Assembly (NCBI RefSeq): GCF_027604915.1
Contig: NZ_JAJAQC010000003.1
Span: 124,001 to 188,000, forward strand
Reading direction: 5' to 3'
Origin: Streptomonospora mangrovi
GTDB lineage: Bacteria > Actinomycetota > Actinomycetes > Streptosporangiales > Streptosporangiaceae
Length of the DNA stretch: 64,000 nt
A model generated the notes under the pieces. The model searched no databases. It was not told the origin of the DNA and was given only the letters and a program-made list of their open reading frames with translations. Shown here in pieces: positions 1-64,000 of this stretch (position 1 is the stretch's first letter; every line of letters begins with the position of its first letter). The position numbers and the translations under genes are program-made.

Positions 1-164
1 TCAAGCGCCTGGCGGGCGCACCCGCCGAGGACCTGGACCGGCTCCGCGACCTGCACACCATGTACACGTTCCTGGAACGTGGCTACGCCGCCCTGCGCGA
101 CTCCTGGCACGAAGCGGGCGGGCGCCGGATGACGCATCCGGCACATCCACCTGACACACCGTAG
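1..164 (+). CDS. C-terminal end of an unidentified protein (5' cut by window)
   Basis: An open frame runs in from the window edge, starting at base 3, and ends at a TAG 10 bases before the ABC ATPase start. The visible 53 residues include a mainly helical stretch (LHTMYTFLERGYAALRDSW) and a short Pro/His tail. The tight spacing suggests it is the first part of the exporter operon. Regulators (TetR or PadR type) often sit in this place, but the fragment has no diagnostic motif, so the function is not assigned. Confidence 0.55.
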   Translation, partial: KRLAGAPAEDLDRLRDLHTMYTFLERGYAALRDSWHEAGGRRMTHPAHPPDTP

Positions 165-174
165 GGAAACCACC

Positions 175-1092
175 ATGGCCCGAACCCGGGCCGGGGCCGA
201 CCGCGCCCCGGCCACCTCCGGCAAGACGCCCCCGGTCATCGAGGTCGCAGACCTCACCTACACCTACCCCAAGGCCTCTGAGCCCGCCGTGCGCGGCATG
301 GCCTTCTCCCTCGCCCCCGGGGAGGTCTTCGGCTTCCTCGGCCCGAGCGGGGCGGGCAAGTCCACCACCCAGAAAATCCTCACCGGACTGCTCACCGGCG
401 CCCAGGGGACCGCCACCGTGTGGGGGCGCCCGCCGGCGGAGTGGGGCAACGAGTACTACCGGCGGATCGGCGTCTCCTTCGAACTGCCCAACCACTACCA
501 AAAGCTCACCGCACTGGAGAACTTGGAGTTCTTCTCCTCGCTGTACGGCGGCGCGGTCGAGGACCCCCTCGCGCTGCTGCGCCGGGTCGGCCTGGCCGAC
601 GCCGCGCACACCCGGGTGGGCCGCTTCTCCAAGGGCATGCAGACCCGGCTGACGTTCGTCCGCGCCCTGCTCCACCGGCCCGAACTCGTCTTCCTGGACG
701 AGCCCACCAGCGGGCTGGACCCCGCCAACGCGCGCATCGTCAAGGCGATGATCACCGAACTGCGGGAGCAGGGTCGTACCGTCTTCCTCACCACCCACAG
801 CATGGAGACCGCCGAGGAGCTGTGCGACCGCGTGGCGTTCGTGGTCGACGGGCGCATCGCCGCCCTCGACTCCCCCGAGGAACTGCGGCTCGCGCGCAGC
901 CGGCGGACCGTGCGGGTGGCCTATCGGTCGGCGAACGGCTGCCTGGAGACCGCGGAGTTCCCGCTGGACGGCATGGCCGACGACCCCGCGCTGCTTACCC
1001 TGCTGCGCGAGCACCGGATCGAGTCGGTGCACAGCCAGGAGGCAGGACTGGACGACGTGTTCGTCGAGGTCACCGGACGGTCGATCCGATGA
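175..1092 (+). CDS. ABC exporter ATP-binding protein (drug/fluoroquinolone-type)
   Basis: This is the nucleotide-binding subunit that should power the two membrane proteins encoded next. Walker A is GPSGAGKST at about residues 56-64 and Walker B is LVFLDE at 171-176 followed by the D-loop PTSGLDP. The signature loop is FSKGM (151-155) rather than canonical LSGGQ, as in many CcmA/DrrA-type exporters. The length of 305 residues is normal for this class. Its stop overlaps the start of the first permease (ATGA), so the subunits are translationally coupled. The family exports drugs or lipids; no substrate can be read from the sequence. Confidence 0.9.
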   Translation: MARTRAGADRAPATSGKTPPVIEVADLTYTYPKASEPAVRGMAFSLAPGEVFGFLGPSGAGKSTTQKILTGLLTGAQGTATVWGRPPAEWGNEYYRRIGVSFELPNHYQKLTALENLEFFSSLYGGAVEDPLALLRRVGLADAAHTRVGRFSKGMQTRLTFVRALLHRPELVFLDEPTSGLDPANARIVKAMITELREQGRTVFLTTHSMETAEELCDRVAFVVDGRIAALDSPEELRLARSRRTVRVAYRSANGCLETAEFPLDGMADDPALLTLLREHRIESVHSQEAGLDDVFVEVTGRSIR

Positions 1093-1829
1093 GCGCCCTC
1101 ACCGCCCCGCCGGCCGCCCGGCGCTCCGCCCGGCTGCGCAGCGCCGTCTGGCTGGAGCTGCGGCTACAGAAGCGCTACGGGTTCCTCTACGCCGCCGCCT
1201 TCTCCGTCGCGCTGTGGCTGGCGATCCTGCTGCCGCTACCTGTGGACTACCGCGAGGTCGCCGCTCCCCTGGTGCTCTTCGGTGACCTGGTGATCGTCCC
1301 GTTCTTCTTCATCGCCGCCTCGCTGTTCTTCGAGAAGGGCGAGCGCACCCTCCTGGCGCTGAACGTTTCGCCGCTGCGGTTCGCTGACTACCTGGTCTCC
1401 AAGGTGGCCACCCTGGCGCTGCTGAGCACGGTGCTCGCGGTGGCGATCGTGCTGGCCGCGCACGGCCTGGCGTTCTCACCCCTGCCGCTGCTGGTCGGCG
1501 TGGCGACCACGTCCGTGTTCATGCTGATGCTCAGCTTCACCACCGCGCTCCCGTTCTCCTCGGTCACCGACTGGGTGGTGCCCTCGACCTTCTGGCTGAC
1601 GCTGGTGAACACGCCGCTGCTGCACTACGCGGGCCTGTGGGAGCACCCGGTGCTCTACCTGGTCCCCACCCAGGGCTCGCTCATCCTGCTCGGCGCGGCC
1701 TTCGGCCGCACCGATCCCGCCCCCTGGGAGTACGCCTACGCGATCGGCTACCAGTTGCTGTGGGTGCTCCTGCTGGCGCTGCTCGCCCGCCGGCTCTTCC
1801 TCCGGTTCGTCGTCGCCGAAGGAGCATGA
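1089..1829 (+). CDS. ABC exporter permease subunit 1
   Basis: This 246-residue integral membrane protein has about six hydrophobic segments, for example around LYAAAFSVALWLAILL and LVIVPFFFIAASLFF. The start chosen is the ATG overlapping the ATPase stop. The motif FFEKGERTLLALNVSPLR is a cytoplasmic coupling-loop-like segment that recurs as LLEEKDSRTLQALRVTP in the next gene. The two permeases are therefore related halves that probably form a heterodimer with the ATPase. The family fits fluoroquinolone/multidrug-type ABC-2 permeases. The actual cargo is unknown. Confidence 0.85.
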   Translation: MSALTAPPAARRSARLRSAVWLELRLQKRYGFLYAAAFSVALWLAILLPLPVDYREVAAPLVLFGDLVIVPFFFIAASLFFEKGERTLLALNVSPLRFADYLVSKVATLALLSTVLAVAIVLAAHGLAFSPLPLLVGVATTSVFMLMLSFTTALPFSSVTDWVVPSTFWLTLVNTPLLHYAGLWEHPVLYLVPTQGSLILLGAAFGRTDPAPWEYAYAIGYQLLWVLLLALLARRLFLRFVVAEGA

Positions 1830-1830
1830 C

Positions 1831-2565
1831 ATGGCACACGCGGTGCGCGCCTTCGGGCGCAACGACCTGATCGGGCTGCGGCGCGACTCCATGCTGCGCT
1901 TTCTGGTCGTCGCGCCCTTCTTCTACCTCGCGGTGCTGCGGTTCACCCTGCCGCCGCTGACCGCGATGCTGGACGAGCGCTACGGCTTCGCCCTAACCCC
2001 CTACCACCCCCTTATCGTGTCGATGTTCCTGGTGCTGGGGCCGGTGGGGGTCTTGGGCGCGCTGGCCGGGTTGATGCTGCTGGAGGAGAAGGACTCCCGG
2101 ACCCTCCAGGCGCTGCGGGTCACGCCGGTGGCCATGCCGGTGTTCGCGCTGTACCGGGTGGCCACCCTGGTCGCGGTGACCACGGTGTTCGTCACGGTCG
2201 CCGTGGTGCTCAGCGGCTTCATGCCTGCGGCGGGGCTGCCCGGCACCGCGGCGGCGGCGCTGTGCGCGGCGCTCACCGCGGCGGTGGTGGCGGTCCTGAT
2301 GGCGCTGGCGGGGCGAAACAAGGTGGAGGGGCTCGCGGTGATCCGGGCCGTGGGAACGCTGCTCTTCGCTCTGCCAATCCTGCCGTGGTTCCTCCCGGAC
2401 GCCTGGGGCCTGGCCTTCGGAGTCCTGCCGTCCTACTGGGCCGCCAAGGTCTTCTGGGTCACCGCGCAGGGCGGTGCCGTCTGGCCCTGGCTGCTCGGCG
2501 GGATCGTGGTCAACGGCGCCTACCTGGGTCTGCTGGTCTGGGGCTTCACCCGCCGCAACCGCTGA
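1831..2565 (+). CDS. ABC exporter permease subunit 2
   Basis: This 244-residue membrane protein starts one base after the preceding stop, so it is the third gene of the exporter operon. It has six or so hydrophobic segments, and the loop LLEEKDSRTLQALRVTP parallels the one in permease 1. An amphipathic N-terminal part (AFGRNDLIGLRRDSMLRF) precedes the first helix. It is followed by a strong hairpin terminator, which marks the operon end. The predicted role is the second half of the export channel. Confidence 0.85.
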   Translation: MAHAVRAFGRNDLIGLRRDSMLRFLVVAPFFYLAVLRFTLPPLTAMLDERYGFALTPYHPLIVSMFLVLGPVGVLGALAGLMLLEEKDSRTLQALRVTPVAMPVFALYRVATLVAVTTVFVTVAVVLSGFMPAAGLPGTAAAALCAALTAAVVAVLMALAGRNKVEGLAVIRAVGTLLFALPILPWFLPDAWGLAFGVLPSYWAAKVFWVTAQGGAVWPWLLGGIVVNGAYLGLLVWGFTRRNR

Positions 2566-2587
2566 TCGGCCCACGACCCCGCCCTAC

Positions 2588-2613
2588 GGGCGCCCTCCCT
2601 CGGGAGGGCGCCC
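2588..2613 (+). terminator. Rho-independent-like hairpin after the exporter operon
   Basis: There is a perfect 11-bp stem (GGGCGCCCTCC paired with GGAGGGCGCCC) around a 4-base loop, 22 bases after the permease stop. A T-tract is lacking, which is usual for high-GC actinobacteria. Confidence 0.75.
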
Positions 2614-2995
2614 GCCGGTGTTTGGCGCCCGTCCACCACTCCACCGCGATGGGCGATGCAGCGTACTCGAAAGTTTCGAGTCGGTGGCACTGTGGTCGAG
2701 ATGCGGTCGGGAGAAAGGATTTTCGGTGAGGGCCCATGTGTCCGGCTTCCGTGGTGGACGCCGGTGCGCCGGGAGGCGCGGAGTGATCCGGAAGTTCTTT
2801 GGGGCTTGACCATGTGATGTCGCTTACGTAGATTCAGGCGCCAAGCCTTGCGGTCGAAGTTCCGATAATTTCGAGCCCCTTTCTCCGGTCGCACCCCGTG
2901 CGCGGGTCCGTGCACCCGACCTGCGAACCCCGTCCCCTCCGCCCGCCGCGGCGGACCCGGGTCCCGCCCGCCGGGATCCCCCAAGGAGGAGAGCC
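2614..2995. other. Intergenic control region before the Gfo/Idh gene
   Basis: I see no convincing gene in this 380-base stretch. It is visibly AT-richer than its surroundings near 2660-2870. It holds the promoter listed separately and a good ribosome site (AAGGAGGAG) just before the ATG at 2996. The leader downstream of the promoter would be about 155 bases long. Confidence 0.6.
2806..2834 (+). promoter_or_regulatory. Sigma70/HrdB-type promoter for the sugar-uptake locus
   Basis: TTGACC (2806-2811) and TAGATT (2829-2834) are separated by exactly 17 bases, close to the consensus of the principal actinobacterial sigma factor. It points toward the Gfo/Idh/MocA gene. Confidence 0.7.
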
Positions 2996-4105
2996 ATGCA
3001 CCCCCCCGACCCGGCGCCCGCACCCGCGGATCCGCTGCGCGTGGCCGTCGTGGGCACGGGCAACATCGCCCGCTACCACGTGGAGGCGTTGCAATCCCTG
3101 CCCGACGACGCCGTGGTCGTGGCCGCCGCCGACGTCAACCCCGACGCCCTCGCCGTCTTCACCGACCGCTACGGCATCCCCGAGCGCTTCACCTCCCTCG
3201 ACCGCCTGCTCGGCGAGGTCCGCCCCGACCTGGTCCACCTGTGCACCCCACCCGGCCTGCACCACGGCCAGGCGCTGGCCTGCCTGCGCGCCGGGGTCAG
3301 TGCCCTGGTCGAGAAGCCGCCCGCCCTCAGCCTGGCCGAACTGGAGGACATGGCCGCCGCCGAGGGCGCCCAGGGCCCCTACCTCGCGACCCTGTTCCAG
3401 CACCGGTTCGGCTCGGGCGCCCGCCGCGTGCGGGCGCTCGTGGAGTCCGGCGCCCTGGGCCGCCCGCTCGTCGCCGTCTGCCACACCCTCTGGTTCCGCG
3501 ACCAGTCCTACTTCGACGTCCCCTGGCGCGGGCGCTGGGACACCGAGGGCGGCGGCCCGACCATGGGCCACGGCATCCACCAGATGGACCTGCTCCTGGC
3601 GCTGCTGGGCGACTGGACCGAGGTCAGCGCCACCGCCCGCCGCCAGGCGCGGGTGATGGAGACCGAGGACGTGTCGCTGGCGCACGTGTCCTTCGCCAAC
3701 GGCGCGGTGGCCACCGTCGTCAACAGCGTGCTCTCCCCGCGCGAGGAGAGCTACGTGCGCGTCGACTTCGAGCGCGCCACCGTCGAACTCCGCCACCTCT
3801 ACGGCTACGGCGACGACGACTGGACGCTCACCCCGGCGCCGGGGTTCGAGGACGCCGCCGCGGCGGCCTGGGCGGCGGGGGAGAGCGGGGTCGCCAGCGG
3901 GCACCGCGCCCAGATCGCGCAGGTGCTGGCCGCGCTGCGGGCCACGGAGCCGCCGCCGGTGACCACCGCCGACGCCCTGCGCACCCTGCGGCTCATCGCC
4001 GGCCTCTACGCCTCGGCCGCCCAGCGGCGGGTGGTCACCCCCTCGGAACTGCGGCGGGGGTCGCCCTACTACGACCGCATGCACGGAGGCGGGACGCCAT
4101 GGTAA
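2996..4105 (+). CDS. Gfo/Idh/MocA family NAD(P)-dependent oxidoreductase
   Basis: The 369-residue protein has an N-terminal Rossmann fold with VAVVGTGNIARYH (about residues 15-27) and the family EKP motif (VEKPPALS, about 103-110). The second half is the alpha/beta substrate domain, with a conserved GGGPTMGHGIHQMD segment carrying the usual catalytic-region His. Family members oxidise or epimerise hydroxyl groups of sugars, inositols or glycosides. The gene heads an operon-like row with a transporter, a DUF6807 protein and a cupin protein, so I infer intracellular modification of an imported sugar derivative. AAGGAGGAG upstream supports the start. Confidence 0.88.
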   Translation: MHPPDPAPAPADPLRVAVVGTGNIARYHVEALQSLPDDAVVVAAADVNPDALAVFTDRYGIPERFTSLDRLLGEVRPDLVHLCTPPGLHHGQALACLRAGVSALVEKPPALSLAELEDMAAAEGAQGPYLATLFQHRFGSGARRVRALVESGALGRPLVAVCHTLWFRDQSYFDVPWRGRWDTEGGGPTMGHGIHQMDLLLALLGDWTEVSATARRQARVMETEDVSLAHVSFANGAVATVVNSVLSPREESYVRVDFERATVELRHLYGYGDDDWTLTPAPGFEDAAAAAWAAGESGVASGHRAQIAQVLAALRATEPPPVTTADALRTLRLIAGLYASAAQRRVVTPSELRRGSPYYDRMHGGGTPW

Positions 4106-4114
4106 GCGTTATCC
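4101..4114 (+). promoter_or_regulatory. LacI-like operator, copy 1
   Basis: GGTAAGCGTTATCC overlaps the stop codon of the oxidoreductase gene. It differs by one base from the copy at 4182. The AGCGYT core flanked by WW/CC is typical of LacI-family half-site symmetry. Confidence 0.45.
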
Positions 4115-4181
4115 AGCGCTCAGCGGCGCCGCCGCCCCCCGGTATTGCGCCGCCGCCTCCTCCGTATCGGCGCGCCCGTCC

Positions 4182-4195
4182 GGTAAGCGCTATCC
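4182..4195 (+). promoter_or_regulatory. LacI-like operator, copy 2
   Basis: GGTAAGCGCTATCC has the form GGWWAGCGCTWWCC, a near-palindrome centred on AGCGCT, and lies 47 bases before the permease start. The copies are 81 bases apart (start to start), close to a whole number of helical turns, which would allow looping by a tetrameric repressor. The cognate repressor is not next to it. Confidence 0.5.
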
Positions 4196-4241
4196 ACACC
4201 GCTGGGACCGTCCTCTGGTCCCGAGGCAGCCGGGGGGCGCC

Positions 4242-5249
4242 ATGCGCGCACTGGTGATCCGCCGCCTCCTCTACATGGTGCCCACGCTCTTCGCCATCTC
4301 CCTGGTGGCGTTCCTGGTCATCCAGCTCCCGCCCGGCAACTACCTGGCCACCTACATCGCCGAGCTGTCGGCGCGCGGCGCCTCGGTCGAGCGCGCCCAG
4401 ATCCTGGCCCTGGAGGAGCGCTACGGCCTCAACGAGCCCCTGCACGTGCAGTACCTGCGCTGGATCGGCGGCATCCTGCTCAACGGCGACTTCGGGATGT
4501 CCTTCGCCTACCAGCGGCCCGTGGCCGACCTCATCTGGGACCGCATCGGCCTGACCGTGGCCCTCGCGCTGGCGACCATGCTGGTCAGCTGGGTGATCGC
4601 GTTCCCCATCGGCGTCTACTCGGCGGTGCGCCAGCACTCCGTGGGCGACTACGCCGCCACCTTCGTGGGGTTCCTCGGCCTGGCCACCCCCAACTTCATG
4701 CTGGCGCTGGTCTTCGTGTGGGTCTCCTACCGCTTCTTCGGCGAAAGCGCCGGCGGGATCGTCTCACCGGAGTTCGCCGACTCCGCCTGGAACCTGGGCC
4801 GGGTGCTGGACGTGGTGTCCAACCTGTGGGCGCCGGTGCTGATCATCGGCGCCGCCGGCACCGCCGTGCTCATCCGGGTGCTGCGCGCCAACCTGCTGGA
4901 CGAGCTGCGCAAGCCCTACGTCACCGCCGCGCGCGCCAAGGGGCTGCCCGAGTGGCGCGTCATCCTCAAGTACCCGGTGCGCATGGCCATCAGCCCCTTC
5001 ATCAGCACCATCGGCTGGATCCTGCCCACCCTGGTCGGCGGCGAGGTGATGGTCTCCATCGTCCTCAGCCTCGACACCACCGGCCCGCTGCTGCTGGAGG
5101 CCCTGCAAAGCCAGGACATGTACCTGGCCGGGTCCTTCATCCTCGTGCTGGGCGCGCTCACCCTCGTCGGCACGCTGCTGTCCGACCTGCTCCTGGCCTG
5201 GTGGGACCCCCGCATCCGGCACGCCCAGACCGAGGAGGCGAGCGCGTGA
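4242..5249 (+). CDS. ABC importer permease, DppB/OppB-type
   Basis: The 335-residue inner-membrane protein begins RRLLYMVPTLFAISLVAF, the typical first helix of the DppB family. The binding-protein-dependent transport domain follows, with the EAA loop near AARAKGLPEWRVILKYPVRMA. It forms the channel with the DppC-like partner encoded next, whose GTG start overlaps this stop. This transporter class moves peptides, nickel or, in actinobacteria, oligosaccharides. The neighbouring oxidoreductase and DUF6807 genes favour a carbohydrate derivative here (inference). Confidence 0.88.
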   Translation: MRALVIRRLLYMVPTLFAISLVAFLVIQLPPGNYLATYIAELSARGASVERAQILALEERYGLNEPLHVQYLRWIGGILLNGDFGMSFAYQRPVADLIWDRIGLTVALALATMLVSWVIAFPIGVYSAVRQHSVGDYAATFVGFLGLATPNFMLALVFVWVSYRFFGESAGGIVSPEFADSAWNLGRVLDVVSNLWAPVLIIGAAGTAVLIRVLRANLLDELRKPYVTAARAKGLPEWRVILKYPVRMAISPFISTIGWILPTLVGGEVMVSIVLSLDTTGPLLLEALQSQDMYLAGSFILVLGALTLVGTLLSDLLLAWWDPRIRHAQTEEASA

Positions 5250-6427
5250 ACCCCCTGGCGCGCATCCGCCGCGACCGCCCCGCCCCCGCCCCCGACCCCG
5301 ACACGGCCGGCGCCGACACCGCCGGCACCGCCGGGACCGGGCGCACCGCCGCGGCGGCGTCGCAGTGGCGGCTCATCTGGTGGCGGTTCAAGCGGCACCG
5401 GCTGGCCATGGCCAGCTCCGCGGTCATCGGCCTGCTCGTGTTCGTGGCGGTGTTCTGCGAGTTCGTGGCCCCCACCACCCCCGGCCACTACAGCGCCGAG
5501 CACACCCACGCGCCCCCGCAGGCGCTGCACGTGGTCGACACCCGCGACGGCTTCGACCTGGGCCTCTACGTGCACGGCTACCGCTCCACGCGCGACGAGG
5601 AGACGCTGGCGCGGGAGTACACCGTGGACGAGTCGGTGAAGATCCCCGTGGGGTTCTTCGTGGAGGGCCGCCCCTACGAGCTGTGGGGGGTCATCCCCGC
5701 CGACACCCACCTCATCGGCCCCACCGACCCCGACCAGCGCGTCTACCTGCTCGGCGCCGACCGCAACGGCCGCGACATGCTCTCCCGCATCGTCTACGGC
5801 ACCCGGGTGTCGCTGTCCATCGGCCTGGCCGGGGTGGCGGTGTCCTTCGTGCTGGGCGTGGTGCTCGGCGGGATCTCCGGCTACTTCGGCGGCCGGATCG
5901 ACACCGCCATCCAGCGCGTCATCGAGTTCACGATGTCCATCCCCACCATCCCGCTGTGGATGGGGCTCTCGGCGGCGGTGCCGCGCGAGTGGAGCGCGTT
6001 GCAGACCTACTTCGCCATCACCGTCATCCTCTCGCTCATCGGCTGGACCGACCTGGCCCGCGTGGTGCGCGGCCGGTTCCTGTCCCTGCGCGAGGAGGAC
6101 TTCGTGCTGGCCGCCCGGCTGGACGGCTGCGGGCGCGCCCGCATCATCCGCCGCCACATGCTGCCGTCCTTCACCAGCCACATCGTCGCCTCGCTCACCC
6201 TGGCGATCCCGCTGATGATCCTCGCCGAGACGGCGCTGTCGTTCCTGGGCCTGGGCCTCCAGCCGCCCGTCGTGAGCTGGGGCGTGCTGATGCAGGAGGC
6301 GCAGAACATCCACTCCATCGCCAACGCGCCCTGGACCCTGCTGCCGGGCGTGGCGGTGACCGTGGCGGTGCTGGCGCTCAACTTCGCCGGCGACGGAATC
6401 CGCGACTCCGCCGACCCCTACCAGTAG
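5246..6427 (+). CDS. ABC importer permease, DppC/OppC-type
   Basis: The start is the GTG overlapping the upstream stop (GTGA), giving 393 residues. After a Pro/Ala-rich cytoplasmic leader comes the DppC first helix (MASSAVIGLLVFVAVFCEF). A long periplasmic insert of about 120 residues follows, containing LGADRNGRDMLSRIVYGTR, a DppC hallmark. The transport domain then has the EAA loop AARLDGCGRARIIRRHMLPS. The extended loop is larger than in plain DppC and matches permeases of putative oligosaccharide systems. It pairs with the DppB-like subunit. Confidence 0.87.
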   Translation: MNPLARIRRDRPAPAPDPDTAGADTAGTAGTGRTAAAASQWRLIWWRFKRHRLAMASSAVIGLLVFVAVFCEFVAPTTPGHYSAEHTHAPPQALHVVDTRDGFDLGLYVHGYRSTRDEETLAREYTVDESVKIPVGFFVEGRPYELWGVIPADTHLIGPTDPDQRVYLLGADRNGRDMLSRIVYGTRVSLSIGLAGVAVSFVLGVVLGGISGYFGGRIDTAIQRVIEFTMSIPTIPLWMGLSAAVPREWSALQTYFAITVILSLIGWTDLARVVRGRFLSLREEDFVLAARLDGCGRARIIRRHMLPSFTSHIVASLTLAIPLMILAETALSFLGLGLQPPVVSWGVLMQEAQNIHSIANAPWTLLPGVAVTVAVLALNFAGDGIRDSADPYQ

Positions 6428-6437
6428 GAGCCCGCAC

Positions 6438-7565
6438 ATGAGCACCCAGCCCGACGACGTGCTCCTGGAGGTGAAGGGGCTGCGCACCCACTTCACCACC
6501 GACACCGGTGAGGTCCGCGCCGTCAACGGCGCCGACCTCACCCTGCGCCGGGGCCGCACCCTGTGCGTGGTCGGCGAGAGCGGCTGCGGCAAGAGCGTCA
6601 CCGCCCGCTCCATCCTGCAACTCGTGGAGCGGCCCGGCCGCGTGGTGGGCGGGCAGGTCCTGCTGCACCGGCGCGGCCCCGGCGGCGCCGCCGAGACCGT
6701 CGACCTGGCCGCGCTGGGCCCCCGCGACCGCCGCATCCGCCAGGTGCGGGGCCGCGACATCGCCATGGTCTTCCAGGAGCCGATGGCCTCGCTGTCGCTG
6801 GTGCACCGGGTGGGCAACCAGATCGGCGAGGCGATCCGCGTGCACAACCGGGTCAGCCGCGCCGAGGCGCGGCGCAGGAGCGTGGAGCTGCTGGGCCGGG
6901 TGGGGATCCCCGCGCCCGAGCGGATCGTGGACGCCTACCCCTTCCAGCTCTCGGGCGGCATGCGCCAGCGCGTCATGATCGCCATGGCGCTGTCGTGCGA
7001 GCCCGAGCTGCTGATCGCCGACGAGCCCACCACCGCGCTCGACGTCACCACCCAGGCCCAGATCCTGGACCTTCTGGCCGACCTCCAGGACAGCCGCGGC
7101 ATGGCCATGCTGTTCATCACCCACGACATGGGAGTGGTCGCCGAGATCGCCGACGACGTCGCGGTGATGTACCTGGGCAGCGTGGTCGAGCAGGGCGCGG
7201 TGGACGGCGTGTTCCACGCGCCCCGCCACCCCTACACCCGCGCCCTGCTGGAGTCGGTGCCGCGCATGGGCGCGCCGCGCCGGGAGCGGCTGCCGGCCAT
7301 CCGCGGCTCGGTGCCCGACCCCGCCCACCAGCCCAGCGGGTGCGTGTTCCGCGACCGCTGCGACCACGCCATGCCCGGCCGCTGCGACACCACCGTCCCC
7401 CCGCCGGTGTCCCTGGCCGACGGCCGGCGGGTGCGGTGCCTGCTCTACGGCGGCGACGCCCCCGCCGGCCACGCCGATCCCGCCGACCCAGCCCACCAGT
7501 TCCGCCCCGACCCCGCCGGCGCGTCCGCCCGCCGGGCCGATGAGGAGGCCGCCGATGCCGACTGA
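6438..7565 (+). CDS. ABC importer ATPase, DppD/OppD-type
   Basis: The 375-residue ATPase has Walker [12 protein letters not shown] (around residues 46-56), signature LSGGMRQRV and Walker [13 protein letters not shown]. The C-terminal oligopeptide/dipeptide ABC extension includes [14 protein letters not shown] and a Cys cluster ([15 protein letters not shown]) characteristic of the family. A low-complexity tail of about 40 residues overlaps the next gene by 11 bases. It works as a heterodimer with the following DppF-like ATPase. Confidence 0.88.
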
Positions 7566-8691
7566 CGCCGCGGACACCGCCGCCGCCCCCGCAAATCCGC
7601 TGCTGGAGGTCAGCGACCTGCGCGTGCACTTCCGGCTGCCCCGCGCCGCGCGCCGCCGCGCCCGCCGGGCGCCCGACCTGCCCGAGGAGGCCGCCGGGAT
7701 CCCCCGCGGCGACACCGTGAAGGCGGTGGACGGGGTGGACCTGCGCATCGCCCACGGCGAGACGCTGGGCCTGGTGGGGGAGTCCGGCTGCGGCAAGACC
7801 ACCCTGGGCTCGGCCGTGATGGGCGTGCGGCCCGAGGCGCGGGGGCACGTGCGCTACCGCACCGCCCAGGGCCGCGTCATCGACGCCGCCGCGCCGGCGC
7901 CCGAGGACGTCGCCGTCTACCGCCGCGAGGTGCGGATGGTCTTCCAGGACCCCTACGCCTCGCTCAACCCGCGCATGACCCTGCTCCAGATCGTCGGCGA
8001 GCCGCTGCGGGTGCTGCTCGGGGTCACCGGCTCCGAACTGGAGGACCGCGTCGCCGCGATCCTGGCCCGGGTGGGCCTGCGCCCCGACCACCTGCGCCGC
8101 TACCCGCACGCCTTCTCCGGCGGCGAGCGCCAGCGGGTCGGCATCGCCCGCGCGCTGGTGCCCGGCCCGCGCCTGGTCGTGGCCGACGAGGCGGTGAGCG
8201 CGCTGGACGTCTCGGTGCGCTCCCAGATCCTCAACCTGCTCCAGGACCTCCAGGCCGAGATGGGGCTGACCTACCTGTTCGTCTCCCACGACCTGTCGGT
8301 GGTCGAGCACGTGTGCGACCGGGTCGCCGTGATGTACCTGGGCCGCGTGGTGGAGCTGAGCCCCACCGCCGCCCTCTTCGCCCGCCCCCTGCACCCCTAC
8401 ACCGAGGCGCTGATCTCGGCCGTGCCGGTGCCCGACCCGCGGCTGCGGCGGCGCCGGCCCGTGGGCCCGCCCGAGGCGGCCGGCGCGCGGCGCGACCGGC
8501 GCGAGCGCATCCGGCTGCGCGGCGACCTGCCCGACCCCTCGGCGCCGCCGCCCGGCTGCCCCTTCCACACCCGCTGCCGCCACGCCACCGACCGGTGCGC
8601 CGCCGAGGTGCCGCCGCTGCGCGAGATCGCGCCCGGCCGCCTGGCCGCCTGCCACTACGCCGAGGAGCTGTCGCTGGCGGGCGCCCCCTGA
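7555..8691 (+). CDS. ABC importer ATPase, DppF/OppF-type
   Basis: I chose the ATG with AGGAGG six bases upstream, rather than an in-frame ATG 15 bases earlier, giving 378 residues. Motifs are Walker A GESGCGKTTLG, signature FSGGERQRV and Walker B LVVADEAVSALD; the DEA instead of DEP after Walker B is common in OppF proteins. A basic insert (PRAARRRARRAPD) sits in the N-terminal region. The C-terminal GCPFHTRCRHATDRC repeats the Cys-rich family extension. It partners with the preceding ATPase. Confidence 0.87.
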   Translation: MPTDAADTAAAPANPLLEVSDLRVHFRLPRAARRRARRAPDLPEEAAGIPRGDTVKAVDGVDLRIAHGETLGLVGESGCGKTTLGSAVMGVRPEARGHVRYRTAQGRVIDAAAPAPEDVAVYRREVRMVFQDPYASLNPRMTLLQIVGEPLRVLLGVTGSELEDRVAAILARVGLRPDHLRRYPHAFSGGERQRVGIARALVPGPRLVVADEAVSALDVSVRSQILNLLQDLQAEMGLTYLFVSHDLSVVEHVCDRVAVMYLGRVVELSPTAALFARPLHPYTEALISAVPVPDPRLRRRRPVGPPEAAGARRDRRERIRLRGDLPDPSAPPPGCPFHTRCRHATDRCAAEVPPLREIAPGRLAACHYAEELSLAGAP

Positions 8692-8754
8692 GCGGGCGGC
8701 CCGCACCGCGCGCCCGGCGTCGGCCATCCCCCACACAGAAACGGAGAACAGCAC

Positions 8755-10722
8755 ATGCACGCACCCACACCCGGGCGGCGTCCGCCCGGCCGCGCGTGGC
8801 GGGCGCCGTGCGCGGCGGCCCTGGTCCTCGCGCTCACCCTGACCGGCTGCGACTTCTTCTCCCTGGACCCCGAGGAGGAGGCCGGCTCGGGTGGCGAGGC
8901 CAACGGGCAGGCACCGGCGCTGGCCGAGCGGGTGGAGGCCGGCGACCTGCCGCCGCTGGAGGAGCGCCTGCCGGACAACCCGCTGGTGGTCGAGCCCGTC
9001 GAGGAGGTCGGGGTCTACGGCGGCACCTGGCGCAGCGCCGTCCTGGGCATCGGCGACTGGCCGTGGCTGGGCCGCACCGTGGGCTATGAGAACCTCACCC
9101 GCTGGAACACCGAGTGGACCGAGGTGGTGCCCAACCTCGCCGAGGAGTTCGAGTACAACGAGGACGCCACCGAGCTGACCTTCCGCCTGCGCGAGGGGCT
9201 GCGGTGGTCCGACGGCGAGCCGTTCACCGCCGACGACATCGTGTTCGCCGTCAACGACGTCTTCAACAACGAGGACCTCACCCCGGTGGCCGCGCAGAAC
9301 CCGCCCACGGCCGAGAAGGTCGACGACACCACGGTCGTGCTCACCTTCCCCGAGCCCGACGCGCTGTGGGCCGGCCACGACCTCCTCCAGTACCAACTGG
9401 TCAACAAGCCGCGGCACTACCTGGAGGAGTTCCACATCGACCACAACCCCGACGCCGACCAACTGGCCGAGGAGCAGGGCTACGCCGACTGGGTGGAGCT
9501 GTTCGAGGTCAAGGCCGGGGTCACCGACTCCGCGCTGACCTGGCAGAACCCCGACATCCCCACCATGAACGCCTGGCAGGTCACCGAGCCGCTGGCCGAC
9601 TCCGGCCGGGTGGTGCTGGAGCGCAACCCCTACTACTGGAAGGTCGACACCGAGGGCAACCAGTTGCCCTACATCGACCGCGTGGTGTTCGACATCATGC
9701 AGGACGACGAGGTGATGCTGACCCGCGCGCTCAACGGCGACATCAACTTCCACACCCGCCACTTCAACACGCTGGAGAACCGGCCGGTGCTCGCCGAGAA
9801 CCGCGAGTCCGGCGGCTACCGGTTCGTGGACCTCCAGCCCGGCGAGATGAACACCGGCGTCATCTCCTTCAACCTCACCCACCAGGACGCGGAGCTGCGC
9901 GAGGTGTTCCGCGACCGCGACTTCCGGGTGGCGATGTCGCTGGGGATCGACCGGCAGTCGATCATCGACGTCGTCTACCAGGGCCAAGGCGAGCCCTGGC
10001 AGGCCGCGCCGCGCCGCGACACCCCGTTCTTCAACGAGGAGCTGGCCAAGCAGTACACCGAGTACGACGTCGAGCGCGCCAACGCGCTGCTGGACGAGGC
10101 CGGCTACGACGAGCGCAACGGCGACGGCGTGCGCGTGGCCCCCGGCGGGCGCGCGCTCAGCTTCACGCTGTCGGTGCCCGGCGACTTCCGGCCCGACATC
10201 GTGGACTCCATGGAGATGGTCGTCGGCTTCTGGGAGGAGCTGGACGTCGACGTGGAGATGGAGATCGAGGAGCGGTCGCTGTGGCAGGACCGCCGCGAGA
10301 ACAACGAGCACGACGCCAACGTGTGGTCGGGCGACAGCGGCCTGCTCGACGCCATGTACGACCCGCGCTGGTACGCACCCGTCCACAGCGGCGAGTCCAA
10401 CTTCGCCATCCCGTGGGCGCAGTGGTACGTCTCCGACGGCAACGACCCGCGCGCCCAGGAGCCGCCGCGGGAGGTGCGCGAGCACCTGGAGATCTACGAC
10501 GAACTGCTGGCCGAGCCCGACCCCCAGGCGCGCGAGGAGAAGATGCGCGAACTGCTGGAGGTCTCCCAGGAGCGGTTCTACGCCATCGGCATCAACCTGA
10601 CCCCGCCCGGCTACGGGATCGTCGCCGAGGACTTCCGCAACGTGCCCGAGACCATGCCCGAGGCCGCCGTCTACAACACCCCCGGCCCCACCAACCCCGA
10701 GCAGTACTTCATCCGGCAGTGA
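8755..10722 (+). CDS. Extracellular solute-binding lipoprotein (SBP family 5)
   Basis: The 655-residue protein has a signal peptide ending in the lipobox LTGC with Cys32 as the lipidated residue. The body is a family 5 binding protein: LTFRLREGLRWSDGEPFTADD is the diagnostic segment, followed by VLERNPYYWKVDTEGNQLPYID. It is longer than classic DppA (about 530), as is usual for putative oligosaccharide receptors. It lies outside the membrane and delivers substrate to the two permeases. A GC hairpin just after the stop may raise its mRNA level relative to distal genes. Confidence 0.88.
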   Translation: MHAPTPGRRPPGRAWRAPCAAALVLALTLTGCDFFSLDPEEEAGSGGEANGQAPALAERVEAGDLPPLEERLPDNPLVVEPVEEVGVYGGTWRSAVLGIGDWPWLGRTVGYENLTRWNTEWTEVVPNLAEEFEYNEDATELTFRLREGLRWSDGEPFTADDIVFAVNDVFNNEDLTPVAAQNPPTAEKVDDTTVVLTFPEPDALWAGHDLLQYQLVNKPRHYLEEFHIDHNPDADQLAEEQGYADWVELFEVKAGVTDSALTWQNPDIPTMNAWQVTEPLADSGRVVLERNPYYWKVDTEGNQLPYIDRVVFDIMQDDEVMLTRALNGDINFHTRHFNTLENRPVLAENRESGGYRFVDLQPGEMNTGVISFNLTHQDAELREVFRDRDFRVAMSLGIDRQSIIDVVYQGQGEPWQAAPRRDTPFFNEELAKQYTEYDVERANALLDEAGYDERNGDGVRVAPGGRALSFTLSVPGDFRPDIVDSMEMVVGFWEELDVDVEMEIEERSLWQDRRENNEHDANVWSGDSGLLDAMYDPRWYAPVHSGESNFAIPWAQWYVSDGNDPRAQEPPREVREHLEIYDELLAEPDPQAREEKMRELLEVSQERFYAIGINLTPPGYGIVAEDFRNVPETMPEAAVYNTPGPTNPEQYFIRQ

Positions 10723-10742
10723 TCCCCCGGTGAGCCGGCCCT

Positions 10743-10760
10743 GGCCCGGCAGGCCGGGCC
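10743..10760 (+). terminator. Short GC hairpin after the binding-protein gene
   Basis: GGCCCGGC pairs with GCCGGGCC around two bases, flanked by further complementary CCGG sequence. It could be an mRNA-stabilising or partial-termination hairpin within the operon, since the next gene is co-oriented 150 bases on. Confidence 0.4.
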
Positions 10761-10875
10761 GGTCCGGCAGTACCAGGACCGCCGCGTCCCGCCGCCCCTC
10801 CCTCCCCTGGGCGGCGGGACGCGGCCCGCGCGCGCCGCACCGCGCGGCGCGGCCCGAGCGCACAGGAGGCCGCCC

Positions 10876-11901
10876 ATGAGACCCGACGACCACGACCGCC
10901 CGGCCCCCGACGGGGCCGAACCGCCCGCCCGCGGACTGGGCCTGGTGCACGAGCACGACCGCGCCCTGCGGATCACCCACGACGGCGCGGAGTTGACCCG
11001 CTACGTCTACCGGCCCTGGGACGCCCAACTGGAGTCGCCGCGCCCCTACTTCCACCCCGTCCGCACCCTGGGCGGCGACACCGTCAGCCTGTACCGGCCG
11101 CACGACCACGTCTGGCACAAGGGCATCGCGTGGTCGCTGCCCAACGTCGGCCCGGCCAACCTGTGGGGCGGCCCGACCTACCTGCGCGGCCGCGGGTACG
11201 TGCAACTGCCCAACGACGGCGCGATGGCGCACCGAGCGTTCGACCGCCTGGCCGCCGCGCCCGACGCGGTGTCGGTCGCCGAGCGGCTGGACTGGGTCAC
11301 CGAGCAGGGGGAGACCTGGTTCGAGGAGCGGCGCGGCTTCCGCGTCACCGCCGACCCCGCGCGCGGCGCCTGGACGCTGGTGTTCGAGACCGCGTTCACC
11401 AACCGCACCGGCGCCGCCGTGCGGATCGGCAGCCCCACCACCGAGGGGCGCGAGAACGCCGGGTACGGCGGCCTGTTCTGGCGGGGGCCGCGCTCCTTCA
11501 GCGGCGGCCGGGTCTACAGCCCCGAGGCCGAGGGCGGCGACGAGATGATGGGCGTGCGCGCGCCGTGGCTGGCCTTCGCCGGGCGGCACGACGGCCACGA
11601 CCGCGCCGCCACCCTGGTGTTCGTGGACGCGCCCGCCAACCCCGGGCACCCGGTCCAGTGGTTCGTGCGCACCGGGATCTTCGCGTGCGTGTGCCCCGCG
11701 CCGTTCTTCAGCGCCGAGGTGCCGGCCGAGCCGGGGGAGGCGCTGCGCTACCGCTACGCGGTGGTCATCGCCGACGGCGACCGGCGGCGGGCCGGCAGCG
11801 CCGAACTCGCCGAGGCGGGCCTGGCCGAACTGGAGCGGGCGGCGGCCGACGCGGCGCCGGGCGGCGGGTCCGGCACCCAGGGGCGGGTGGCGGTGCCGTG
11901 A
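10876..11901 (+). CDS. DUF6807 (PmoA-like) family protein
   Basis: The 341-residue protein has the DUF6807 hallmarks RYVYRPW near the start, FHPVRTLGG, the histidine-rich RPHDHVWHKGIAW segment and NRTGAAVRIGSPTTEGRENAGYGGLFWRGPR. Proteins of this family were labelled methane oxygenase PmoA by early annotation, but they are not membrane-bound methane monooxygenase subunits. They recur beside Gfo/Idh/MocA oxidoreductases and sugar transporters. The fold resembles galactose-mutarotase-like beta-sandwiches (family knowledge), so a carbohydrate-active or lyase role is likely. The substrate is not known. It overlaps the next gene by four bases. Confidence 0.75.
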   Translation: MRPDDHDRPAPDGAEPPARGLGLVHEHDRALRITHDGAELTRYVYRPWDAQLESPRPYFHPVRTLGGDTVSLYRPHDHVWHKGIAWSLPNVGPANLWGGPTYLRGRGYVQLPNDGAMAHRAFDRLAAAPDAVSVAERLDWVTEQGETWFEERRGFRVTADPARGAWTLVFETAFTNRTGAAVRIGSPTTEGRENAGYGGLFWRGPRSFSGGRVYSPEAEGGDEMMGVRAPWLAFAGRHDGHDRAATLVFVDAPANPGHPVQWFVRTGIFACVCPAPFFSAEVPAEPGEALRYRYAVVIADGDRRRAGSAELAEAGLAELERAAADAAPGGGSGTQGRVAVP

Positions 11902-12734
11902 GCGGCCAAGGAGCCACGGGAGGAGCGGCGGGAGCGGAGGGGGCGGCGGAGGCGGGCCGCGCGGGCGGCGTGCCCGGGTTCCCCGGCGGCACGGCAGTCT
12001 CCCACCTGCTGGTCTACGCCTGGCCGGCCGCCGACGGGCGGGCGGGCGGCTCGCCGCACCTGCACACCGCCTCGGCCGAGGGCTACGTGGTGGTGCGCGG
12101 CGAGGGCGAACTGGAGACGCTGAGCGGCGCCGGGTACGCCCGCACGCCGCTGGCGCCGGGGAGGCTGCTGTGGTTCACGCCGGGCACGGTGCACCGGCTG
12201 GTCAACGGCAGCGGCGACCTGGAACTGCTGGTGGTGATGCAGAACGCCGGCCTGCCCGAGTCCGGCGACGCGGTGCTGACCTACCCGCCCGAGGTGCTGG
12301 CCGACCCCGACGCCTACGCCCGCGCCACGGAGATCCCGGCGTGGTCGGACTTCGCCGACGCCGACGCGGCGCAGGCGGCGATGTCCCGCGCCGCGCGCGA
12401 GCGGCGCGACCTCGCCGTCGAGGGCTACCTGCGGCTGCGCGAGCGCGTGCGGGCCGAGGGTCCCGGCGCGCTCACCGGGCTGCATGAGGCGGCGGTGCGG
12501 CTGGTGCGCGACAAGGCGGCCGGCTGGCACCACCACTGGGAGCGCGGCCCGCACGCCCAGGCCGAGGCCACCCGGGGCCACGTCGCCGACCTGGCGGCCG
12601 GCACCGGGGGCCACCTGCGCGACGCGGCGGTGTACACGGCCGACTCCCCGCCCGGCCCGCGCCGCAACGGCATGTGCGGCACCCTGCGGGTGTGGGACCT
12701 CGACGGCGCCCGCCCGGTGGAGGGGGAGCGGTAG
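11898..12734 (+). CDS. Cupin-domain protein
   Basis: The GTG start overlaps the DUF6807 stop, giving 278 residues. A Gly/Ala-rich leader precedes a cupin barrel: HLHTASAEGYVVVRGEGELETL is the first cupin motif and PGTVHRLVN the second, both with metal-ligand-type His/Glu residues. The C-terminal part (DKAAGWHHHWERGPH) is also histidine-rich. It probably acts as an isomerase, epimerase or sensor for the same sugar derivative handled by the upstream genes. The reaction is not assignable. A 12-bp stem terminator follows. Confidence 0.7.
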   Translation: MSGQGATGGAAGAEGAAEAGRAGGVPGFPGGTAVSHLLVYAWPAADGRAGGSPHLHTASAEGYVVVRGEGELETLSGAGYARTPLAPGRLLWFTPGTVHRLVNGSGDLELLVVMQNAGLPESGDAVLTYPPEVLADPDAYARATEIPAWSDFADADAAQAAMSRAARERRDLAVEGYLRLRERVRAEGPGALTGLHEAAVRLVRDKAAGWHHHWERGPHAQAEATRGHVADLAAGTGGHLRDAAVYTADSPPGPRRNGMCGTLRVWDLDGARPVEGER

Positions 12735-12773
12735 CGGCCGGTGGCCGACCGGAGACGGCTGGACGGCCCGGGA

Positions 12774-12812
12774 GCGGCCCCGGACCCCCGCGCGGCGGCG
12801 GTCCGGGGCCGC
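12774..12812 (+). terminator. Terminator of the sugar-uptake operon
   Basis: There is a perfect 12-bp stem (GCGGCCCCGGAC with GTCCGGGGCCGC) and a 15-base loop, 40 bases after the cupin stop. Confidence 0.7.
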
Positions 12813-13042
12813 GCCGTGTCCGGCGGGGCGCCGCTCCAGGGAGGCGCGGCACCCAGGGACAAAAGAGCAGAAGAGGAGAGGGGGGAGGAGGGGGAAAGGG
12901 GAGATCGGAGGAACCGGCGGGCAGTCAGCGGACAGCCGGCGCCACGCATAAAGGCGCGTCCCATTCCGTCCGGGGTGCGGCCGAAGGCGGCCGCCGCGCC
13001 ACCGCCATTGAGCGGGCGGAATGGCGGTCTGTGGACAACGAA

Positions 13043-13081
13043 TTACCAATCGGGTGCCAAGACGCTAGGGTGGCAACCGAT
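13043..13081 (+). promoter_or_regulatory. Promoter-like element within an inverted repeat
   Basis: TTACCA (13043-13048) and TAGGGT (13066-13071) are 17 bases apart. The spacer and -10 lie inside an 11-bp inverted repeat with one mismatch (ATCGGGTGCCA at 13049-13059, TGGCAACCGAT at 13071-13081), suggesting operator control. No gene starts within 700 bases downstream. Confidence 0.45.
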
Positions 13082-13572
13082 CGAGGAATTGTGGATCAGC
13101 GGGCACGGACCGGCCGTGGCCGCCGTCCTCCGCCCGCACGGGCGGCGGTTCGGCGCGCGGACCCGGTCCCCGACCCCCGCTCGCGGCCGTCCTCGCCCGT
13201 GGCCCTGCCCTCGGATCTAGGAGGTCAGCACAATGCGACCCTGATCCCGCCGATTTTCTTTACCGCGCGCCGTTTTCCGGACGGGCCGCCCCTGTCCACC
13301 CGTTCCGGAGAAATAAGGCGGACCGCCTCATGATCGTGTCTGTCACGCCCCGGTGATCATGAGACGGCCGCCCGTTCCGACACCTGGGTCCTCCCAGCCG
13401 GGCCGCAACCCGGCTGCCGTCCTGGAGGACCGACGGTCTCTTCCTCCCGCGAAGCCCGCTTGTGGTGCCTGCGGATGTCTCCGTAGCGACGTCTGCGTAG
13501 GCGCTGTCGAGCGGGAGACCACCGTGCGGTTCCCGTGGGTTCCGCTCCGGCTCTTCCGATCCTCGCCGAGGC

Positions 13573-13605
13573 CGGCTGAAATCCGGTTGGAAGCCGGTTG
13601 GGATA
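13573..13605 (+). promoter_or_regulatory. Three tandem 11-bp repeats, candidate SARP-binding box
   Basis: CCGGCTGA, CCGGTTGG and CCGGTTGG begin at 13573, 13584 and 13595, an exact 11-bp period. SARP-family OmpR-like domains are known to bind direct repeats with 11-bp spacing on one face of the helix. The site lies about 245 bases before the SARP gene, so autoregulation is a reasonable inference. Confidence 0.5.
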
Positions 13606-13847
13606 CCAACGGTGGGGCCGGGAGTGGCCGAACCAGGGCGGAACGCGGGCGCGCGGGGGATGGTCTCACCCCAAGACCGTCCGGCCACGGACCGGCTGAC
13701 TCCAGCCGGGCCGACCGCGGTTCCGGACGGGCGCGGCGGCACCGCCGTCCGCCCGGAGCGGGCGGCGGGGCGTGCGACGACCGCTGGGCGCCGGGCCGGC
13801 GCCGGGCGGCCGGGGTCCCTCCCCGCACCGGCCCATGAGGAGTTGAC

Positions 13848-16800
13848 ATGGAGTTCGAGGTTCTCGGACCACTGCAAGTGAGCAGCCGCGGCGCGTCCGT
13901 ACGCCTCTCGCCCAAGCTCGCCGCCCTACTCGCGGCGCTCCTGTGCAAACCCGATGTCGTCATCCCCGAAGAGCAGTTGATCGACGTCCTGTGGGGCGAG
14001 GAACCCCCGCGCTCGGCCACCAAGAGCCTCCAGGTCTACGTCCACCACCTCCGCCAGGCCCTGGGCGAGGACGGCCGGATCGACCGCGCGGCGTTCGGCT
14101 ACCGGCTCGCGGTGCCGCGCGCCGCCGTCGACGCCCGCCGCTTCGAGGACCTCGCCGAACGCGGCGAGCAGGCGCTGGAGTCCGGCGCCGTCGCCGAGGG
14201 CAGCGCCCTGCTCAGCGCGGGCCTGAACCTGTGGCGGGGCACCGCATTCGCCGGGCAGGACACCCTGCCCCTCGTGCGCGAGGAGGCCGCCCGGCTGAAC
14301 GAGAAGCGCCAGCGCGTGGCCGAGTCCTGGGTCGACGCCGAGCTGAGCCTGGGCCGGCACAGCGCGGTGGTGGCCGAACTCCGGGCGCTCGTCGCCGAAC
14401 ACCCCTTCCGCGAGCGCCTGCGGGGCCAGCTCATGATCGCCTACCACCGCATGGGCCGCTCCACCGAGGCGCTGGAGGTCTTCCGCGAGGGCCGCGACCT
14501 GCTCATCGACGAACTCGGCATGGAGCCCGGCCGCGAACTCGCCGCGCTGGAGCAGGCGGTGCTGCGCAACGACCCCTCCCTGCACGCCCCCGCTCCCGCC
14601 GCGGACCCCGCGCCGGAGCCGGACCCGGCCGATCCCGGCGGCGGCCCGGCCGACACCGCCGACCCCTCGGCCGACGCCCCCCTCCCACCGCCCTCGGCGC
14701 CGCCGCGCCCCGCGCCGGCCCAGTTGCCGCCCGACATCGCCGACTTCACCGGCCGCGAGGAGCAGGTCGCCCTGCTCCACACCCGCCTGGGCGTCCGCCC
14801 GCCGGACCCGGCCCCCGCCCCGGTGCCCGGCCCCCGCCGGGGTTCGTCATCCGACACCCCCACCGGGGGAGCGGGCGGGGGCTCCGCCTCCGGCGGCCCC
14901 GGACCCTCGGCATCCCCGGGCGGGGCGCGCCCGGTCGTGGTGTCGGCCGTCGCCGGCATGGGCGGGGTCGGCAAGACCGCCCTCGCCCTGCACGCCGCCC
15001 ACACCAGCGCCGCCGCCTTCCCCGACGGCCAGCTCTACGCCAACCTGCGTGGCGCCCAGGAGACCCCGGCCGACCCCGCGCAGGTGCTCTCGCAGTTCCT
15101 GCACGCCCTGGGCATCGAGGGCGCGGCCGTGCCCGAACCCCTCGAATCCAGAGCGGCGCTGTTCCGGTCGCTGCTGGCCGACCGCCGCATGCTGGTCGTG
15201 CTCGACGACGCCGGCTCCGAGCAGCAGGTCCGCCCGCTGATCCCCGGCGCGCCGGGCTGCGCGGTGCTGATCACCAGCCGCGCCCGGCTGACCGGCCTGG
15301 AGGGCGCCCACCTCATCGACCTCGACGTCTTCGAGCCCGAGCGCGCGGTCGAGCTGCTGGCGCGCATCATCGGCCACGACCGCGTCGCCGCCGAACCCGA
15401 CCAGGCCGCCGAGATCGTCCGGCTGTGCGGGTACGCGCCGCTGGCGGTGCGCATCGCCGGCGCGCGGCTGAACGCGCGGCGGCAGTGGCCGCTGTCCCGG
15501 CTGGCGCGGCTGCTGGGCGACGAACAGCGCCGCCTGGACGAACTCCGCACCGGCGACCTCGGGGTGCGGGCCACCTTCGCGCTGAGCTACGCCGCCCTGA
15601 GCGAGCGCGGCCGCTCGGCGTTCCGGCTGCTGGGGATGCTGGAGGCCGGCGACTTCACCGAGTGGGTGGCCGCCGCGCTGCTGGACGTCCCCCTGGCCGA
15701 GGCCGAGACCGTGGTCGAGGACCTGGTCGACGCCCAACTGCTGTCCATCTCGGGCACCGACGGCACCGGCCGGCTGCGCTACCGCATGCACGACCTCATG
15801 CGGCTCTACGCCCGCGAGCGCTGCGCCGAGGAGGTCCCCCAGGCCGAGCGCGAGGCCGCGCTGCGGCGCGCGTTCGGCGCGTGGCTGTGGCTGGCCGAGC
15901 AGGCCACCGAGTACATCCCCGGCCCCTGCTACGCCACCATGCACGGGTCGGCGCTGCGCTGGCCGCTGCCCTCGCCCGAGGCCGCCGACCTCCTCAACGA
16001 GCCCATGTCGTGGTACGACGCCGAGGCCGGCGCCATGGCGGCGGCCGTGGCGCAGGCGTGCGCGCTGGGCTGGGACGAGGTCGCCTGGGACCTCGCCGGA
16101 TGCCTGGAGAAGTACTTCGACGTGCGCGGCCGCTTCGACGACTGGCGGCGCACCCACGAGGCCGCCATCGCGGCCTGCCAGGCGGCGGGCAACGTCCGCG
16201 GCGAGGCGGTGCTGCGGCGCGGCCTGGCCGACCTCGTCACCTGGACCACCCAGAACACCACGGGCGGCGCCGACGGCGCCATGGGCACCCTGCTGGACCA
16301 GTCCCGGCTGGTGTGGGAGATGTTCCAGGAGATCGGCGACCGGCGCGGCATGTCCGACGCCCTGGTCATGCGCACCTGGGCGCTGGTGTCGCGGGGGGAG
16401 TCCGCCAAGGCGCGGGAGTCCGCCGAGGCCGCCCTCGACCTCGCCGAGGGCGCCGACTACCTCGGCGGCCGGGCGCGCGCCTACCACGTGCTGGCGGTGG
16501 CGGCCCACGGCGAGGGCCGCGACGACATCGCGGTCAGCCACCTCACCCGCTCGCTGGAGCTGGCGCGGCTGCTGGGCAACTCCCGGTTCGAGGCCACCGC
16601 CATGCAGTTCCTGGGCGCCGCGCAGTGCCAGATCGGCCGCATCGACGAGGGCCGCGCCAACCTCACCCGCTCACTGGCCATGTCGCGCGCGCTGGGCGAC
16701 CACTACGCCGAGGTGTTCTCGCTGCTCTACCTGGCCCGCCTCCACCGCGCCACCGGCGATCCCGGCGCCCTGCCCACGGCCCGCACCGCCGCCGAACTCA

Positions 16801-17075
16801 GCCGCCGCCACAGCATGAACCACCACCTGGCCGACGCCCTGACCCTGATGGGCGACACCCTCCTCGACCAGGGCCGCACCGTCGAGGCCGTCTCCGCTCT
16901 GGAGGAGTCGGTGGCCCTGTGGCGAACCCGAGGCTGGCCCGCCTTCCTGGCCGACGCCCTGACGTCTTTGGCCCGCGCCTACACCGCCCTGGGCGACCAT
17001 TCAGCCGCCGCCACCGCCACCCAAGAGGCCGCCACCCTCCGCACCGGCTCCCCCGACACCACCCCCGCCGAGTAG
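13848..17075 (+). CDS. AfsR-like SARP regulator with NB-ARC and TPR domains
   Basis: The 1075-residue protein has three parts. Residues 1-95 are an OmpR-type winged helix (MEFEVLGPLQV; PEEQLIDVLWGEEPP) and about 96-245 are a bacterial transcriptional activation domain ending LGMEPGRELAALEQAVLRND. A Pro/Ala-rich linker follows. From about 365 there is an NB-ARC ATPase with P-loop AGMGGVGKTALALH and GxP-like CGYAPLAVRIAGA. The C-terminal third is TPR repeats (for example RAYHVLAVAAHGEGRDDIAV). Such proteins activate secondary-metabolite genes or general physiology when ATP and a signal bind. No biosynthetic cluster is directly adjacent; the halogenase cassette is 10 kb away, so a link is speculative. 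GAGGAGTTGACATG gives the start. Confidence 0.92.
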   Translation: MEFEVLGPLQVSSRGASVRLSPKLAALLAALLCKPDVVIPEEQLIDVLWGEEPPRSATKSLQVYVHHLRQALGEDGRIDRAAFGYRLAVPRAAVDARRFEDLAERGEQALESGAVAEGSALLSAGLNLWRGTAFAGQDTLPLVREEAARLNEKRQRVAESWVDAELSLGRHSAVVAELRALVAEHPFRERLRGQLMIAYHRMGRSTEALEVFREGRDLLIDELGMEPGRELAALEQAVLRNDPSLHAPAPAADPAPEPDPADPGGGPADTADPSADAPLPPPSAPPRPAPAQLPPDIADFTGREEQVALLHTRLGVRPPDPAPAPVPGPRRGSSSDTPTGGAGGGSASGGPGPSASPGGARPVVVSAVAGMGGVGKTALALHAAHTSAAAFPDGQLYANLRGAQETPADPAQVLSQFLHALGIEGAAVPEPLESRAALFRSLLADRRMLVVLDDAGSEQQVRPLIPGAPGCAVLITSRARLTGLEGAHLIDLDVFEPERAVELLARIIGHDRVAAEPDQAAEIVRLCGYAPLAVRIAGARLNARRQWPLSRLARLLGDEQRRLDELRTGDLGVRATFALSYAALSERGRSAFRLLGMLEAGDFTEWVAAALLDVPLAEAETVVEDLVDAQLLSISGTDGTGRLRYRMHDLMRLYARERCAEEVPQAEREAALRRAFGAWLWLAEQATEYIPGPCYATMHGSALRWPLPSPEAADLLNEPMSWYDAEAGAMAAAVAQACALGWDEVAWDLAGCLEKYFDVRGRFDDWRRTHEAAIAACQAAGNVRGEAVLRRGLADLVTWTTQNTTGGADGAMGTLLDQSRLVWEMFQEIGDRRGMSDALVMRTWALVSRGESAKARESAEAALDLAEGADYLGGRARAYHVLAVAAHGEGRDDIAVSHLTRSLELARLLGNSRFEATAMQFLGAAQCQIGRIDEGRANLTRSLAMSRALGDHYAEVFSLLYLARLHRATGDPGALPTARTAAELSRRHSMNHHLADALTLMGDTLLDQGRTVEAVSALEESVALWRTRGWPAFLADALTSLARAYTALGDHSAAATATQEAATLRTGSPDTTPAE

Positions 17076-17153
17076 CCCCCGCCGCATGTGGCGCACACAG
17101 CACCGCTCCCGCCCAACGCCACCCCCAACATCCGGTAAACTCAAGGAGGTCAC

Positions 17154-17229
<76 letters not shown>

Positions 17230-17841
17230 GCAAAACCGCAGGTCAGTGCCCTATGGGCTGCTCTTTCTCCATTCCGCCGGGATTCCGGGCGCGTTCGGCG
17301 TGCCTTTGTGGGCATCGGCTGCTGCATTCGTGGCTCCGGGTGGTCGACATTCGGGGGCCGGTGTTCTCTTGCTCGGTCGGCTGTGGCCGGGGCGGCGCTG
17401 GCTTCTGGTGGGCGTGGCCCGATGCGGCCCGGTGTGTACATCGAACCGCTGCGGTGGGTAACCGCCACCCGTCATAATGCCCCGCGCTGCTGTGCGCTTC
17501 CGTGCCGGTGGTCGTCATCGGCCGGGCGACCGCAGCGGCTCCTCTCCCGGTCGGCCGGCAGGTGCGCCTGTTCTCGACGGGTCGCCCCTGCTCAGCGGTG
17601 GCGACGGCCGGCCCGGGGGAGGGCGGGCGGTTCCGGCCCCGCCGCCGGGGGTGGCGCGTGGCCGCCCACGCCGACCGCGGGCTGTCCGCCGGTGTCCTGG
17701 TCACCCGCGCCGCGTCAGCGCAGACGGGGGCCGCCGGCGCGATCCTTGCCGACTCCGGGGCGCGGTGTTTCGATGCCCCCGCGCGCACTCAGCGCTGTCG
17801 CGCGATCCTCTCTCGGTAACCCGGTAGCACGAGGAGTCCAT
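17230..17841. other. Intergenic region downstream of tRNA-Lys
   Basis: About 600 bases without a supportable gene. Frames on both strands have random-looking composition and no recognisable motif. I see no integrase remnant or clear terminator. Confidence 0.5.
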
Positions 17842-18175
17842 ATGGCGGAGACCTGGGTCAAGTTCATCACACTGCACTGCGACACCACCGAGGACAACAC
17901 CGGTCCCGACAACGCCTATTCGAAGTGGGACGGCACTACCTTCTGGGGTTGTCGTGGAGATCAACGACGGTGAGGAGAGGAGCGCCGACCGCATGGTGAA
18001 GCTCGACGGAGGCTCGGGCAAGGCCGAACTCCGGGACGAGGACAGGCCCGACCCCGACGACTTCCTCGGCAGCGAGAACATCCAGGCCGAAGAGGTCGGC
18101 AAGGGCGAGAAGAAGATCACCTTCGGCGGCGACAACGCCAGCCACTGGCTGACCTACAAGGTCGTGGAGATCTAG
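17842..18175 (+). pseudogene. Frameshifted small C2-like hypothetical protein
   Basis: The first frame (ATG 17842) encodes MAETWVKFITLHCDTTEDNT and continues to the segment DGTTFWG. After one surplus base (around 17950, in GGGGTTGTCG) the continuation lies in the next frame: VVEINDGEERSADRM, DEDRPDPDDFLGS and a C-terminal TFGGDNASHWLTYKVVEI. Together they form one coherent protein of about 110 residues. It is acidic and of the small beta-sandwich, C2-like type (WDEDRPDPDD-style loop) seen as hypothetical proteins in actinobacteria. Read as is, translation stops after about 43 residues. A sequencing error is equally possible. Function is unknown. Confidence 0.7.
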
Positions 18176-18284
18176 CCGGTTCACCCGCAGCCGCCGCCGA
18201 CGCAGCGAACACGGGCGCTCCCTGCCCCCGTCCCCCGGTGTTTCGGGGCACGGGGCGCCCACCCGCTCACCGGCCTCGTGCGCA

Positions 18285-19553
18285 TCAGGCCCGCTGCCGA
18301 TAACGGCGCGGCGTCGACGGCGGAGGGATGGGTGCGGCAGCAGAGCCGCCTTCTCCGGCAGCCGGGGGCGGGAAGGACACGCGGACGTCCAGGCCCCCTT
18401 CGGCGCGGGGCGTGGCGGACAGGGCGGCGCCGTGGGCCTCGGCGATGGCGGAGACGATGGACAGGCCCAGGCCTAGGCCGCCGTCTCCCGCCGTGCGCGG
18501 CGGTCCCGGGCGGCGGAAGGGCTCGAAGAGCAGGCCGGCCTCCTCGGGGACGATCACCCGGCCCGTGTTGGTGACGCGGAGGACCGCCCGGCCCTCGCAC
18601 ACGCCTGTGCGGACGGTGGCCTCGCCACCGGGGACGTTGTGCCGCAGGGCGTTGTCGACCAGATTGGTGACCAGCCGCTCGACCAGGCGGGGATCGCCCG
18701 CCGCCGGCGCCGTGGCGAGGTCGGCCGCGACGCGCACGTCATGGGTGCCGTCGGCGGTGTCGAGACACGCGTCGGCGAGCACCGCGAGATCCAGCGGGCG
18801 GCGGTGCGCCACCCCCTGCTGGCCGCGCGCCAGGTCGAGCAGGGCGTCGATGAGCCGTTCCTGCCGCCGGTTCGCCACCAGGACCTGCTCGCAGGCGGCG
18901 CGCAGGTCACCGGTGCCGGCCCCGGGATCGGCCAGGGCGACCTCCAGCACGCTGCGCTCGAAGGTGATCGGGGTGCGCAGTTCGTGCGACGCGTTGGCGA
19001 CGAACCGCCGCTGCGCCTTGAAGGACGCCTCCAGCCTGGCGAGTAGTCCGTCGAACGTGTCGGCGAGGTCCTTGACCTCGTCGCCGGGTCCGCGGACGTC
19101 GAGTCGCTGGTGCAGGTCGCGCGCCGACATGTCGCGCGTGGTGGCCGCCATCTCGCGCAGCGGGTGCAGCATACGACCCGCCATCACCCAGCCCAGCCCC
19201 AGGGCGACCACCGCCATGACAGCCAGCGCGATCCCCGACGCGATCGGCAGCAGCCGCAGGCCGTCGGCCGACTGCTGTTCCGGGGACGGGGGGGCGTTCG
19301 GCGCGTCGAGCGGCGGCGCGGCGCCTTGCAGCGGAGCCGGCGCGGGCGATGCCGGGGAGCCGGGGGGTTCCACGCCCGCGAGCGGCAGCACATGGGCCGT
19401 CAGTAGGTAGGTGAGGGCGAGCAGGAGCGCGCCCGTGGCGACGAACAGCGCTCCGTAGAGCACGGTGAGGCGCATCCGGATGGTCCACCGGCGACCCCCT
19501 GTGGGGCGCGGAGGCTCCGGTGCGGCGGCAGGGCGGGGGTCCACGGCTTCCAC
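18285..19553 (-). CDS. Sensor histidine kinase
   Basis: The 422-residue membrane kinase has TM1 at about residues 28-52 and TM2 at about 101-123. A short Pro-rich extracellular sensor segment lies between them, then HAMP (124-177). The H-box is SHELRTP with His190, and the ATP domain carries NALRHN (N box) and GGLGLGLS (G box). The GTG start is four bases after the stop of the response-regulator gene, so the two form an operon. The extracellular part is only about 50 residues, which argues for sensing a membrane or small-molecule signal. The signal is unknown. Confidence 0.9.
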   Translation of the reverse strand: MEAVDPRPAAAPEPPRPTGGRRWTIRMRLTVLYGALFVATGALLLALTYLLTAHVLPLAGVEPPGSPASPAPAPLQGAAPPLDAPNAPPSPEQQSADGLRLLPIASGIALAVMAVVALGLGWVMAGRMLHPLREMAATTRDMSARDLHQRLDVRGPGDEVKDLADTFDGLLARLEASFKAQRRFVANASHELRTPITFERSVLEVALADPGAGTGDLRAACEQVLVANRRQERLIDALLDLARGQQGVAHRRPLDLAVLADACLDTADGTHDVRVAADLATAPAAGDPRLVERLVTNLVDNALRHNVPGGEATVRTGVCEGRAVLRVTNTGRVIVPEEAGLLFEPFRRPGPPRTAGDGGLGLGLSIVSAIAEAHGAALSATPRAEGGLDVRVSFPPPAAGEGGSAAAPIPPPSTPRRYRQRA

Positions 19554-19557
19554 GGCG

Positions 19558-20211
19558 TCAGATCCGGTACCCGGCCTGCGGGACGGTCTCGATCACGGCG
19601 GGGGCGCCCAGGCGCCGCCGCAGTCTGCTGACCGTGACCTTGACGGTTCCGCTGAACGGGTCGGCGGCCTCGTCCCAGGCCCGCTCCAGCAACTCCTCGG
19701 CGGAGACGGCCCGCCCCTGGGCGGCGAGCAGCAGTTCCAGCACCGCGAACTCCTTGGGGCTGAGGTCCAGGCGCCGCCCGCCCCGGGTGGCGACCCGCCG
19801 CGCGGAGTCCAGCCGCAGGTCCCCGCGGACCAGGACGGGCGGCACGGCCGGCTGCGAGCGCCGCATCAGCGCCCGCACGCGGGCCACCAACTCGGCGAAG
19901 GCGAACGGCTTGGGCAGGTAGTCATCGGCGCCGCGGCCCAGGCCGTCGACGCGGTCCTCCACCGTCGCCGATGCGGTCAGCATCAGCACCCGCGCCGGGT
20001 CGCCGCGTGCGACCAGGGCCGCGCACACGTCGTCGCCGTGGACACCCGGCAGGTCGCGGTCGAGCACCACCACGTCGTAGCGGTTCACCGCCGTCTGTTC
20101 CAGGGCGTGCCCGCCGTCCCAGACGACGTCCACCGCCATGCCCTCGCGGCGCAGCCCCGTGGCCACCGTCTGGGCGAGTTCGCGATGGTCCTCCACCACG
20201 AGAACCCGCAT
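19558..20211 (-). CDS. OmpR/PhoB-type response regulator
   Basis: The 217-residue protein has a receiver domain with phospho-acceptor Asp51 (VVVLDRDLPGVHG), acidic pair ED at 7-8 and Lys in LPKPFAF. It also has a C-terminal winged helix (LDLSPKEFAVLELLL, TVKVTVSRLRRRL). It is the first gene of the two-gene operon with the kinase and diverges from the CPBP protease gene. The 147-base divergent region carries a perfect 10-bp inverted repeat that is a good candidate for its own binding site. Confidence 0.92.
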   Translation of the reverse strand: MRVLVVEDHRELAQTVATGLRREGMAVDVVWDGGHALEQTAVNRYDVVVLDRDLPGVHGDDVCAALVARGDPARVLMLTASATVEDRVDGLGRGADDYLPKPFAFAELVARVRALMRRSQPAVPPVLVRGDLRLDSARRVATRGGRRLDLSPKEFAVLELLLAAQGRAVSAEELLERAWDEAADPFSGTVKVTVSRLRRRLGAPAVIETVPQAGYRI

Positions 20212-20259
20212 AAGCCGCCCCCTCGTCGTCGTCGCACGGTCGCATCAGCATCCCGCATC

Positions 20260-20306
20260 GGCGGTTACAGCGGCGTAACGCGAGCTGTCCCCTCTGTGTA
20301 ACCGCC
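20260..20306. promoter_or_regulatory. Inverted repeat between response regulator and CPBP protease
   Basis: GGCGGTTACA (20260-20269) and TGTAACCGCC (20297-20306) are perfect inverted arms 27 bases apart, with another GTAAC in between. It is a likely response-regulator operator controlling one or both divergent genes. Confidence 0.55.
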
Positions 20307-20358
20307 CCGGCGGTTGACTTCCGGCGACCCCGGCACTGCTGAGAACGGAGATTTCGAC

Positions 20359-21279
20359 ATGATCCCGGCCATCATCCAATGGGTTGAGCGGCCCGCGCAG
20401 CGGGCCCGCAGGCACCCGCTGCTCGGTTACTTCGTGTTGGCCTTCGGCGTCACCTGGGCCTGGCACACCGTCTTCCTGGGGGTGCTGGAGTTGCCCTTCG
20501 AGAGCCCGGTGATGGGGATCGGCGCGTTCGCTGGACCGACCCTGGCCGCATTCGTCATGGCGGGGCTCGCCGACGGCCGGCCCGGGGTGCGGGGCCTGCT
20601 GCGGGCCTATGTCGCGTGGCGGGCCTCCCCGTGGTGGTACCTGGTGGCCATCGCCGGGCTGCCCGTCCTGTTCCTGCTGGTCATGCTCGCCTTGCAGCCC
20701 GCGGCGATCGGCTCGTTCCGGCCGCCGACGACCGCGTTTTTGATCAGCGCCCTGGGGCTCTACCCGCACATCCTCCTGCTCGGCGGCCCGCTCGCGGAGG
20801 AGCCCGGATGGCGCGGGTTCGCGCTGCCGCGCCTGGAGCGGCGGTTCGGTCCGCTGCCGGGGACGCTGCTCCTCGGCGCGCTGCACGCCGCCTGGCACCT
20901 GCCCCTGTACCTGTACGTCCCCGGTTACAACATGGCGCCGCCGGAACCGGTGGGGACGGCGGTGTCCTTCGCCGTGTTCTCGGTGGGCATCGCCGGGCTG
21001 ACGGTGATCTTCACCTGGATGTACAACAGCACGGGCGGAGGGCTGCCGCTGATGATCCTGCTGCACGCGTCGGTTAACACCGCAGGGCTGCTGCCGACGT
21101 TGTTCCCGGACCTGGCGCCCGAGGGGAGCGACGTGGTGCGCACTGTCGCCCTCGTGGGCGTGGCCGTGCTCCTCGCCGTCGTGACCCGGGGGCGGCTCGC
21201 CTGGCCGCGGGCGGAGCGGCACCGGCCTGGAGTGCCCGACCGGGCACAGCCCAGGCGGACCGCACGGTCCGACAGGTAA
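20359..21279 (+). CDS. CPBP family intramembrane metalloprotease
   Basis: The 306-residue protein has about eight hydrophobic segments and the three ABI/CPBP motifs: EEPGWRG with Glu147/Glu148, HAAWH with His176/His180, and a later LLHASVN. These residues bind zinc in the Rce1-like fold. I start at the ATG preceded by GGAG eight bases upstream instead of a further 5' TTG-type start. Family members process prenylated proteins in eukaryotes and bacteriocin-related or membrane substrates in bacteria. The shared promoter region suggests control by the neighbouring two-component system. Confidence 0.87.
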   Translation: MIPAIIQWVERPAQRARRHPLLGYFVLAFGVTWAWHTVFLGVLELPFESPVMGIGAFAGPTLAAFVMAGLADGRPGVRGLLRAYVAWRASPWWYLVAIAGLPVLFLLVMLALQPAAIGSFRPPTTAFLISALGLYPHILLLGGPLAEEPGWRGFALPRLERRFGPLPGTLLLGALHAAWHLPLYLYVPGYNMAPPEPVGTAVSFAVFSVGIAGLTVIFTWMYNSTGGGLPLMILLHASVNTAGLLPTLFPDLAPEGSDVVRTVALVGVAVLLAVVTRGRLAWPRAERHRPGVPDRAQPRRTARSDR

Positions 21280-21340
21280 CGGCGCCCGACCGCACGCGAA
21301 GAGGCCGATGCCTTGCGCGTCACCGGTCCGGCCACCACGT

Positions 21341-21375
21341 CAAGGGTCCCGCAGGATGTATCTGCGGGGCCCTTG
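21341..21375 (+). terminator. Hairpin terminator after the CPBP gene
   Basis: CAAGGG-T-CCCGCAG pairs with CTGCGGG-G-CCCTTG, a 14-pair stem with one T-G wobble and a 7-base loop, 62 bases after the stop. Confidence 0.7.
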
Positions 21376-21881
21376 CGTCGTTCCTGTTCAGCGGCCTGCC
21401 AGAGCCCGTCGACCTCGGCCAGCGGGGCCACCCACTCGGCACCGGGGAACGCCAGGTGGCCAAGGGTGGAGCTGGAAGACCTGCCAGGACGGCACTTCGT
21501 GTCGTCACCGACCGGGTTTCGGGCAGCCGAGGGCGCATAGCGAGGGCGCGCCCGCGTCGTGGTAAGAACCTCTATGCGACCGATGCACCGGTAGTTCCCG
21601 CGATCGTTCCCGCCTGACCCCGGTCGAACACCCCCACCGGGAACTGCTCGACGCGGCCCGCGCCCACCACGGTTTGCCCGCCACCTGCGTGGGGGTGAGC
21701 GCCGCTGGATCCCCCTGCCGCGTGCGGCGGGGCCGGCGGAGGCCGGGGTGGAGTTCGGGGTGAAGCTGTCGGCCCAGGGCCAGGGTGGTCGTCAGCACGG
21801 GCGGGGCCACGGCGCGTCGGGAGATGCGGGTGCTGTGGGCGGCCGTGGCGGGCGCGGACGACAAGGACTGAGGAGCGGCCG
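21376..21881. other. Degenerate region upstream of the WD40 gene
   Basis: About 500 bases with no intact gene. Forward frames carry short gene-like stretches (for example VEHPHRELLDAARAHHGL around 21628 and RVLWAAVAGADDKD ending at 21869) broken by stops. This would fit the decayed 5' part of a larger protein, but I cannot prove it. Confidence 0.4.
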
Positions 21882-21944
21882 ATGGCAGCCGGCGACACCC
21901 ACCCCGCGCGGACCCCCGCGCCTACCAGCGCGTCGAAGCGATGA
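21882..21944 (+). CDS. Possible 20-residue leader peptide before WD40 gene
   Basis: A good ribosome site (GAGGAG) sits just before this ATG. The frame MAAGDTHPARTPAPTSASKR ends in a TGA that overlaps the WD40 ATG (ATGA), so translation could be coupled. It may be a real leader, or the frameshifted start of the original larger gene. No similarity is recognised. Confidence 0.3.
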   Translation: MAAGDTHPARTPAPTSASKR

Positions 21945-23293
21945 CCGGGCGCCTGGCGGCCTGGCGCGACAGCGCCGCCCCGAACCCGCCGCCCGCGCGC
22001 CGGCCGGTGGCCCGGCGCCTCAACACCGTCCTGGCCGGCCTGCTGTCCCTGGCACTGGTGGCCGCCGGCCTGGCCGCGTGGCAGTGGCGGAGCGCGCTTG
22101 AGGCACAGCGTGCGGCGCAGTCCCGGCAGTTGGCGGCCCAGTCCGAGGCGCTGGCGGAATCCGACCCCGACCTGGCGTCCCTGCTGGCGGTGCGGGCCTA
22201 CCGCCTGTCCCCGACCCCGGAGGCCCGCGCGAGCCTGCTCAGCGCGGCCGACCGTCGCCTCACCCGACCTCTCACTGGCCACGAGGGTGGGGACAGGGTG
22301 TTGGGGGTGTTCACCGGAGACGGCGGCCCGGAGCACGGCGTGGCGTTTAGCTGGGATGGCGAGCGGCTGGCCGGTGCGGGTGACGATGGGGCGGTGCGGG
22401 TGTGGGATGCCGGCACCGGCCGGGAGCTTGAGACCTTCGCCGGCCACGAGGGCGCGGTGTACGGGGTGGCGTTCAGCCGGGACGGGGAGCGGCTGGCCAG
22501 TTCGAGTGTGGATGGGGTGGTGCGCTTGTGGGATACCGGCACCGGCCAGGAGGTTCACACGCTCAACGGTCACAAGCACTGGGTAACCGGGGTGGCGTTC
22601 AGCCGGGACGGTGGGCGGCTGGCGAGTGTGAGTGTGGACGGGGCGGTGCGGGTGTGGGATGCCGGCACCGGACGGGAGCTTGAGTCCTTCACCGGCCACG
22701 AGGGCCCGGCGTTCGGGGTGGCGTTCAGTCCGGACGGGCAGACCCTGGCCAGCGCGGGCGACGATGGACGGGTGCGGTTGTGGGATACCGACACCTACCA
22801 GCGGCGTCTCACCGTCACCGGCCCCGGGGGCGCGGTGGGCGGGGTGGCGTTCAGTCCGGACGGGCAGACCCTCGCCGGCGGGCGCGAGAATGGCACGGTG
22901 CAACTGTGGGACGCCGGCACCGGTCAGAAGCTCCACACCCTCAAGGGCCACGAGGACTGGGTGTACGGGGTGGCGTTCAGTCCGGACGGGCAGACCCTGG
23001 CCAGCGCGAGCGGCGATGGGGCCGTGCGGTTGTGGGATGTCGGCACCGGCCTGCCACGCCTCACCCTCACCGGCCACGCGGGGGACCCGGTGTTCGGAGT
23101 GGCGTTCAGTCCGGACGGGCAGACCCTGGCCAGCGCGGGCGAGGACGGGACGATACGGCTGTGGAACGCGGAGCTTCCCGATGCGAACGAAGCCGTGGAG
23201 CAGATCTGCCAAGCACTCGACCGCGACTTCACCCCGGGTGAACGCGCACGGTATCTGAGCGGAATTCCGCGCGACCCGGTGTGCCCGGCATAG
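21941..23293 (+). CDS. Membrane-anchored seven-repeat WD40 protein
   Basis: The 450-residue protein has one transmembrane helix at about residues 28-48 (TVLAGLLSLALVAAGLAAW) and a coiled-coil-like linker (ALEAQRAAQSRQLAAQSEAL). Seven WD40 repeats follow, each of the form GVAFSxDGxxLASxxxDGxVRLWD, then the short tail CQALDRDFTPGERARYL seen in actinobacterial homologues. A full seven-bladed propeller is expected outside the membrane. Related proteins are usually much longer, with an N-terminal protease or STAND ATPase before the helix; that part is missing here. The repeats are almost identical at DNA level. Function is protein binding, partner unknown. Confidence 0.8.
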   Translation: MTGRLAAWRDSAAPNPPPARRPVARRLNTVLAGLLSLALVAAGLAAWQWRSALEAQRAAQSRQLAAQSEALAESDPDLASLLAVRAYRLSPTPEARASLLSAADRRLTRPLTGHEGGDRVLGVFTGDGGPEHGVAFSWDGERLAGAGDDGAVRVWDAGTGRELETFAGHEGAVYGVAFSRDGERLASSSVDGVVRLWDTGTGQEVHTLNGHKHWVTGVAFSRDGGRLASVSVDGAVRVWDAGTGRELESFTGHEGPAFGVAFSPDGQTLASAGDDGRVRLWDTDTYQRRLTVTGPGGAVGGVAFSPDGQTLAGGRENGTVQLWDAGTGQKLHTLKGHEDWVYGVAFSPDGQTLASASGDGAVRLWDVGTGLPRLTLTGHAGDPVFGVAFSPDGQTLASAGEDGTIRLWNAELPDANEAVEQICQALDRDFTPGERARYLSGIPRDPVCPA

Positions 23294-23407
23294 CTGTGGC
23301 GCTCGGGCCGTTGGGGCTTCGGGGGATGCCGTGGACGACCGCGCCGCGTGCGGTGGTCGCGGTCGTGGCATGGTTCGGTCGTGTTCGGCGGAGAGGGCGT
23401 GGAACGG

Positions 23408-24376
23408 GTGAGTCTTCGGCAGTTCGAGTACGCGCTGGCCGTGGCTGAGGCGGGGTCGGTGACGGCGGCGGCCGAGGTGTTGCGTGTGGCGCAGCCGTCG
23501 GTGTCCCAGCAGATCCGCGGGCTGGAGCGGGAACTCGGCGTGGCGCTGTTCTCCCGCACGCCGACCGGGCTGGTGCCCACGGCGGCAGGGCGGGCGTTTC
23601 TGCGGGAGGCGGAGGTCGCGGTGAGCGCGGCGCGGCGGGCGAAGGCGACCGCTCGGGCCGGGGCCGAGGAGCTGGAGGGCGAGCTGGTGGTGGCGGCGCA
23701 GATGGGGCTGGGCACGCGGCAGCTACCGGGCGCGCTGAGCGCGTTGCGCCGCCGGTTCCCGCGACTGGAGATCACCGTCTTCGAAGAGGCGAACCTCGCC
23801 GAACTGGAGCGGCTCTCCCGCCGGGGAGTGGTGGACCTGGCGCTGATGGCCGGGCCGTGCGAGGACGGCCTGTACGCGGGGCACCACCTGGGCGACGAGG
23901 AGTTCGTGGTGGTGACGACCCCCGAGCGCGCGCAGGTCGCCGCCGACCGGGTCGAGCTGCGCGCGCTCGAGCGGGAGCCGTGGATCAGGTTCGATCAGGA
24001 CAGCGCGCTCGACGGCGTGCTGCGTGAGGTGCTGCGCGACAACGGCCTGGCTCCGACCACGGTGGCCCGCGTGTCGCAGACGGCGACGGCGGTGCGCTGG
24101 GCCGCGCACGGGCTGGGCGTCACCCTCGTCCCGACCTCCGCGGTGCCGCCCGGCTACGAGGGCCTCACCCGTCCCGTTTCCCCCGCCGTCTCCATCCCCA
24201 CCGTCGTCGCGGTCCGCCCCGGCGCGGGACCGGCGGAGGCGGCCCTGCTGGAGTTCCTGCGGCAGGAGGTGTGGCACCGCGCCGGCGACGTCGGCGCCGG
24301 GCCGGGGGCAGGGTCAGAGCCCGCTCACAACTGGGTGGCGCCTCCGTCGACCGCCAACTCGGCACCCGTGGTGTAA
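23408..24376 (+). CDS. LysR family transcriptional regulator
   Basis: The GTG start (SLRQFEYALAVAEAGSVTAA) gives 322 residues with the classic LysR winged helix (residues 1-60, including AQPSVSQQIRGLERELG). A type 2 periplasmic-binding-like effector domain follows. Longer 5' starts exist but add only non-conserved residues. It is convergent with the SDR gene, and their 3' ends overlap by 52 bases. The tail after LLEFLRQEVWH is not conserved-looking and lies in the overlap. Its target is unknown; LysR proteins often control a neighbouring gene. Confidence 0.85.
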   Translation: MSLRQFEYALAVAEAGSVTAAAEVLRVAQPSVSQQIRGLERELGVALFSRTPTGLVPTAAGRAFLREAEVAVSAARRAKATARAGAEELEGELVVAAQMGLGTRQLPGALSALRRRFPRLEITVFEEANLAELERLSRRGVVDLALMAGPCEDGLYAGHHLGDEEFVVVTTPERAQVAADRVELRALEREPWIRFDQDSALDGVLREVLRDNGLAPTTVARVSQTATAVRWAAHGLGVTLVPTSAVPPGYEGLTRPVSPAVSIPTVVAVRPGAGPAEAALLEFLRQEVWHRAGDVGAGPGAGSEPAHNWVAPPSTANSAPVV

Positions 24377-25068
24377 GTGGCGTCGAAGGCGAGGAACACC
24401 ACCGCCCTGGCGACTTCCTCCGTTTCGCCCAGGCGCCGCATGGGGTTTTCCGCGGCACGCGCCGCCTTGAATTCCGCGGCGGCCTCCGCGGTCATCGTGC
24501 TCTCCAAAATTCCGGTGTCGATGGGCCCGGGGCTGATCGCGTTGACGCGGATCCCGCGCGGCAGCAGTTCGCGGGAAAGACTGCGGGCCATCGAGCGCAG
24601 GGCCGCCTTGCCGGCCGCGTAGACGCCGGTCCCCGCCATTCCCTTGACGTTCACGGCCGAGGTGGTGATGACCACGCCGGCGCCCGTGCTCAGCAGCGGG
24701 GCGAGTTTCTGCACGGTGAAGAAGGCGCCCTTGACGTTGACCGCGAACGACTCGTCGTACATCTCCTCGGTGGTCGCCGCGAAGGGCATGGTGCGGGTGA
24801 TGCCCGCGTTGACGAAGAGGGCGTCCACCGTGCCGAGACCGTCGTGCACCCGGGCGGCCAGCGCGTCGAGGTCGGGCAGCGCGGACACGTCGCCGCGCAC
24901 CGCCGTGGCGTTCGGGCCGAGGCTGCGGCGGGCCGTGTCGAGGGTGGCCTGGGAGCGGCCGGTGATCACTACGCGTGCTCCGCAGTCCACCAGCAGCTTC
25001 GCCGTGGCGAAGCCGATCCCGCTGCCGCCGCCCGTGATAACCGCGTTCTTGCCGCTGTAGTCGTTCAT
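24325..25068 (-). CDS. SDR family oxidoreductase
   Basis: The 247-residue classical short-chain dehydrogenase has the cofactor motif TGGGSGIGFA (residues 12-21), NAG (VNAGITR), catalytic Tyr/Lys in GVYAAGKAAL, and PGPIDTGI after the active site. The cofactor is NAD(H) or NADP(H); the substrate is not predictable. Upstream on the same strand lies a decayed AraC-type regulator gene, a frequent partner of such dehydrogenases. That gene is broken, so present regulation is unclear. Convergent with LysR. Confidence 0.88.
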   Translation of the reverse strand: MNDYSGKNAVITGGGSGIGFATAKLLVDCGARVVITGRSQATLDTARRSLGPNATAVRGDVSALPDLDALAARVHDGLGTVDALFVNAGITRTMPFAATTEEMYDESFAVNVKGAFFTVQKLAPLLSTGAGVVITTSAVNVKGMAGTGVYAAGKAALRSMARSLSRELLPRGIRVNAISPGPIDTGILESTMTAEAAAEFKAARAAENPMRRLGETEEVARAVVFLAFDATYTTGAELAVDGGATQL

Positions 25069-25361
25069 ATCGGGAATCCACTTTCCGAATGTCCTTGGCC
25101 GTCGGAACTACCGGCGGGTCTGGCGTTTCCGTGCCCGAATGAGGATGCGCACCTGATCCTGGCTGCGCGTTTTCCTTGGGCGGTATCACCGTAGATTGCG
25201 GAAAGAATGCGAGGCAAAGACGGAAAGTGGGGAGGGGGGTATAAGGGTTTCCTATACCCCCTGGGTGCGATGGTTTCTTTTCCGTTGGCTCTGTGGGTGT
25301 GATCCCCGGCATGGCGGCCGTGAGGCGCGACGGCGACGGCGGACCGAGGCGGAGCGGGGCG
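25069..25361. other. Upstream region of the SDR gene
   Basis: About 290 bases without a gene, AT-richer near 25180-25260 (AAGGGTTTCCTATACCCCC). It probably contains the SDR promoter, but I could not fix -35 and -10 elements with confidence. Confidence 0.4.
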
Positions 25362-25712
25362 TCAGCCGAACCGCTTGGCGCCGGTCATGGGGGCCGCGCC
25401 GAACTCGCGTTTGTAGTCGCGGCTTTCGTGGGACGGGCTGGCGTAGCCGGCGGACGCGGCGATCCGGGAGAGGGTGTCCGCAGCCCACCGCCACCCGTCG
25501 GCGGGCCTCGTCAGGCGGAGGCGCTTGTGGTAGACGCCCGAGGTGGTGCCGGTCGCCGCCTTGAAACCCCGGTGGAAGGACGTGGCGCTCATCCCCGCCC
25601 GGCCCGCGAGGTGCGCGACGCTTAGGGGGTGTCGAGGTGGCGGTGCATCCACGCGGTGGCCTGCGCGTCCGGCGGCTCCGGCGCCTGGCCGGTGCCGCCG
25701 CCGGTCGGCGCC
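25362..25712 (-). pseudogene. Decayed AraC-family regulator (DNA-binding domain only)
   Basis: On the minus strand one frame encodes DAQATAWMHRHLDTP and then hits a stop; the next frame continues SVAHLAGRAGMSATSFHRGF. The junction is a run of five G (25625-25629) that would need a sixth to restore the frame. Further on, the expected LTEARRRVAVG segment is in a third frame before the read returns to ADTLSRIAASAGYASPSH, so at least two more shifts are present. The expected Phe in SHFSRDY is Glu. The N-terminal AraC effector domain is missing altogether, because the YbaK gene lies there. This is gene decay, not one sequencing error. Confidence 0.75.
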
Positions 25713-26204
25713 TCAGGCGGTGACCGGCAGCAGGACCCCGCCCGTCAGGCGGAGGAGTTCGTCGGCGGTGGTGGGAAAGACCGTGTGCGGGGTGCCGGCG
25801 GCCGCCCACACCTGGGGGTAGTCGGCCAGGGCGGAGTCGACCACGGCGGGCAGCCGGCTGGGGTGGCCCACCGGGGCCACGCCGCCGATGGCCTGGCCGG
25901 TGGCCGCGCGGACCTGGTCGGGGGTGGCGCGGCGCAGCTTGCCGCGCCCCCAGCGGGCGGCGAGGGCGGCGGTGTCGACCTTGTGCCGGCCGCTGGTCAT
26001 GACCAGCACGGGTTCGTCGTCGGACACGAACACCAGGCTGTTGGCGATGGCGCCGACCTCGCAGCCCAGCGCGGCGGCGGCCTCGGCGGCGGTGCGGGTG
26101 GAGTCGGAGAGCTGGCGCACCGTGCCGGTGGCGCCTTCGGCGGCGAGGATGCGGGCGACCTGCGCGCTGCGTTCGGGCAGCGGCCGACTCGTCGTCGATT
26201 CCAT
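25713..26204 (-). CDS. YbaK/EbsC family aminoacyl-tRNA deacylase-like protein
   Basis: The 163-residue single-domain protein matches the YbaK/ProX editing fold. AAALGCEVGAIANSLVF contains the conserved family core, followed by VMTSGRHKVDTAAL with the invariant Lys, and GQAIGGVAPVGHP, the GxxPxG signature loop. Such proteins hydrolyse mischarged tRNAs in trans (Cys-tRNA-Pro, Ala-tRNA-Pro) in the cytoplasm. I start at MESTTSR because upstream residues are non-conserved. It diverges from the XRE-cupin regulator gene. Confidence 0.87.
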   Translation of the reverse strand: MESTTSRPLPERSAQVARILAAEGATGTVRQLSDSTRTAAEAAAALGCEVGAIANSLVFVSDDEPVLVMTSGRHKVDTAALAARWGRGKLRRATPDQVRAATGQAIGGVAPVGHPSRLPAVVDSALADYPQVWAAAGTPHTVFPTTADELLRLTGGVLLPVTA

Positions 26205-26256
26205 GGGACCCCCTGTGCCGCTGCGCCGCCGGAGGGACACCGGCGGGCACAGCCGC

Positions 26257-26294
26257 CCGTTCTGTAAACGGAACGATGTGACCCATGGAACGAT
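26257..26294. promoter_or_regulatory. Repeat-rich operator candidate between YbaK and XRE genes
   Basis: CCGTT-CTGTA-AACGG (26257-26271) is a perfect 5-bp-arm palindrome. GGAACGAT occurs twice (26270-26277, 26287-26294) with 17-bp spacing. This divergent 150-base region is a probable binding site for the XRE-cupin regulator. Confidence 0.4.
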
Positions 26295-26353
26295 AGACCC
26301 GACGGTAGCTGTGATCAACCCGCCGCGGACAGTCCGGGCGACGAGGGGGCGGC

Positions 26354-26872
26354 ATGGGCATGGCGGCGCGGGTCGGGCTGCGGCTGCGCGAGCTGCGGAT
26401 CTCCCGCGGACTGTCCCTCTCGGAGCTGGCCCGCCGCTCGGGCGTGGGTAAGGCCACCCTGTCGGAGTTGGAAGGCGGCCGCCGCAACCCCACTCTGGAG
26501 ACCGTCTACGCGCTCACCACGGAGCTGGGGGTGCCGCTGAGCAGCGCGCTGACGGTCCCGGCGGCCCCGGTCGGCATCTCCGGCGAGGCGGTGGACGCCG
26601 TGCTCGCCGACCGGTTCGAGGACTCCGCCGCGGTCACCGAGACCTACCGGGTGCGGGTCCGGGCGGCGGCGGTGCAGCACTCGGCCGGGCACACCCGGGG
26701 CACCACCGAGCACATCGTGGTCCTGTCCGGCGCGGTGCTGGTGGGCGAGGCCGCCGCGCCGGTGCGGGTGGCCGCGGGCGGGCACACCGCGTGGGCCGCC
26801 GACGTGCCCCACGTGTACCAGGCGCCCGACGGCGACGCCGAGGCGGTCCTGGTGGTGCGCTACCCGCGCTGA
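26354..26872 (+). CDS. XRE family regulator with C-terminal cupin domain
   Basis: The 172-residue protein begins with an HTH_3/XRE domain (RLRELRISRGLSLSELARRSGVGKATLSELEG, given in two pieces: RLRELRISRGLSLSEL, ARRSGVGKATLSELEG). It ends with a small cupin (HIVVLSGAVLVGEA; AGGHTAWAADVPHVY), the effector-binding architecture of the MerR/XRE-cupin class. Such proteins repress metabolic or stress genes in response to small ligands. It diverges from YbaK. It is also the nearest regulator upstream of the halogenase cassette, in the same orientation with 315 bases between, so it could influence that cassette (speculative). Confidence 0.87.
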   Translation: MGMAARVGLRLRELRISRGLSLSELARRSGVGKATLSELEGGRRNPTLETVYALTTELGVPLSSALTVPAAPVGISGEAVDAVLADRFEDSAAVTETYRVRVRAAAVQHSAGHTRGTTEHIVVLSGAVLVGEAAAPVRVAAGGHTAWAADVPHVYQAPDGDAEAVLVVRYPR

Positions 26873-27187
26873 GCGCGGCGCCGCGCGGGCGCCCCCGGCG
26901 TTTCGGACCCGGGAACTGGTCTTTTCGGCCGCGTCCTTAGGGCCGCCACCGGCCCCGGAGCGGCGGTTCGGTAAATGATCAATGCCCCTACCGGGGACTT
27001 CTCCCGGGACTGTTGACGCGGCTGAAGACTAGTGATGAAATCCGTTCACCGGGTGAGCCGAATGACCCGTGGATAACTGTGGCCGCCGTTCAGGACGTCC
27101 CTTCGTCACGATCCGACATCTTCCACTCCGAACGTTTCTGTTGTGTTTCCGCGCCTGCCCTTCGGCGCGCCTACAGAAAGTTGAGTA
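26873..27187. other. Promoter region of the halogenase cassette
   Basis: 315 bases without a gene, AT-richer toward the halogenase. TTGACG at 27013-27018 with TGAAAT 17 bases later is a weak promoter candidate. GC hairpin-forming sequence lies near 26985-27010 and could end transcription from the XRE gene. Confidence 0.4.
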
Positions 27188-28141
27188 ATGGGACACCCCA
27201 CCGACGAGAAAACGTTCTACCTCAGCCCCGAGGAAATCGACCAGTTTCACCGTGACGGCTACATCGGCCCGTTCGACCTCTACGAGAAGGAGGAGATGGA
27301 GGCCAACCTCCAGGCCCTCCGCCCCAAGCTGCTGAACACCAAGAAGGCCATCTACGGCGGCGGCAAGACGGTCTCGGGCACCACCAACCTGGCCAACTAC
27401 GACCGCCACCTGGACATCGACTTCCTGGCCGACCACATCACCCGGCCCGAGATCGTCGACCGCGTGTCCAGTCTGCTGGGTCCCAACACCCTGTGCTGGC
27501 GCACCGAATTCTTCCCCAAGTACCCCGGGGACGAAGGCACCGACTGGCACCAGGCCGACAACTTCTCCAACGTCGCCGGGTCCAAGCACCCGCAGATCGT
27601 GTGGCCCGAGGACGCGGAGTTCGGCGGCACCATCACGGTGTGGACGGCTTTCACCGAGGCGACCGTCGAAAACGGCTGCCTCCAGTTCATCCCGGGCTCG
27701 CACAAGTCGATGAACTACGACGAGTCCAAGGTCATGGAATACAATTCCGAGGCCATTAACAAAACCGAGAAGAACGGCGTCCGCCGCGGATTCTTCGGCT
27801 ACGACTACCGGCAGCTCCAGAAGGACCCCAACTGGAGCCCCGACGAGTCCAAGGCGGTCTCCCAGGTGATGCGCCAGGGCCAGTTCATCGTGTTCTGGTC
27901 GACGCTGATGCACGCCTCCCACCCGCACAGCGGCCTGACCGACCAGATGCGGCTGGGGTTCGCCGCCCGCTACCTGCCGACCCAGGTGCGCGTCTACCCC
28001 TACTCCACCGAGCTGGAGGAGTTCGGCGGCGAGGCGAGCCTGACCAAGTTCGGCAACGTGCTGACCTCCGGCGAGGACACCTTCGGCCACAACCGGTTCG
28101 TCGACCGCACCGTGACCGGGCACCCCTTCCGCACGCGCTGA
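27188..28141 (+). CDS. SyrB2-like Fe(II)/2-oxoglutarate-dependent amino-acid halogenase
   Basis: The 317-residue protein of the chlorinating-enzyme branch of the PhyH superfamily keeps SyrB2-type segments throughout: [64 protein letters not shown] and [14 protein letters not shown]. Iron ligands should be His121 and His242. The usual Asp/Glu ligand is replaced by Ala123 (HQA), which opens the site for chloride and is the defining halogenase feature. Arg261 should bind 2-oxoglutarate. Such enzymes chlorinate unactivated carbons of an aminoacyl group held on a carrier protein. The carrier is the next gene. Base composition is visibly less GC-rich than the neighbours. Confidence 0.93.
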
Positions 28142-28160
28142 CCTGGAAAGGACCGCAACC

Positions 28161-28424
28161 GTGTCGAACCGCACGCCGGCCGCTCCGCTCACCCAGGAGG
28201 GCCTGGAGGAGTGGGTGGTCTCCGCCTGCACCGGCCTCGGGCTGACCACCACGGACGCCGACTCCGACTTCTTCGAGGCCGGGGGCAACTCGCTGACCGC
28301 GATCCGGCTCATCTCCCAGGCCGAGGAGGCGTTCGGCGAGGACGTCCTCCCGCCGGAGGACCTGTTCGCCGAGAGCACCGTGCGCCAGATCGCCGCGACG
28401 ATCCTGCGCAACGCACGCGGCTGA
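28161..28424 (+). CDS. Stand-alone peptidyl/acyl carrier protein
   Basis: The 87-residue carrier domain has the phosphopantetheine site in GGNSL, with Ser44. DFFEAGGNSLTAIRLISQAE is the standard T-domain core, and ESTVRQIAATI helix 4. GTG start, 20 bases after the halogenase stop. It should carry the amino acid activated by the adenylation protein and present it to the halogenase and flavoprotein. This matches the roles of KtzC or CytC2. An external phosphopantetheinyl transferase is needed; none lies in the window. Confidence 0.92.
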   Translation: MSNRTPAAPLTQEGLEEWVVSACTGLGLTTTDADSDFFEAGGNSLTAIRLISQAEEAFGEDVLPPEDLFAESTVRQIAATILRNARG

Positions 28425-28434
28425 GAGCGCGGCC

Positions 28435-29199
28435 GTGCGGCTCGACAGCGACACCTGGCTGCCCCTGATCCGGCCCGCCTCGGAGCCCCGCCGCCTGCGT
28501 CTGGTGTGCTTCCCCTACGCCGGCGGCAGCCCCGACCTGTTCCGCACCTGGGCCGCGCCCCTCGACCCCGGTACGGAACTGCTCGCTGTCCGGCTGCCCG
28601 GCCGCGGCCCGCGGCTGCGGGAGCCGCTCTACGACGACTGGGGGCCCCTGGTCGCTGACACCTGCGGGGCGCTCGCGGCCGCGGGCGTGCTCGCCGAACC
28701 CCACGCCTTCTTCGGGCACAGCTTCGGCGCCCGGCTGGCCTACGAGGTCGCCCGGCGGGCGGCCGCGGACCACCCCGGCATGACCCGCCGGGTGTTCGTG
28801 TCGGGCTGCCGCAGCCCCGACCACCCCCAGCACCTGCCCTACCTGCACACCCTTCCCCACGACACCTACCTGGACTCGGTCCGCGCCATGGGCGGCCTGC
28901 CCGCCGAGCTGCTGGCGAACCGGGCCATGCTGCGCCTGTTCGTGCCCACCATGCGCGGCGACATGCGGCTCGCCGAGCTGTGGGGCGACATGCACGGCGG
29001 ATCGCCCTCGACCGTGCCGATCACCGCCATGTACGGCCGGGACGACCCGGTCGACGGGCGCGCGGCCACCCTCGGCTGGCCGCGCTACGGAGGGCCGGGC
29101 TCGGAGCTGCTGGAGATGCCCGGCGGCCACTTCTTTCTGGACACCCACCGGGAGCTTGTCGTGAAGACCGTGAACGCGAGGCTGGTGAACGACGGATGA
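28435..29199 (+). CDS. Type II thioesterase
   Basis: The 254-residue alpha/beta hydrolase of the GrsT/RifR class has nucleophile Ser96 in GHSFG, catalytic His232 in PGGHFFL and an Asp around 203-204 (GRDDPVDG). VCFPYAGGSPDLFRTWA and LPGRGPRLREP are the usual family start motifs. In free-standing halogenation cassettes such as CytC1-C4 a thioesterase releases the modified amino acid from its carrier. Editing of misprimed carriers is the alternative. GTG start, ten bases after the carrier gene; stop overlaps the next start. Confidence 0.9.
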   Translation: MRLDSDTWLPLIRPASEPRRLRLVCFPYAGGSPDLFRTWAAPLDPGTELLAVRLPGRGPRLREPLYDDWGPLVADTCGALAAAGVLAEPHAFFGHSFGARLAYEVARRAAADHPGMTRRVFVSGCRSPDHPQHLPYLHTLPHDTYLDSVRAMGGLPAELLANRAMLRLFVPTMRGDMRLAELWGDMHGGSPSTVPITAMYGRDDPVDGRAATLGWPRYGGPGSELLEMPGGHFFLDTHRELVVKTVNARLVNDG

Positions 29200-30854
29200 C
29201 CGGCGCGGGGGACCACCCGGGCGCTATCGGCGCCACCGAGGCCGCCCTCGCGGCGCACCGCGCGCTCAACGGCGCGGCCGAGGACCCCTATCCCGAGCGC
29301 GGCGTGGCCGACCTGTTCGAGGAGCGGGCCGCCCGCAGGCCGGACGCCACCGCGCTCGTCCACCGCGGGCGGCCGATGACGTACGCGCAGTTGAACGAGC
29401 GCGCCGACGCGCTGGCCGCGGCGCTGGGGGCTGCCGGCGTCGCGCCGGGCGACGTCGTCACCGTCGTGCTGCCCCGCTGCCCCGACCTGGTCGTGGCGCT
29501 GCTGGCCGTCCTCAAGTGCGGCGCGGTCTACCTGCCGGTGGACACCGCCTGGCCCGACGAGCGCCTGCGCACCCTGCTGGACACCGCCGCCTCGCGGCTG
29601 GCCGTGGCCCGGGAGGCCGATGCGCCCGCGCTGGCCGCGCGGCTGCCCGGGCGGCGGGTGCTGCCGGTGGAGTCGGCGCCGCCCCCCGGCGCGCCGGCGC
29701 CGGCCTACCGCGCCGGCCCCGACGACCTCGCCTACATCAACTTCACCTCCGGCTCCACGGGCCGGCCCAAGGGCGTGCCCGTGCGCCACCGCGGCATCGT
29801 GCGGCTGGTGCACCGCGCCCGCTACGCCCGCCTGGACACCGACACCGTGCTGGTGCAGATGGCGCCGGTGACCTTCGACGCCGCGACCTTCGAGATCTGG
29901 GGCGCGCTGCTCAACGGCGGCACGGTGGTGCTCTACCCCTCGCCGTTCGTCCGCCTGCGCGAGCTGCGCCAGGTGCTGGCCGACCACGGGGTGACCGTGC
30001 TGTTCCTGACCACCGCGCTGTTCAACACCGTGGTCGACGAGGCCCCCGACACCCTGGCCGGGCTGCGCACCGTGCTCACCGGCGGCGAGGCGCACTCGCT
30101 GCCGCACATGGCGCAGGCGCTGCGGCACTACGGCACCGACCGGATCGTCAGCGTGTACGGCCCCACGGAGTGCACCACCTTCGCCACCTACCACCCGGTG
30201 CGCGAACTGCACCCCGAGGAGCCCAGCCTGCCGATCGGCCGGCCCATCCAGCACACCCGCGCCTACCTGGTGGAGGACGGGCGGCTGTGCGAGCCCGGGG
30301 AGTCCGGCGAGGTGCTGCTGGCCGGGCCCGGGCTGTCGCCCGGCTACCTCGGACTGCCCGACGTCAACGCCCGCCAGTTCGCCGACCTGGAGATCGGCGG
30401 GGTCCGCGAGCGGGTGTACCGCACCGGCGACCGGGCGCTGCTGTCGCCGCGCGGGCACCTGGTGTTCCAGGGCCGCACCGACGACCAGGTGAAGGTCAAC
30501 GGCTTCCGCATCGAACTCGGCGAGATCGCCCACCACCTCCAGACCCAGCCCGAGGTGCGGCGCTGCTACGTCACCACCCGGCCCACCGGCCAGGGCGGCC
30601 TGGAACTGGTGGGGTTCGTGGTCCCCGCCGCCGCCGGCTGCGACCCGGCGGCGGTGCGGGAGCGGCTGCGCGCGGTGCTGCCGGCCTACATGGTCCCGGC
30701 GGTGATCGGGGTCCGCGCCGAGCTGCCGCTGACCACCACCGGCAAGGTCGACCGGGCTGCGCTGCTGGCCTCGCTGGAGGAGCGGGCCGCGCCGGACGCG
30801 CGGGCACCGCGCGCGGCGGCCTCGCAGGGGCCGGCCTCGGGGGCGGCCACGTGA
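29196..30854 (+). CDS. Stand-alone NRPS adenylation domain (aliphatic amino acid)
   Basis: The 552-residue adenylation protein has core A3 (NFTSGSTGRPKG, about 182-193), A4 (TFDAATFEIWGALLNGG), A5 (YGPTECTT), A7 (YRTGDRA), A8 (GRTDDQVKVNGFRIELGEI) and A10 with Lys517 (TTTGKVDR). It ends after A10 with no carrier or condensation domain. My hand alignment to GrsA positions gives the code D-A-F-F-L-G-V-T-F-K, which is in the Ile/Val/Leu type. It therefore probably adenylates an aliphatic amino acid and loads it on the carrier two genes upstream, as KtzB does with isoleucine. A short Ala-rich tail is non-conserved. Confidence 0.9.
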   Translation: MTGAGDHPGAIGATEAALAAHRALNGAAEDPYPERGVADLFEERAARRPDATALVHRGRPMTYAQLNERADALAAALGAAGVAPGDVVTVVLPRCPDLVVALLAVLKCGAVYLPVDTAWPDERLRTLLDTAASRLAVAREADAPALAARLPGRRVLPVESAPPPGAPAPAYRAGPDDLAYINFTSGSTGRPKGVPVRHRGIVRLVHRARYARLDTDTVLVQMAPVTFDAATFEIWGALLNGGTVVLYPSPFVRLRELRQVLADHGVTVLFLTTALFNTVVDEAPDTLAGLRTVLTGGEAHSLPHMAQALRHYGTDRIVSVYGPTECTTFATYHPVRELHPEEPSLPIGRPIQHTRAYLVEDGRLCEPGESGEVLLAGPGLSPGYLGLPDVNARQFADLEIGGVRERVYRTGDRALLSPRGHLVFQGRTDDQVKVNGFRIELGEIAHHLQTQPEVRRCYVTTRPTGQGGLELVGFVVPAAAGCDPAAVRERLRAVLPAYMVPAVIGVRAELPLTTTGKVDRAALLASLEERAAPDARAPRAAASQGPASGAAT

Positions 30855-32068
30855 GGGCGGCCGTTGCGGGCGCGACCCTGCCCGACCACCAGCCCTCCTG
30901 GGAGTTCCCCTTCTACGACAGCGGCCACGACGAGTTCCGCGCCCGGGTGCGGGCGCGGCTGGCCGACGCGGTGCTGCCCGGCGCCGACGACTGGGAGCGG
31001 CAGGGCTTCATCGGCGCGGCGGGCTGGCGCGCGCTGGGCGCGGCCGGGCTGCTGGGCGAGCCCCACGACGGCCCGGGGTTCCTGCGCAGCGCGGTGCTGC
31101 TGGAGGAACTGGGGGCCACCGGCTACGCCGGGGTCCGCTCCGCGGTGGGCGTGCACGCCTACATGGCGGCGTCCTACCTGCTGCTGTTCGGGTCCGAGGC
31201 CCAGCGGGCCGCCTGGCTGCCCGCCGCCCGGCGCGGCGAGCGCGTGACCGCGCTGGCCATCACCGAGCACCAGGCCGGCTCCGACCTGAGCGACCTGCGC
31301 ACCGTGGCCGTGCCGCGCCCGGAGGGCGGCTTCCGGCTGGACGGGCACAAGTGCTACATCGCCAACGGCACCCGGGCCGGCCTGCTGGTCGTGCTGGCCC
31401 GCACGGGCGCCCCGCGCGAGGCGCCCGACCCCCCGCGCCGGGCGCCGGGCGGCGGCAACGGGCTGGCGGGGGCGAGCCTGCTGCTGGTCGACGCCGACGC
31501 CCCGGGGGTGGTGCGCCGTCCCCAGCCCATGTCGGGGTACCGCTCCGCCGACGTCGCCGAGATCGTCTTCGATGGGGTGGACCTGCCGGCCGACGCGCTG
31601 CTGGGCCGCCCCGGGCGGGCGCTGCTGCAACTCATGCGCGCGCTGGACTTCGAGCGGCTGGTGGCCGGGCTGCTGGCCGTCGGCGGCGTCCGCCACACGC
31701 TGGAGCTGCTGGGCGCCCACCTGGCCGCCCGCCGGATGCGCGGCGGCCCGCTGGGCGCGCGGCAGGCCGTCCGCCACCAGGTCGCCGACCTGCTGGCGGA
31801 GTACGACACCGTGCGCCGCTACGCCCACCACGCGGCGTGGCTGCACTCCCAGGGGCGGCTGGACACCCGGACCGCCTCGGTGGTCAAGCTGCGCGCCACC
31901 GAACTGGCGGTGGGCGCGGCCCAGACCTGCGCGCGGCTCCACGGCGCCCAGGGCTACCTGGAGGACTCGGCGGTGGCGCGGGTGCACCGCGACGCGCTCG
32001 CCGGGACGATCGCCGCCGGCGCCAGCGAGCTGCTGCGCGACCTCATCGCCGAGGCGCCCGCCACATGA
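30851..32068 (+). CDS. Acyl-CoA dehydrogenase-like flavoprotein (KtzA-like)
   Basis: The GTG start overlaps the adenylation stop, giving 405 residues. The acyl-CoA dehydrogenase fold is complete: N-terminal helices, LAITEHQAGSD (FAD/substrate strand, about residue 135), YIANGTRAGLLVV in the beta domain, and a C-terminal helical domain with RLHGAQGYLEDSAVARVHRD. At the MCAD catalytic-Glu position the motif is IAAGASE (Ala389) instead of IYEGTSE. A Glu in LDFERLV (Glu268) occupies the isovaleryl-CoA-dehydrogenase-type position. Beside a halogenase and a free carrier, such a flavoprotein (KtzA) is known to close a cyclopropane by displacing chloride. Desaturation is the alternative. Confidence 0.85.
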   Translation: MRAAVAGATLPDHQPSWEFPFYDSGHDEFRARVRARLADAVLPGADDWERQGFIGAAGWRALGAAGLLGEPHDGPGFLRSAVLLEELGATGYAGVRSAVGVHAYMAASYLLLFGSEAQRAAWLPAARRGERVTALAITEHQAGSDLSDLRTVAVPRPEGGFRLDGHKCYIANGTRAGLLVVLARTGAPREAPDPPRRAPGGGNGLAGASLLLVDADAPGVVRRPQPMSGYRSADVAEIVFDGVDLPADALLGRPGRALLQLMRALDFERLVAGLLAVGGVRHTLELLGAHLAARRMRGGPLGARQAVRHQVADLLAEYDTVRRYAHHAAWLHSQGRLDTRTASVVKLRATELAVGAAQTCARLHGAQGYLEDSAVARVHRDALAGTIAAGASELLRDLIAEAPAT

Positions 32069-33603
32069 CCGCCACGAGTCCACCCGAACAGCCCGAGTCG
32101 ACGTCGGGACCGCACCGGCAGCCGGTGCCGGCGGCGCCCGTACCCCCGCCCGGCCGGCCGGACGACCCGTCGGCCGGGCGGCGGCCGGTCCGCCGCTGGG
32201 TACTGGCCGCCGGCCTGACCGGGACCGTGCCGCTGGTCGCGATCGTCGCGGCCGCGGTGGTGGCCGCCAGCCTGCCCTCGGGGGCGGCCCAGGGGCCCAC
32301 CGAGGGCGGCGGGTTCCTGGAACTGGGCGCCACCGGGCACTTCTTCCTGGCCGCGGCGGCGGTGCTGGCGGCCGCCCGGCTCGGGGGAGCGGTGGCCCAG
32401 CGGATCGGCCAGCCGCGCGTGGTCGGCGAGATCTGCGCGGGCCTGGCGCTGGGGCCCTCGTTGCTGGGCCGGGTGGCGCCGGACGCCATGGCTTGGCTCT
32501 TCCCGCCCGCCGTGCTGGCGCCCATCGACGGGCTGGCGCAGTTCGGCCTGGTGCTGTTCATGTTCGGGGTGGGCCGCGAACTCGCGGGGATGCGGCTGCG
32601 CGGTGCGACGGGCCGGGCGCTGCTGGTCAGCCAGGCGTCGATGGCGGTGCCCTTCGCGCTGGGCGCGCTGGCGGCCGTCCCCATGGCCGCCGGGTTCGCC
32701 GGCCCCAACGGCGGCGGTACGGCGTTCGTGCTGTTCATGGGCTGCGCGCTGAGCATCACCGCGTTCCCGGTGCTGGCGCGGATGCTGTCGGACCTGCGGC
32801 TGACCCGCACCGAGGTCGGCGGTCTGAGCCTGTTCGCGGCCGCCGTGGGCGACGGCGCGAGCTGGCTGGTGCTGGCGGCGGTGCTGGCCGCGGCCGCCGG
32901 GTCGGCGCCCACCGTGGTCATGGTCAACGCCCTGGCCACGGTGCTGGTGGTGGCGCTGTTCCTGGGTCCGGTCAAGCGGCTGCTGAGCCGCTGGGCGGCG
33001 CGTGCCGGGGGCGGCGGCGCGGGCGAGCCGCTGGTGCTGGTGGTGGGGGTGGCCGCGGCGGCGGCGCTGACCGCCGCGCTGGGCGTGCACCAGTTGATCG
33101 GCGCGATGCTGGTGGGCCTGGCCTGGCCCGGCGGCACCGCCCAGAGCGGGTCGGGCGCGGTGGGCCGGTTCATCCGGGTCGCCGACCAGTTGACCGGCAC
33201 CGCGCGCAACGTGCTGCTGCCGTTCTTCTTCTTCGGGTTCGGGCTCACCGCCGACCTGGGCGCGCTGGACTGGTCGGGGCCGGCGCTGCCGGCGTTCCTG
33301 GCGCTGCTGGCCCTGGCCGTGGCCGGCAAGGTCGTCGGCCCGGGTGTCTGCGCCTGGCTGCTGGGCATGGCGCCGCGCTCGGCGCTGATCCTGGGCGCGC
33401 TGCTCAACGCGCGCGGCCTGACCGAGCTGATCGTGATCCAGATCGGCTACGACGCCGGGATCATCGACGCCGGGATGGCCGCCGTGCTCACCCTGGTCGC
33501 CCTGTGCACCACGATGATGACCGGTCCGCTGCTGCGGCTGCTGCGCGCCGAGCCCGAGAAGCCGGCCGCCCCCGACCGGGAGCCCGCCGAAGCCGGCCGC
33601 TGA
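32065..33603 (+). CDS. Cation:proton antiporter, KefB/CPA2 type
   Basis: The ATG overlaps the flavoprotein stop. The 512-residue membrane protein has a Pro-rich cytoplasmic leader of about 45 residues and then around twelve transmembrane helices. QPRVVGEICAGLALGPSLLG is the typical CPA2 start, with ITAFPVLARML and AAVGDGASWLVL (Asp of the transport site) in the core. The soluble TrkA-N domain of KefB is absent. Overlap makes it part of the halogenase operon. CPA2 proteins of this form are found in antibiotic clusters as self-resistance or export functions, so it may protect against, or export, the product (inference). Confidence 0.85.
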   Translation: MTATSPPEQPESTSGPHRQPVPAAPVPPPGRPDDPSAGRRPVRRWVLAAGLTGTVPLVAIVAAAVVAASLPSGAAQGPTEGGGFLELGATGHFFLAAAAVLAAARLGGAVAQRIGQPRVVGEICAGLALGPSLLGRVAPDAMAWLFPPAVLAPIDGLAQFGLVLFMFGVGRELAGMRLRGATGRALLVSQASMAVPFALGALAAVPMAAGFAGPNGGGTAFVLFMGCALSITAFPVLARMLSDLRLTRTEVGGLSLFAAAVGDGASWLVLAAVLAAAAGSAPTVVMVNALATVLVVALFLGPVKRLLSRWAARAGGGGAGEPLVLVVGVAAAAALTAALGVHQLIGAMLVGLAWPGGTAQSGSGAVGRFIRVADQLTGTARNVLLPFFFFGFGLTADLGALDWSGPALPAFLALLALAVAGKVVGPGVCAWLLGMAPRSALILGALLNARGLTELIVIQIGYDAGIIDAGMAAVLTLVALCTTMMTGPLLRLLRAEPEKPAAPDREPAEAGR

Positions 33604-33608
33604 CACCG

Positions 33609-33645
33609 GCGGGCCGGGCCGGCGGGCACCGCCGGTCCGGCCCGC
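33609..33645 (+). terminator. Terminator of the halogenase operon
   Basis: There is a 17-pair stem (GCGGGCCGG with CCGGCCCGC as the outer part, one G-T pair) and a 3-base loop, six bases after the antiporter stop. Confidence 0.8.
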
Positions 33646-33761
33646 CGCGCCCGCTTCGCGGCTGTTGCGAGCCTGCCCCGGGGTCGCCCCGTGGCCGCCG
33701 CGAGCCGTTCCGGGGCCGCTTTCGCGCGTGCGGTGCGGCCACCTGCGCGTTCCGAAATCCC

Positions 33762-33803
33762 TTGCCACAGGCGGCTTCCGGACATAATATCTGCCTGCGC
33801 AGA
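33762..33803 (+). promoter_or_regulatory. Promoter plus palindromic operator before cupin gene
   Basis: TTGCCA (33762-33767), 17 bases, TAATAT (33785-33790). TCTGC-CTGC-GCAGA (33790-33803) abuts the -10, over the expected transcription start, which suits a repressor. The MarR protein encoded close by is a possible ligand-responsive repressor. Confidence 0.55.
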
Positions 33804-33832
33804 CAAATTTATTATCCCGTGGAGGGATCCGC

Positions 33833-34336
33833 ATGCAGACCGACGAGACCGTGGACAGCCCGTTCGGCGTGCCCATCGTGGTACGGCCCGACGAGGTGGA
33901 GCGCCACGACTACTACGCCACCGGGTTCGACGTCATCCTCCGGGCCGAGGCCACCGGCGGGCGGTACTTCATGATCCGCGAGCGCGACATGAAGCCCGAG
34001 GACGCGCCGCCCTTCCACCTGCACACCCGCGAGGACGAGGTCTGGATCGTCAACAGCGGGCGGTTCCGCTTCTGGATCGGCGGGGACTCCCTGGCGACGG
34101 CGGCCGTCCACGACGTCGGCCCGGGGGCCGTGGTCTACGGCCCGCGCGACGTCGCCCACTCCTTCCAGCCCCTCGACGGAACCGGCGACGTCACCATCCT
34201 GCTGAGCCCGGCCGACAGCCAGGGCTACTTCCTGGGGGTCGGCGCGGCCGAGGAGCGCGAGGACTTCGCGAACCTGGACCGCCTGGCGGCCGTCGGCGTG
34301 CGGGTGCTCGACCGCGCGCCGGTCAACGGCGCGTGA
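33833..34336 (+). CDS. Cupin-domain protein
   Basis: The 167-residue single-cupin protein has HLHTREDEVWIVNSGRFRFW (first motif, with HxH and Glu) and PRDVAHSFQPL (second motif), so metal binding is likely. GTGGAGGG precedes the ATG. The family is broad (dioxygenases, isomerases, lyases), and quercetinase-like or ectoine-synthase-like roles cannot be separated. It has its own promoter and terminators on both sides, so it is transcribed apart from the halogenase operon. Confidence 0.8.
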   Translation: MQTDETVDSPFGVPIVVRPDEVERHDYYATGFDVILRAEATGGRYFMIRERDMKPEDAPPFHLHTREDEVWIVNSGRFRFWIGGDSLATAAVHDVGPGAVVYGPRDVAHSFQPLDGTGDVTILLSPADSQGYFLGVGAAEEREDFANLDRLAAVGVRVLDRAPVNGA

Positions 34337-34340
34337 GGCC

Positions 34341-34377
34341 CGCGCGGCCCGCCCCCGCCACCGGGGCGGGCCGCGCG
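34341..34377. terminator. Bidirectional terminator, cupin/MarR
   Basis: There is a perfect 15-bp stem (CGCGCGGCCCGCCCC and complement) with a 7-base loop between convergent genes. Confidence 0.78.
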
Positions 34378-34405
34378 CGCCCTCGGCCCCGGCGGGGCGG
34401 TGCCG

Positions 34406-34897
34406 CTAGGAGGCGGAGGCCGCCCCGCTGCCGTGCGCGGGAGCGGGGGCGGAGTCGTCCTCGGGGGCCAGCAGCGCCCACACCTCGGCGAGGCCGCGCA
34501 GGTGGCGGTCCTCCAGTCGGCTGAAGAAGAGTTCGCGCAGGTCGGCGTGGTGCTGCCGGCGGGCGCGGCGGATCAGCGCCCGCCCCTCGCGGGTCAGCGT
34601 GACCTCGAACCCGCGCCCGTCGGCGGCCGAGCGCCGCCGCTCGATCAGCCCCCGGTTCTGGAGGCGGTCGGCCAGCCGGGTGAACCCGCCGCTGGACATC
34701 AGGTGCCGCTCGGCCAGGACGGACATGCGCATGCCGCCGGGGCCGGCCTCGTGCAGCAGGGTCAGCACGCTGTACTCGGCCATGCTCACGTTCAGCGGGG
34801 CCAGCCCCTCGGCCAGCGCGCGCCAGAGCCGGTCGTGGGTCACCAGGAACCCCGCCCACGCCGCCTGCTCCAGGTCTGTCAGGCCCTCGCTCGCCAT
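34406..34897 (-). CDS. MarR family transcriptional regulator
   Basis: The 163-residue winged-helix protein has the MarR core SMAEYSVLTLLHEAGPGGMRM, LAERHLMSSGGFTRLADRL (recognition helix) and RRSAADGRGFEVTLTREG (wing with the conserved DGRG). It acts as a dimer on palindromic DNA. It lies 89 bases downstream of the SDR gene on the same strand and may be co-transcribed with it. It may control the SDR gene and possibly the palindrome before the cupin gene. The ligand is unknown. Confidence 0.9.
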   Translation of the reverse strand: MASEGLTDLEQAAWAGFLVTHDRLWRALAEGLAPLNVSMAEYSVLTLLHEAGPGGMRMSVLAERHLMSSGGFTRLADRLQNRGLIERRRSAADGRGFEVTLTREGRALIRRARRQHHADLRELFFSRLEDRHLRGLAEVWALLAPEDDSAPAPAHGSGAASAS

Positions 34898-34986
34898 GGC
34901 GGCACGGTATCCCCCCGGCCGCCCGGCGGCCAACTCGCGCCCGCCGCCCGCGCGGACCGGCCGGGGGCCGGGAGTCGGGGGCTGCG

Positions 34987-35838
34987 TCAGCCGTCCTCGC
35001 GGCCGGAGCCGCCGTGCGCCGCCAGCGCGAGGCCGCTCCCCTCCTCCCAGGTCTTCAGCCGGTCGGCGTAGACACGCTGGATCAGGGGATGGAAGCCCTG
35101 GCCGAAGAGCACCCGCAGCGGCGGGTTGGGGGAGTCCACGATGGTGAGGAGGGTCTGGGCGGCGGCGGCCGGGTCGCCGGCGGGCTTGCCGCCCGTGGCC
35201 TGGGCCAGGCGCTCGCGCAGGCCGTCGTAGGCGGGGGCGGTCCGGGCGAGGTGGCCGTTGGCGAGCGGATCGGGGTTGGCGCCGTCGCGGGTGGCGAACC
35301 CGGCGGGCTCGACGATGGTCACCTTGACGCCGAAGCCGGCGACCTCGCCGGCGAGGGCCTCGTTCAGGCCCTCCAGCGCCCACTTGGAGGCGTGGTAGGC
35401 GCCGCCGAGCGGCATCGCGACCAGCCCGGCGACCGAGGACAGTTGGACGATGTGGCCGGAGCCCTGCGCCCGCAGGCGGGGCAGCGCGGCCTGGACGACC
35501 CACAGCGCGCCGAACACGTTGGTCTCGAACTGGTCGCGCACTTCGCGCTCGGACAACTCCTCCACCGCGCCGATCTGGGCGTAGCCGGCGTTGTTCACGA
35601 CCACGTCGATGCGGCCGAAGTGCTCGGCCGCCCGCTCCACGGCCGCGAAGGCGGCGGAGCGGTCGGTGACGTCCAGCGCGAGGGGCAGCACCGCGTCGCC
35701 GTGGACCTCGGCCAGGCCGGCGAGGGCCGCCGTGTCGCGGGCGGTCGCCGCCACCCGGTCGCCGCGCTCCAGCGCGGCCGCCGCGAAGGCGCGGCCCAGG
35801 CCGCGCGACGAACCGGTGACGAACCAGACCTTGCTCAT
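34987..35838 (-). CDS. SDR family oxidoreductase
   Basis: The 283-residue classical SDR has TGSSRGLGRAF (cofactor loop, residues 8-18), NNAGYA, catalytic AYHASKWALEGL and a C-terminal extension of about 60 residues typical of SDR proteins with the ASKWALEG motif. NADP(H) use is suggested by the Arg in the glycine loop. Upstream of and co-oriented with the MarR gene, a common arrangement for a stress-responsive reductase. The substrate is unknown. Confidence 0.88.
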   Translation of the reverse strand: MSKVWFVTGSSRGLGRAFAAAALERGDRVAATARDTAALAGLAEVHGDAVLPLALDVTDRSAAFAAVERAAEHFGRIDVVVNNAGYAQIGAVEELSEREVRDQFETNVFGALWVVQAALPRLRAQGSGHIVQLSSVAGLVAMPLGGAYHASKWALEGLNEALAGEVAGFGVKVTIVEPAGFATRDGANPDPLANGHLARTAPAYDGLRERLAQATGGKPAGDPAAAAQTLLTIVDSPNPPLRVLFGQGFHPLIQRVYADRLKTWEEGSGLALAAHGGSGREDG

Positions 35839-36036
35839 GTGCTCTTCCGTTCTCCCGTTGACGGCTTCGGCCACAAGACCCCGCGCCATGCCCGCCTGTG
35901 ACAGGCGGCGGGTGTGACCCGCGCCATGGCGGGCAGCACGGTCAACGGCCCCGGCCCCGCCCTCGACCGGCGCGCTCCGCTCCATTTAAGATGGTGAAAT
36001 CATTCGGATTTTCTGGGCATCTCAGTGGAGGCGGCA

Positions 36037-36624
36037 GTGGCGGCTCGGCATCTGTACCTCGTGCGGCACGGCGCCGCCGACCCGTTCGGCGAGCTGACCG
36101 CCGTGGGGGAGCGGCAGTCGGAACTCCTGGCGGACCGGCTCGCGCGGCTGCCGGTGGACGCGGTGTGGCACTCGCCCCTGCCCCGCGCGCGGCGCTCGGC
36201 GCGCATCATCGGCGCGCGCCTGCCGGGCGTCCCGGTCCGCGCGGCCGACGAACTGGTCGACAACGTGCCCCACGTGCCCCAGGACCCGCCGCCCGCGTGG
36301 GCCGGGTTCTTCGACGGCTACGACCCCGCCGAGGCCGCCGCCGGCCGGCGCCGCGCCGACGCCCTGGTGGAGCGGTTCGCGCGGCCGGCCGCCACCGAGA
36401 CCCACGAGGTCCTGGTCACCCACGCCTATCCGGTGGCGTGGCTGGTGCGCCACGCGCTCGACGCGCCCCCGGCGCGGTGGCTGGAGCTGGCCTGCGGCAA
36501 CACCGCGCTGACCGTGATCGCGTACCACGACGGCGCGGCCCCGGCGCTGCGGGTGTACAACGACATGGGCCACCTGCCCGACGACCTGCGCTGGACGGGG
36601 TTCGGCCCCGGGGTGCGCCCCTGA
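36037..36624 (+). CDS. Histidine phosphatase (phosphoglycerate-mutase-like) protein
   Basis: The 195-residue protein has the catalytic RHG motif in LYLVRHGAAD near the N-terminus and the second His in VLVTHAYPVAW. LPRARRSARII provides the conserved Arg. I prefer the second GTG, because GGAGG lies five bases before it; a GTG 12 bases upstream overlaps that ribosome site. The family dephosphorylates small molecules, sugars or proteins through a phospho-histidine. The specific substrate is unknown. Confidence 0.85.
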   Translation: MAARHLYLVRHGAADPFGELTAVGERQSELLADRLARLPVDAVWHSPLPRARRSARIIGARLPGVPVRAADELVDNVPHVPQDPPPAWAGFFDGYDPAEAAAGRRRADALVERFARPAATETHEVLVTHAYPVAWLVRHALDAPPARWLELACGNTALTVIAYHDGAAPALRVYNDMGHLPDDLRWTGFGPGVRP

Positions 36625-36642
36625 GGAACGGCCGAGGAACGG

Positions 36643-36673
36643 GTGCGGGGCGGCGCGCGGCGCCGCCCCGCAC
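36643..36673. terminator. Bidirectional terminator, phosphatase/PPDK-like gene
   Basis: There is a perfect 13-bp stem (GTGCGGGGCGGCG and complement) and a 5-base loop between convergent genes. Confidence 0.78.
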
Positions 36674-36688
36674 GGTGTTCCGGTGCCG

Positions 36689-38299
36689 TCAGCCCTCGCG
36701 CCGCAGCACCGCGTGCGCGGCGGCCAGGCGCGCGGCGTCGTCGCCCCCGGGGGAATCGCTCGCCGCGTCGGCTCCGGCCACCGCGTCCGCCCAGGTCAGC
36801 AGGCGGCCCAGGTGGGCGTCGGCGGCCCCGGCCACCACCGGCGGGCGGCCGAGCACGATCTCGCCGCCGGTCCCGTCGACCGCCACCAGGGTGCCCTCGG
36901 GTACCGTGCGCCCGCCCGCGCGGATTCCGCCGCCCTCGGCCCCGACCACCAGGCCCGCCGCGCCCACGACGGCGGGTGTGCCCAGGGTGCGCGCCACCAC
37001 GGCGGCGTGGCTGGCCGGCCCGCCGCGCGCGGTCGCGATCCCCGCCGCCGCGGCCAGGCCGCGCATGTCGTGGGGCGAGGTCTCGGGGCGCACCAGGACG
37101 ACCGGGCCGTCGGCGGCCATGCGCACCGCCGCCTCCGCAGTGGTCGCGATCCGGCCGACCGCCACCCCGGGGCAGGCGCCCACGCCCCGCGCCAGGGGCG
37201 CGGCCCGCGCGGATGCGGCGATGCGCGGGGTGCGGGCGCGGCGGACGTCCTCGGGCGAGACCCGCAGCAGCGCCTCATCGCGGGTGATGGCGCCCTCGTC
37301 GGCGAGGTCGGCCGCGACGCGGATCGCGGCGGCGCCGGTGAAGCGCCCGGGTCGGACCTGGAGCAGCCACAGCGCGCCGGACTCGAAGGTGAACTCGGTG
37401 TAGCACGCGTCGCGGTAGTGGTCCTCGATCCGGGCCAGGGCGCCGGTCAGGGCGGCCCACACGCCCGGCTCCCGCGCGCGCAGCTCGCGCAGCGGCGGGG
37501 TGGGCTCGCGGCCGGAGACGACGTCCTCGCCCTGGCGGCCCAACAGCACGTCGCCGAAGGGGGTGCGCTCGCCGGTGGTGGGGTCACGGCTGAACGCGAT
37601 CCCGGTGCCGCTGCGGTCGTCGCGGTTGCCGAACACCATCGCCTGCACGACCACGGCGGTGCCCAGGTCGTGGGGGATGCCGTGGAGGTCGCGGTAGGTG
37701 CGGGCGCGGGGGGTGTCCCAGGAGGAGAAGACGGCCTCGACGGCGGCCGCCAACTGGTCGAGCGGGTCGTGGGGGACCGGGCGTCCGCACCGCCGCGCCA
37801 CGGCCGCCTCGACCGCGGCGACCGCGTCCTCGGCCGGCCCATGGAGGGGGTCGCGGGGGAACTCCGCGCCGGTGAGCGCGGCGCCGAAGGTCGTGAGGAA
37901 GCGCAGCCGTGAGTCCAGCGCGAAGCCGGGGTCGCCGGTCTCGGCGGCCAGGCCCGCGGCGGCCTCGGCCGTGAGCCCCAGGTTGAGGACGGTGCTCATC
38001 ATGCCGGGCATGGACACCCCCGCACCGGAGCGCACCGACACCGCCAACGGGCGGTCGGGGCCGCCGAACCGCCGCCCGGTGGCGGCGGCCAGGTCGCCGA
38101 CGGCGGCCGCCAGCTCCTGCCGCAGGCCGCCGGGCAGGCGCCCCTCGCGCAGGAACGCCCGGCAGGCGCCGGTGGTCACCACGAACCCGGGGGGCACCGG
38201 CAGCCCCAGGCGATGCAGCGCCACCAGGCCGTGCGCCTTGGCGCCCAGCACGGCGGCGGGCTCGGCCAGCCGCGCCGACAGCGGGCGCACCCACCTCAT
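36689..38299 (-). CDS. Short pyruvate,phosphate dikinase-like protein (no PEP-binding barrel)
   Basis: The 536-residue protein has the PPDK/PEP-synthase ATP-grasp region (VSVRSGAGVSMPGMMSTVLNLG; GTGIAFSRDPTTGE; FTFESGALWLLQVRPGR). A phospho-histidine domain follows with ARGGPASHAAVVARTLGTPAVVG, where the His is the phosphate carrier. Full PPDK is about 880 residues, with a C-terminal TIM barrel for pyruvate/PEP, which is absent here. The protein could phosphorylate another acceptor or depend on a separate barrel. It is translationally coupled (ATGA) to a small HTH protein and a TetR-fusion regulator, an unusual operon. Confidence 0.85.
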   Translation of the reverse strand: MRWVRPLSARLAEPAAVLGAKAHGLVALHRLGLPVPPGFVVTTGACRAFLREGRLPGGLRQELAAAVGDLAAATGRRFGGPDRPLAVSVRSGAGVSMPGMMSTVLNLGLTAEAAAGLAAETGDPGFALDSRLRFLTTFGAALTGAEFPRDPLHGPAEDAVAAVEAAVARRCGRPVPHDPLDQLAAAVEAVFSSWDTPRARTYRDLHGIPHDLGTAVVVQAMVFGNRDDRSGTGIAFSRDPTTGERTPFGDVLLGRQGEDVVSGREPTPPLRELRAREPGVWAALTGALARIEDHYRDACYTEFTFESGALWLLQVRPGRFTGAAAIRVAADLADEGAITRDEALLRVSPEDVRRARTPRIAASARAAPLARGVGACPGVAVGRIATTAEAAVRMAADGPVVLVRPETSPHDMRGLAAAAGIATARGGPASHAAVVARTLGTPAVVGAAGLVVGAEGGGIRAGGRTVPEGTLVAVDGTGGEIVLGRPPVVAGAADAHLGRLLTWADAVAGADAASDSPGGDDAARLAAAHAVLRREG

Positions 38300-38922
38300 C
38301 GAGGGAGTCCCAGGGTGGCCAGCAGGTCCTCGTGGAGTTCGGCCCACACGGTGTGGTAGGAGGCGAGGTCGTCGGCCACGTACGCGGTCTCGCCCGCGCG
38401 GGCGCGGTCGAGGGCGGCGGCCAGCCGGGTGCGGTAGCGGCCGAACCGGGACAGCGCCGCCGCGAGGTCGGCGATGACGGGTTCGGCGCGCTCGTGCAGG
38501 CGGGCGAACCCCGCCAGCACCCGGGCGTCGTAATCGGGGTCGCGGTGGTCGTTGACGGCCGGCGCGCCGCCGACCGGTTTCAACTGCCAGGCGGTGCACA
38601 GGTCGAGCAGTTCGGGATTGAGCACCAGGAACCGGTCGTAGGCCGCGCGCACGGCGCCGCGCGCGCCGGCGGAGTCCAGTTCGCCGGCGATGCGCCGGGC
38701 GTGGGCGGCGCGCCCGGCCTCGGTCAGGCCCCACGCGGCGAACGGGCCGGAGGCGCGGGTGACGAGACCGTCGACCCCCAGGTCGATGAGTTCGGACTCC
38801 ACCGCCGACTCCGTCAGCCCGGTGGCCGCCGCCAGGCGCGCCGGGGCGGCGTGCCCGCCGCAACGCAGGGCGTGCAGGACCAGCAGGTCGTCGGTGGTGC
38901 GCGGGGGATGGGGCGCGGTCAT
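38296..38922 (-). CDS. Winged-helix protein of the PPDK-like operon
   Basis: The 208-residue protein has an N-terminal MarR/winged-helix-like region (LLVLHALRCGGHAAPARLAAATGLTESAVESEL is the helix-turn-helix stretch, residues about 11-43 of the protein). The C-terminal part is helical, without a recognised domain (YDRFLVLNPELLDLCTAWQLKP). ATGA overlaps join it on both sides to the TetR-fusion and PPDK-like genes. It is probably a regulatory or substrate-recognition partner of the PPDK-like protein. A precise function cannot be given. Confidence 0.75.
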   Translation of the reverse strand: MTAPHPPRTTDDLLVLHALRCGGHAAPARLAAATGLTESAVESELIDLGVDGLVTRASGPFAAWGLTEAGRAAHARRIAGELDSAGARGAVRAAYDRFLVLNPELLDLCTAWQLKPVGGAPAVNDHRDPDYDARVLAGFARLHERAEPVIADLAAALSRFGRYRTRLAAALDRARAGETAYVADDLASYHTVWAELHEDLLATLGLPR

Positions 38923-40028
38923 GGGGTGGCCTTCCTTGATCGGGGGGCGGGGTCGGGCGCGGCGGTGGCGGCCGCGTGGGCGGCGCCGCGCCCCTGGGCG
39001 CGGGCCACGAGTGCGCCGGCGTGGACGCGCACGGCCGCCTCGGTGTCGTCGCCGGCGGCGGGCAGGCCGAGGGCGGCGGCGACGGGGGCGGCGTCGGCCA
39101 CGGCCAGCCGCAGCGGCCGCCACGTCTCCGGGGGGAACACCCGGCGCAGGCACGCGGCCAGGTCGGTGATCCGCAGCCGTACGAGGGCGCCGGTCTCGGC
39201 CGGGTCGTCGGTGACCACGACGACGGCGGCCTGCTCGCCCGGCCGCGCCGACCGCAGCGCCTCCTCGGCGGCGCCCAGGCGCCGGGCGCCCAGCACCGCC
39301 ACCACGCCGTCGGCGCCGAGGTCGATCGGTTCGCCGGTGATCTGGTCCACCAGGCCCGCCGGCGGTTCCCAGGGGTCGCGGCAGGGCGCGGCGGGGCGGA
39401 CGTAGGGCAGGTGGGCGGGCGCCCAGGTGTCGGCGAGGTCCAGCCCGGCCAGGTGGGCGCAGGCGCGGGCGCGGTCGAAGGGGTCGCCGAACCCCGGCGC
39501 GGTCTCGGCCAGGAACCCCGATCCGCCCAGGAGCGTGAGGGCGAGTTCGGCCAGCCGCACGCGGCGCGCCGCCGCGCCGCCGGGGCCGCACGCCTCCAGG
39601 CCGACGGCCAGCAGCAGCGCCTCCAGGTGCGCGAGCTGGGCGAGCACGGCCCGGCCGGGGTCGTCCTCGACCACGCCCACCAGGGAGCGCAGGTGCAGGC
39701 GGCCGCCGGCGGCGGTGTCCTCGACCAGCGGCAACCGCTCCAGCCAGGCGCGGGCGAACGCGCCGAGCGCCTCGCCCGCCGAGGCCGGCGGGTGCGGCGG
39801 TTCGGCGACCGGCCCGGCGCTCTCGACCAGGTCCAGCAGCACCGACAGGTACAGCGCCCGCTTGCTGGGGAAGTTGGAGTACACCGCGCCGCGCGTCAGT
39901 TCGGCCCGCTCGGCGATCCGGTCGACCTTGGCCGGTGTGTAGCCGTACTCCACGAACTCCTGCCGGGCCGCCGCCACCACGGCGGCCCGCGTACGCGCCT
40001 GCTGCTGCGCGCGGGTCAGTCGGACCAT
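38919..40028 (-). CDS. TetR family regulator with extra C-terminal domain
   Basis: The 369-residue protein starts with a normal TetR helix-turn-helix (RAAVVAAARQEFVEYGYTP, ELTRGAVYSNFPSKRALYL; residues about 12-60) and a helical ligand domain to about residue 200. A further 165 residues follow, which TetR proteins normally lack. This extra part is alpha/beta in pattern (GVVAVLGARRLGAAEEALRS, AAVVVVTDDP, RPLRLAVADA) and may be a second sensor. AGGAGG lies five bases from the chosen ATG. It leads the three-gene operon and likely autoregulates it. Confidence 0.85.
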   Translation of the reverse strand: MVRLTRAQQQARTRAAVVAAARQEFVEYGYTPAKVDRIAERAELTRGAVYSNFPSKRALYLSVLLDLVESAGPVAEPPHPPASAGEALGAFARAWLERLPLVEDTAAGGRLHLRSLVGVVEDDPGRAVLAQLAHLEALLLAVGLEACGPGGAAARRVRLAELALTLLGGSGFLAETAPGFGDPFDRARACAHLAGLDLADTWAPAHLPYVRPAAPCRDPWEPPAGLVDQITGEPIDLGADGVVAVLGARRLGAAEEALRSARPGEQAAVVVVTDDPAETGALVRLRITDLAACLRRVFPPETWRPLRLAVADAAPVAAALGLPAAGDDTEAAVRVHAGALVARAQGRGAAHAAATAAPDPAPRSRKATP

Positions 40029-40140
40029 CGCCCCTCCTCGGCTCCTCGACGCCACTACGATACTCGCAGAATCCCGATGATATGAACATTTGAATTTCGC
40101 GGACATGGAAACGGCGAAGGCGGCCGGCGCGGGCCGGCCG

Positions 40141-40785
40141 TCAGAGGCGGAACAGTTCCACGAACCGGTGCAGCAGCGCCGGATCGCCCGTCACGCGCAC
40201 CCCGCCCTCGGCGAGAGCTTGGTCGGGGGTGGTGGCGCCGGTCAGCAGTCGGCGGAGCGCGTCCTCGGCGCGCCTCTCCACGACGAGGTCGGGGGCGGGG
40301 TGGGGGCCGGTGCCGACTGTCAGCGCCCCCTCGCTGACCTGCACCCGAAGGGTGAAGCCCATGCGGACCTCGTAGCCGGCGGTGAACCCCCGGGCCGCCT
40401 CCGGGCGGAAGGACGTGCGGAACGCCATGGCGACCGATTCGGGGGTGACGACCTCGCCGGGGCGCGGTTCGCCCATCGTCCGCGCACCCCAGCGGCCCAG
40501 GGCGATCAGGGTCGGCTCCAGGTCGCGGCCGTGCTCGGTGAGTTCGTAAACGACGGCGCGCTCGGGGCGCGGCAGGGCGCGGCGGACCACCAGGCCGGTG
40601 TCCTCCAGGGTCTTCAGGCGCGCGGACAGGATGTTGGTGGGGATGGCGGGCAGCCCGGTGCGCAGGTCGGTGTAGCGCTGGGGTCCGCTGAGGAGGTTGC
40701 GGACGATCAGCAGGGTCCACCGTTCGCCGACCGTCTCCAGCGCGCGGGCCAGGCCGCAGAACTGTCCGTATTCACGAGCTGCCAT
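40141..40785 (-). CDS. HxlR-type regulator with SCP2-like C-terminal domain
   Basis: The 214-residue protein begins AAREYGQFCGLARALETVGE and has the HxlR winged-helix core RWTLLIVRNLLSGPQRYTDL and LPAIPTNILSARLKTLEDTG. After about residue 125 comes a small beta-rich domain (MGFTLRVQVSEGALTVG; PDLVVERRAEDALRRLL) resembling the sterol-carrier SCP2 fold found in some actinobacterial HxlR proteins, suggesting lipid-like ligand sensing. Divergent from the DUF998 gene, with an operator candidate between. Confidence 0.85.
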   Translation of the reverse strand: MAAREYGQFCGLARALETVGERWTLLIVRNLLSGPQRYTDLRTGLPAIPTNILSARLKTLEDTGLVVRRALPRPERAVVYELTEHGRDLEPTLIALGRWGARTMGEPRPGEVVTPESVAMAFRTSFRPEAARGFTAGYEVRMGFTLRVQVSEGALTVGTGPHPAPDLVVERRAEDALRRLLTGATTPDQALAEGGVRVTGDPALLHRFVELFRL

Positions 40786-40823
40786 GCTCCAGATCCTACT
40801 GGAAGCTTCGGTTGACAAAGTGT

Positions 40824-40840
40824 GCTTGCAAAAGACAAGC
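40824..40840. promoter_or_regulatory. Operator candidate, HxlR/DUF998 divergent region
   Basis: GCTTG (40824-40828) and CAAGC (40836-40840) form an inverted repeat in a locally AT-rich stretch next to TTGACA (40812-40817). The arrangement is typical for HxlR autoregulation. Confidence 0.45.
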
Positions 40841-40969
40841 TTGCTGCGCGACAGGATGTGGCGGCGGATGACCCCGCTCCGCTCCGTGTCCCGTCCCGTT
40901 CAGCCCGCCGTCCCCACCGCCGGCCCCGCGCGGCGGCCGCCGGCGCCCACACGACCGAGGAGCACATCC

Positions 40970-41638
40970 GTGACCGCGACGACCACCACCGCACCCGCTT
41001 CCGCCCCCGCCGCCGTCCGCGCCCGGCCCGGGGCGCGGCCCCTGCTGGCGGCGGGGATCGCGGCCGGACCGATCTTCCTGGCCTCGGGCCTGGCACAAGG
41101 GGTCACCCGCGACGGCTTCGACTTCACCCGCAACGCCCTCAGCCAGCTCAGCCTCGGCGGGGCGGGCTGGATCCAGGTCGCGACCTTCCTGCTCACCGGC
41201 GTGCTGCTGATCGCGGGCGCGGTCGGGATGCACCGCGTGCTCGACGGCGCGCCCGGCGGGCGCTGGGCGCCTCGGCTGGTGGCGGTCTTCGGTGCGTCGT
41301 TCCTGCTCGCGGCGGTGTTTCCGGCCGACCCGGGAGCCGGGTTCCCCGAAGGCGCGCCCGCCGGCCAGGCCGCGGCGCTCAGCGCGTCCGGCGCGCTCCA
41401 CATGCTCAGCGGCATGGTCGGCTACCTCGCGCTGAGCGCGGCGTTCCCGGTCCTCGCCCGGCACTTCGCCGCCCGGGGCCGGCGCGGGTGGGCGCTGGCG
41501 TCGCGGCTGGCCCCGGTGATCGTGGTGGCGGGCTTCGCCGCCTCGTCGGTCTCGGTGCTCGCCTTCACCGCCGGCGCGGGGCTCGGGCTGCTCTGGCTCA
41601 CCGCCCTCACCGCCAAGGTGCTGCTCGACACGCCCTAG
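40970..41638 (+). CDS. DUF998 family integral membrane protein
   Basis: GTG start preceded by GAGGAGCA, giving 222 residues. The first helix is followed by the DUF998 signature DFTRNALSQLSLGGAGWIQ, and there are about six transmembrane helices (for example ATFLLTGVLLIAGAVGM, VVAGFAASSVSVLAF). Function of the family is unknown. The divergent HxlR gene probably regulates it. Confidence 0.85.
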   Translation: MTATTTTAPASAPAAVRARPGARPLLAAGIAAGPIFLASGLAQGVTRDGFDFTRNALSQLSLGGAGWIQVATFLLTGVLLIAGAVGMHRVLDGAPGGRWAPRLVAVFGASFLLAAVFPADPGAGFPEGAPAGQAAALSASGALHMLSGMVGYLALSAAFPVLARHFAARGRRGWALASRLAPVIVVAGFAASSVSVLAFTAGAGLGLLWLTALTAKVLLDTP

Positions 41639-41678
41639 CCATCCGCCCCCGCCGACACCACCCGAGGAGGAGACCGCC

Positions 41679-41885
41679 ATGAACGCGCCCGCGAACGGTC
41701 CGGCAAGCTACTTTCCCGCGATCGAGAAGAAGTACGGCCGACCGGTCCAGGAGTGGATCGACCTCGTCCGCTCCGCGCCCCTGACCCGGCACGGCGAGCT
41801 GGTCGCCTGGCTCAAGGCCGAGTACGGGCTGGGCCACGGCCACGCCACGGCGCTGGTGGCCCACACCCGCTCCCACAGCCGCTGA
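41679..41885 (+). CDS. DUF4287 domain protein
   Basis: The 68-residue protein has the DUF4287 pattern: YFPAIEKKYGRPVQEWIDL and then LVAWLKAEYGLGHGHATALV. GAGGAGG precedes the ATG. It lies 40 bases after DUF998 and is probably co-transcribed with it. These small helical proteins have no established function. Confidence 0.85.
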   Translation: MNAPANGPASYFPAIEKKYGRPVQEWIDLVRSAPLTRHGELVAWLKAEYGLGHGHATALVAHTRSHSR

Positions 41886-41913
41886 ACCCCCGCCGACGCG
41901 CGGCCGACGGGGA

Positions 41914-41942
41914 GCCCGGCCCGGCGGACGGACGGGCCGGGC
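41914..41942. terminator. Bidirectional terminator, DUF4287/EamA
   Basis: There is a 10-bp perfect stem (GCCCGGCCCG with CGGGCCGGGC) and a 9-base loop between convergent genes. Confidence 0.7.
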
Positions 41943-41948
41943 CGGTCC

Positions 41949-42959
41949 TCAGCGGCGTGTGGCCAGGACCACGCCGGCCAGGCACAGGGCGCCGCCGGCC
42001 AGCGCCAGGGCGGTGGGGACCTCGCCCAGCAGGACCCAGGACAGCGCCACGGTGACCGGCGGCGACAGGTAGGTCACCGCGACGGTGCGGCCCGCCGTCC
42101 AGTGGGACAGCACATAGCCCCAGGTCAAAAAGCCCACCGCCGTGGGGAACACGCCCAGGTAGAGCACCGCCGCCACCGACTCCGGCGGCGCGGCGGCGAG
42201 TTCGGCCAGCAGCGCGGGCAGGAACGGCAGCAGCGCCGCCGTGCCCGCCAGCGCGCCCAGCCACGTCATCGTCACCGCGTCCATCCGCGCCAGGAGGCGC
42301 TTTTGCAGCAGGACGGCCGAGGCGTACAGCACGGCGGCCAGCACCGCCAGCCCCACGCCGGCGGGGTCGGCGTGCCCGGTGAACCCGGTGACGGCGATCA
42401 GCGCCACCCCGGCGAACGCGATGGCGACCCCGGCCCCGAGCCGCCCGGTCAGGCGCTCGCCCAGCACCAGGACGGCGGCCAGCGCCACCAGGATGGGCGC
42501 CGTGGACACCAGCAGCGCGGCGGTGCCGGCGTCCACCAGCCGCTCGGCGGCGTTGAGCGCCACGTTGTACCCGCCGAACCACACCACGCCCCAGAACGCG
42601 ACCATTCCCAGCAGGCCGCCCCGGGGCAGGCCGCGCGCGGGCGCCGGCGCGGCGGCGGTCCGGGCGGCGGCCCGGCGCCGGGCCGCCGCTGCCGCCGTGA
42701 ACAGGGTCAGCGCCAGGGCGGCCGCCGCCATGCGGCCCAGCGCCATCGCGCCGGGGGAGAAGTCGTGCCCGGCGGAGCGGATCCCCACGAAGGCCGAGGC
42801 CCACAGCAGCACGGTGGTCCCCGCCGCGGCCGCGATCGTCCAGGCCGGCGGCCGGGCGGTGACCGGGGCGGCGGGCGGGGCTGCGGGCGGTGGGGGCGGG
42901 GCGGCGCCGCTCTCCGGGCCGCCGGGTGCGGGGATCTCAAGGCTGCGCGGATGACTCAT
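41949..42959 (-). CDS. EamA/DMT family transporter
   Basis: The 336-residue protein has a Pro-rich cytoplasmic leader of about 45 residues, then ten hydrophobic segments arranged as two EamA repeats (LLWASAFVGIRSAG in the first; LAVLAAVLYASAVLLQKRLL in the second). The ending YLSPPVTVALSWVLLGEVP is characteristic. Drug/metabolite transporters of this type export amino acids or other small molecules. Divergently transcribed from a LysR gene that probably controls it. Confidence 0.88.
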   Translation of the reverse strand: MSHPRSLEIPAPGGPESGAAPPPPPAAPPAAPVTARPPAWTIAAAAGTTVLLWASAFVGIRSAGHDFSPGAMALGRMAAAALALTLFTAAAAARRRAAARTAAAPAPARGLPRGGLLGMVAFWGVVWFGGYNVALNAAERLVDAGTAALLVSTAPILVALAAVLVLGERLTGRLGAGVAIAFAGVALIAVTGFTGHADPAGVGLAVLAAVLYASAVLLQKRLLARMDAVTMTWLGALAGTAALLPFLPALLAELAAAPPESVAAVLYLGVFPTAVGFLTWGYVLSHWTAGRTVAVTYLSPPVTVALSWVLLGEVPTALALAGGALCLAGVVLATRR

Positions 42960-43041
42960 GCCAGCGATTCTCACGCGGCCGACGCTTCAGTACCAGCGAC
43001 TCTTTCTTCACGACCGTTCAGTGCCGCTGTAGAGTCGGGCC

Positions 43042-43965
43042 ATGCTCGACGTCCACCGGCTCCAGGTCTTCCGCTCCGTCGTGGCCTCCGGTTCGGTCCA
43101 GGCGGCCGCCGCCAACCTCGGCTACACCCCCTCCGCCGTCAGCCAGCACCTCACCGCCCTCCAGCGCGAGACCGGCCTGACCCTCTTCGCGCGGGTGGGG
43201 CGCGGCCTGCGCCCCACGGCCGCCGCCCACGCGCTGGCAGCCGAGGCCGACCGCGTCCTCGCGCGGCTGGGCGAGGCGGAGTCGCTGGTGGCCGACCTCC
43301 GCTCGGGCCGCACCGGCTCGCTGTCCATCGCCTACTTCGCCTCGGTGGGATCGGCGTGGATGCCGCACGTGGTCCGGCGGCTGGACACCGACCTGCCGGG
43401 CGTGCGGCTCCACCTCGAACTGCGCGAGCACATCCCCGACTCCGCCGAGGAGCGCGCCGACGTCCAGGTGGTCGTGGCGCGGGCCGGCTTCGCGCCGGGT
43501 CCGGGGTTCACCGCCCACCACCTCCTCGACGACCCCTACGTGGCGGCGCTGCCCGAGGGGCACCGGTTCACCGGCCGCGACGAGGTCGAACTCGCCGAAC
43601 TGGCCGACGACCGCTGGATCGACAACGACTTCGCCCGCGGCTGGTGCCGCGCCAACCTGCTGGAGTCCTGCACCGCCGCCGGCTTCAGCCCGGCCTTCCA
43701 CGTGGAGGCGCACGACTACCCCACCGCGCTGGCGTTCGTGCGGGCGGGTATCGGGATCACCGTCCTGCCCGCCCTGGGCGCGGCGCGCCTGCCCGAGGGC
43801 GTGGCGCGTGTGCGCCTGGTGCGCCCGACCCCGATGCGGTCGATCTACGCGGTGGTGCACGACTCCGTCGAGCACACCCCGGCCGCCCGCACGGCGGTGG
43901 AGGTCCTGCGCGAGGTCGCGGCCGGCGCGCGCGGCGCCCGGCCCGCGCGCCGGCCGGCCGCCTGA
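43042..43965 (+). CDS. LysR family transcriptional regulator
   Basis: The 307-residue protein has the LysR helix-turn-helix at residues 1-60 (LQVFRSVVASGSVQAAA, TPSAVSQHLTALQRETG) and an effector-binding domain. The 82-base gap to the divergent EamA gene would hold both promoters and the LysR site, with no obvious T-N11-A motif beyond CATGCCAGCGATTCTCACG-type AT-poor sequence. It likely activates the transporter in response to its cargo. Confidence 0.9.
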   Translation: MLDVHRLQVFRSVVASGSVQAAAANLGYTPSAVSQHLTALQRETGLTLFARVGRGLRPTAAAHALAAEADRVLARLGEAESLVADLRSGRTGSLSIAYFASVGSAWMPHVVRRLDTDLPGVRLHLELREHIPDSAEERADVQVVVARAGFAPGPGFTAHHLLDDPYVAALPEGHRFTGRDEVELAELADDRWIDNDFARGWCRANLLESCTAAGFSPAFHVEAHDYPTALAFVRAGIGITVLPALGAARLPEGVARVRLVRPTPMRSIYAVVHDSVEHTPAARTAVEVLREVAAGARGARPARRPAA

Positions 43966-43988
43966 GGCGCGCGGCACGGCCGCCCGCA

Positions 43989-44014
43989 CCGGCCGGCGGA
44001 CCCCCGCCGGCCGG
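43989..44014. terminator. Bidirectional terminator, LysR/DyP
   Basis: There is an 11-bp perfect stem (CCGGCCGGCGG and complement) with a 4-base loop between convergent genes. Confidence 0.72.
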
Positions 44015-44018
44015 CCGC

Positions 44019-45239
44019 TCAGGCGAACAGGGTCTCGCCGACGAACCCGTCCGGGCCGCAGCCCGGCGGCACGGCGAACACCGCCGAGCCGATCGCGGTG
44101 ACCCACTCGTTGAGCAGGTCCAGTTCATCCAGCCGGCGCTGGATGGGCACGAACTGGCGGGTGACGTCGGCCTGGAACGCGGCGAACACCAGGCCCGCGC
44201 CCTCGGTGTCCTCGTAGTTGTAGGCGCGGCGGAAGATCCGCTCGGCGGGGTCGGCCGAGCGCGCCCGGCGGATGTGGGCGTACTCGGGGATCACGGGGAA
44301 CCCCAGGGCGCCCACCGCCTCGAAGTCGGGCTCGTCGTGCTCGCCGCCGCCGGTCAGCGGCGCGCCGTCGGACAGCCGCCGCCCGACCGCCTCCTCGCGG
44401 CCCGGCCGGTCGAGGCGGTCCCACTCGTCCAGGTCCATGGCGATGCGACGGACCACCAGCGCGCTGCCGTGCCGCAGCCAGGCCGCGCCCGCGCCGCCCC
44501 CGCCCCGGTGCCACACCAGGTCGGCGAAGTCGGGGGTGCCGGGCGCCGGGTTGGTGGTGCCGTCGACCTGGCCCATGAGGTTGCGCATGGTCGCGCCCGC
44601 GGGCTGGGCGCCGCGCGCCCGGCGGAACCCCTCCTGGACCCAGCGGACGCGGGCGAACGCGCGGCTGTCCTTGGTCAGCATGCGGGCGGCGTGGGACACG
44701 CTGACCGGGTCGTCGGCGCAGACCTGGAGCAGCAGGTCGCCGCCGCACCACCGCTCGCTCAGCCGGTCGCGGCCGAACTCGGGCAGCGGTCCGAGCCACT
44801 CGGGCACGGCGGCGGGGTCCACACGCTCCACCAGGCCGCGCCCGAACCCGAAGGTGACCGTGAGGCCGGCGGGGTCGTGCGCCAGTTCGGGTTCGGTGTC
44901 GGCCAGCGCCGCCTCGCCGGCGGTGAGGCGCGCGGCGTCGTCGGACAGCAGGCGGAGCAGGCGGCGGACGGCTCCCCGGTCGGTGCCCCCCTCGAGGTCG
45001 AGGGCGATGAATCGGGCGTGGGCCTGGGGCGGCGTGGCGATCCCGGCCTGGTGGCGGCCGTGGAAGGCGACGGTGCGCCCGCCGAAGGGCGGCTCCGGGG
45101 CGGCGGCGGGCTCCCCGCCGCCCGCCGCGCGCAGAAGGGCGTCCCCCCCGACCAGGGCGGCCGCCCCCGCTCCGGCGGCGGCCCCGCCCAGCAGCAGGTT
45201 CCGGCGCGAGGGGCCTGAAGAGTCGGCGCGGGCGGGCAT
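44019..45239 (-). CDS. Tat-exported DyP-type heme peroxidase
   Basis: The 406-residue protein has a twin-arginine signal (SRRNLLLGGAAAGAGAAALV) and a mature DyP fold. The GxxDG motif is in LMGQVDGTTNP with the catalytic Asp, the probable proximal heme His in PEYAHIRRA and the conserved Arg/Asn in RRAYNYED. Heme peroxidases of this class oxidise dyes, lignin models or, as EfeB, heme. It is exported folded. It is the last gene of an operon with PCuAC and CopC proteins; its start overlaps the PCuAC stop by one base. That context suggests a link to extracellular copper. Confidence 0.9.
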   Translation of the reverse strand: MPARADSSGPSRRNLLLGGAAAGAGAAALVGGDALLRAAGGGEPAAAPEPPFGGRTVAFHGRHQAGIATPPQAHARFIALDLEGGTDRGAVRRLLRLLSDDAARLTAGEAALADTEPELAHDPAGLTVTFGFGRGLVERVDPAAVPEWLGPLPEFGRDRLSERWCGGDLLLQVCADDPVSVSHAARMLTKDSRAFARVRWVQEGFRRARGAQPAGATMRNLMGQVDGTTNPAPGTPDFADLVWHRGGGGAGAAWLRHGSALVVRRIAMDLDEWDRLDRPGREEAVGRRLSDGAPLTGGGEHDEPDFEAVGALGFPVIPEYAHIRRARSADPAERIFRRAYNYEDTEGAGLVFAAFQADVTRQFVPIQRRLDELDLLNEWVTAIGSAVFAVPPGCGPDGFVGETLFA

Positions 45240-45841
45240 CAGCCGTGGTCCTCCGCGCCGTCCGCGCCCTCCGCGCCGCCGTGGTCGTGGCCGCCGCCGT
45301 GGGAGCCGCCGCCCTCGTAGCTCTCCTCGCCGCCGGCGAAGTCCTTCACCGGCGCGGTGACCTCGGTGGTGGAGCCGTCGGCGAACTCCAGTTCCACCTC
45401 GACCTCCTGGCCGGGTTCGAGGTCCTCGCCCAGCTCCATGAGCATGATGTGGTCGGCGCCCGGCTCCAGGGCGTGCCGGCCGTTCGCGCCGATCACGAAC
45501 CCGTCCTCCTTGGGGCGCATGACCGGGTTGCCGTCGTCGCCGGTGACGACCTCGTGCAGCTCCACCGTGCCGGCCACCCCGGTGGCGGCGGCGACCAGGC
45601 GGGCCTCCTGCCCGGAGTCGTTGACCAGCACGCCGAACAGGGCGGTCATGCCGTCCTCGGCGGGCACGGCCTTGACCCAGGCGTCCTCGACGGTGATCGC
45701 GGCGGCCTGGGCCGACGGGCTCGCCTCGGGCGCGGCGCCGCCGCCGGAGCCGGCCGCCGCGCCGGCGCCGCAGCCGGTGAGGGCGGCGCCGGCCGCCAGG
45801 AAGGCGGCCGCGAGCGGGAGTGCGGGGTGCGGACGGGCCAT
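45239..45841 (-). CDS. PCuAC family copper chaperone lipoprotein
   Basis: The 200-residue protein has a lipobox LTGC near residue 24, then the PCuAC domain with the Cu(I) ligands in VELHEV, NPVMRP and GADHIMLM, the H-M-H-M pattern. A His-rich tail (GGGSHGGGHDHGG) may bind Cu(II). PCuAC proteins deliver copper to CuA of cytochrome oxidase or to other secreted enzymes. It is coupled to DyP downstream and follows CopC. I start at MARPHP, since the upstream residues are Pro-rich. Confidence 0.9.
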   Translation of the reverse strand: MARPHPALPLAAAFLAAGAALTGCGAGAAAGSGGGAAPEASPSAQAAAITVEDAWVKAVPAEDGMTALFGVLVNDSGQEARLVAAATGVAGTVELHEVVTGDDGNPVMRPKEDGFVIGANGRHALEPGADHIMLMELGEDLEPGQEVEVELEFADGSTTEVTAPVKDFAGGEESYEGGGSHGGGHDHGGAEGADGAEDHG

Positions 45842-45903
45842 GGTGGTGCCTTTCGTGGGTGGTGAGAGGTGGTGGGGGAGCGGGCGCGGTGCGGGGGAGG
45901 GGG

Positions 45904-46479
45904 TCACTGCGGCCGCCGGCGCAGTCGGAGCAGCGCGAAGGCGGCCAGGCCGACGAGCGCGCCGACGGCGGCGAGGCCGGCGACGCGCAGCGCGGACGCG
46001 GGCGCGCCCGCCCGCTCGGTGGCGGCCTGGCCGGGGGCGGGGGAGGACGCGCCGGCGGAGGCGCCGGCGGACGCGTCGGCGCCCGCGCCGGCCTGCGGGT
46101 CGGGCGGGGGTGGACCGCCCCGGCCCACGGTGAAGGTGAACGACCCGCTGATGGGGTGGCCGTCGCCGGAGACGACCTTCCAGCGCACGGCGTGGCCGCC
46201 GGTCTCCAGGTCGGCGGACAGGGGCAGCACCGCCTCATTGCCCTCGACGGAGACCGCGCCGGCGGGCACCCGCTCGCCGTCGGGGGCCAGGACGAGGACG
46301 GCGGCGCCGAGGTCCATGATGTCGCCGCTGAAGGTCAGCCGGACCTCCTCGGGCGACTCGCGCGGCCGCGCGCCGTCGTCGGGCGACGACGTGATCAGCG
46401 TCTCGTGGGCGTGGGCGGGGCTCGCGCCGACCGCCACCAGTACCGCCGCGGCGGCCGCCGCGGCCGTGAGCCTTCGCAT
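45904..46479 (-). CDS. CopC domain copper-binding protein, membrane-anchored
   Basis: The 191-residue protein has a signal peptide cut after AHA so that the mature protein starts HETLITSSP. The N-terminal His is the usual Cu(II) ligand, with further His/Asp in VSGDGHPISGSFTF. A Pro/Ala-rich linker leads to one C-terminal helix (AGLAAVGALVGLAAFALL) and a basic anchor. This is the CopC plus anchor form found in actinobacteria without CopD. First gene of the copper operon. Confidence 0.9.
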   Translation of the reverse strand: MRRLTAAAAAAAVLVAVGASPAHAHETLITSSPDDGARPRESPEEVRLTFSGDIMDLGAAVLVLAPDGERVPAGAVSVEGNEAVLPLSADLETGGHAVRWKVVSGDGHPISGSFTFTVGRGGPPPPDPQAGAGADASAGASAGASSPAPGQAATERAGAPASALRVAGLAAVGALVGLAAFALLRLRRRPQ

Positions 46480-46690
46480 GGTTCCTCCCTCGACCGGTCC
46501 GTGGGACCGCGCCGCGCCGAACGGCCGGCGGGCAGCGGTCCCGTCCACGCCACAGGTCGCGCCGAGGGGCGGGGGAGTTCCCGCGGATTCAGACTTTCGT
46601 GTCACGGCGTGCGCGCACCGGCGGAGCGGCGGCGGGGCGGGCACCGGCGATCCGGCCGGGGAGGGGGAGGCGGCCGGGGAGAGTGCCGGA

Positions 46691-46733
46691 CATGAGGAGG
46701 TCCCGGGCGGAATCCGCCCGGGACCTCCTCATG
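46691..46733. terminator. Very strong 21-bp hairpin
   Basis: The arms at 46691-46711 and 46713-46733 are perfectly complementary over 21 bases, starting CATGAGGAGGTCCCGGGC. In practice a 3-base loop would form. It lies 31 bases after the lipoprotein stop and before the CopC promoter. Confidence 0.8.
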
Positions 46734-46763
46734 TGGTGGCGGCGCGCGCGGCGCCCGCCGGGA

Positions 46764-47246
46764 TCAGCCGCCGACCGCGCCGGGGTCGGGCTCCTCGCCG
46801 GTCAGGGTGAAGCTGTCGATGTAGCCGCCCCACTCCGGACCCTCCCAACTGATGATCAGGTGGTCGCCGTCGAGTTCGACCCGGCCGCGCTCGCGGCCCT
46901 CGCTGGGGGGATCGCAGTCGAGTTCGACGCTGGCGGTGGCGCCGTCGGCCTCCGGCGTGAGGGTGCCCGGGCACGAGAGCTGCCCGGTGGTGGCGACCTC
47001 CTCGCCGGAGACGTGCAGGGTGGCGATCTCGCCGTCGTCGACGATCGACTGCCACACGCCGTCCATCGGCGCCCCCGGCACCGGGGACGGCTCCGCCGAA
47101 GGCGCGGCGGGCGAGGACGCCTCGCCTCCGCCACCACCGCCCGCCTCGGCTCCGCCGCCGCACCCGGCGGCCGCCACGGCGACGAGCCCGGCTCCGACCA
47201 CCGCCCGCCCCACTGCGCGAACCCACGCCCTTCCGTTCACCGGCAT
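46764..47246 (-). CDS. Secreted lipoprotein of unknown function
   Basis: The 160-residue protein has a lipobox AAGC near residue 29 after VVGAGLVAVAA, a Gly-rich linker, and a small beta-rich domain (GVWQSIVDDGEIATLHVSG; GRVELDGDHLIISWEGPEWGG). The latter has the look of a lipocalin-like or META-type barrel that tests solute binding on the cell surface. No family is recognised with confidence. It has its own strong terminator. Confidence 0.75.
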   Translation of the reverse strand: MPVNGRAWVRAVGRAVVGAGLVAVAAAGCGGGAEAGGGGGGEASSPAAPSAEPSPVPGAPMDGVWQSIVDDGEIATLHVSGEEVATTGQLSCPGTLTPEADGATASVELDCDPPSEGRERGRVELDGDHLIISWEGPEWGGYIDSFTLTGEEPDPGAVGG

Positions 47247-47398
47247 CCCATCAGGTTGAAGTAGTGACTGGTGGCACTGCCCGCCGCGCGGCGCTGTGCG
47301 CGACGCGCCGAGCCTCCCCGCGCCCGCACCGGCTTCCGACCCATGGCGGTGGCTGAGGAGGACGACGCCGCAGTGTACCGGCGCGGGTACGGGTGGGG

Positions 47399-48568
47399 TC
47401 AGTGGAGGTGTTCGCGCAGCAGGGAGTGCAGGACCGGCTTGAGTTCGACGCCCAGGCCGGGGGCGTCGGGGAGCGCCACGCGGCCGTCGCGGACCGGGGT
47501 GGACTCGGCGAAGCCGCCGAAGGGCTGGAAGACCTCGGGGTAGGACTCGCAGCCGCCGAACCCGAACGCGGCGGCCATGGCGAGGTTGATCTGGTTGCCG
47601 CCGTGCGGGCAGACCTGCCGGGGCGACCACCCGGCCTGGGCGAGGTCGCCGAGCATGGCGGCGTACTCGGCCACGCCGTAGCTGAGCGAGGGGTCCATCT
47701 GGAGGACGTCGAGGCCGGGGCGCAGGCCGGCGTGGCGGCGGAGGTTGCGGACGTCGGCGGCGGAGAACAGGTTCTCGCCGGTGGCCAGGGCGCCGGGGTA
47801 GGACTCCGCCAGCGCCGCGTGGCCGAGGTAGTCGAGGGGGTCGACGGGCTCCTCGTACCACATGAGGTCGTAGTCGGTCAGGGCGCGGGCGTACTCCAGC
47901 GCGGTGGGAAGGTCGAACCGGCCGTTGGCGTCGACCGCCAGCCGCGAGCCCGCCGGGAGGAGGTCCAGGACGGCCTCGATGCGGCGGCGGTCCTCGGCCA
48001 GGGGCGCGCCGCCGATCTTGATCTTGACGTCGCGGTAGCCGAGGTCGAGGTAGCCGCGGATCTCGCGGCAGAGGCCCTCGATCGGCTTGTCGGGGTGGTA
48101 GTAGCCGCCCGCCGCGTACACCCACACCGACGACGCGGGTTCGGGCGCGGTGCCGAAGCGCCGGTGCAGCAGCCGGTACAGCGGCAGGCCCTCGGCCTTG
48201 GCGGCGAGGTCCCACATGGCCATGTCGAGGGTGCCCACGGCGACCGCGCGGTCGCCGTGGCCGCCGGGTTTCTCGTTCTCCATGGCCACGGCGCGCACCG
48301 CGACGGGGTCGATGACGCCGGTGCCGGGGTCGAGGAGGCGTTCGGGCGCGGCCTCGCGCACGCGCGGCAGCACGCGGTCGGCCAGGATGCCCGACTGGGC
48401 GTAGCGGCCGTTGGAGTGGAAGCCGTAGCCGACGACGGGTTCGCCGTCGACGACGAGGTCGGTGTGCACCGCGACGATGGAGACGGTCATGCGGGAGAAG
48501 TCGATGACGGCGTTGGCGATACGCGAGGCGATCGGCGCCTCACCGTAGGTGATCCGGGTAATGCGCAT
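47399..48568 (-). CDS. Enolase-superfamily dehydratase, D-tartrate-dehydratase (TarD)-like
   Basis: The 389-residue protein has a complete enolase-superfamily set: DVKIKIGG (KxK base), VDANGRF and EEPVD and GENLF (three Mg2+ ligands), and CPHGGNQINLA (His of the His-Asp/other base). YGFHSNGRYAQSGIL in the capping domain and ENEKPGGHG match the TarD branch characterised as D-tartrate dehydratase. It would dehydrate an acid sugar or tartrate to a keto acid. The upstream LysR gene on the same strand is the probable regulator. Confidence 0.85.
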   Translation of the reverse strand: MRITRITYGEAPIASRIANAVIDFSRMTVSIVAVHTDLVVDGEPVVGYGFHSNGRYAQSGILADRVLPRVREAAPERLLDPGTGVIDPVAVRAVAMENEKPGGHGDRAVAVGTLDMAMWDLAAKAEGLPLYRLLHRRFGTAPEPASSVWVYAAGGYYHPDKPIEGLCREIRGYLDLGYRDVKIKIGGAPLAEDRRRIEAVLDLLPAGSRLAVDANGRFDLPTALEYARALTDYDLMWYEEPVDPLDYLGHAALAESYPGALATGENLFSAADVRNLRRHAGLRPGLDVLQMDPSLSYGVAEYAAMLGDLAQAGWSPRQVCPHGGNQINLAMAAAFGFGGCESYPEVFQPFGGFAESTPVRDGRVALPDAPGLGVELKPVLHSLLREHLH

Positions 48569-48761
48569 GGTGGGTGTGTCCCGTGGTGGTGGGGTGCGGT
48601 CGGTGGCGGCCGGGGGGCGGACCCGGGCGGGTCGGGCGGGCCTGGAGATCATCCAACGCGACCGGCGCCCGGGGTGTCCAACTGGCTTTGGCGATCCTGT
48701 GGATAGGCGCCGCCTATAGCGCGCCGCGCCGCCACCGGGGAGTCCGACCGGCGGGTGCGGG

Positions 48762-49658
48762 CTACGCCCGGCGGGCGTCCTCGGCGAAGGCCAGGGCCGT
48801 GTCGCGGAACGCCGCCGCGGCCGGGGTGAGCGGGTCGGCGCGGTGCAGCAGCGCGATGCGCACCCACGTGGGCGGGTCCAGGTCCAGCATCTGCGCGCCG
48901 CCGCTGCGGGCCGTGCGGCTCCACGCCTCGGTCATCACGGCCACCCCCGCGCCGTTGAGCACCAGCGGCAGCATCGCCTCGCGGTGCCCGGCCACCACGG
49001 CGATGCGCAGGTCCACGCCGGCGGCGAGCATGCGGTCGACCAGGTGGCGCATGCGGCTGCCGTGCGGCGCGGCGATCACCCGCCGGCCGTCGAGGTCGTG
49101 CCAGCCGACCCGGCGGGCGCCGCCGAAGTCCTCGCCGGGCGGCGCCACCAGGACGAACCGCTGGGTCTGGAGGGGGTGCTCGCGCACCCCGGCGGCGCGC
49201 ACCGGTTCGCCGGTGCCCACGAGGGCGAGTTCGCACGCGCCCTCGCGCAGCAGCTCCACCGCCTCGGGCGCGGTGAACACCGGCGCGACCTCCACCGCCA
49301 CCCCCGGGAAGCCGGCGGTGAACCGGGTGACGAGGGTGGTCAGCGGCTCCACCGCCTGGGAGGGCATGACCGCGACGTCGACCGTGCCCGAAAGCAGCCC
49401 CTTGACCGACTCCACGCTGGCGCGCGTGGCGTCGAGCCCGCGCAGCACCTGCCGCGCCGGCTCCACCATCGCCCGCCCGGCGGCGGTGGGCCGCACCCGG
49501 GGGCCCGTGCGGTGGAACAGCGGGACGCCCAGCTCCCGCTCCAGCCGCTGGATGGCCTGCGACAGCGAGGGCTGGGCGACGTGCAGCCGCGCGGCTGCCC
49601 GGCTGAACCCCTGGTGGTCCACGATCGCCAGGAAGTACTCCAGTTGGCGCGCGTCCAT
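48762..49658 (-). CDS. LysR family transcriptional regulator
   Basis: The 298-residue protein starts with the LysR HTH (MDARQLEYFLAIVDHQGFSR, VAQPSLSQAIQRLEREL) and continues with a normal effector domain. It lies 190 bases upstream of the TarD-like gene on the same strand and may activate it in response to an organic acid (inference from position). The space between contains AT-richer sequence around 48690-48720 suitable for a promoter. Confidence 0.9.
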   Translation of the reverse strand: MDARQLEYFLAIVDHQGFSRAAARLHVAQPSLSQAIQRLERELGVPLFHRTGPRVRPTAAGRAMVEPARQVLRGLDATRASVESVKGLLSGTVDVAVMPSQAVEPLTTLVTRFTAGFPGVAVEVAPVFTAPEAVELLREGACELALVGTGEPVRAAGVREHPLQTQRFVLVAPPGEDFGGARRVGWHDLDGRRVIAAPHGSRMRHLVDRMLAAGVDLRIAVVAGHREAMLPLVLNGAGVAVMTEAWSRTARSGGAQMLDLDPPTWVRIALLHRADPLTPAAAAFRDTALAFAEDARRA

Positions 49659-49905
49659 CCGCCCCGCCTCCCGCCGCTCCCGGCCCGGCCGAAAACCCTG
49701 GGGCCGCTCACCCCGCCGGGGCGGCCCGTCCATAGGCCCAGCCTATCGGCGCCGGTCGCGGCCGGGCCGGGCGGGTGGCGGCGGCCGGCGGGCGCCCCCC
49801 GCGCCCGTTGGGGGCGCCGGGTCGTGTCCGGAACGAGACCCGTTCCGGTAAACCCGGAATGAATGGCGGGCATCCCACCAGCGTCCCCCACTTCTGGAGG
49901 CCGCC

Positions 49906-51384
49906 ATCCGCCCGCCCCGCCCGCGCCCCCGTACCGCCGCCCCCGCCGCCGGCCTGCTGCTGGTCCTGCTCACCGCCTGCGGCCCCGCCGGCGAGGGCGC
50001 CGCCGGGCCGGAGGCCGGTCCCACCGCGCCGCCCGCCGGCGACGGCACTCCCGGAGCCGTCTCCGCGACCCCCGCACCCGGCGACACCCCCGGGCTCGGC
50101 GACCAGAACCCCGTGGACGTCAACGGCGACGGCTACTCCGACCTGGTTTTGGCCGGCCAGCGCGGCCAGCCCTACGTCGGCGAGCCCTACGTGGCCGTCG
50201 TCTTCGGCGGCGAGACCGGGCTGGACCCCCGGCACCGCGCCGTCCTCACGCGCGCCGACCTCGACCTGCCCGAGGAGGAACTGGAGGGCGGCGCCCCCGC
50301 TCCTTTGGGTGTGGGCGCCACCGGCGACCTCGACGGCGACGGGTGCACCGACCTCCTCCTGGGCGGCACCGGCGGCCACATCGTGTGGGGCGGCCCCGAG
50401 GGACCCGAGGGCCCGGCCGCGCCCGTGGGCGGCGCGCTCGCCGACTCCCCCTCCGACGCGGACGGGCCGACCACCGCCGTCGCCGACTTCGACGGCGACG
50501 GCGCCCTGGACATCGCGGCGCTCGAACTGCACCTCGACGCCGACCCCGACCGCCTTGAGGGCGCCTACCTGCGCGGCCCCTTCGCGCGCTCGGGCCGGCC
50601 GGCCGCCGCGCTGGACCTGCCCCTGCCGTCCGCGCCCGCCGGCGACGCCCTTTCCGAGCGCGTCGCCGCCATCGACGCCAACGGCGACGCCGCCGTCGAC
50701 CTGCTGCGCGAGCGCGAGGGCGACGAGTCCCCGGTCACCCACCCCGTCCTGGCCTCCGCCGAGGGCACCGGACCCACCGCCGAGGAGCTGGGCACCACCC
50801 CGTCGGGCCACGGGCTGGCCACCGGTGATGTCGACGGCGACGGCGCCCCCGACCTGCTGGTCGCCGCGCACGGCGTGCCCAACAACGAGAACCAGCTCGG
50901 CGAGGCCGACCCCGAGCTGCACCCCGGCTACGTCGACGTCTACTCCGGCGCCGAGGGGTTCGCGCGCGGCGAGCCCGCGCGGATCACCCGCGCCACCCCC
51001 GGCGTGCCGGGCCGGGCCGAGGACGGCGACGGGTTCGGCCACACCCTGCTGGTGGCCGACGTCAACGGCGACGGCTACGACGACGCCGTGGTCCCGATGG
51101 ACACCCGCGGCGCCACCCGCGCCATCGCCGTGCTGCCCGGTGGCCCCGAGGGCATCGTCCGCGGCCGGGCCGCCGACCTGCGCCTGCCCGCCGACGACGC
51201 GGACCGCCCCGACGCCTGGACGGTCCACGCCCTGCGCGACTACACCGGCGACGGCACCGCCGACCTGCTCCTGGAGATCCCCCACGCCGGCGACGGCGGC
51301 CACGCCCGCTTCGCGCTCTACCCCGGCACCGCCGAAGGGCTGTTCCCCCGGCCGCTGGCCGACTTCACCACCGAGGGCTTCTGA
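49906..51384 (+). CDS. FG-GAP/VCBS-repeat lipoprotein with a non-canonical start
   Basis: The reading frame is clear: lipobox LLTAC in AAPAAGLLLVLLTACG, a Pro-rich linker, then seven FG-GAP-like calcium-binding repeats (for example DVNGDGYSDLVLAG, DLDGDGCTDLLLGG, DVDGDGAPDLLVA, DVNGDGYDDAVV). A beta-propeller on the outer cell surface is expected, as in integrin-alpha-like bacterial proteins. No ATG, GTG or TTG exists in frame upstream of the signal peptide. GGAGG (49896-49900) sits five bases before an ATC at 49906, one base away from ATG. I use that ATC as the start. Confidence 0.75.
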   Translation: MRPPRPRPRTAAPAAGLLLVLLTACGPAGEGAAGPEAGPTAPPAGDGTPGAVSATPAPGDTPGLGDQNPVDVNGDGYSDLVLAGQRGQPYVGEPYVAVVFGGETGLDPRHRAVLTRADLDLPEEELEGGAPAPLGVGATGDLDGDGCTDLLLGGTGGHIVWGGPEGPEGPAAPVGGALADSPSDADGPTTAVADFDGDGALDIAALELHLDADPDRLEGAYLRGPFARSGRPAAALDLPLPSAPAGDALSERVAAIDANGDAAVDLLREREGDESPVTHPVLASAEGTGPTAEELGTTPSGHGLATGDVDGDGAPDLLVAAHGVPNNENQLGEADPELHPGYVDVYSGAEGFARGEPARITRATPGVPGRAEDGDGFGHTLLVADVNGDGYDDAVVPMDTRGATRAIAVLPGGPEGIVRGRAADLRLPADDADRPDAWTVHALRDYTGDGTADLLLEIPHAGDGGHARFALYPGTAEGLFPRPLADFTTEGF

Positions 51385-51400
51385 GCGCCCACTGACGCCG

Positions 51401-51427
51401 CCCCGGCCCGCACCCGGCGGGCCGGGG
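51401..51427. terminator. Bidirectional terminator, FG-GAP/FAD oxidase
   Basis: There is an 11-bp perfect stem (CCCCGGCCCGC and complement) and a 5-base loop between convergent genes. Confidence 0.75.
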
Positions 51428-51452
51428 CGCACGGCGCGCCCGGCGCGGCGGC

Positions 51453-52553
51453 TCAGCGCACCGCCGGGGAGGCCGGCGAGGCCGCCAGGAACCGGTCGGG
51501 GGAGTAGGGCGCCAGCAGCGGCGAGCGCGGTCCGCCGGTGATCTCCTCGGCGGCGAGCCGGCCCAGCAGCGGCCCCAGCGTGGCGCCGCTGTGGGTGACC
51601 GCCTCGTAGTAGCCCGGCACCGTGGCCAGGAACCCCGCGCTGGAGTAGCGGTCGGCCGGGCGGGCGCGCACGCCCACCCGCACCGCGACCGGCCGGGCGC
51701 CGGCCAGCCCCGGCACCAGCGCCGCCGCCCGCTGGGAGAGGTCGGCCACCAGGCGGGCCAGCGGCGCGGTCTCCAGCCGGGAGTCGACCGCGTCGGAATG
51801 CGCCTGCACGGAGTCGGGCCCGGCCGGGCGCACGCTCACCCGGGGGGTCACCAGCATCAGCGGGACCGACCCGCGCAGCGGCAGCTCCACCAGCAGCCCC
51901 GAGGTGGGCGCCAGCGGCAGCGGCCCGCCCGCCAGCCGCGCCACGCGGTCGCCCTGGGCGCCGGCGGCGTTGAGCACCACGTCGGCCGCCACGCGCGCGC
52001 CCGACTCCAGGTCGACCCCGCGCACGGCGCCGTCGCCGTTCCGGCGCACCCCCGACACCACGGCGTGGAAGCGGACCTCGGCGCCGTGGCGGCGCGCCCG
52101 CTCCAGCATCCACTGCGCCATCACCGGGAGGTCGGCCCAGCCCTCCTCGGGCAGGTAGGCCACCAGCGCCGGGCGCCGTGAGGGGGTGACGGAGAACGCC
52201 GCGATCTGCGCCGTGGGCGGGCACGACACCGCGTAGCCGTGGCCGCGCGCGGCCGTGATCTCGGCGCGCAGGCGGTCGGGGTCGGCCCGCCAGACCAGGG
52301 TGGCGCACGGGTGGAACCCTGGCACGCCCTCGGCGCGCAGCCGGTGGTGCTCGGCCAGCCCGGCGCGGTTCAACTCGAAGTAGGAGCCGGGCGGGTGGCC
52401 GAACGGCGAGACGCGGCAGAACGAGGTGGCGCTGGTGCCCGTGGCCGGGGCGGCGGCGCGCTCCAGCACGATGACGCGGGCGCCCCGGCGGGCCAGGTGC
52501 CAGGCCGCCGCCGCGCCGATGATCCCCGCCCCCACAACGGCTACCGTGCGCAT
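51453..52553 (-). CDS. FAD-dependent amino-acid/amine oxidoreductase (DAO family)
   Basis: The 366-residue protein begins RTVAVVGAGIIGAAAAWHLA (dinucleotide motif GxGxxG) with the acidic end VIVLE that binds FAD ribose. It has the DAO family pattern in GTSATSFCRVSPFG and the C-terminal VTHSGATLGPLLGRL. D-amino-acid oxidases, glycine/sarcosine oxidases and dehydrogenases share this fold; the substrate is not fixed. The start is the ATG at the conserved Rossmann strand; an upstream extension would be Arg/Pro-rich and not conserved. Confidence 0.87.
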   Translation of the reverse strand: MRTVAVVGAGIIGAAAAWHLARRGARVIVLERAAAPATGTSATSFCRVSPFGHPPGSYFELNRAGLAEHHRLRAEGVPGFHPCATLVWRADPDRLRAEITAARGHGYAVSCPPTAQIAAFSVTPSRRPALVAYLPEEGWADLPVMAQWMLERARRHGAEVRFHAVVSGVRRNGDGAVRGVDLESGARVAADVVLNAAGAQGDRVARLAGGPLPLAPTSGLLVELPLRGSVPLMLVTPRVSVRPAGPDSVQAHSDAVDSRLETAPLARLVADLSQRAAALVPGLAGARPVAVRVGVRARPADRYSSAGFLATVPGYYEAVTHSGATLGPLLGRLAAEEITGGPRSPLLAPYSPDRFLAASPASPAVR

Positions 52554-53081
52554 GCCCACCACCAGTGCCGGGCGGCGGTGCGGGCGGCGGTCGACGGCGC
52601 GGGCCGGACGGGCCGGCGGTGCGCGGGACAGAAACGCATGGACGTCCTTTCGGGCAGGCGGCGGCCGGCCCGGTGAGCGGGCGCGCGCGGGAGAGGGGTT
52701 CCCGGGGCGTGGTGACCGCTGTATCCGGGCGGCCGCGAACACGATCGGCCGGGGTGCGAAAAAAGGGGTTGCCGCGACCGATTCTCAGGGGTGCCGAATT
52801 GCTGATCCGGTGCTCGCCATCTTAGGGGTTTTCCCTGGTTGCCCGCCCGGAATTCGCGTTTCTCCATTTGCCGCGCGCGAACGCCGACCGAAATGCCCGG
52901 TGCCTTTGCGGAAAAGGCGCGGGCGAAAACGGCTTCCGGCGCGGCGCGGCGGCGCGGGCACCGCCGCCCGCGCCCGGCCCCGCACCGGGCGGTGCGGGCC
53001 GCCCCCAGGTCCCCACCTGGGGAAAACCACAGTCGGGTGTGCGGTCGGCCCGATGGTCCGCACCGGGTGCGAGCGGCCAGG
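52554..53081. other. Divergent intergenic region, FAD oxidase/serine hydrolase
   Basis: About 530 bases with no gene. The central part (52745-52900) is clearly AT-richer, with CCATTTGCCGCGC at 52864-52876, a 13-mer that also occurs at 56472-56484 in another long intergenic region. It probably contains both promoters. Confidence 0.5.
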
Positions 53082-54638
53082 ATGAGCGGCGTGCTCGCTT
53101 CCCTGACTCCCGATTCCGGCCGGGCGGCGCGCCGCCGCGCGCCCGCCCTGGCCGCCCTGCTCGCCACCGCCGCCCTCGCCGCCTCGGCGCCGGCCGCGCC
53201 CGCCCTCGCCGATGCCCCCGGCGCCGCCGAGGGGCCGCGCGGCCTCACCGCCGAAGCCGTGGACGCCTACATGGCCGACTACCTCGACTCCGCGGCGCTG
53301 CCCGGCGCCTCGGTCGCCGTGACCCGGGGCGAGGACGTGGTGGTCAGCGCCGGGTACGGCACCGACTCCACCGGGGCGCCGATGACCGCCCGCACGCCCA
53401 TGGGCCTGGCCTCGGTGAGCAAGGCGTTCACCGCGCTGGCGGTGATGCGGCTGGTCGAGGAGGGCCGGGTGGAGCTGGACCGGCCGGTCACCGACTACCT
53501 GCCGGAGTTCCGCACCGCCGACCCGCGCGGTGCCGACATCACCGTCGAGCAGTTGCTCACCCACACCTCGGGCATGTCCGACCGCGGCTTCCGCGAGAAG
53601 AGCGAACCCGCGCCCGGCTCCCTGCGCGGCGCCGTCGAGCGGCTGCGCGCCGCCGAGATCACCGCCGACCCCGGGACCGAATTCAGCTACCACAACCCCA
53701 ACTTCCACGTCGCCGCGCGCCTGGTGGAGGTGGTGGCCGACCGGCCCTTCGCCGACTACCTGGACGCCCACGTCTTCACGCCGCTGGGGATGGACGACAC
53801 CGTCACCGTCGACACGGCCGCCGAGGTGTTCGAGGCGGGCACCCCCACCGGCCACATCGCCGCCTTCGGCGTGCCCTTCGCCGTCAGCGAGCCCACGAGC
53901 TTCTACAACGGCGCCGGCGGCATGGTCAGCACCGCCGACGACATGGCCGCCTGGCTCATCGCGCAGCACAATGGCGGCCTTGGCCCCGAGGGCGAGCGCG
54001 TGCTGTCGGCCGAGGGGATCGAGGCCACCCACACCGTCCCCGCCGACGCCCCCGACAACGCCTACGCGCTGGGTTGGGAGGTCCGCGAGACCGCCGCCGG
54101 CAACCCGCTGGTGGAGCACGGCGGCATCCAGTTCACCTACACCGCCTACCAGGCGCTGCTGCCCGAGAGCGGATACGGGATCGCGGTCATGGCCAACACC
54201 GGGCTGGGGCGCGGCGACGCCCAGGCCATCACGGCCGGGCTGGTCGCCCTGGCCGAGGGCGAGGAGCCGCCGGGCCCGGCCTCGACCGCCCTGCTGGCGG
54301 TGGACCTGGTGATGGCCGCGCTCACGGCGGGCGTGGTGGTCCTGGGCGTGCGCGGCGTGCGCCGCGCCCAGGGGTGGGTCGCGGGCCGGCGCGGCCGTCC
54401 CGCGTGGGCCACCGTCCTGCGGCTGCTGCCCTACGCGGCGGTGATCGGCGCGGCGGCCACCGTCAACCGGCTCATCGCGCCGGTGGCGGCCGGCCGCGAC
54501 CTCGCCTGGACGCACCTGTTCTACCTCGCGCCCACGGCCTGGATCTGGTTGATGACCGGTGCGCTGGCGTGTGCGGCCGTCCTGGCCGCGCGCGGCGCGC
54601 ACGCCGCCCGGGCGCGGCGGTCCCGCCCCTCGGCTTGA
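53082..54638 (+). CDS. Secreted beta-lactamase-fold serine hydrolase, membrane-anchored
   Basis: The 518-residue protein has a signal peptide (ALAALLATAALAASAPAAPALA) and a class C beta-lactamase/PBP fold. SVSK has nucleophile Ser111 and Lys114, Tyr203 lies in FSYHNPN (YxN), and His346 in VEHGGIQ stands for the third motif. After residue 395 come about four transmembrane helices (for example ALTAGVVVLGVRGV), so the catalytic domain faces outward from the membrane. This hydrolase plus membrane tail occurs in Streptomyces and Nocardiopsis. Substrates are probably peptides or esters, not necessarily beta-lactams. The stop codon overlaps the next promoter. Confidence 0.85.
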   Translation: MSGVLASLTPDSGRAARRRAPALAALLATAALAASAPAAPALADAPGAAEGPRGLTAEAVDAYMADYLDSAALPGASVAVTRGEDVVVSAGYGTDSTGAPMTARTPMGLASVSKAFTALAVMRLVEEGRVELDRPVTDYLPEFRTADPRGADITVEQLLTHTSGMSDRGFREKSEPAPGSLRGAVERLRAAEITADPGTEFSYHNPNFHVAARLVEVVADRPFADYLDAHVFTPLGMDDTVTVDTAAEVFEAGTPTGHIAAFGVPFAVSEPTSFYNGAGGMVSTADDMAAWLIAQHNGGLGPEGERVLSAEGIEATHTVPADAPDNAYALGWEVRETAAGNPLVEHGGIQFTYTAYQALLPESGYGIAVMANTGLGRGDAQAITAGLVALAEGEEPPGPASTALLAVDLVMAALTAGVVVLGVRGVRRAQGWVAGRRGRPAWATVLRLLPYAAVIGAAATVNRLIAPVAAGRDLAWTHLFYLAPTAWIWLMTGALACAAVLAARGAHAARARRSRPSA

Positions 54639-54665
54639 CCTCAAGTCCGCTTGAGGTCCCATGAT
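54635..54665 (+). promoter_or_regulatory. SoxR-box promoter
   Basis: CCTCAAGTCCGCTTGAGG (54639-54656) matches the known SoxR box CCTCAAGTTAACTTGAGG except for the centre. It is framed by TTGACC (54635-54640) and CATGAT (54660-54665) with a 19-base spacer, the long spacing that MerR-family activators such as SoxR correct by bending. It drives the NAD(P)-binding gene. Confidence 0.75.
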
Positions 54666-54731
54666 CGGAGGGCGGCGCGGCCCGGGTCCCCGGTTCCGGC
54701 GCGCCGCCCCCTGCAGACCGAGGACGAGAGA

Positions 54732-55610
54732 GTGGGCATTGCGATGGCGGCGACCGAGTTGATCCTGGTGACCGGTGCGAGCGGCAACGTCGGGCGGCAC
54801 GTGGTGCGCCGGCTGCTGGAGGAGGGCCGGGCGGTGCGCGTGCTGACCCGCGACCCCGCCCGCACCGCGTTCCCCGACGGCGTGGAGGTGGTGGCCGGCG
54901 ACCTGGCCGACCCCGACAGCGTGCGCCCGGCCCTGGCCGGCGCGGGCGCGGTGTTCCTGCTGTGGCCGACCCTGGCGGCCGACCACGCCGCCGACCGCAC
55001 GGTGCCGCTGCTGGCCGAGGGCGGGCGGCGGGTGGTCTACCTGTCGGCCCGGGGCGTGCCCGACACCGGCGCCGGCGAGGCGGCCGAGGGCATCATGGGC
55101 TCCCACCAGATGATCGAGCGCCTGCTGCGGGAGTCCGGCGCCGACTGGACCTTCGTGCGGCCCGGCGGGTTCGCCGCCAACGTGGCCCCCTGGTTCGCCG
55201 AGCTGCGCGACACCGGCGAGGTGGCGATGGCCCACCCCGGGCTGTCCCGCGCGCTGATCCACGAGGCCGACATCGCCGAGGTGGCCGTGCGCGCGCTCGT
55301 GGAGGACGGGCACGGCGGCGCGGTCTACGAGATCACCGGCCCCGAGGCGCTGACCCAGCAGGAGCAGGCCCGCGCCGTCGCCGAGGCGCTGGGCGTGCCG
55401 CTGCGCATCCGGGTCCTCACCGAGGAGGAGGCGGTGGAGCGCATGGTCGCGGCCGGCTACCCGCGCGACATGAGCGCGTCCGTCCTGGCGGGCCAGGCGG
55501 CGATGCTCGCCGCCCCCGACACCCCCACCCCGGTGTTCGAGCGGGTCACCGGGCGCAAGGCGCGCGACTTCCGCACCTGGGCGGCCGACCGCGTCCGCGC
55601 CCTGCGCTGA
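54732..55610 (+). CDS. NmrA-like NAD(P)-binding protein, probable SoxR target
   Basis: The 292-residue atypical SDR has ILVTGASGNVGRHVVRRLL (GxxGxxG) and ARxVRVLTRDP, then a Rossmann fold without the YxxxK catalytic pair. IEVAVRALVEDGHGG-like and YEITGPEAL segments match the NmrA/QOR2 branch. The GTG with GAGGA seven bases upstream is chosen; an ATG 12 bases later is possible. In Streptomyces coelicolor, SoxR is known to control a small set of genes including an NAD-dependent oxidoreductase, which fits. A role in redox-cycling quinone response is inferred. Confidence 0.85.
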   Translation: MGIAMAATELILVTGASGNVGRHVVRRLLEEGRAVRVLTRDPARTAFPDGVEVVAGDLADPDSVRPALAGAGAVFLLWPTLAADHAADRTVPLLAEGGRRVVYLSARGVPDTGAGEAAEGIMGSHQMIERLLRESGADWTFVRPGGFAANVAPWFAELRDTGEVAMAHPGLSRALIHEADIAEVAVRALVEDGHGGAVYEITGPEALTQQEQARAVAEALGVPLRIRVLTEEEAVERMVAAGYPRDMSASVLAGQAAMLAAPDTPTPVFERVTGRKARDFRTWAADRVRALR

Positions 55611-55688
55611 GGTGGCACGGCGCGTCGAGGTGACACGGCGGCCCCGCGGCGGGGGACCGGGCGCGGGGCCCGCCGCTAGCGTCGGGCC

Positions 55689-56120
55689 ATGACCGCGTCG
55701 CTGATCGTGAACCTGGCCGTCGCCGACCTCGACCGCTCGGTGGCGTTCTTCACCGCGCTGGGGTTCGGCTTCAACCCCGCCCTCACCGACGACAACGGCG
55801 CCTGCCTGGTCGTCGGCGACAACGCCTACGTCATGCTGCTGCGGCCCGCCTTCTTCTCGGCGTTCACCACCAAGGGCATCGCCGACAGCGCCACCACCGC
55901 CGAGGCGATCCTGGCGGTGACGGTCGACAGCCGCGCCGAGGTCGACCGGATCGTGCGGGCGGCGCTGGCCTCGGGAGGCAGCCCCGCCAACGACCCCGAG
56001 GAGATCTCGGGCGTCTACGGCTGGAGCTTCCACGACCCCGACGGCCACCTGTGGGAGGTCCTGAACATGGACGTCCCGCGCGCGGCCCCCGCCCCGGGCG
56101 CGGGGGCCGAGGCCGGCTGA
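55689..56120 (+). CDS. VOC family (glyoxalase/bleomycin-resistance-like) protein
   Basis: The 143-residue protein has two beta-alpha-beta-beta-beta modules: LIVNLAVADLDRSVAFFTAL and YGWSFHDPDGHLWEVLNMD. The C-terminal Glu in HLWEVL is the usual metal ligand; the first His position is Asn (IVNLAV), common in resistance-type members. Its ATG lies close to TAGCGT without a clear ribosome site, so leaderless translation is possible. The function (lyase, dioxygenase or binding protein) is not determined. It may be co-transcribed with the SoxR-box gene. Confidence 0.85.
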   Translation: MTASLIVNLAVADLDRSVAFFTALGFGFNPALTDDNGACLVVGDNAYVMLLRPAFFSAFTTKGIADSATTAEAILAVTVDSRAEVDRIVRAALASGGSPANDPEEISGVYGWSFHDPDGHLWEVLNMDVPRAAPAPGAGAEAG

Positions 56121-56649
56121 CACCGGCGGAATCCGTGCCGCGGCCCCCGGTGCGACCCGCCGCCGGGACCCGCCCGCGGCCCCCGCGCCGCGCGCCGCCT
56201 CCCGGGGCGCGCGGCGCCTTCCGCGTTGCCCGGCGGCCGCGCGTGCGGGGCGCGTGCGGCCGGGACTGCGGGCGCGTGGGGCGAAACCGCCGGTCAGCGG
56301 GGGTGGGGGAGGGCGGCGGCGCGCCGCCCCCGCGTGCAATCCCACGGGCGAATGGTGCGAATACGAAAAGGCGCGTTGAGAGCGCAATTCACCGCGATAT
56401 GGGACCACGGCACCGGCAATCCGGCCGCCGCGCATTTGCCCGGTCCCGGATTGGGAAAGGCGCTGATTCCGCCATTTGCCGCGCCATGGGCGGCCGCACG
56501 GGCTACCGTGAGTCACGGACCTCCGCCTCGTCCGTTGAATTTTAAATCAAGAACGGCGCCTTTTCCGCGTCTCCCCGTATAAAGCGGCGGCACGGGGTCC
56601 GTTATCGGGCTGGGACCGGCCGGCCCCCATCGCCGACGAGGACATGACC
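56121..56649. other. Intergenic region upstream of the cvnA-like gene
   Basis: About 530 bases without a supportable gene. AT-rich patches at 56340-56410 and 56520-56585 include the near-palindrome TTGAATTTTAAATCAA (56535 on). The second copy of CCATTTGCCGCGC is at 56472-56484. Probably promoter DNA for the conservon genes. Confidence 0.5.
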
Positions 56650-58008
56650 ATGCCAGTACGCGTGTCCCACCGCTCACCGTCGCGCCGCCCCGCGGACTCC
56701 CCGGGCACCCGCGCCCTGCTCGCCGTGTGCGCCGCCGCGGCCGCCCTCGCCGCGGCGTGGTGGTCGGGGGCGGCCCTTCCCGTGGCCGACGGCCCGCCCG
56801 GCGCCGCCGTCGCGGGCGCGGCCCTGGGCGCGCTGCTGTGCGCCGCCCTCGCCGCCACCGCCCTGCTGTGGGTCGAGACCGCCCGCGCCCGGCGGCGCGC
56901 CGCCGACCTGGAGCGCGCCCTGCGCGCCTTCGCCCACGAGGGCGTCGACACCCTGTGGCGCGACCTCCGGCGCGACGGCGCCCGTGCCGACGACGCCGTC
57001 GCCGCCGCGCTGGAGCGCGCGGGCACCGGCCACGAGGCCGTGCGCGCGCTCGTGCGCGGGGTCGGCGCCGCCCTGGGCGAGGGCGACCGGCGCGGCCGGT
57101 GCGCCCTGGCCGCCACCGCCGCCGCCGCGGCCCGGCTCCAGACCGGGTGCGCGGGCCTGCTCGCGCTCCTGCGCGAACTCCAGGACCGCTACGGCGACCA
57201 GGAGCAGGTCATGGCCGACCTCTTCGAACTCGACCACCGGGTCTCCCAGGCCGCGCGGGTGGCCGACGGCCTCGCGCTGCTGGCCCGCGGCCGCACCGGG
57301 CGGCGCTGGCCCGCGCCCATCCCCATGGAGAGCGTCCTGCGCGGCGCCATGGGCCGCATCCACGACTACCGGCGGGTGCGCATCCGCTGCGCCGGCACCG
57401 CCGCCGTCGAGGGCGGCGCGGCCGAGGGCGTGATGCAGGCGCTGGCCGAGCTGATGGACAACGCCGCCGTCTTCTCGCCCGCCGACACCGAGGTCGACGT
57501 CCGCGTCGAGGAGCGCGACACCGGAGTGGCCGTCACCGTCGAGGACGCCGGCCGGGGCATGCGCGGCCGCGAGCGCCGCCGCGCCGAGGACGCCGTCGCC
57601 GCGCCGCACGACCTCACCGCCGTCAACGGCGCCCGCCTGGGGCTGGCCGTGGCCGGCACGGCCGCCGCCGAGCACGGGCTGCGGATCGGCTTCCGCCCCT
57701 CGGCGCGCGGCGGCACCGAGGCCGTCCTGCTGATCCCCGCCGCCCTGATCACCGCCGCACCCCGGCACCCGCTCGCCGGACCGCCGCCGGCCCACACCCC
57801 GCCCGGCGGGGTGCCCGCCGCCCGCGCGCCCCTGCCCCGCCGCCGGCGCGGCGCCGCCTTCGCCGCCGCCGAGCGCGAGTGGGCCGCCGCCGCGCACCCG
57901 ATCGTGTGGGAGCCGGCGAGCGAGCCCGGCACCGACCCGGAGCGGTCCGCGGCCATCCGCCACGCGTTCCACCGCGCCCCCGGCGGCCCCGGCCCCGCCG
58001 CCGGCTGA
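56650..58008 (+). CDS. CvnA-like sensor kinase of a partial conservon
   Basis: The 452-residue protein has two transmembrane helices near residues 20-70, no obvious extracellular domain, and a C-terminal ATPase of the histidine-kinase type: LAELMDNAAVFSPADTEVDV (N box) and GARLGLAVAGTAAAEHGL (G box). The weak phospho-acceptor region DLFELDHRVSQAARV carries the His of the CvnA class (LFxLDHLxxR in homologues). Conservons normally comprise cvnA, a roadblock protein (cvnB), DUF742 (cvnC) and a GTPase (cvnD). Here only A and C follow. The second ATG has GAGGA seven bases upstream. Confidence 0.85.
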   Translation: MPVRVSHRSPSRRPADSPGTRALLAVCAAAAALAAAWWSGAALPVADGPPGAAVAGAALGALLCAALAATALLWVETARARRRAADLERALRAFAHEGVDTLWRDLRRDGARADDAVAAALERAGTGHEAVRALVRGVGAALGEGDRRGRCALAATAAAAARLQTGCAGLLALLRELQDRYGDQEQVMADLFELDHRVSQAARVADGLALLARGRTGRRWPAPIPMESVLRGAMGRIHDYRRVRIRCAGTAAVEGGAAEGVMQALAELMDNAAVFSPADTEVDVRVEERDTGVAVTVEDAGRGMRGRERRRAEDAVAAPHDLTAVNGARLGLAVAGTAAAEHGLRIGFRPSARGGTEAVLLIPAALITAAPRHPLAGPPPAHTPPGGVPAARAPLPRRRRGAAFAAAEREWAAAAHPIVWEPASEPGTDPERSAAIRHAFHRAPGGPGPAAG

Positions 58009-58095
58009 CCCGCGCCGACCGGGCGCCCAACCCCCGGCGCCCCCGGTTTCCCGCCCGCCCCCGGGCACCACGCGACGAAGGAGTGCCACACCGCG

Positions 58096-58239
58096 ATGAT
58101 CACCGCAGACCCCGGCGGATCCCGGCCGCCGAACCCCCCGCCCGGCGCGCCGTCCCGGCCCCGGCGCGCCGCGACACCCGCCACCGCCGGTCCGGACCCC
58201 GAGGCCGGCCCGCGGCGCGGCGGGGAACCCGCGCCATGA
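58096..58239 (+). CDS. 47-residue Pro/Arg-rich ORF at the cvnB position
   Basis: ATG to a TGA that overlaps the DUF742 start (ATGA). The product is Pro/Arg/Gly/Ala-rich (SRPPNPPPGAPSRPRR) with no roadblock-domain feature. A purine-rich GAAGGAG is 13 bases upstream, rather far. It may be a coupling ORF that provides translation initiation for DUF742, or the leftover of a lost cvnB gene. Coding status uncertain. Confidence 0.35.
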   Translation: MITADPGGSRPPNPPPGAPSRPRRAATPATAGPDPEAGPRRGGEPAP

Positions 58240-58592
58240 CCCTGCGCTACCTCGAACAGGAATCCCCCGAGCGGCTGTTCACCCTCACGGCCGGCCGCGT
58301 CGGCACGGCGGAGCGCGACCTCGACACCGCCACCCTGATCGTCAGCGTGTGCGATCCCGCCCCCGGGACACCCTCCGAGCACGCCCGCATCCTGCGCCTG
58401 TGCCGCGTCCCCACCCCGGTGGGGGAGGTCGCGGCGGAGCTGGGCCTGCCGGTGAGCGTGGTCACGGCCCTGCTGGGCGACCTGCTCGCCGCCGGCCGGG
58501 TCGCCGCCCGCCGCCCCGCGCCGGCCGGCCGCTTCCGGCCGCCGCCGCGCGAGACCCTGGAGCAGGTGCTGTACGCCCTCCAGCGACTGTGA
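58236..58592 (+). CDS. DUF742 (CvnC-like) protein
   Basis: The 118-residue protein matches DUF742: FTLTAGRVGTAERDLDTATL, then an MarR-like winged-helix part (EHARILRLCRVPTPVGEVAA, LGLPVSVVTALLGDLLAAG) and VLYALQRL. The family is the third gene of conservons and works with the roadblock and GTPase proteins. Those partners are absent here, so it may serve a trans-encoded GTPase or function with CvnA alone. Confidence 0.88.
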   Translation: MTLRYLEQESPERLFTLTAGRVGTAERDLDTATLIVSVCDPAPGTPSEHARILRLCRVPTPVGEVAAELGLPVSVVTALLGDLLAAGRVAARRPAPAGRFRPPPRETLEQVLYALQRL

Positions 58593-58629
58593 GATCCGGG
58601 GGCGGGCGGCGCCGCGCCGACCGCCCCCG

Positions 58630-58663
58630 CCGCCGGCCGGCCGAGGTCCCGGCCGGCCGGCGG
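58630..58663. terminator. Bidirectional terminator, DUF742/GH16
   Basis: There is a 13-bp perfect stem (CCGCCGGCCGGCC and complement) and an 8-base loop between convergent genes. Confidence 0.75.
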
Positions 58664-58671
58664 TGCCGCAG

Positions 58672-60093
58672 CTAGGAGGTCGCGAACCGGAACCAGTTCA
58701 GGTTGACGAAGTCGGCCGGCTGGCCGCTGGTGAAGGTCAGGTAGACCGTGTGGGTGCCCGTCACGCCGCTCATGTTCGCCGGGACGGTGCGCCAGCTCTG
58801 CCACCCGCCGGTGTTGGCCACCGAGAAGCTGGCGACCGGCGCGGCCGTGGGGCTGCCCAGCCGGACCTCCACCAGGCCGCTCACCCCCGGCGCCGCACCC
58901 GAGGCGACCCGGGCGCGGAACTGGCGGGCGGCGGTCGAACCGAACTCCACGCCGTCGAACCGCAGCCAGTCGCCGTTGGCGATCTGGGCGACGTTGCGCC
59001 CGCCGCCGGTGTCGGTGGTGGTTTCCAGCGAGGTGCCCGACTGCGCCTGGTAGGACTCGCCCTGGATGGTGGAGCGGGCGTCCACGCCCTCAACCGGGGG
59101 GTCGGTGGGCCCGCCGCCCGAGGTGCTCTCCCACACCGCCACGTAGTCGACCACCATGGGGTGGCCGGGCTGGGTGGCGGCGGTGGGGGTGGCGCTGCCC
59201 TGGACGCCGTTGGGGAAGGCGCCGCCCATCGCCACGTTGAGCAGGATGAAGTAGCCGGCGTGGCTGGTCATGTCGTTCCAGGCGGTCGCGCCGACCTGGC
59301 TCTGGCTGACGGTGTGGTAGAGCTGGCCGTCGACGTACCAGCGCAACTGGCCCGAGGAGCCCTCGCGGTCCCACTCGAAGCGGTAGGTGTGGAACCCCGA
59401 CTGGCAGGTGGAGCCGGGGCAGGGCCGGCTGGCGCCCAGCCCGCTGGTCTCGTTGCACGGGCCGCCCGGGTTGACCCCGCAGTGCAGCACGCCCCACACC
59501 GAGTTGATGCCGTTGACGTTCTCCATGATGTCGAACTCGCCGATGGCCGGCCAGTTCCAGTAGTTGCCGCGGTAGGGCGAGCCCAGCGCCCAGAACGCCG
59601 GCCAGTAGCCCAGGGCGGCCTCGCCGGTGACGTTGGGGACCTGGATGCGGCCCTCGATGCGCAGGGTCTCGCCGTCGGCGGGCTTGAAGTCGGCCTTGCG
59701 GGTCTCGATGCGCGCGGAGGTCCACTGGCCCGAGGCGTCGCGGCGGGGCGTGATGCGCAGGTTGCCCTGCCCGTCGAGGCCGAGATTCTGGGCGTTGGCG
59801 GTGTAGGTCTGGATCTCGCCGGTGCCCCAGTTGGCGGGGCCGCCGGGGTAGGAGGTGCCGGTGTCCACGATCCACTTCCCCGAGTCGGGGAGGCTGCCGG
59901 AGGCACCGTTGAAGTCGTCGCTCCACACCAGGTTCCAGCCCTGGGGGGTGGGCGGCACGTCGGCGTGGGCGGGGGTCGTGGCCGTGGTCAGCACGGCGAG
60001 GGGGAAGACCAGCGCGCCGAGGACGGCGAGCGGGCCGCGCAGGTGTCTGCGCCGAATCGGTCGAGGGGTCGCGGCGGTCTCAGCGTTGTGCAC
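58672..60093 (-). CDS. Secreted GH16 endo-beta-1,3(4)-glucanase with C-terminal CBM6
   Basis: The 473-residue protein has a GTG start, a signal peptide of about 45 residues ending AHA, and a GH16 catalytic domain (about 50-325). Its active-site motif is GEFDIMENVNG (Glu about 186 nucleophile, Asp 188, Glu 191 acid/base). A short linker (GGGPTDPPVEG) follows, then a carbohydrate-binding module of family 6 (AQSGTSLETTTDTGGGRNVA, NGDWLRFDGVEF, and a C-terminal NLNWFRFA). It should hydrolyse laminarin/1,3-beta-glucan outside the cell. A LacI gene is divergent with a palindromic operator in between. Confidence 0.93.
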   Translation of the reverse strand: MHNAETAATPRPIRRRHLRGPLAVLGALVFPLAVLTTATTPAHADVPPTPQGWNLVWSDDFNGASGSLPDSGKWIVDTGTSYPGGPANWGTGEIQTYTANAQNLGLDGQGNLRITPRRDASGQWTSARIETRKADFKPADGETLRIEGRIQVPNVTGEAALGYWPAFWALGSPYRGNYWNWPAIGEFDIMENVNGINSVWGVLHCGVNPGGPCNETSGLGASRPCPGSTCQSGFHTYRFEWDREGSSGQLRWYVDGQLYHTVSQSQVGATAWNDMTSHAGYFILLNVAMGGAFPNGVQGSATPTAATQPGHPMVVDYVAVWESTSGGGPTDPPVEGVDARSTIQGESYQAQSGTSLETTTDTGGGRNVAQIANGDWLRFDGVEFGSTAARQFRARVASGAAPGVSGLVEVRLGSPTAAPVASFSVANTGGWQSWRTVPANMSGVTGTHTVYLTFTSGQPADFVNLNWFRFATS

Positions 60094-60206
60094 GTAGGGC
60101 CTCTTCCCTGCGTTCGCGGATGGGGGATGACGGGGGTTTCCGCGGCTGCGGCCGGCCCTGGCGCGGGCGGCGGCAGGAGCGCGGGACCACGAGCGGCGCC
60201 GTTGCC

Positions 60207-60222
60207 GAGAGAGCGCTCTCTC
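60207..60222. promoter_or_regulatory. 16-bp LacI-type operator for the glucanase gene
   Basis: GAGAGAGCGCTCTCTC is a perfect palindrome with AGCGCT core, about 115 bases upstream of the GH16 start. It is very like the CelR/BxyR-type sites known in actinobacteria. An imperfect relative, CAGAGAGCGGTTTCCGG (from 60452), lies close to the lacI start. Confidence 0.72.
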
Positions 60223-60516
60223 ACTCTTTGAAAGTGACACACAACGCGGCGCGCGACAAGGCGGGCAAACGGTGCGGTTGCGGCGGCCGCGCTGACGCGC
60301 TGCCCGGTGCCCCGAGGCGGGCCGGCGACCGCGCAGGCCGGACGGGGTCCCCGGGCGCCTCGCGGCGGCCGCCCGGGTTTTCCGGGTTTGCCCGCCGGGT
60401 ACGACAAGACGGCGGCCGGCCACCGCCGGACCCCGCCGCCGCCCCACCGCCCAGAGAGCGGTTTCCGGCCGAGCCGTGCGGTGCCGGCCGGGCGCAGGAC
60501 CAACACGGGAGGACCA

Positions 60517-61527
60517 GTGGCAGCCCCCAGGCGCCCCCGCCCCACCCTTGAGGCGGTCGCGGCCCGCGCGCGGGTGTCGCGGGCGACCGTCTCGCGCGTC
60601 GTCAACGGGCGCACCAGCGTCGACCCCCGGATGCGCGAGGCGGTGCTGAGCGCGGTGGACGAACTGGGGTATGTCCCCAACTCCGCGGCGCGCAGCCTGG
60701 TCACCCGCCAGACCGACTCCATCGCGCTGGTGGTCTCCGAACCCCCCACCCGGGTGTTCTCCGACGACCCGCTGTTCTCGCTGGTGGTGCGCACCGCCAG
60801 CAACGAATTGGAGGCGGCGGGCAAGCAGGTGGTGCTGATGCTGGCCGGCTCGCCCCGGGCGCAGGCCCGGGTCGAGGACTACGTCGCCGGCGGCCACGTC
60901 GACGGTGTCATGTTCGTGTCGATGCACGGCGCCGACCCGCTGCCGGGCGCCATCGCCCGCATGGGGGTCCCGGTGGTGTCCTACGGGCGGCCGGCCGTGG
61001 CCGTGGACCTGCCCTACGCCGACAACGACAACGTCGGCGGCGCGCGCCAGGCCGTGGGCCACCTGCTGGCGGGCGGCCGCCGGCGCGTCGCCGCCATCGC
61101 CGGACCCCAGGACATGACCGCCGGCCAGGACCGGCTCGCCGGCTACCGCGACACCCTCGCGGCGGCCGACCGCCGCGCGCTCGTCGCGGTCGGCGACTTC
61201 ACCCGCGACTCCGGCGCCGAGGCGATGCGCCACCTGCTGGCCGACGACCCCGGGCTCGACGCCGTGTTCGCGGCCAACGACCTGATGGCCATCGGCGCGC
61301 TGCACACCCTGCGCCGGGCGGGCCGCCGCGTGCCCGACGACGTCGCGGTGGTGGGCTTCGACGACATCGAGGCGGCGCGCTTCACCGACCCCCCGCTGAC
61401 GACCGTGCGCCACCCCGTGGTCGAGCAGGCCACGGTCATGGTCCGGCTGCTGCTGACCCCCGCCGAGCAGCACGACCGCACCCGCGTGGTCCTGCCCACG
61501 GAACTGGTGGTGCGCGAGTCCGCCTGA
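60517..61527 (+). CDS. LacI family transcriptional repressor
   Basis: The 336-residue protein has the N-terminal LacI HTH (TLEAVAARARVSRATVSRVV, NGRTSVDPRMREAVLSAV), the hinge helix NSAARSLVTRQ with the Leu that inserts in the minor groove, and a periplasmic-binding-like sugar domain. GGAGG four bases before the GTG. Divergent from the GH16 gene, it is expected to repress the glucanase at GAGAGAGCGCTCTCTC until a laminari-oligosaccharide or similar inducer binds. It might also act on the related AGCGCT sites near 4.2 kb, which is untested. Confidence 0.92.
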   Translation: MAAPRRPRPTLEAVAARARVSRATVSRVVNGRTSVDPRMREAVLSAVDELGYVPNSAARSLVTRQTDSIALVVSEPPTRVFSDDPLFSLVVRTASNELEAAGKQVVLMLAGSPRAQARVEDYVAGGHVDGVMFVSMHGADPLPGAIARMGVPVVSYGRPAVAVDLPYADNDNVGGARQAVGHLLAGGRRRVAAIAGPQDMTAGQDRLAGYRDTLAAADRRALVAVGDFTRDSGAEAMRHLLADDPGLDAVFAANDLMAIGALHTLRRAGRRVPDDVAVVGFDDIEAARFTDPPLTTVRHPVVEQATVMVRLLLTPAEQHDRTRVVLPTELVVRESA

Positions 61528-61658
61528 GCGGCGGTGGGTGCGCGGGGCGGTCGCTGGGCGGACCTGCCGAGGGGCGCGGGAGCGCGTGGCGTGGACCGCG
61601 AACGGCAGGGCGCGGGCGCGCCGGCCGCCACCGGGGACTGTCACCGGCGACTGGCACC

Positions 61659-62546
61659 ATGTCCGGCATGACGCACAGCACGGTGACCCCCCAGGACGCG
61701 GCAGCCCTGGCCGAGCGCCTGCTCCGCGGCCCCGACCCCGCCTTCGATCGACCCGCCGCGATCCTGGCCCACCCCGAGGGGCGCGGCCCGCTGGAGCGGC
61801 GCGCGGCGCTGCGCCCGCTCCACGACGCGATCGTGGCGCGCGTCGGCCCGCCCACCCTGCTCGGCGGCACCGACCACGGACCCAGCGTGCGGTGGGGCAC
61901 CGACCAGCGCACCCTGCTGCTGTCGGGCGACTCCGTGGGCGCCGCCCTGTCCGTGCACGAGGCGCGGGCGTTCGCCGAGCGCGAGTACGCGGAGTTCGTC
62001 GCGGGCGGGCTGCCCTACGCGTGGGCGCTCGACCGCGGCTCCCCCCTCGGCCCCGACCGCCGGCTCATCGACTCCTCGATGGCCCGCTCCTGCTCCTGGC
62101 AGGGCGCCGAGGAGCGGCTGGCGCTGCTGCTCGCGTCGTGGGTGGAGCAGTTGCCGGTGCAGGCGCCGGGCGACTGGCTGAGCTTCCGGCTCCGCGCCGA
62201 GCGCACCCCGCCCCTCGACCTGGTGGTGTCCTACGACCCGCGCGAAACCGGCGGGGAGCTGCGCGCCGTCGTCCCCTCGGGCCGCCTCACCCTGGAGGGC
62301 GCCGCGCGCATGCGCCGGGCCGGGTGGCAGGGCCTGGACGACCACGGCAGATGGCACGTCGCCCTGCCCGAGACCGACCCCCGGGCGCCCGCCCGACTCG
62401 CCGGCGCGGTGACCGCGCGGGTGCGGTCCGGTCCGTTCGACTATCCCGGCGATGTGTTCGCCACGGCCTTCAGCGTCGGCGACCACGGCACCCTGGTGGT
62501 GCCGGGCCTGGGCTTCGAGGTCACCCTGAGCCGCGACCCGTACTAG
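61659..62546 (+). CDS. Uncharacterised protein (possible chaperone/immunity-like)
   Basis: The 295-residue soluble protein has no signal peptide or transmembrane helix. The visible pattern is alpha/beta with WGTDQRTLLLSGDSVGAAL, SSMARSCSWQGAEERLALLL and two charged repeats (DLVVSYDPRETGGELRAVV; ETDPRAPARLAGAVTARV). Actinobacteria have several such 250-300-residue proteins of no known role, some resembling secretion chaperones; I would not assign one. A second ATG nine bases later is also possible. It converges on the MpaB-like gene with 17 bases between. Confidence 0.65.
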   Translation: MSGMTHSTVTPQDAAALAERLLRGPDPAFDRPAAILAHPEGRGPLERRAALRPLHDAIVARVGPPTLLGGTDHGPSVRWGTDQRTLLLSGDSVGAALSVHEARAFAEREYAEFVAGGLPYAWALDRGSPLGPDRRLIDSSMARSCSWQGAEERLALLLASWVEQLPVQAPGDWLSFRLRAERTPPLDLVVSYDPRETGGELRAVVPSGRLTLEGAARMRRAGWQGLDDHGRWHVALPETDPRAPARLAGAVTARVRSGPFDYPGDVFATAFSVGDHGTLVVPGLGFEVTLSRDPY

Positions 62547-62563
62547 TCGGCCGGCGCAGTGGC

Positions 62564-63448
62564 CTAGGCGGCGCGCTCCTGCTGTTGCCGCTCGGCGGTG
62601 CGTCGGCGGCGGGCGGCGGCGCCCAGGGCGCCCGCGGCACCCGTCGCGGCGCGCCTCGGCGGGCGGCGGCGCCAGCCGCCTTGGCGGCGCATGTCCCACA
62701 GGTAGGCGTCGCGCGGCAGGGTCCGCACGGCCTGGGGCAGCCGGGGGTACCAGGTGCGCGCCAGGCGCACCAGCCGGTCGAACCGGCGCTGGCGGGCGGC
62801 GTCCCACTCCAGCCCGTACTGGCGGCGCACGTCCTCGGGCAGCAGCCCGGCCGTGAGGAAGCGCTGCGCGGCGGTCAGCGGCCACAGCGCCCGGTTGGGC
62901 GGTGCGAACAGGGTGCGCGCGGTGGCGCGCGCGGCGTCGCTCACGGCCAGGCGGGCGACCGCTTCGGCCCAGTAGGCGTCGAAGTCGGCGCGGGTGGCGG
63001 GCCACCGGTCGGCGGGGCAGCCCAGGCTGGTGGCGAACACCGCCGAGCGCCGGTAGACGTCGTCGCGGTCGGCCTCGGGCAGCGGGCCGAACACCATCTC
63101 ATACAGCCGCAGGTTGCCGTGGTAGAGGGTGGCGGCCACCCACACCTGGAGGTCGGGGTCGCGGGCGTCGTAGCCGGGGCCGGTCACCCGCTTGTGCACG
63201 GCGCGCACGATCCGGGCCACCCGGTCGGCCTCCTCGGGGGTGCCGAACATCTGGGTGTAGACGAAGACGAGCGTGCCGCGCAGGCGGTCCAGCGGGCGGT
63301 GGGCGAAGTCGCTGTGGTCGGCCACGCCCTGGGCGACCGAGGGGTGGGCGATCTGGAGGAGCACGGCCGTCCCGGCGCCGCCCAGGAGCACCGCCTCGCG
63401 GAAGACCCGGTGGGCGGGCGGGAGCGCGAGGTCGGAAGGGGTTTTCAC
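62564..63448 (-). CDS. Oxygenase MpaB family (DUF2236) protein
   Basis: The 294-residue protein has the DUF2236/ER-bound oxygenase pattern: LLQIAHPSVAQGVADHSDF with its conserved His residues (a possible heme or iron ligand), RLRGTLVFVYTQMFG, YDARDPDLQVWVAATLYHG with the family Asp/Trp core, and PRLPQAVRTLPRDAYLWDM. The family includes latex-clearing protein Lcp and mycophenolic-acid MpaB, which use heme or iron to cleave C=C bonds. No secretion signal is apparent, and the substrate is unknown. Arg-rich C-terminal tail. Confidence 0.87.
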   Translation of the reverse strand: MKTPSDLALPPAHRVFREAVLLGGAGTAVLLQIAHPSVAQGVADHSDFAHRPLDRLRGTLVFVYTQMFGTPEEADRVARIVRAVHKRVTGPGYDARDPDLQVWVAATLYHGNLRLYEMVFGPLPEADRDDVYRRSAVFATSLGCPADRWPATRADFDAYWAEAVARLAVSDAARATARTLFAPPNRALWPLTAAQRFLTAGLLPEDVRRQYGLEWDAARQRRFDRLVRLARTWYPRLPQAVRTLPRDAYLWDMRRQGGWRRRPPRRAATGAAGALGAAARRRRTAERQQQERAA

Positions 63449-63542
63449 GCGGTCATGCTAATCGCGCGGAGGGACCCGTCCGGCCCTGACCCGCCGGGGC
63501 CGGCCGGGTCGGGGCAGCGCGGGATTCGGCGCCGGGCCGACC

Positions 63543-63917
63543 TCACCCGAGGCCGCCGGGCGCCTCCGCGGCCGCCTCCGCCTCGGCCTCCGGCTCCACC
63601 TCCACCTCAACCTCCACCTCCAGTTCCAGCAGGGCCGAACTGAGGCTCTTGCCGTGGGCGTCCAGGTGCAGCGAGGTGGTGACGGTGTCCTCGGGCGCGC
63701 GCGGGCAGACGAAGATGAGCGCCGCCAGGTTGTTTAACCGGTGGCGCACGACCGGCCCGGCCACCCGGTCGGCCAGGTGCGCGGCCACCGCCTCCGGCGT
63801 CACGGCCGCGCACAGGGCGGGGTACCACGCCGGGTCGTAGGGGATCAGCGAGATCGTGTTCAGGTTGCCCTTGTCGCCCGCGCGGGCGTGGGCCACGTCG
63901 TAGAGCCGGACCCTCAT
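63543..63917 (-). CDS. AtuA-like ferredoxin-fold domain protein
   Basis: The 124-residue protein contains the AtuA C-terminal-like domain: LYDVAHARAGDKGNLNTISL, then PEAVAAHLADRVAGPVVRH and LDAHGKSLSSALLELEVE. It ends with a striking acidic low-complexity tail made of EV and EA dipeptides. In many bacteria this small protein is encoded next to a DUF1446/AtuA acyclic-terpene-utilisation-like protein, or fused to it. Its ATG overlaps the stop of the upstream gene, of which only the end is visible. Confidence 0.8.
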   Translation of the reverse strand: MRVRLYDVAHARAGDKGNLNTISLIPYDPAWYPALCAAVTPEAVAAHLADRVAGPVVRHRLNNLAALIFVCPRAPEDTVTTSLHLDAHGKSLSSALLELEVEVEVEVEPEAEAEAAAEAPGGLG

Positions 63918-64000
63918 CGCCCCGCGCCCCCCTCCAGCACGACGACACCCGTTTCCACCCGCTCGCGCGGGATCGTGGTCGACAGCACGCCGATGACCTC
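63914..64000 (-). CDS. C-terminal end of the upstream partner gene (cut by window)
   Basis: The frame entering from the right edge (IGVLSTTIPRERVETGVVVL ending GAGR) stops in a TGA that overlaps the AtuA-like ATG. By position it could be the AtuA/DUF1446 partner or another enzyme of the same operon; 28 residues are too few to say. Confidence 0.55.
   Translation of the reverse strand, partial: EVIGVLSTTIPRERVETGVVVLEGGAGR

Follow-up and report, generated by a model that had tools for sequence, protein, structure and literature searches.

The question raised by this locus is what a compact row of halogenase, carrier and tailoring genes produces in Streptomonospora mangrovi, and whether that product leaves its carrier as a free amino acid. 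The preliminary description of the window, by which the whole analysed stretch of 64,000 nucleotides is meant, had proposed a free chlorinated, cyclopropyl or dehydro amino acid. The analysis supports the free amino acid and narrows its predicted nature: the unit probably, though by no means assuredly, makes a free cyclopropyl amino acid by a self-contained pathway, the likeliest product being the allocoronamic-type 1-amino-2-ethylcyclopropane-1-carboxylic acid, in place of a chlorinated or dehydro compound. The observed basis comprises gene content, gene order, kinship with the Ktz enzymes, catalytic residues and a conserved linkage to a deacylase gene. The features concerned are the following.

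25713..26204, minus strand: YbaK/INS-superfamily aminoacyl-tRNA deacylase, ProXp-x-like, 163 aa from an ATG start, predicted self-protection (Pfam tRNA_edit)
26205..26353, no strand: divergent promoter region between deacylase and XRE regulator, containing the GGAACGAT direct repeat
26354..26872, plus strand: XRE-family regulator, 172 aa (HTH_3, 53.6 bits)
27188..28141, plus strand: KtzD-like carrier-dependent non-heme Fe(II) halogenase (HAL), SyrB2 class (TIGR01762, PDB and Kutzneria matches)
28161..28424, plus strand: free-standing peptidyl carrier protein (PCP), phosphopantetheine Ser44 (PF00550, 48.6 bits)
28435..29199, plus strand: type II thioesterase (TE), S96/D204/H232, predicted product release (PF00975, 108.7 bits, triad positions)
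29196..30854, plus strand: free-standing adenylation (A) domain, predicted isoleucine-type (PF00501, TIGR01733, code comparison)
30851..32068, plus strand: acyl-CoA-dehydrogenase-like (ACAD), KtzA-like flavoprotein, predicted cyclopropane former (Acyl-CoA_dh_N/M/1 Pfam domains)
32065..33603, plus strand: CPA2/KefB-like cation:proton antiporter, 512 aa, possible exporter (PF00999)
33833..34336, plus strand: cupin protein, uncertain unit member (PF07883)

The six reading frames from halogenase to antiporter are all present on the plus strand in the order first described, each supported by profile matches and starting with ATG or GTG; gaps of 19 bp (HAL-PCP) and 10 bp (PCP-TE) are followed by 4-bp stop-start overlaps at the TE-A, A-ACAD and ACAD-antiporter junctions, exactly where overlaps had been reported. 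The count of six genes holds for this row but missed the deacylase and XRE genes directly upstream, and the best reading of the conserved unit is thus eight genes. For the cupin, genome G003 has a 76% homologue some 2.6 kb beyond the antiporter, and none was found in the fetched stretches of L001–L004. A search for island borders through an empty site in sister genomes yielded none, the flanking gene being present in only two of six genus genomes. Genes were called with a simple composition script that performs poorly on Pseudomonas loci; the presence of a cassette was therefore judged by tblastn with its own limits of identity, score and distance.

The halogenase scores 437.9 bits against the TIGR01762 chlorinating-enzyme profile (cut-off 226.3), and its PDB matches include SyrB2 (437 bits) and CytC3 (412 bits). 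Motif reading gives H121-x-A123 and H242, and an alanine replacing the acidic ligand marks a halogenase. In Kutzneria sp. 744, the copy in the KtzD position is 75% identical (506 bits), the carrier 65%, the adenylation domain 59% and the flavoprotein in the KtzA position 59% (378 bits); against CytC3 the window's halogenase scores below its SyrB2 match, and both halogenase and flavoprotein are close to their Ktz counterparts, as had been supposed. KtzD is described as acting on carrier-bound L-isoleucine, with the cyclopropane formed afterwards (PMC12615548, PMC8407142). The adenylation domain (383.4 bits against TIGR01733, cut-off 317.4) is predicted from its code, DAFFLGVTFK against DAFFLGMTFK in Kutzneria, to be isoleucine-type. 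Among 22 related five-gene loci the code is identical in 19, has Ile at one place in two and lacks the last position in one; because thioesterase-less and other halogenase loci carry it too, it is no marker of the free-product type.

Closure of the ring would fall to the flavoprotein, whose Glu268 aligns with the Glu of the Kutzneria protein at the LCAD-type base position, and the aligned Glu is kept in all 39 cassette ACADs read, Kutzneria included. Glu268 also aligns with the site of the Glu-to-Gln difference between chains 8w0t and 8w0z of the mitochondrial long-chain enzyme, the position of the catalytic base. Alternatively, the flavoprotein might dehydrogenate its substrate or eliminate HCl without forming a ring, so that the amino acid would keep its chlorine or be a dehydro or vinyl compound; it is, after all, an acyl-CoA dehydrogenase homologue with a prolyl-carrier dehydrogenase among its nearest NCBIfam profiles (145 bits, cut-off 650), and five loci with HAL-PCP-TE-A and no ACAD (L026, L029, L031, L033 and L050) must make another product. 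Such an outcome is nevertheless quite improbable in view of the close kinship and shared Glu with the Kutzneria protein, and also because removal of an alpha proton adjacent to a gamma-chlorine favours 1,3-closure. A further rival concerns release: the cassette may supply a carrier-bound cyclopropyl unit in trans to a distant NRPS, as in kutzneride formation, with the thioesterase merely clearing stalled intermediates. Type II thioesterases can indeed proofread instead of releasing product, the Kutzneria set sits between condensation domains, the same draft genome holds ten condensation-domain (PF00668) matches on four other contigs (C26, C46, C75 and C76 only), 11 of 57 loci combine HAL and ACAD but have no thioesterase close by, and an MbtH gene lies near one plasmid-borne example. 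However, the whole-draft search found no PF00668 match on the window's own 273,330-bp contig, C30, so that the earlier remark that no NRPS is nearby holds for condensation domains and the cassette is not embedded in a full NRPS system there. An adenylation domain already follows nine of the ten matches; the tenth (C76:956-2326), weak at 93 bits and directly preceding another condensation domain, may be an epimerisation domain. The thioesterase, with its S96/D204/H232 triad intact by motif reading, is retained in the operon of all six window-type loci, and a free product better fits the linked deacylase and the amino-acid exporters of relatives, which makes supply in trans very unlikely. An ordinary NRPS side-branch was also set aside as lead reading, given the contig without a condensation domain and the lack of any clear adenylation-less module in the draft's NRPS contigs, a weak argument as these contigs are fragmented. 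When seven condensation domains were used in tblastn searches within 10 kb, at least one match appeared at one of 22 five-gene loci (L028) and at two of 11 thioesterase-less ACAD loci; since matches are few even at the latter, absence within 10 kb is not used to separate cassette types, and either this test is insensitive or NRPS genes lie farther away.

The deacylase bears on the same question from the side of self-protection. In its 135-aa form (25713-26120) it matches Pfam tRNA_edit at 101.7 bits, and its best PDB match is 2CX5/TTHA1699 (E 2.4e-34), with YbaK (2DXA) at 4.9e-7; 2CX5 is described as a ProXp-x structure (PMC11295145). Asn55 stands in the window protein where TTHA1699 has the Lys of the KSL position, and on this sequence ground the protein is termed ProXp-x-like and is not filed as a firm ProXp-x member. 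This Lys is important in the superfamily; it is present in 13 of 13 copies of a second linked group, made up of the 12 copies located within the operon plus L037, with Asn in 27 of 29 background homologues aligned. In the intergenic region, copies of the GGAACGAT repeat at 26270 and 26287 form a possible operator, although a two-copy 8-mer could be chance. The C-terminal half of the XRE protein appears cupin-like by eye, with no Pfam match over that half. That tRNA editing should be needed is not easily squared with the general behaviour of alpha,alpha-disubstituted amino acids, which as a rule make poor substrates for tRNA charging.

Across genomes, all six window-type genomes found carry the XRE-deacylase pair on the same contig as the cassette and no more than 18 kb from it (16.7 kb away in L001 and 17.9 kb in L004), the two genes adjoining each other in every case, and 12 other loci, actinobacterial and proteobacterial (Pseudomonas, Burkholderia and Pseudoalteromonas included), carry a related deacylase gene between the A and ACAD genes. 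Counted over the fetched stretches, a deacylase accompanies 17 of 23 HAL-PCP-TE-A-ACAD cassettes, window included, and none of the 35 halogenase loci of other kinds (p 5e-10 by Fisher's test, with classes set after inspection, loci counted as independent and flanks short); the halogenase tree leaves out L055, whose halogenase is broken, and L056, at 29% identity. No linked deacylase was found in the fetched stretches of the five-gene cassettes L013, L021 and L028, and at L010 the pair occurs solely on a contig other than the cassette's. Exclusive linkage of either deacylase type did not hold up, given cassette-free copies, namely those of window type in G155 (with the XRE pair) and G185 (gene alone), both outside the set of 29 genomes, of the 341 in the family, in which a halogenase matched at E 1e-60 or better, and second-group copies (70-72% identity) in five genomes of one genus, where no cassette gene lies within about 1.5 kb of the deacylase or in the wider stretches of three. 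It could accordingly be held that the deacylase and XRE genes are ordinary neighbours serving general translation quality control, unrelated to the cassette product: some deacylase match occurs in 56 of 60 relatives, G155 has the pair without the cassette, and 17–18 kb separate the two in L001 and L004. This explanation is unlikely, in that the cassette-linked window-type copies group together (support 98/87), joined only by G155 and G185 and apart from the other background copies, in a tree that omits duplicate stretches and matches below 75 bits or 100 residues. Furthermore, an XRE homologue stands beside none of 28 background copies (L075–L102, five of which ended early at contig ends) and beside one of 26 family copies, and a second deacylase lineage sits within the operon at the 12 other loci.

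Transport and neighbouring genes provide further hints. The antiporter scores 147.9 bits against PF00999 and 106 bits against TIGR00932, below the 238.3 cut-off of the latter, and LysE-type genes lie immediately downstream of ACAD in L015 and L018. Some relatives encode ATP-grasp ligases, kin of enzymes acting on free amino acids; ligases neighbouring L007 and L021 resemble DdaF (160 bits) and BesA (168 bits), both far below cut-offs. The linked ProXp-x-like deacylase, the LysE-type genes and these ligases further support a free amino acid.

In the proposed pathway to the free cyclopropyl amino acid, by analogy with the kutzneride enzymes, the A domain would load isoleucine or a stereoisomer onto the carrier, the halogenase would add a gamma-chlorine to the carrier-bound residue, and the flavoprotein would take the alpha proton so that chloride leaves and the ring closes; with chloride expelled, the final product would be chlorine-free. 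Homology and linkage suggest that the thioesterase then frees the amino acid from the carrier by hydrolysis without hand-over to an NRPS, that its exit is aided by the antiporter (in relatives, by LysE/MFS proteins), and that the deacylase strips it from mischarged tRNAs, as FthB does for fluorothreonine. The XRE protein would regulate the deacylase and possibly the operon.

Such a unit would bring together cryptic chlorination leading to a cyclopropane and self-resistance by tRNA editing, each already known, in one portable form spanning Actinomycetes and Proteobacteria. It is tentatively suggested that free cyclopropyl amino acids form a widely scattered family whose members act through tRNA charging, and that at least two independent producer lineages recruited ProXp-x-type deacylases as immunity. 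If so, these deacylases would gain a natural role beyond aminobutyrate clearance, as well as a use as genome-mining markers for free cyclopropyl amino acids; an uncharacterised translation-directed antimetabolite is predicted, with a concrete reason for the existence of some ProXp-x genes. No published description of such a cassette was found among the matches listed, as judged from titles and abstract openings with most subscription papers outside the scope.

Among known systems, KtzA-D of Kutzneria sp. 744, which yield the allocoronamic (ethylcyclopropyl) thioester of kutzneride, are the closest, sharing halogenase, free carrier, isoleucine-type A domain and ACAD flavoprotein at 59-75% identity, the base Glu, and all but one of ten code positions. 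In Kutzneria, by contrast, condensation domains flank the set, carrier and A domain have no thioesterase gene between them, and a deacylase is absent from the surrounding 10 kb; the window set stands alone with thioesterase, antiporter and deacylase, outside any depsipeptide NRPS cluster on its contig. CytC1-C4, which make gamma,gamma-dichloroaminobutyrate/armentomycin, have a SyrB2-class halogenase, a carrier and an A domain as well, and the release of a free antimetabolite by the CytC4 thioesterase follows the logic predicted for the window set; that system is not known to contain a flavoprotein. The CytC enzymes use aminobutyrate and retain the dichlorination, as described in PMC8407142. 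Chlorine retained without a ring-forming enzyme is the pattern of that pathway, in contrast to the window operon with its KtzA-like gene. The Cma system (CmaA-E/CmaT), which also includes a thioesterase, employs an unrelated cyclase, CmaC, and its coronamic acid is coupled to coronafacic acid. According to PMC8407142, the route to coronatine, like that predicted for the window set, has an isoleucine stereoisomer cryptically chlorinated on its carrier before the cyclopropane forms. The window's halogenase shares about 52% identity with halogenases carried on P. syringae-group plasmids, which are possibly CmaB or SyrB-type enzymes. Finally, in Streptomyces cattleya an INS-superfamily deacylase, FthB, protects translation from the producer's own unusual amino acid by acting on fluorothreonyl-tRNA, as described in PMC11295145; FthB is ProXp-ST1-related, in contrast to the ProXp-x-like protein of the window, and the chemistry of the amino acid is different.

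The free amino acid product put forward in the preliminary description is supported, and the proposal is extended here from six genes to an eight-gene unit (25713-33603), whose most likely role is to synthesise and release a cyclopropyl isoleucine-type amino acid and to safeguard its own translation. The unit consists of:

25713-26204, - strand, ProXp-x-like aminoacyl-tRNA deacylase
26354-26872, + strand, XRE regulator
27188-33603, + strand, halogenase, carrier, type II thioesterase, adenylation domain, acyl-CoA-dehydrogenase-like flavoprotein (ACAD) and CPA2/KefB-like antiporter

The six-gene row was confirmed by open reading frames, all on the + strand, with profile matches for every product; successive genes are separated by gaps of 19 bp and 10 bp and then joined by three 4-bp stop-start overlaps. 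The halogenase scores 437.9 bits against the NCBIfam chlorinating-enzyme profile (cut-off 226.3) and carries the facial motif H121-x-A123 with H242, while the carrier retains its serine and the thioesterase its triad. In the ACAD, Glu268 aligns with the site of the Glu/Gln difference between chains 8w0t and 8w0z of the mitochondrial long-chain enzyme, which we take to be the base of that enzyme, and an alanine occupies what is presumably the place of the MCAD-type C-terminal glutamate. The ring chemistry ascribed to the cassette is that expected from its close homologues, and the roles of the unit in release, export and editing are predicted from gene content and linkage. Past the antiporter lies a cupin gene (33833-34336), with a 76% homologue about 2.6 kb past the antiporter of the sister species (G003). 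Elsewhere in the window, an ARAGORN tRNA-Cys call (19293-19387) overlaps a called gene on the opposite strand (18285-19475) and is possibly false.

A contig scan with the window halogenase returned 56 loci; adding the window and L108, the copy of the sister species, gives a survey set of 58, the cassette classes being set by our own tblastn identity, score and distance limits. The complete halogenase with adjacent carrier, thioesterase, adenylation and ACAD genes is present in 23 of the 58 (22 loci and the window); the other 35 comprise 11 with an ACAD and no close thioesterase, 5 with the adenylation domain before the carrier and a more distant ACAD, 5 with a thioesterase but without an ACAD, and 14 with neither inside the set limits. 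Five loci with halogenase, carrier, thioesterase and adenylation genes without an ACAD (L026, L029, L031, L033, L050) share the adenylation code DAFFLGVVFK, a class III aminotransferase (5/5, by clustering) and, in four cases, a KASIII-like protein, and perhaps make a different chlorinated product; in two Actinomycetes (L035, L036) the halogenase is accompanied by another code, DIWLTGLCIK. Mobility is suggested by transposase and integrase genes upstream of a four-gene halogenase-carrier-adenylation-ACAD set on a Mycobacterium plasmid (L245), and by an integrase close to the P. lactis cassette (L018).

The regulator and the tRNA-editing protein, overlooked in the preliminary description, form a divergent pair immediately upstream of the halogenase; the closest solved relative of the latter is TTHA1699/2CX5 (E 2.4e-34), with YbaK itself at 4.9e-7. 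In PMC11295145, 2CX5 represents the structure of ProXp-x. Of the 23 five-gene cassettes, 17 have a deacylase homologue within the stretch fetched, versus none of the 35 other loci (Fisher 5e-10, a p value that is a guide only, since the classes were drawn post hoc, the loci are related by descent and 11 of 57 stretches have less than 9 kb on one side). An arrangement with the deacylase gene between the adenylation and ACAD genes is seen in 12 loci, spanning Streptomyces, Nocardia, Pseudomonas, Burkholderia and Pseudoalteromonas. The window-type row, which has no internal deacylase, was found in six genomes (the window, the sister species and L001-L004), whose halogenases form one supported group (97/96); L009 has a similar antiporter and a deacylase inside the operon. 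All six carry the XRE-deacylase pair on the contig of the cassette, directly upstream in two and at 2.7 kb (L003), 5.0 kb (L002, with a DDE transposase between), 16.7 kb (L001) and 17.9 kb (L004) in the others. The called genes that the window has in common with the fetched stretches of L001-L004 are just these eight, plus three distant 37-41% matches in L002; in the sister species, conservation extends to the wider flanks. By comparison, an XRE homologue adjoins none of 28 background copies of the deacylase (five truncated by contig ends) and 1 of 26 family copies, that of genome G155. The window deacylase has Asn55 in place of the Lys found in TTHA1699 and in 13/13 copies of the second linked group, so that its activity cannot be assumed; Asn also stands there in 27 of 29 background homologues.

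A phylogeny of 80 deacylases places the window-linked copies in one supported group (98/87) together with those of G155 and G185. Next to it (92/84) stands the copy of Nocardia transvalensis, whose genome has a five-gene cassette (L010) and, on a different contig, this XRE-deacylase pair. The second linked group is separate (86/83; 11 rows, namely 10 in-operon copies and L037), which suggests, for the genomes sampled, two or more origins of the linkage. Counting against the proposal, deacylases also occur apart from cassettes: G155 and G185, which have window-type copies, are not part of the 29 genomes, out of 341 in the family, that matched the halogenase at E 1e-60 or lower. The G155 pair (L231) could be immunity in a non-producer. 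The L009 deacylase is matched at the set limit in 22 of 394 class genomes; five of these, from one genus and at 70-72% identity, lack any cassette gene inside about 1.5 kb, as do three of the five in the wider stretches of 6-19 kb retrieved for them. Three loci of one genus (L272-L274) hold a second-group ProXp-x gene away from any cassette; the neighbours of two of them include genes for a peptidase S58, a methyltransferase, an amidohydrolase, a WYL regulator and a PP2C protein. In the class of P. aeruginosa PA7, three of 369 genomes have a match at the limit: PA7 itself at 71%, and two others, at 52% and 55%, whose fetched stretches contain no cassette gene.

Accessory genes of relatives also hint at a free product. 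ATP-grasp ligases of the dapdiamide synthase/BesA kind act on free amino acids, so relatives such as L007, L009 and L021 may produce the free acid and in some cases elaborate it further. Downstream of the L007 and L009 cassettes are genes for a flavoprotein and an ATP-grasp ligase; the L007 ligase scores 160 bits against the dapdiamide synthase profile (cut-off 840) and that of L021 168 bits against BesA (cut-off 750). In L007 (15278-18042), an FAD protein and the DdaF-like ligase follow the ACAD, with related proteins in L009 and L013 and further members of the ligase family in L042 and L045. Behind the L021 cassette (14851-19302) stand the BesA-like ligase, a 51-aa ORF ending TCIRVYCI and a protein with a DUF4135/LanM-like region, and the amino acid is possibly joined to a ribosomal peptide there. 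LysE-type genes directly follow the ACAD in PA7 (L015) and P. lactis, and a BenE-family membrane protein, a possible alternative transporter, recurs near cassettes by clustering or Pfam (L003, L007, L012, L013, L014, L023, L037, L038).

Among known systems, the Kutzneria sp. 744 proteins (L034) are 75% (halogenase), 65% (carrier), 59% (adenylation domain) and 59% (ACAD) identical to those of the window, and their genes stand in identical order; the set is taken to be ktzD-C-B-A, names assigned by reading an unannotated record. Published accounts (PMC12615548, PMC8407142) have KtzD act on L-isoleucine bound to a carrier, ahead of the formation of the cyclopropane. Its halogenase groups with those of L028 and L030, two further ACAD-bearing loci (96/93). 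The ten-residue, motif-numbered adenylation code is DAFFLGVTFK in the window and DAFFLGMTFK in Kutzneria; the former is matched exactly in 19 of 22 related five-gene loci and is frequent in other classes of halogenase loci as well, so the code informs on substrate, not on release. Condensation domains flank the Kutzneria set (4.9 kb before, 8.5 kb after), whereas none was found on the 273-kb contig of the window. In the NRPS contigs of the same genome, which are fragmented, an adenylation domain follows 9 of 10 condensation matches; the exception is weak (93 bits), immediately precedes another condensation domain and is possibly an epimerisation domain. The window further differs from Kutzneria in having a thioesterase gene between the carrier and adenylation genes.
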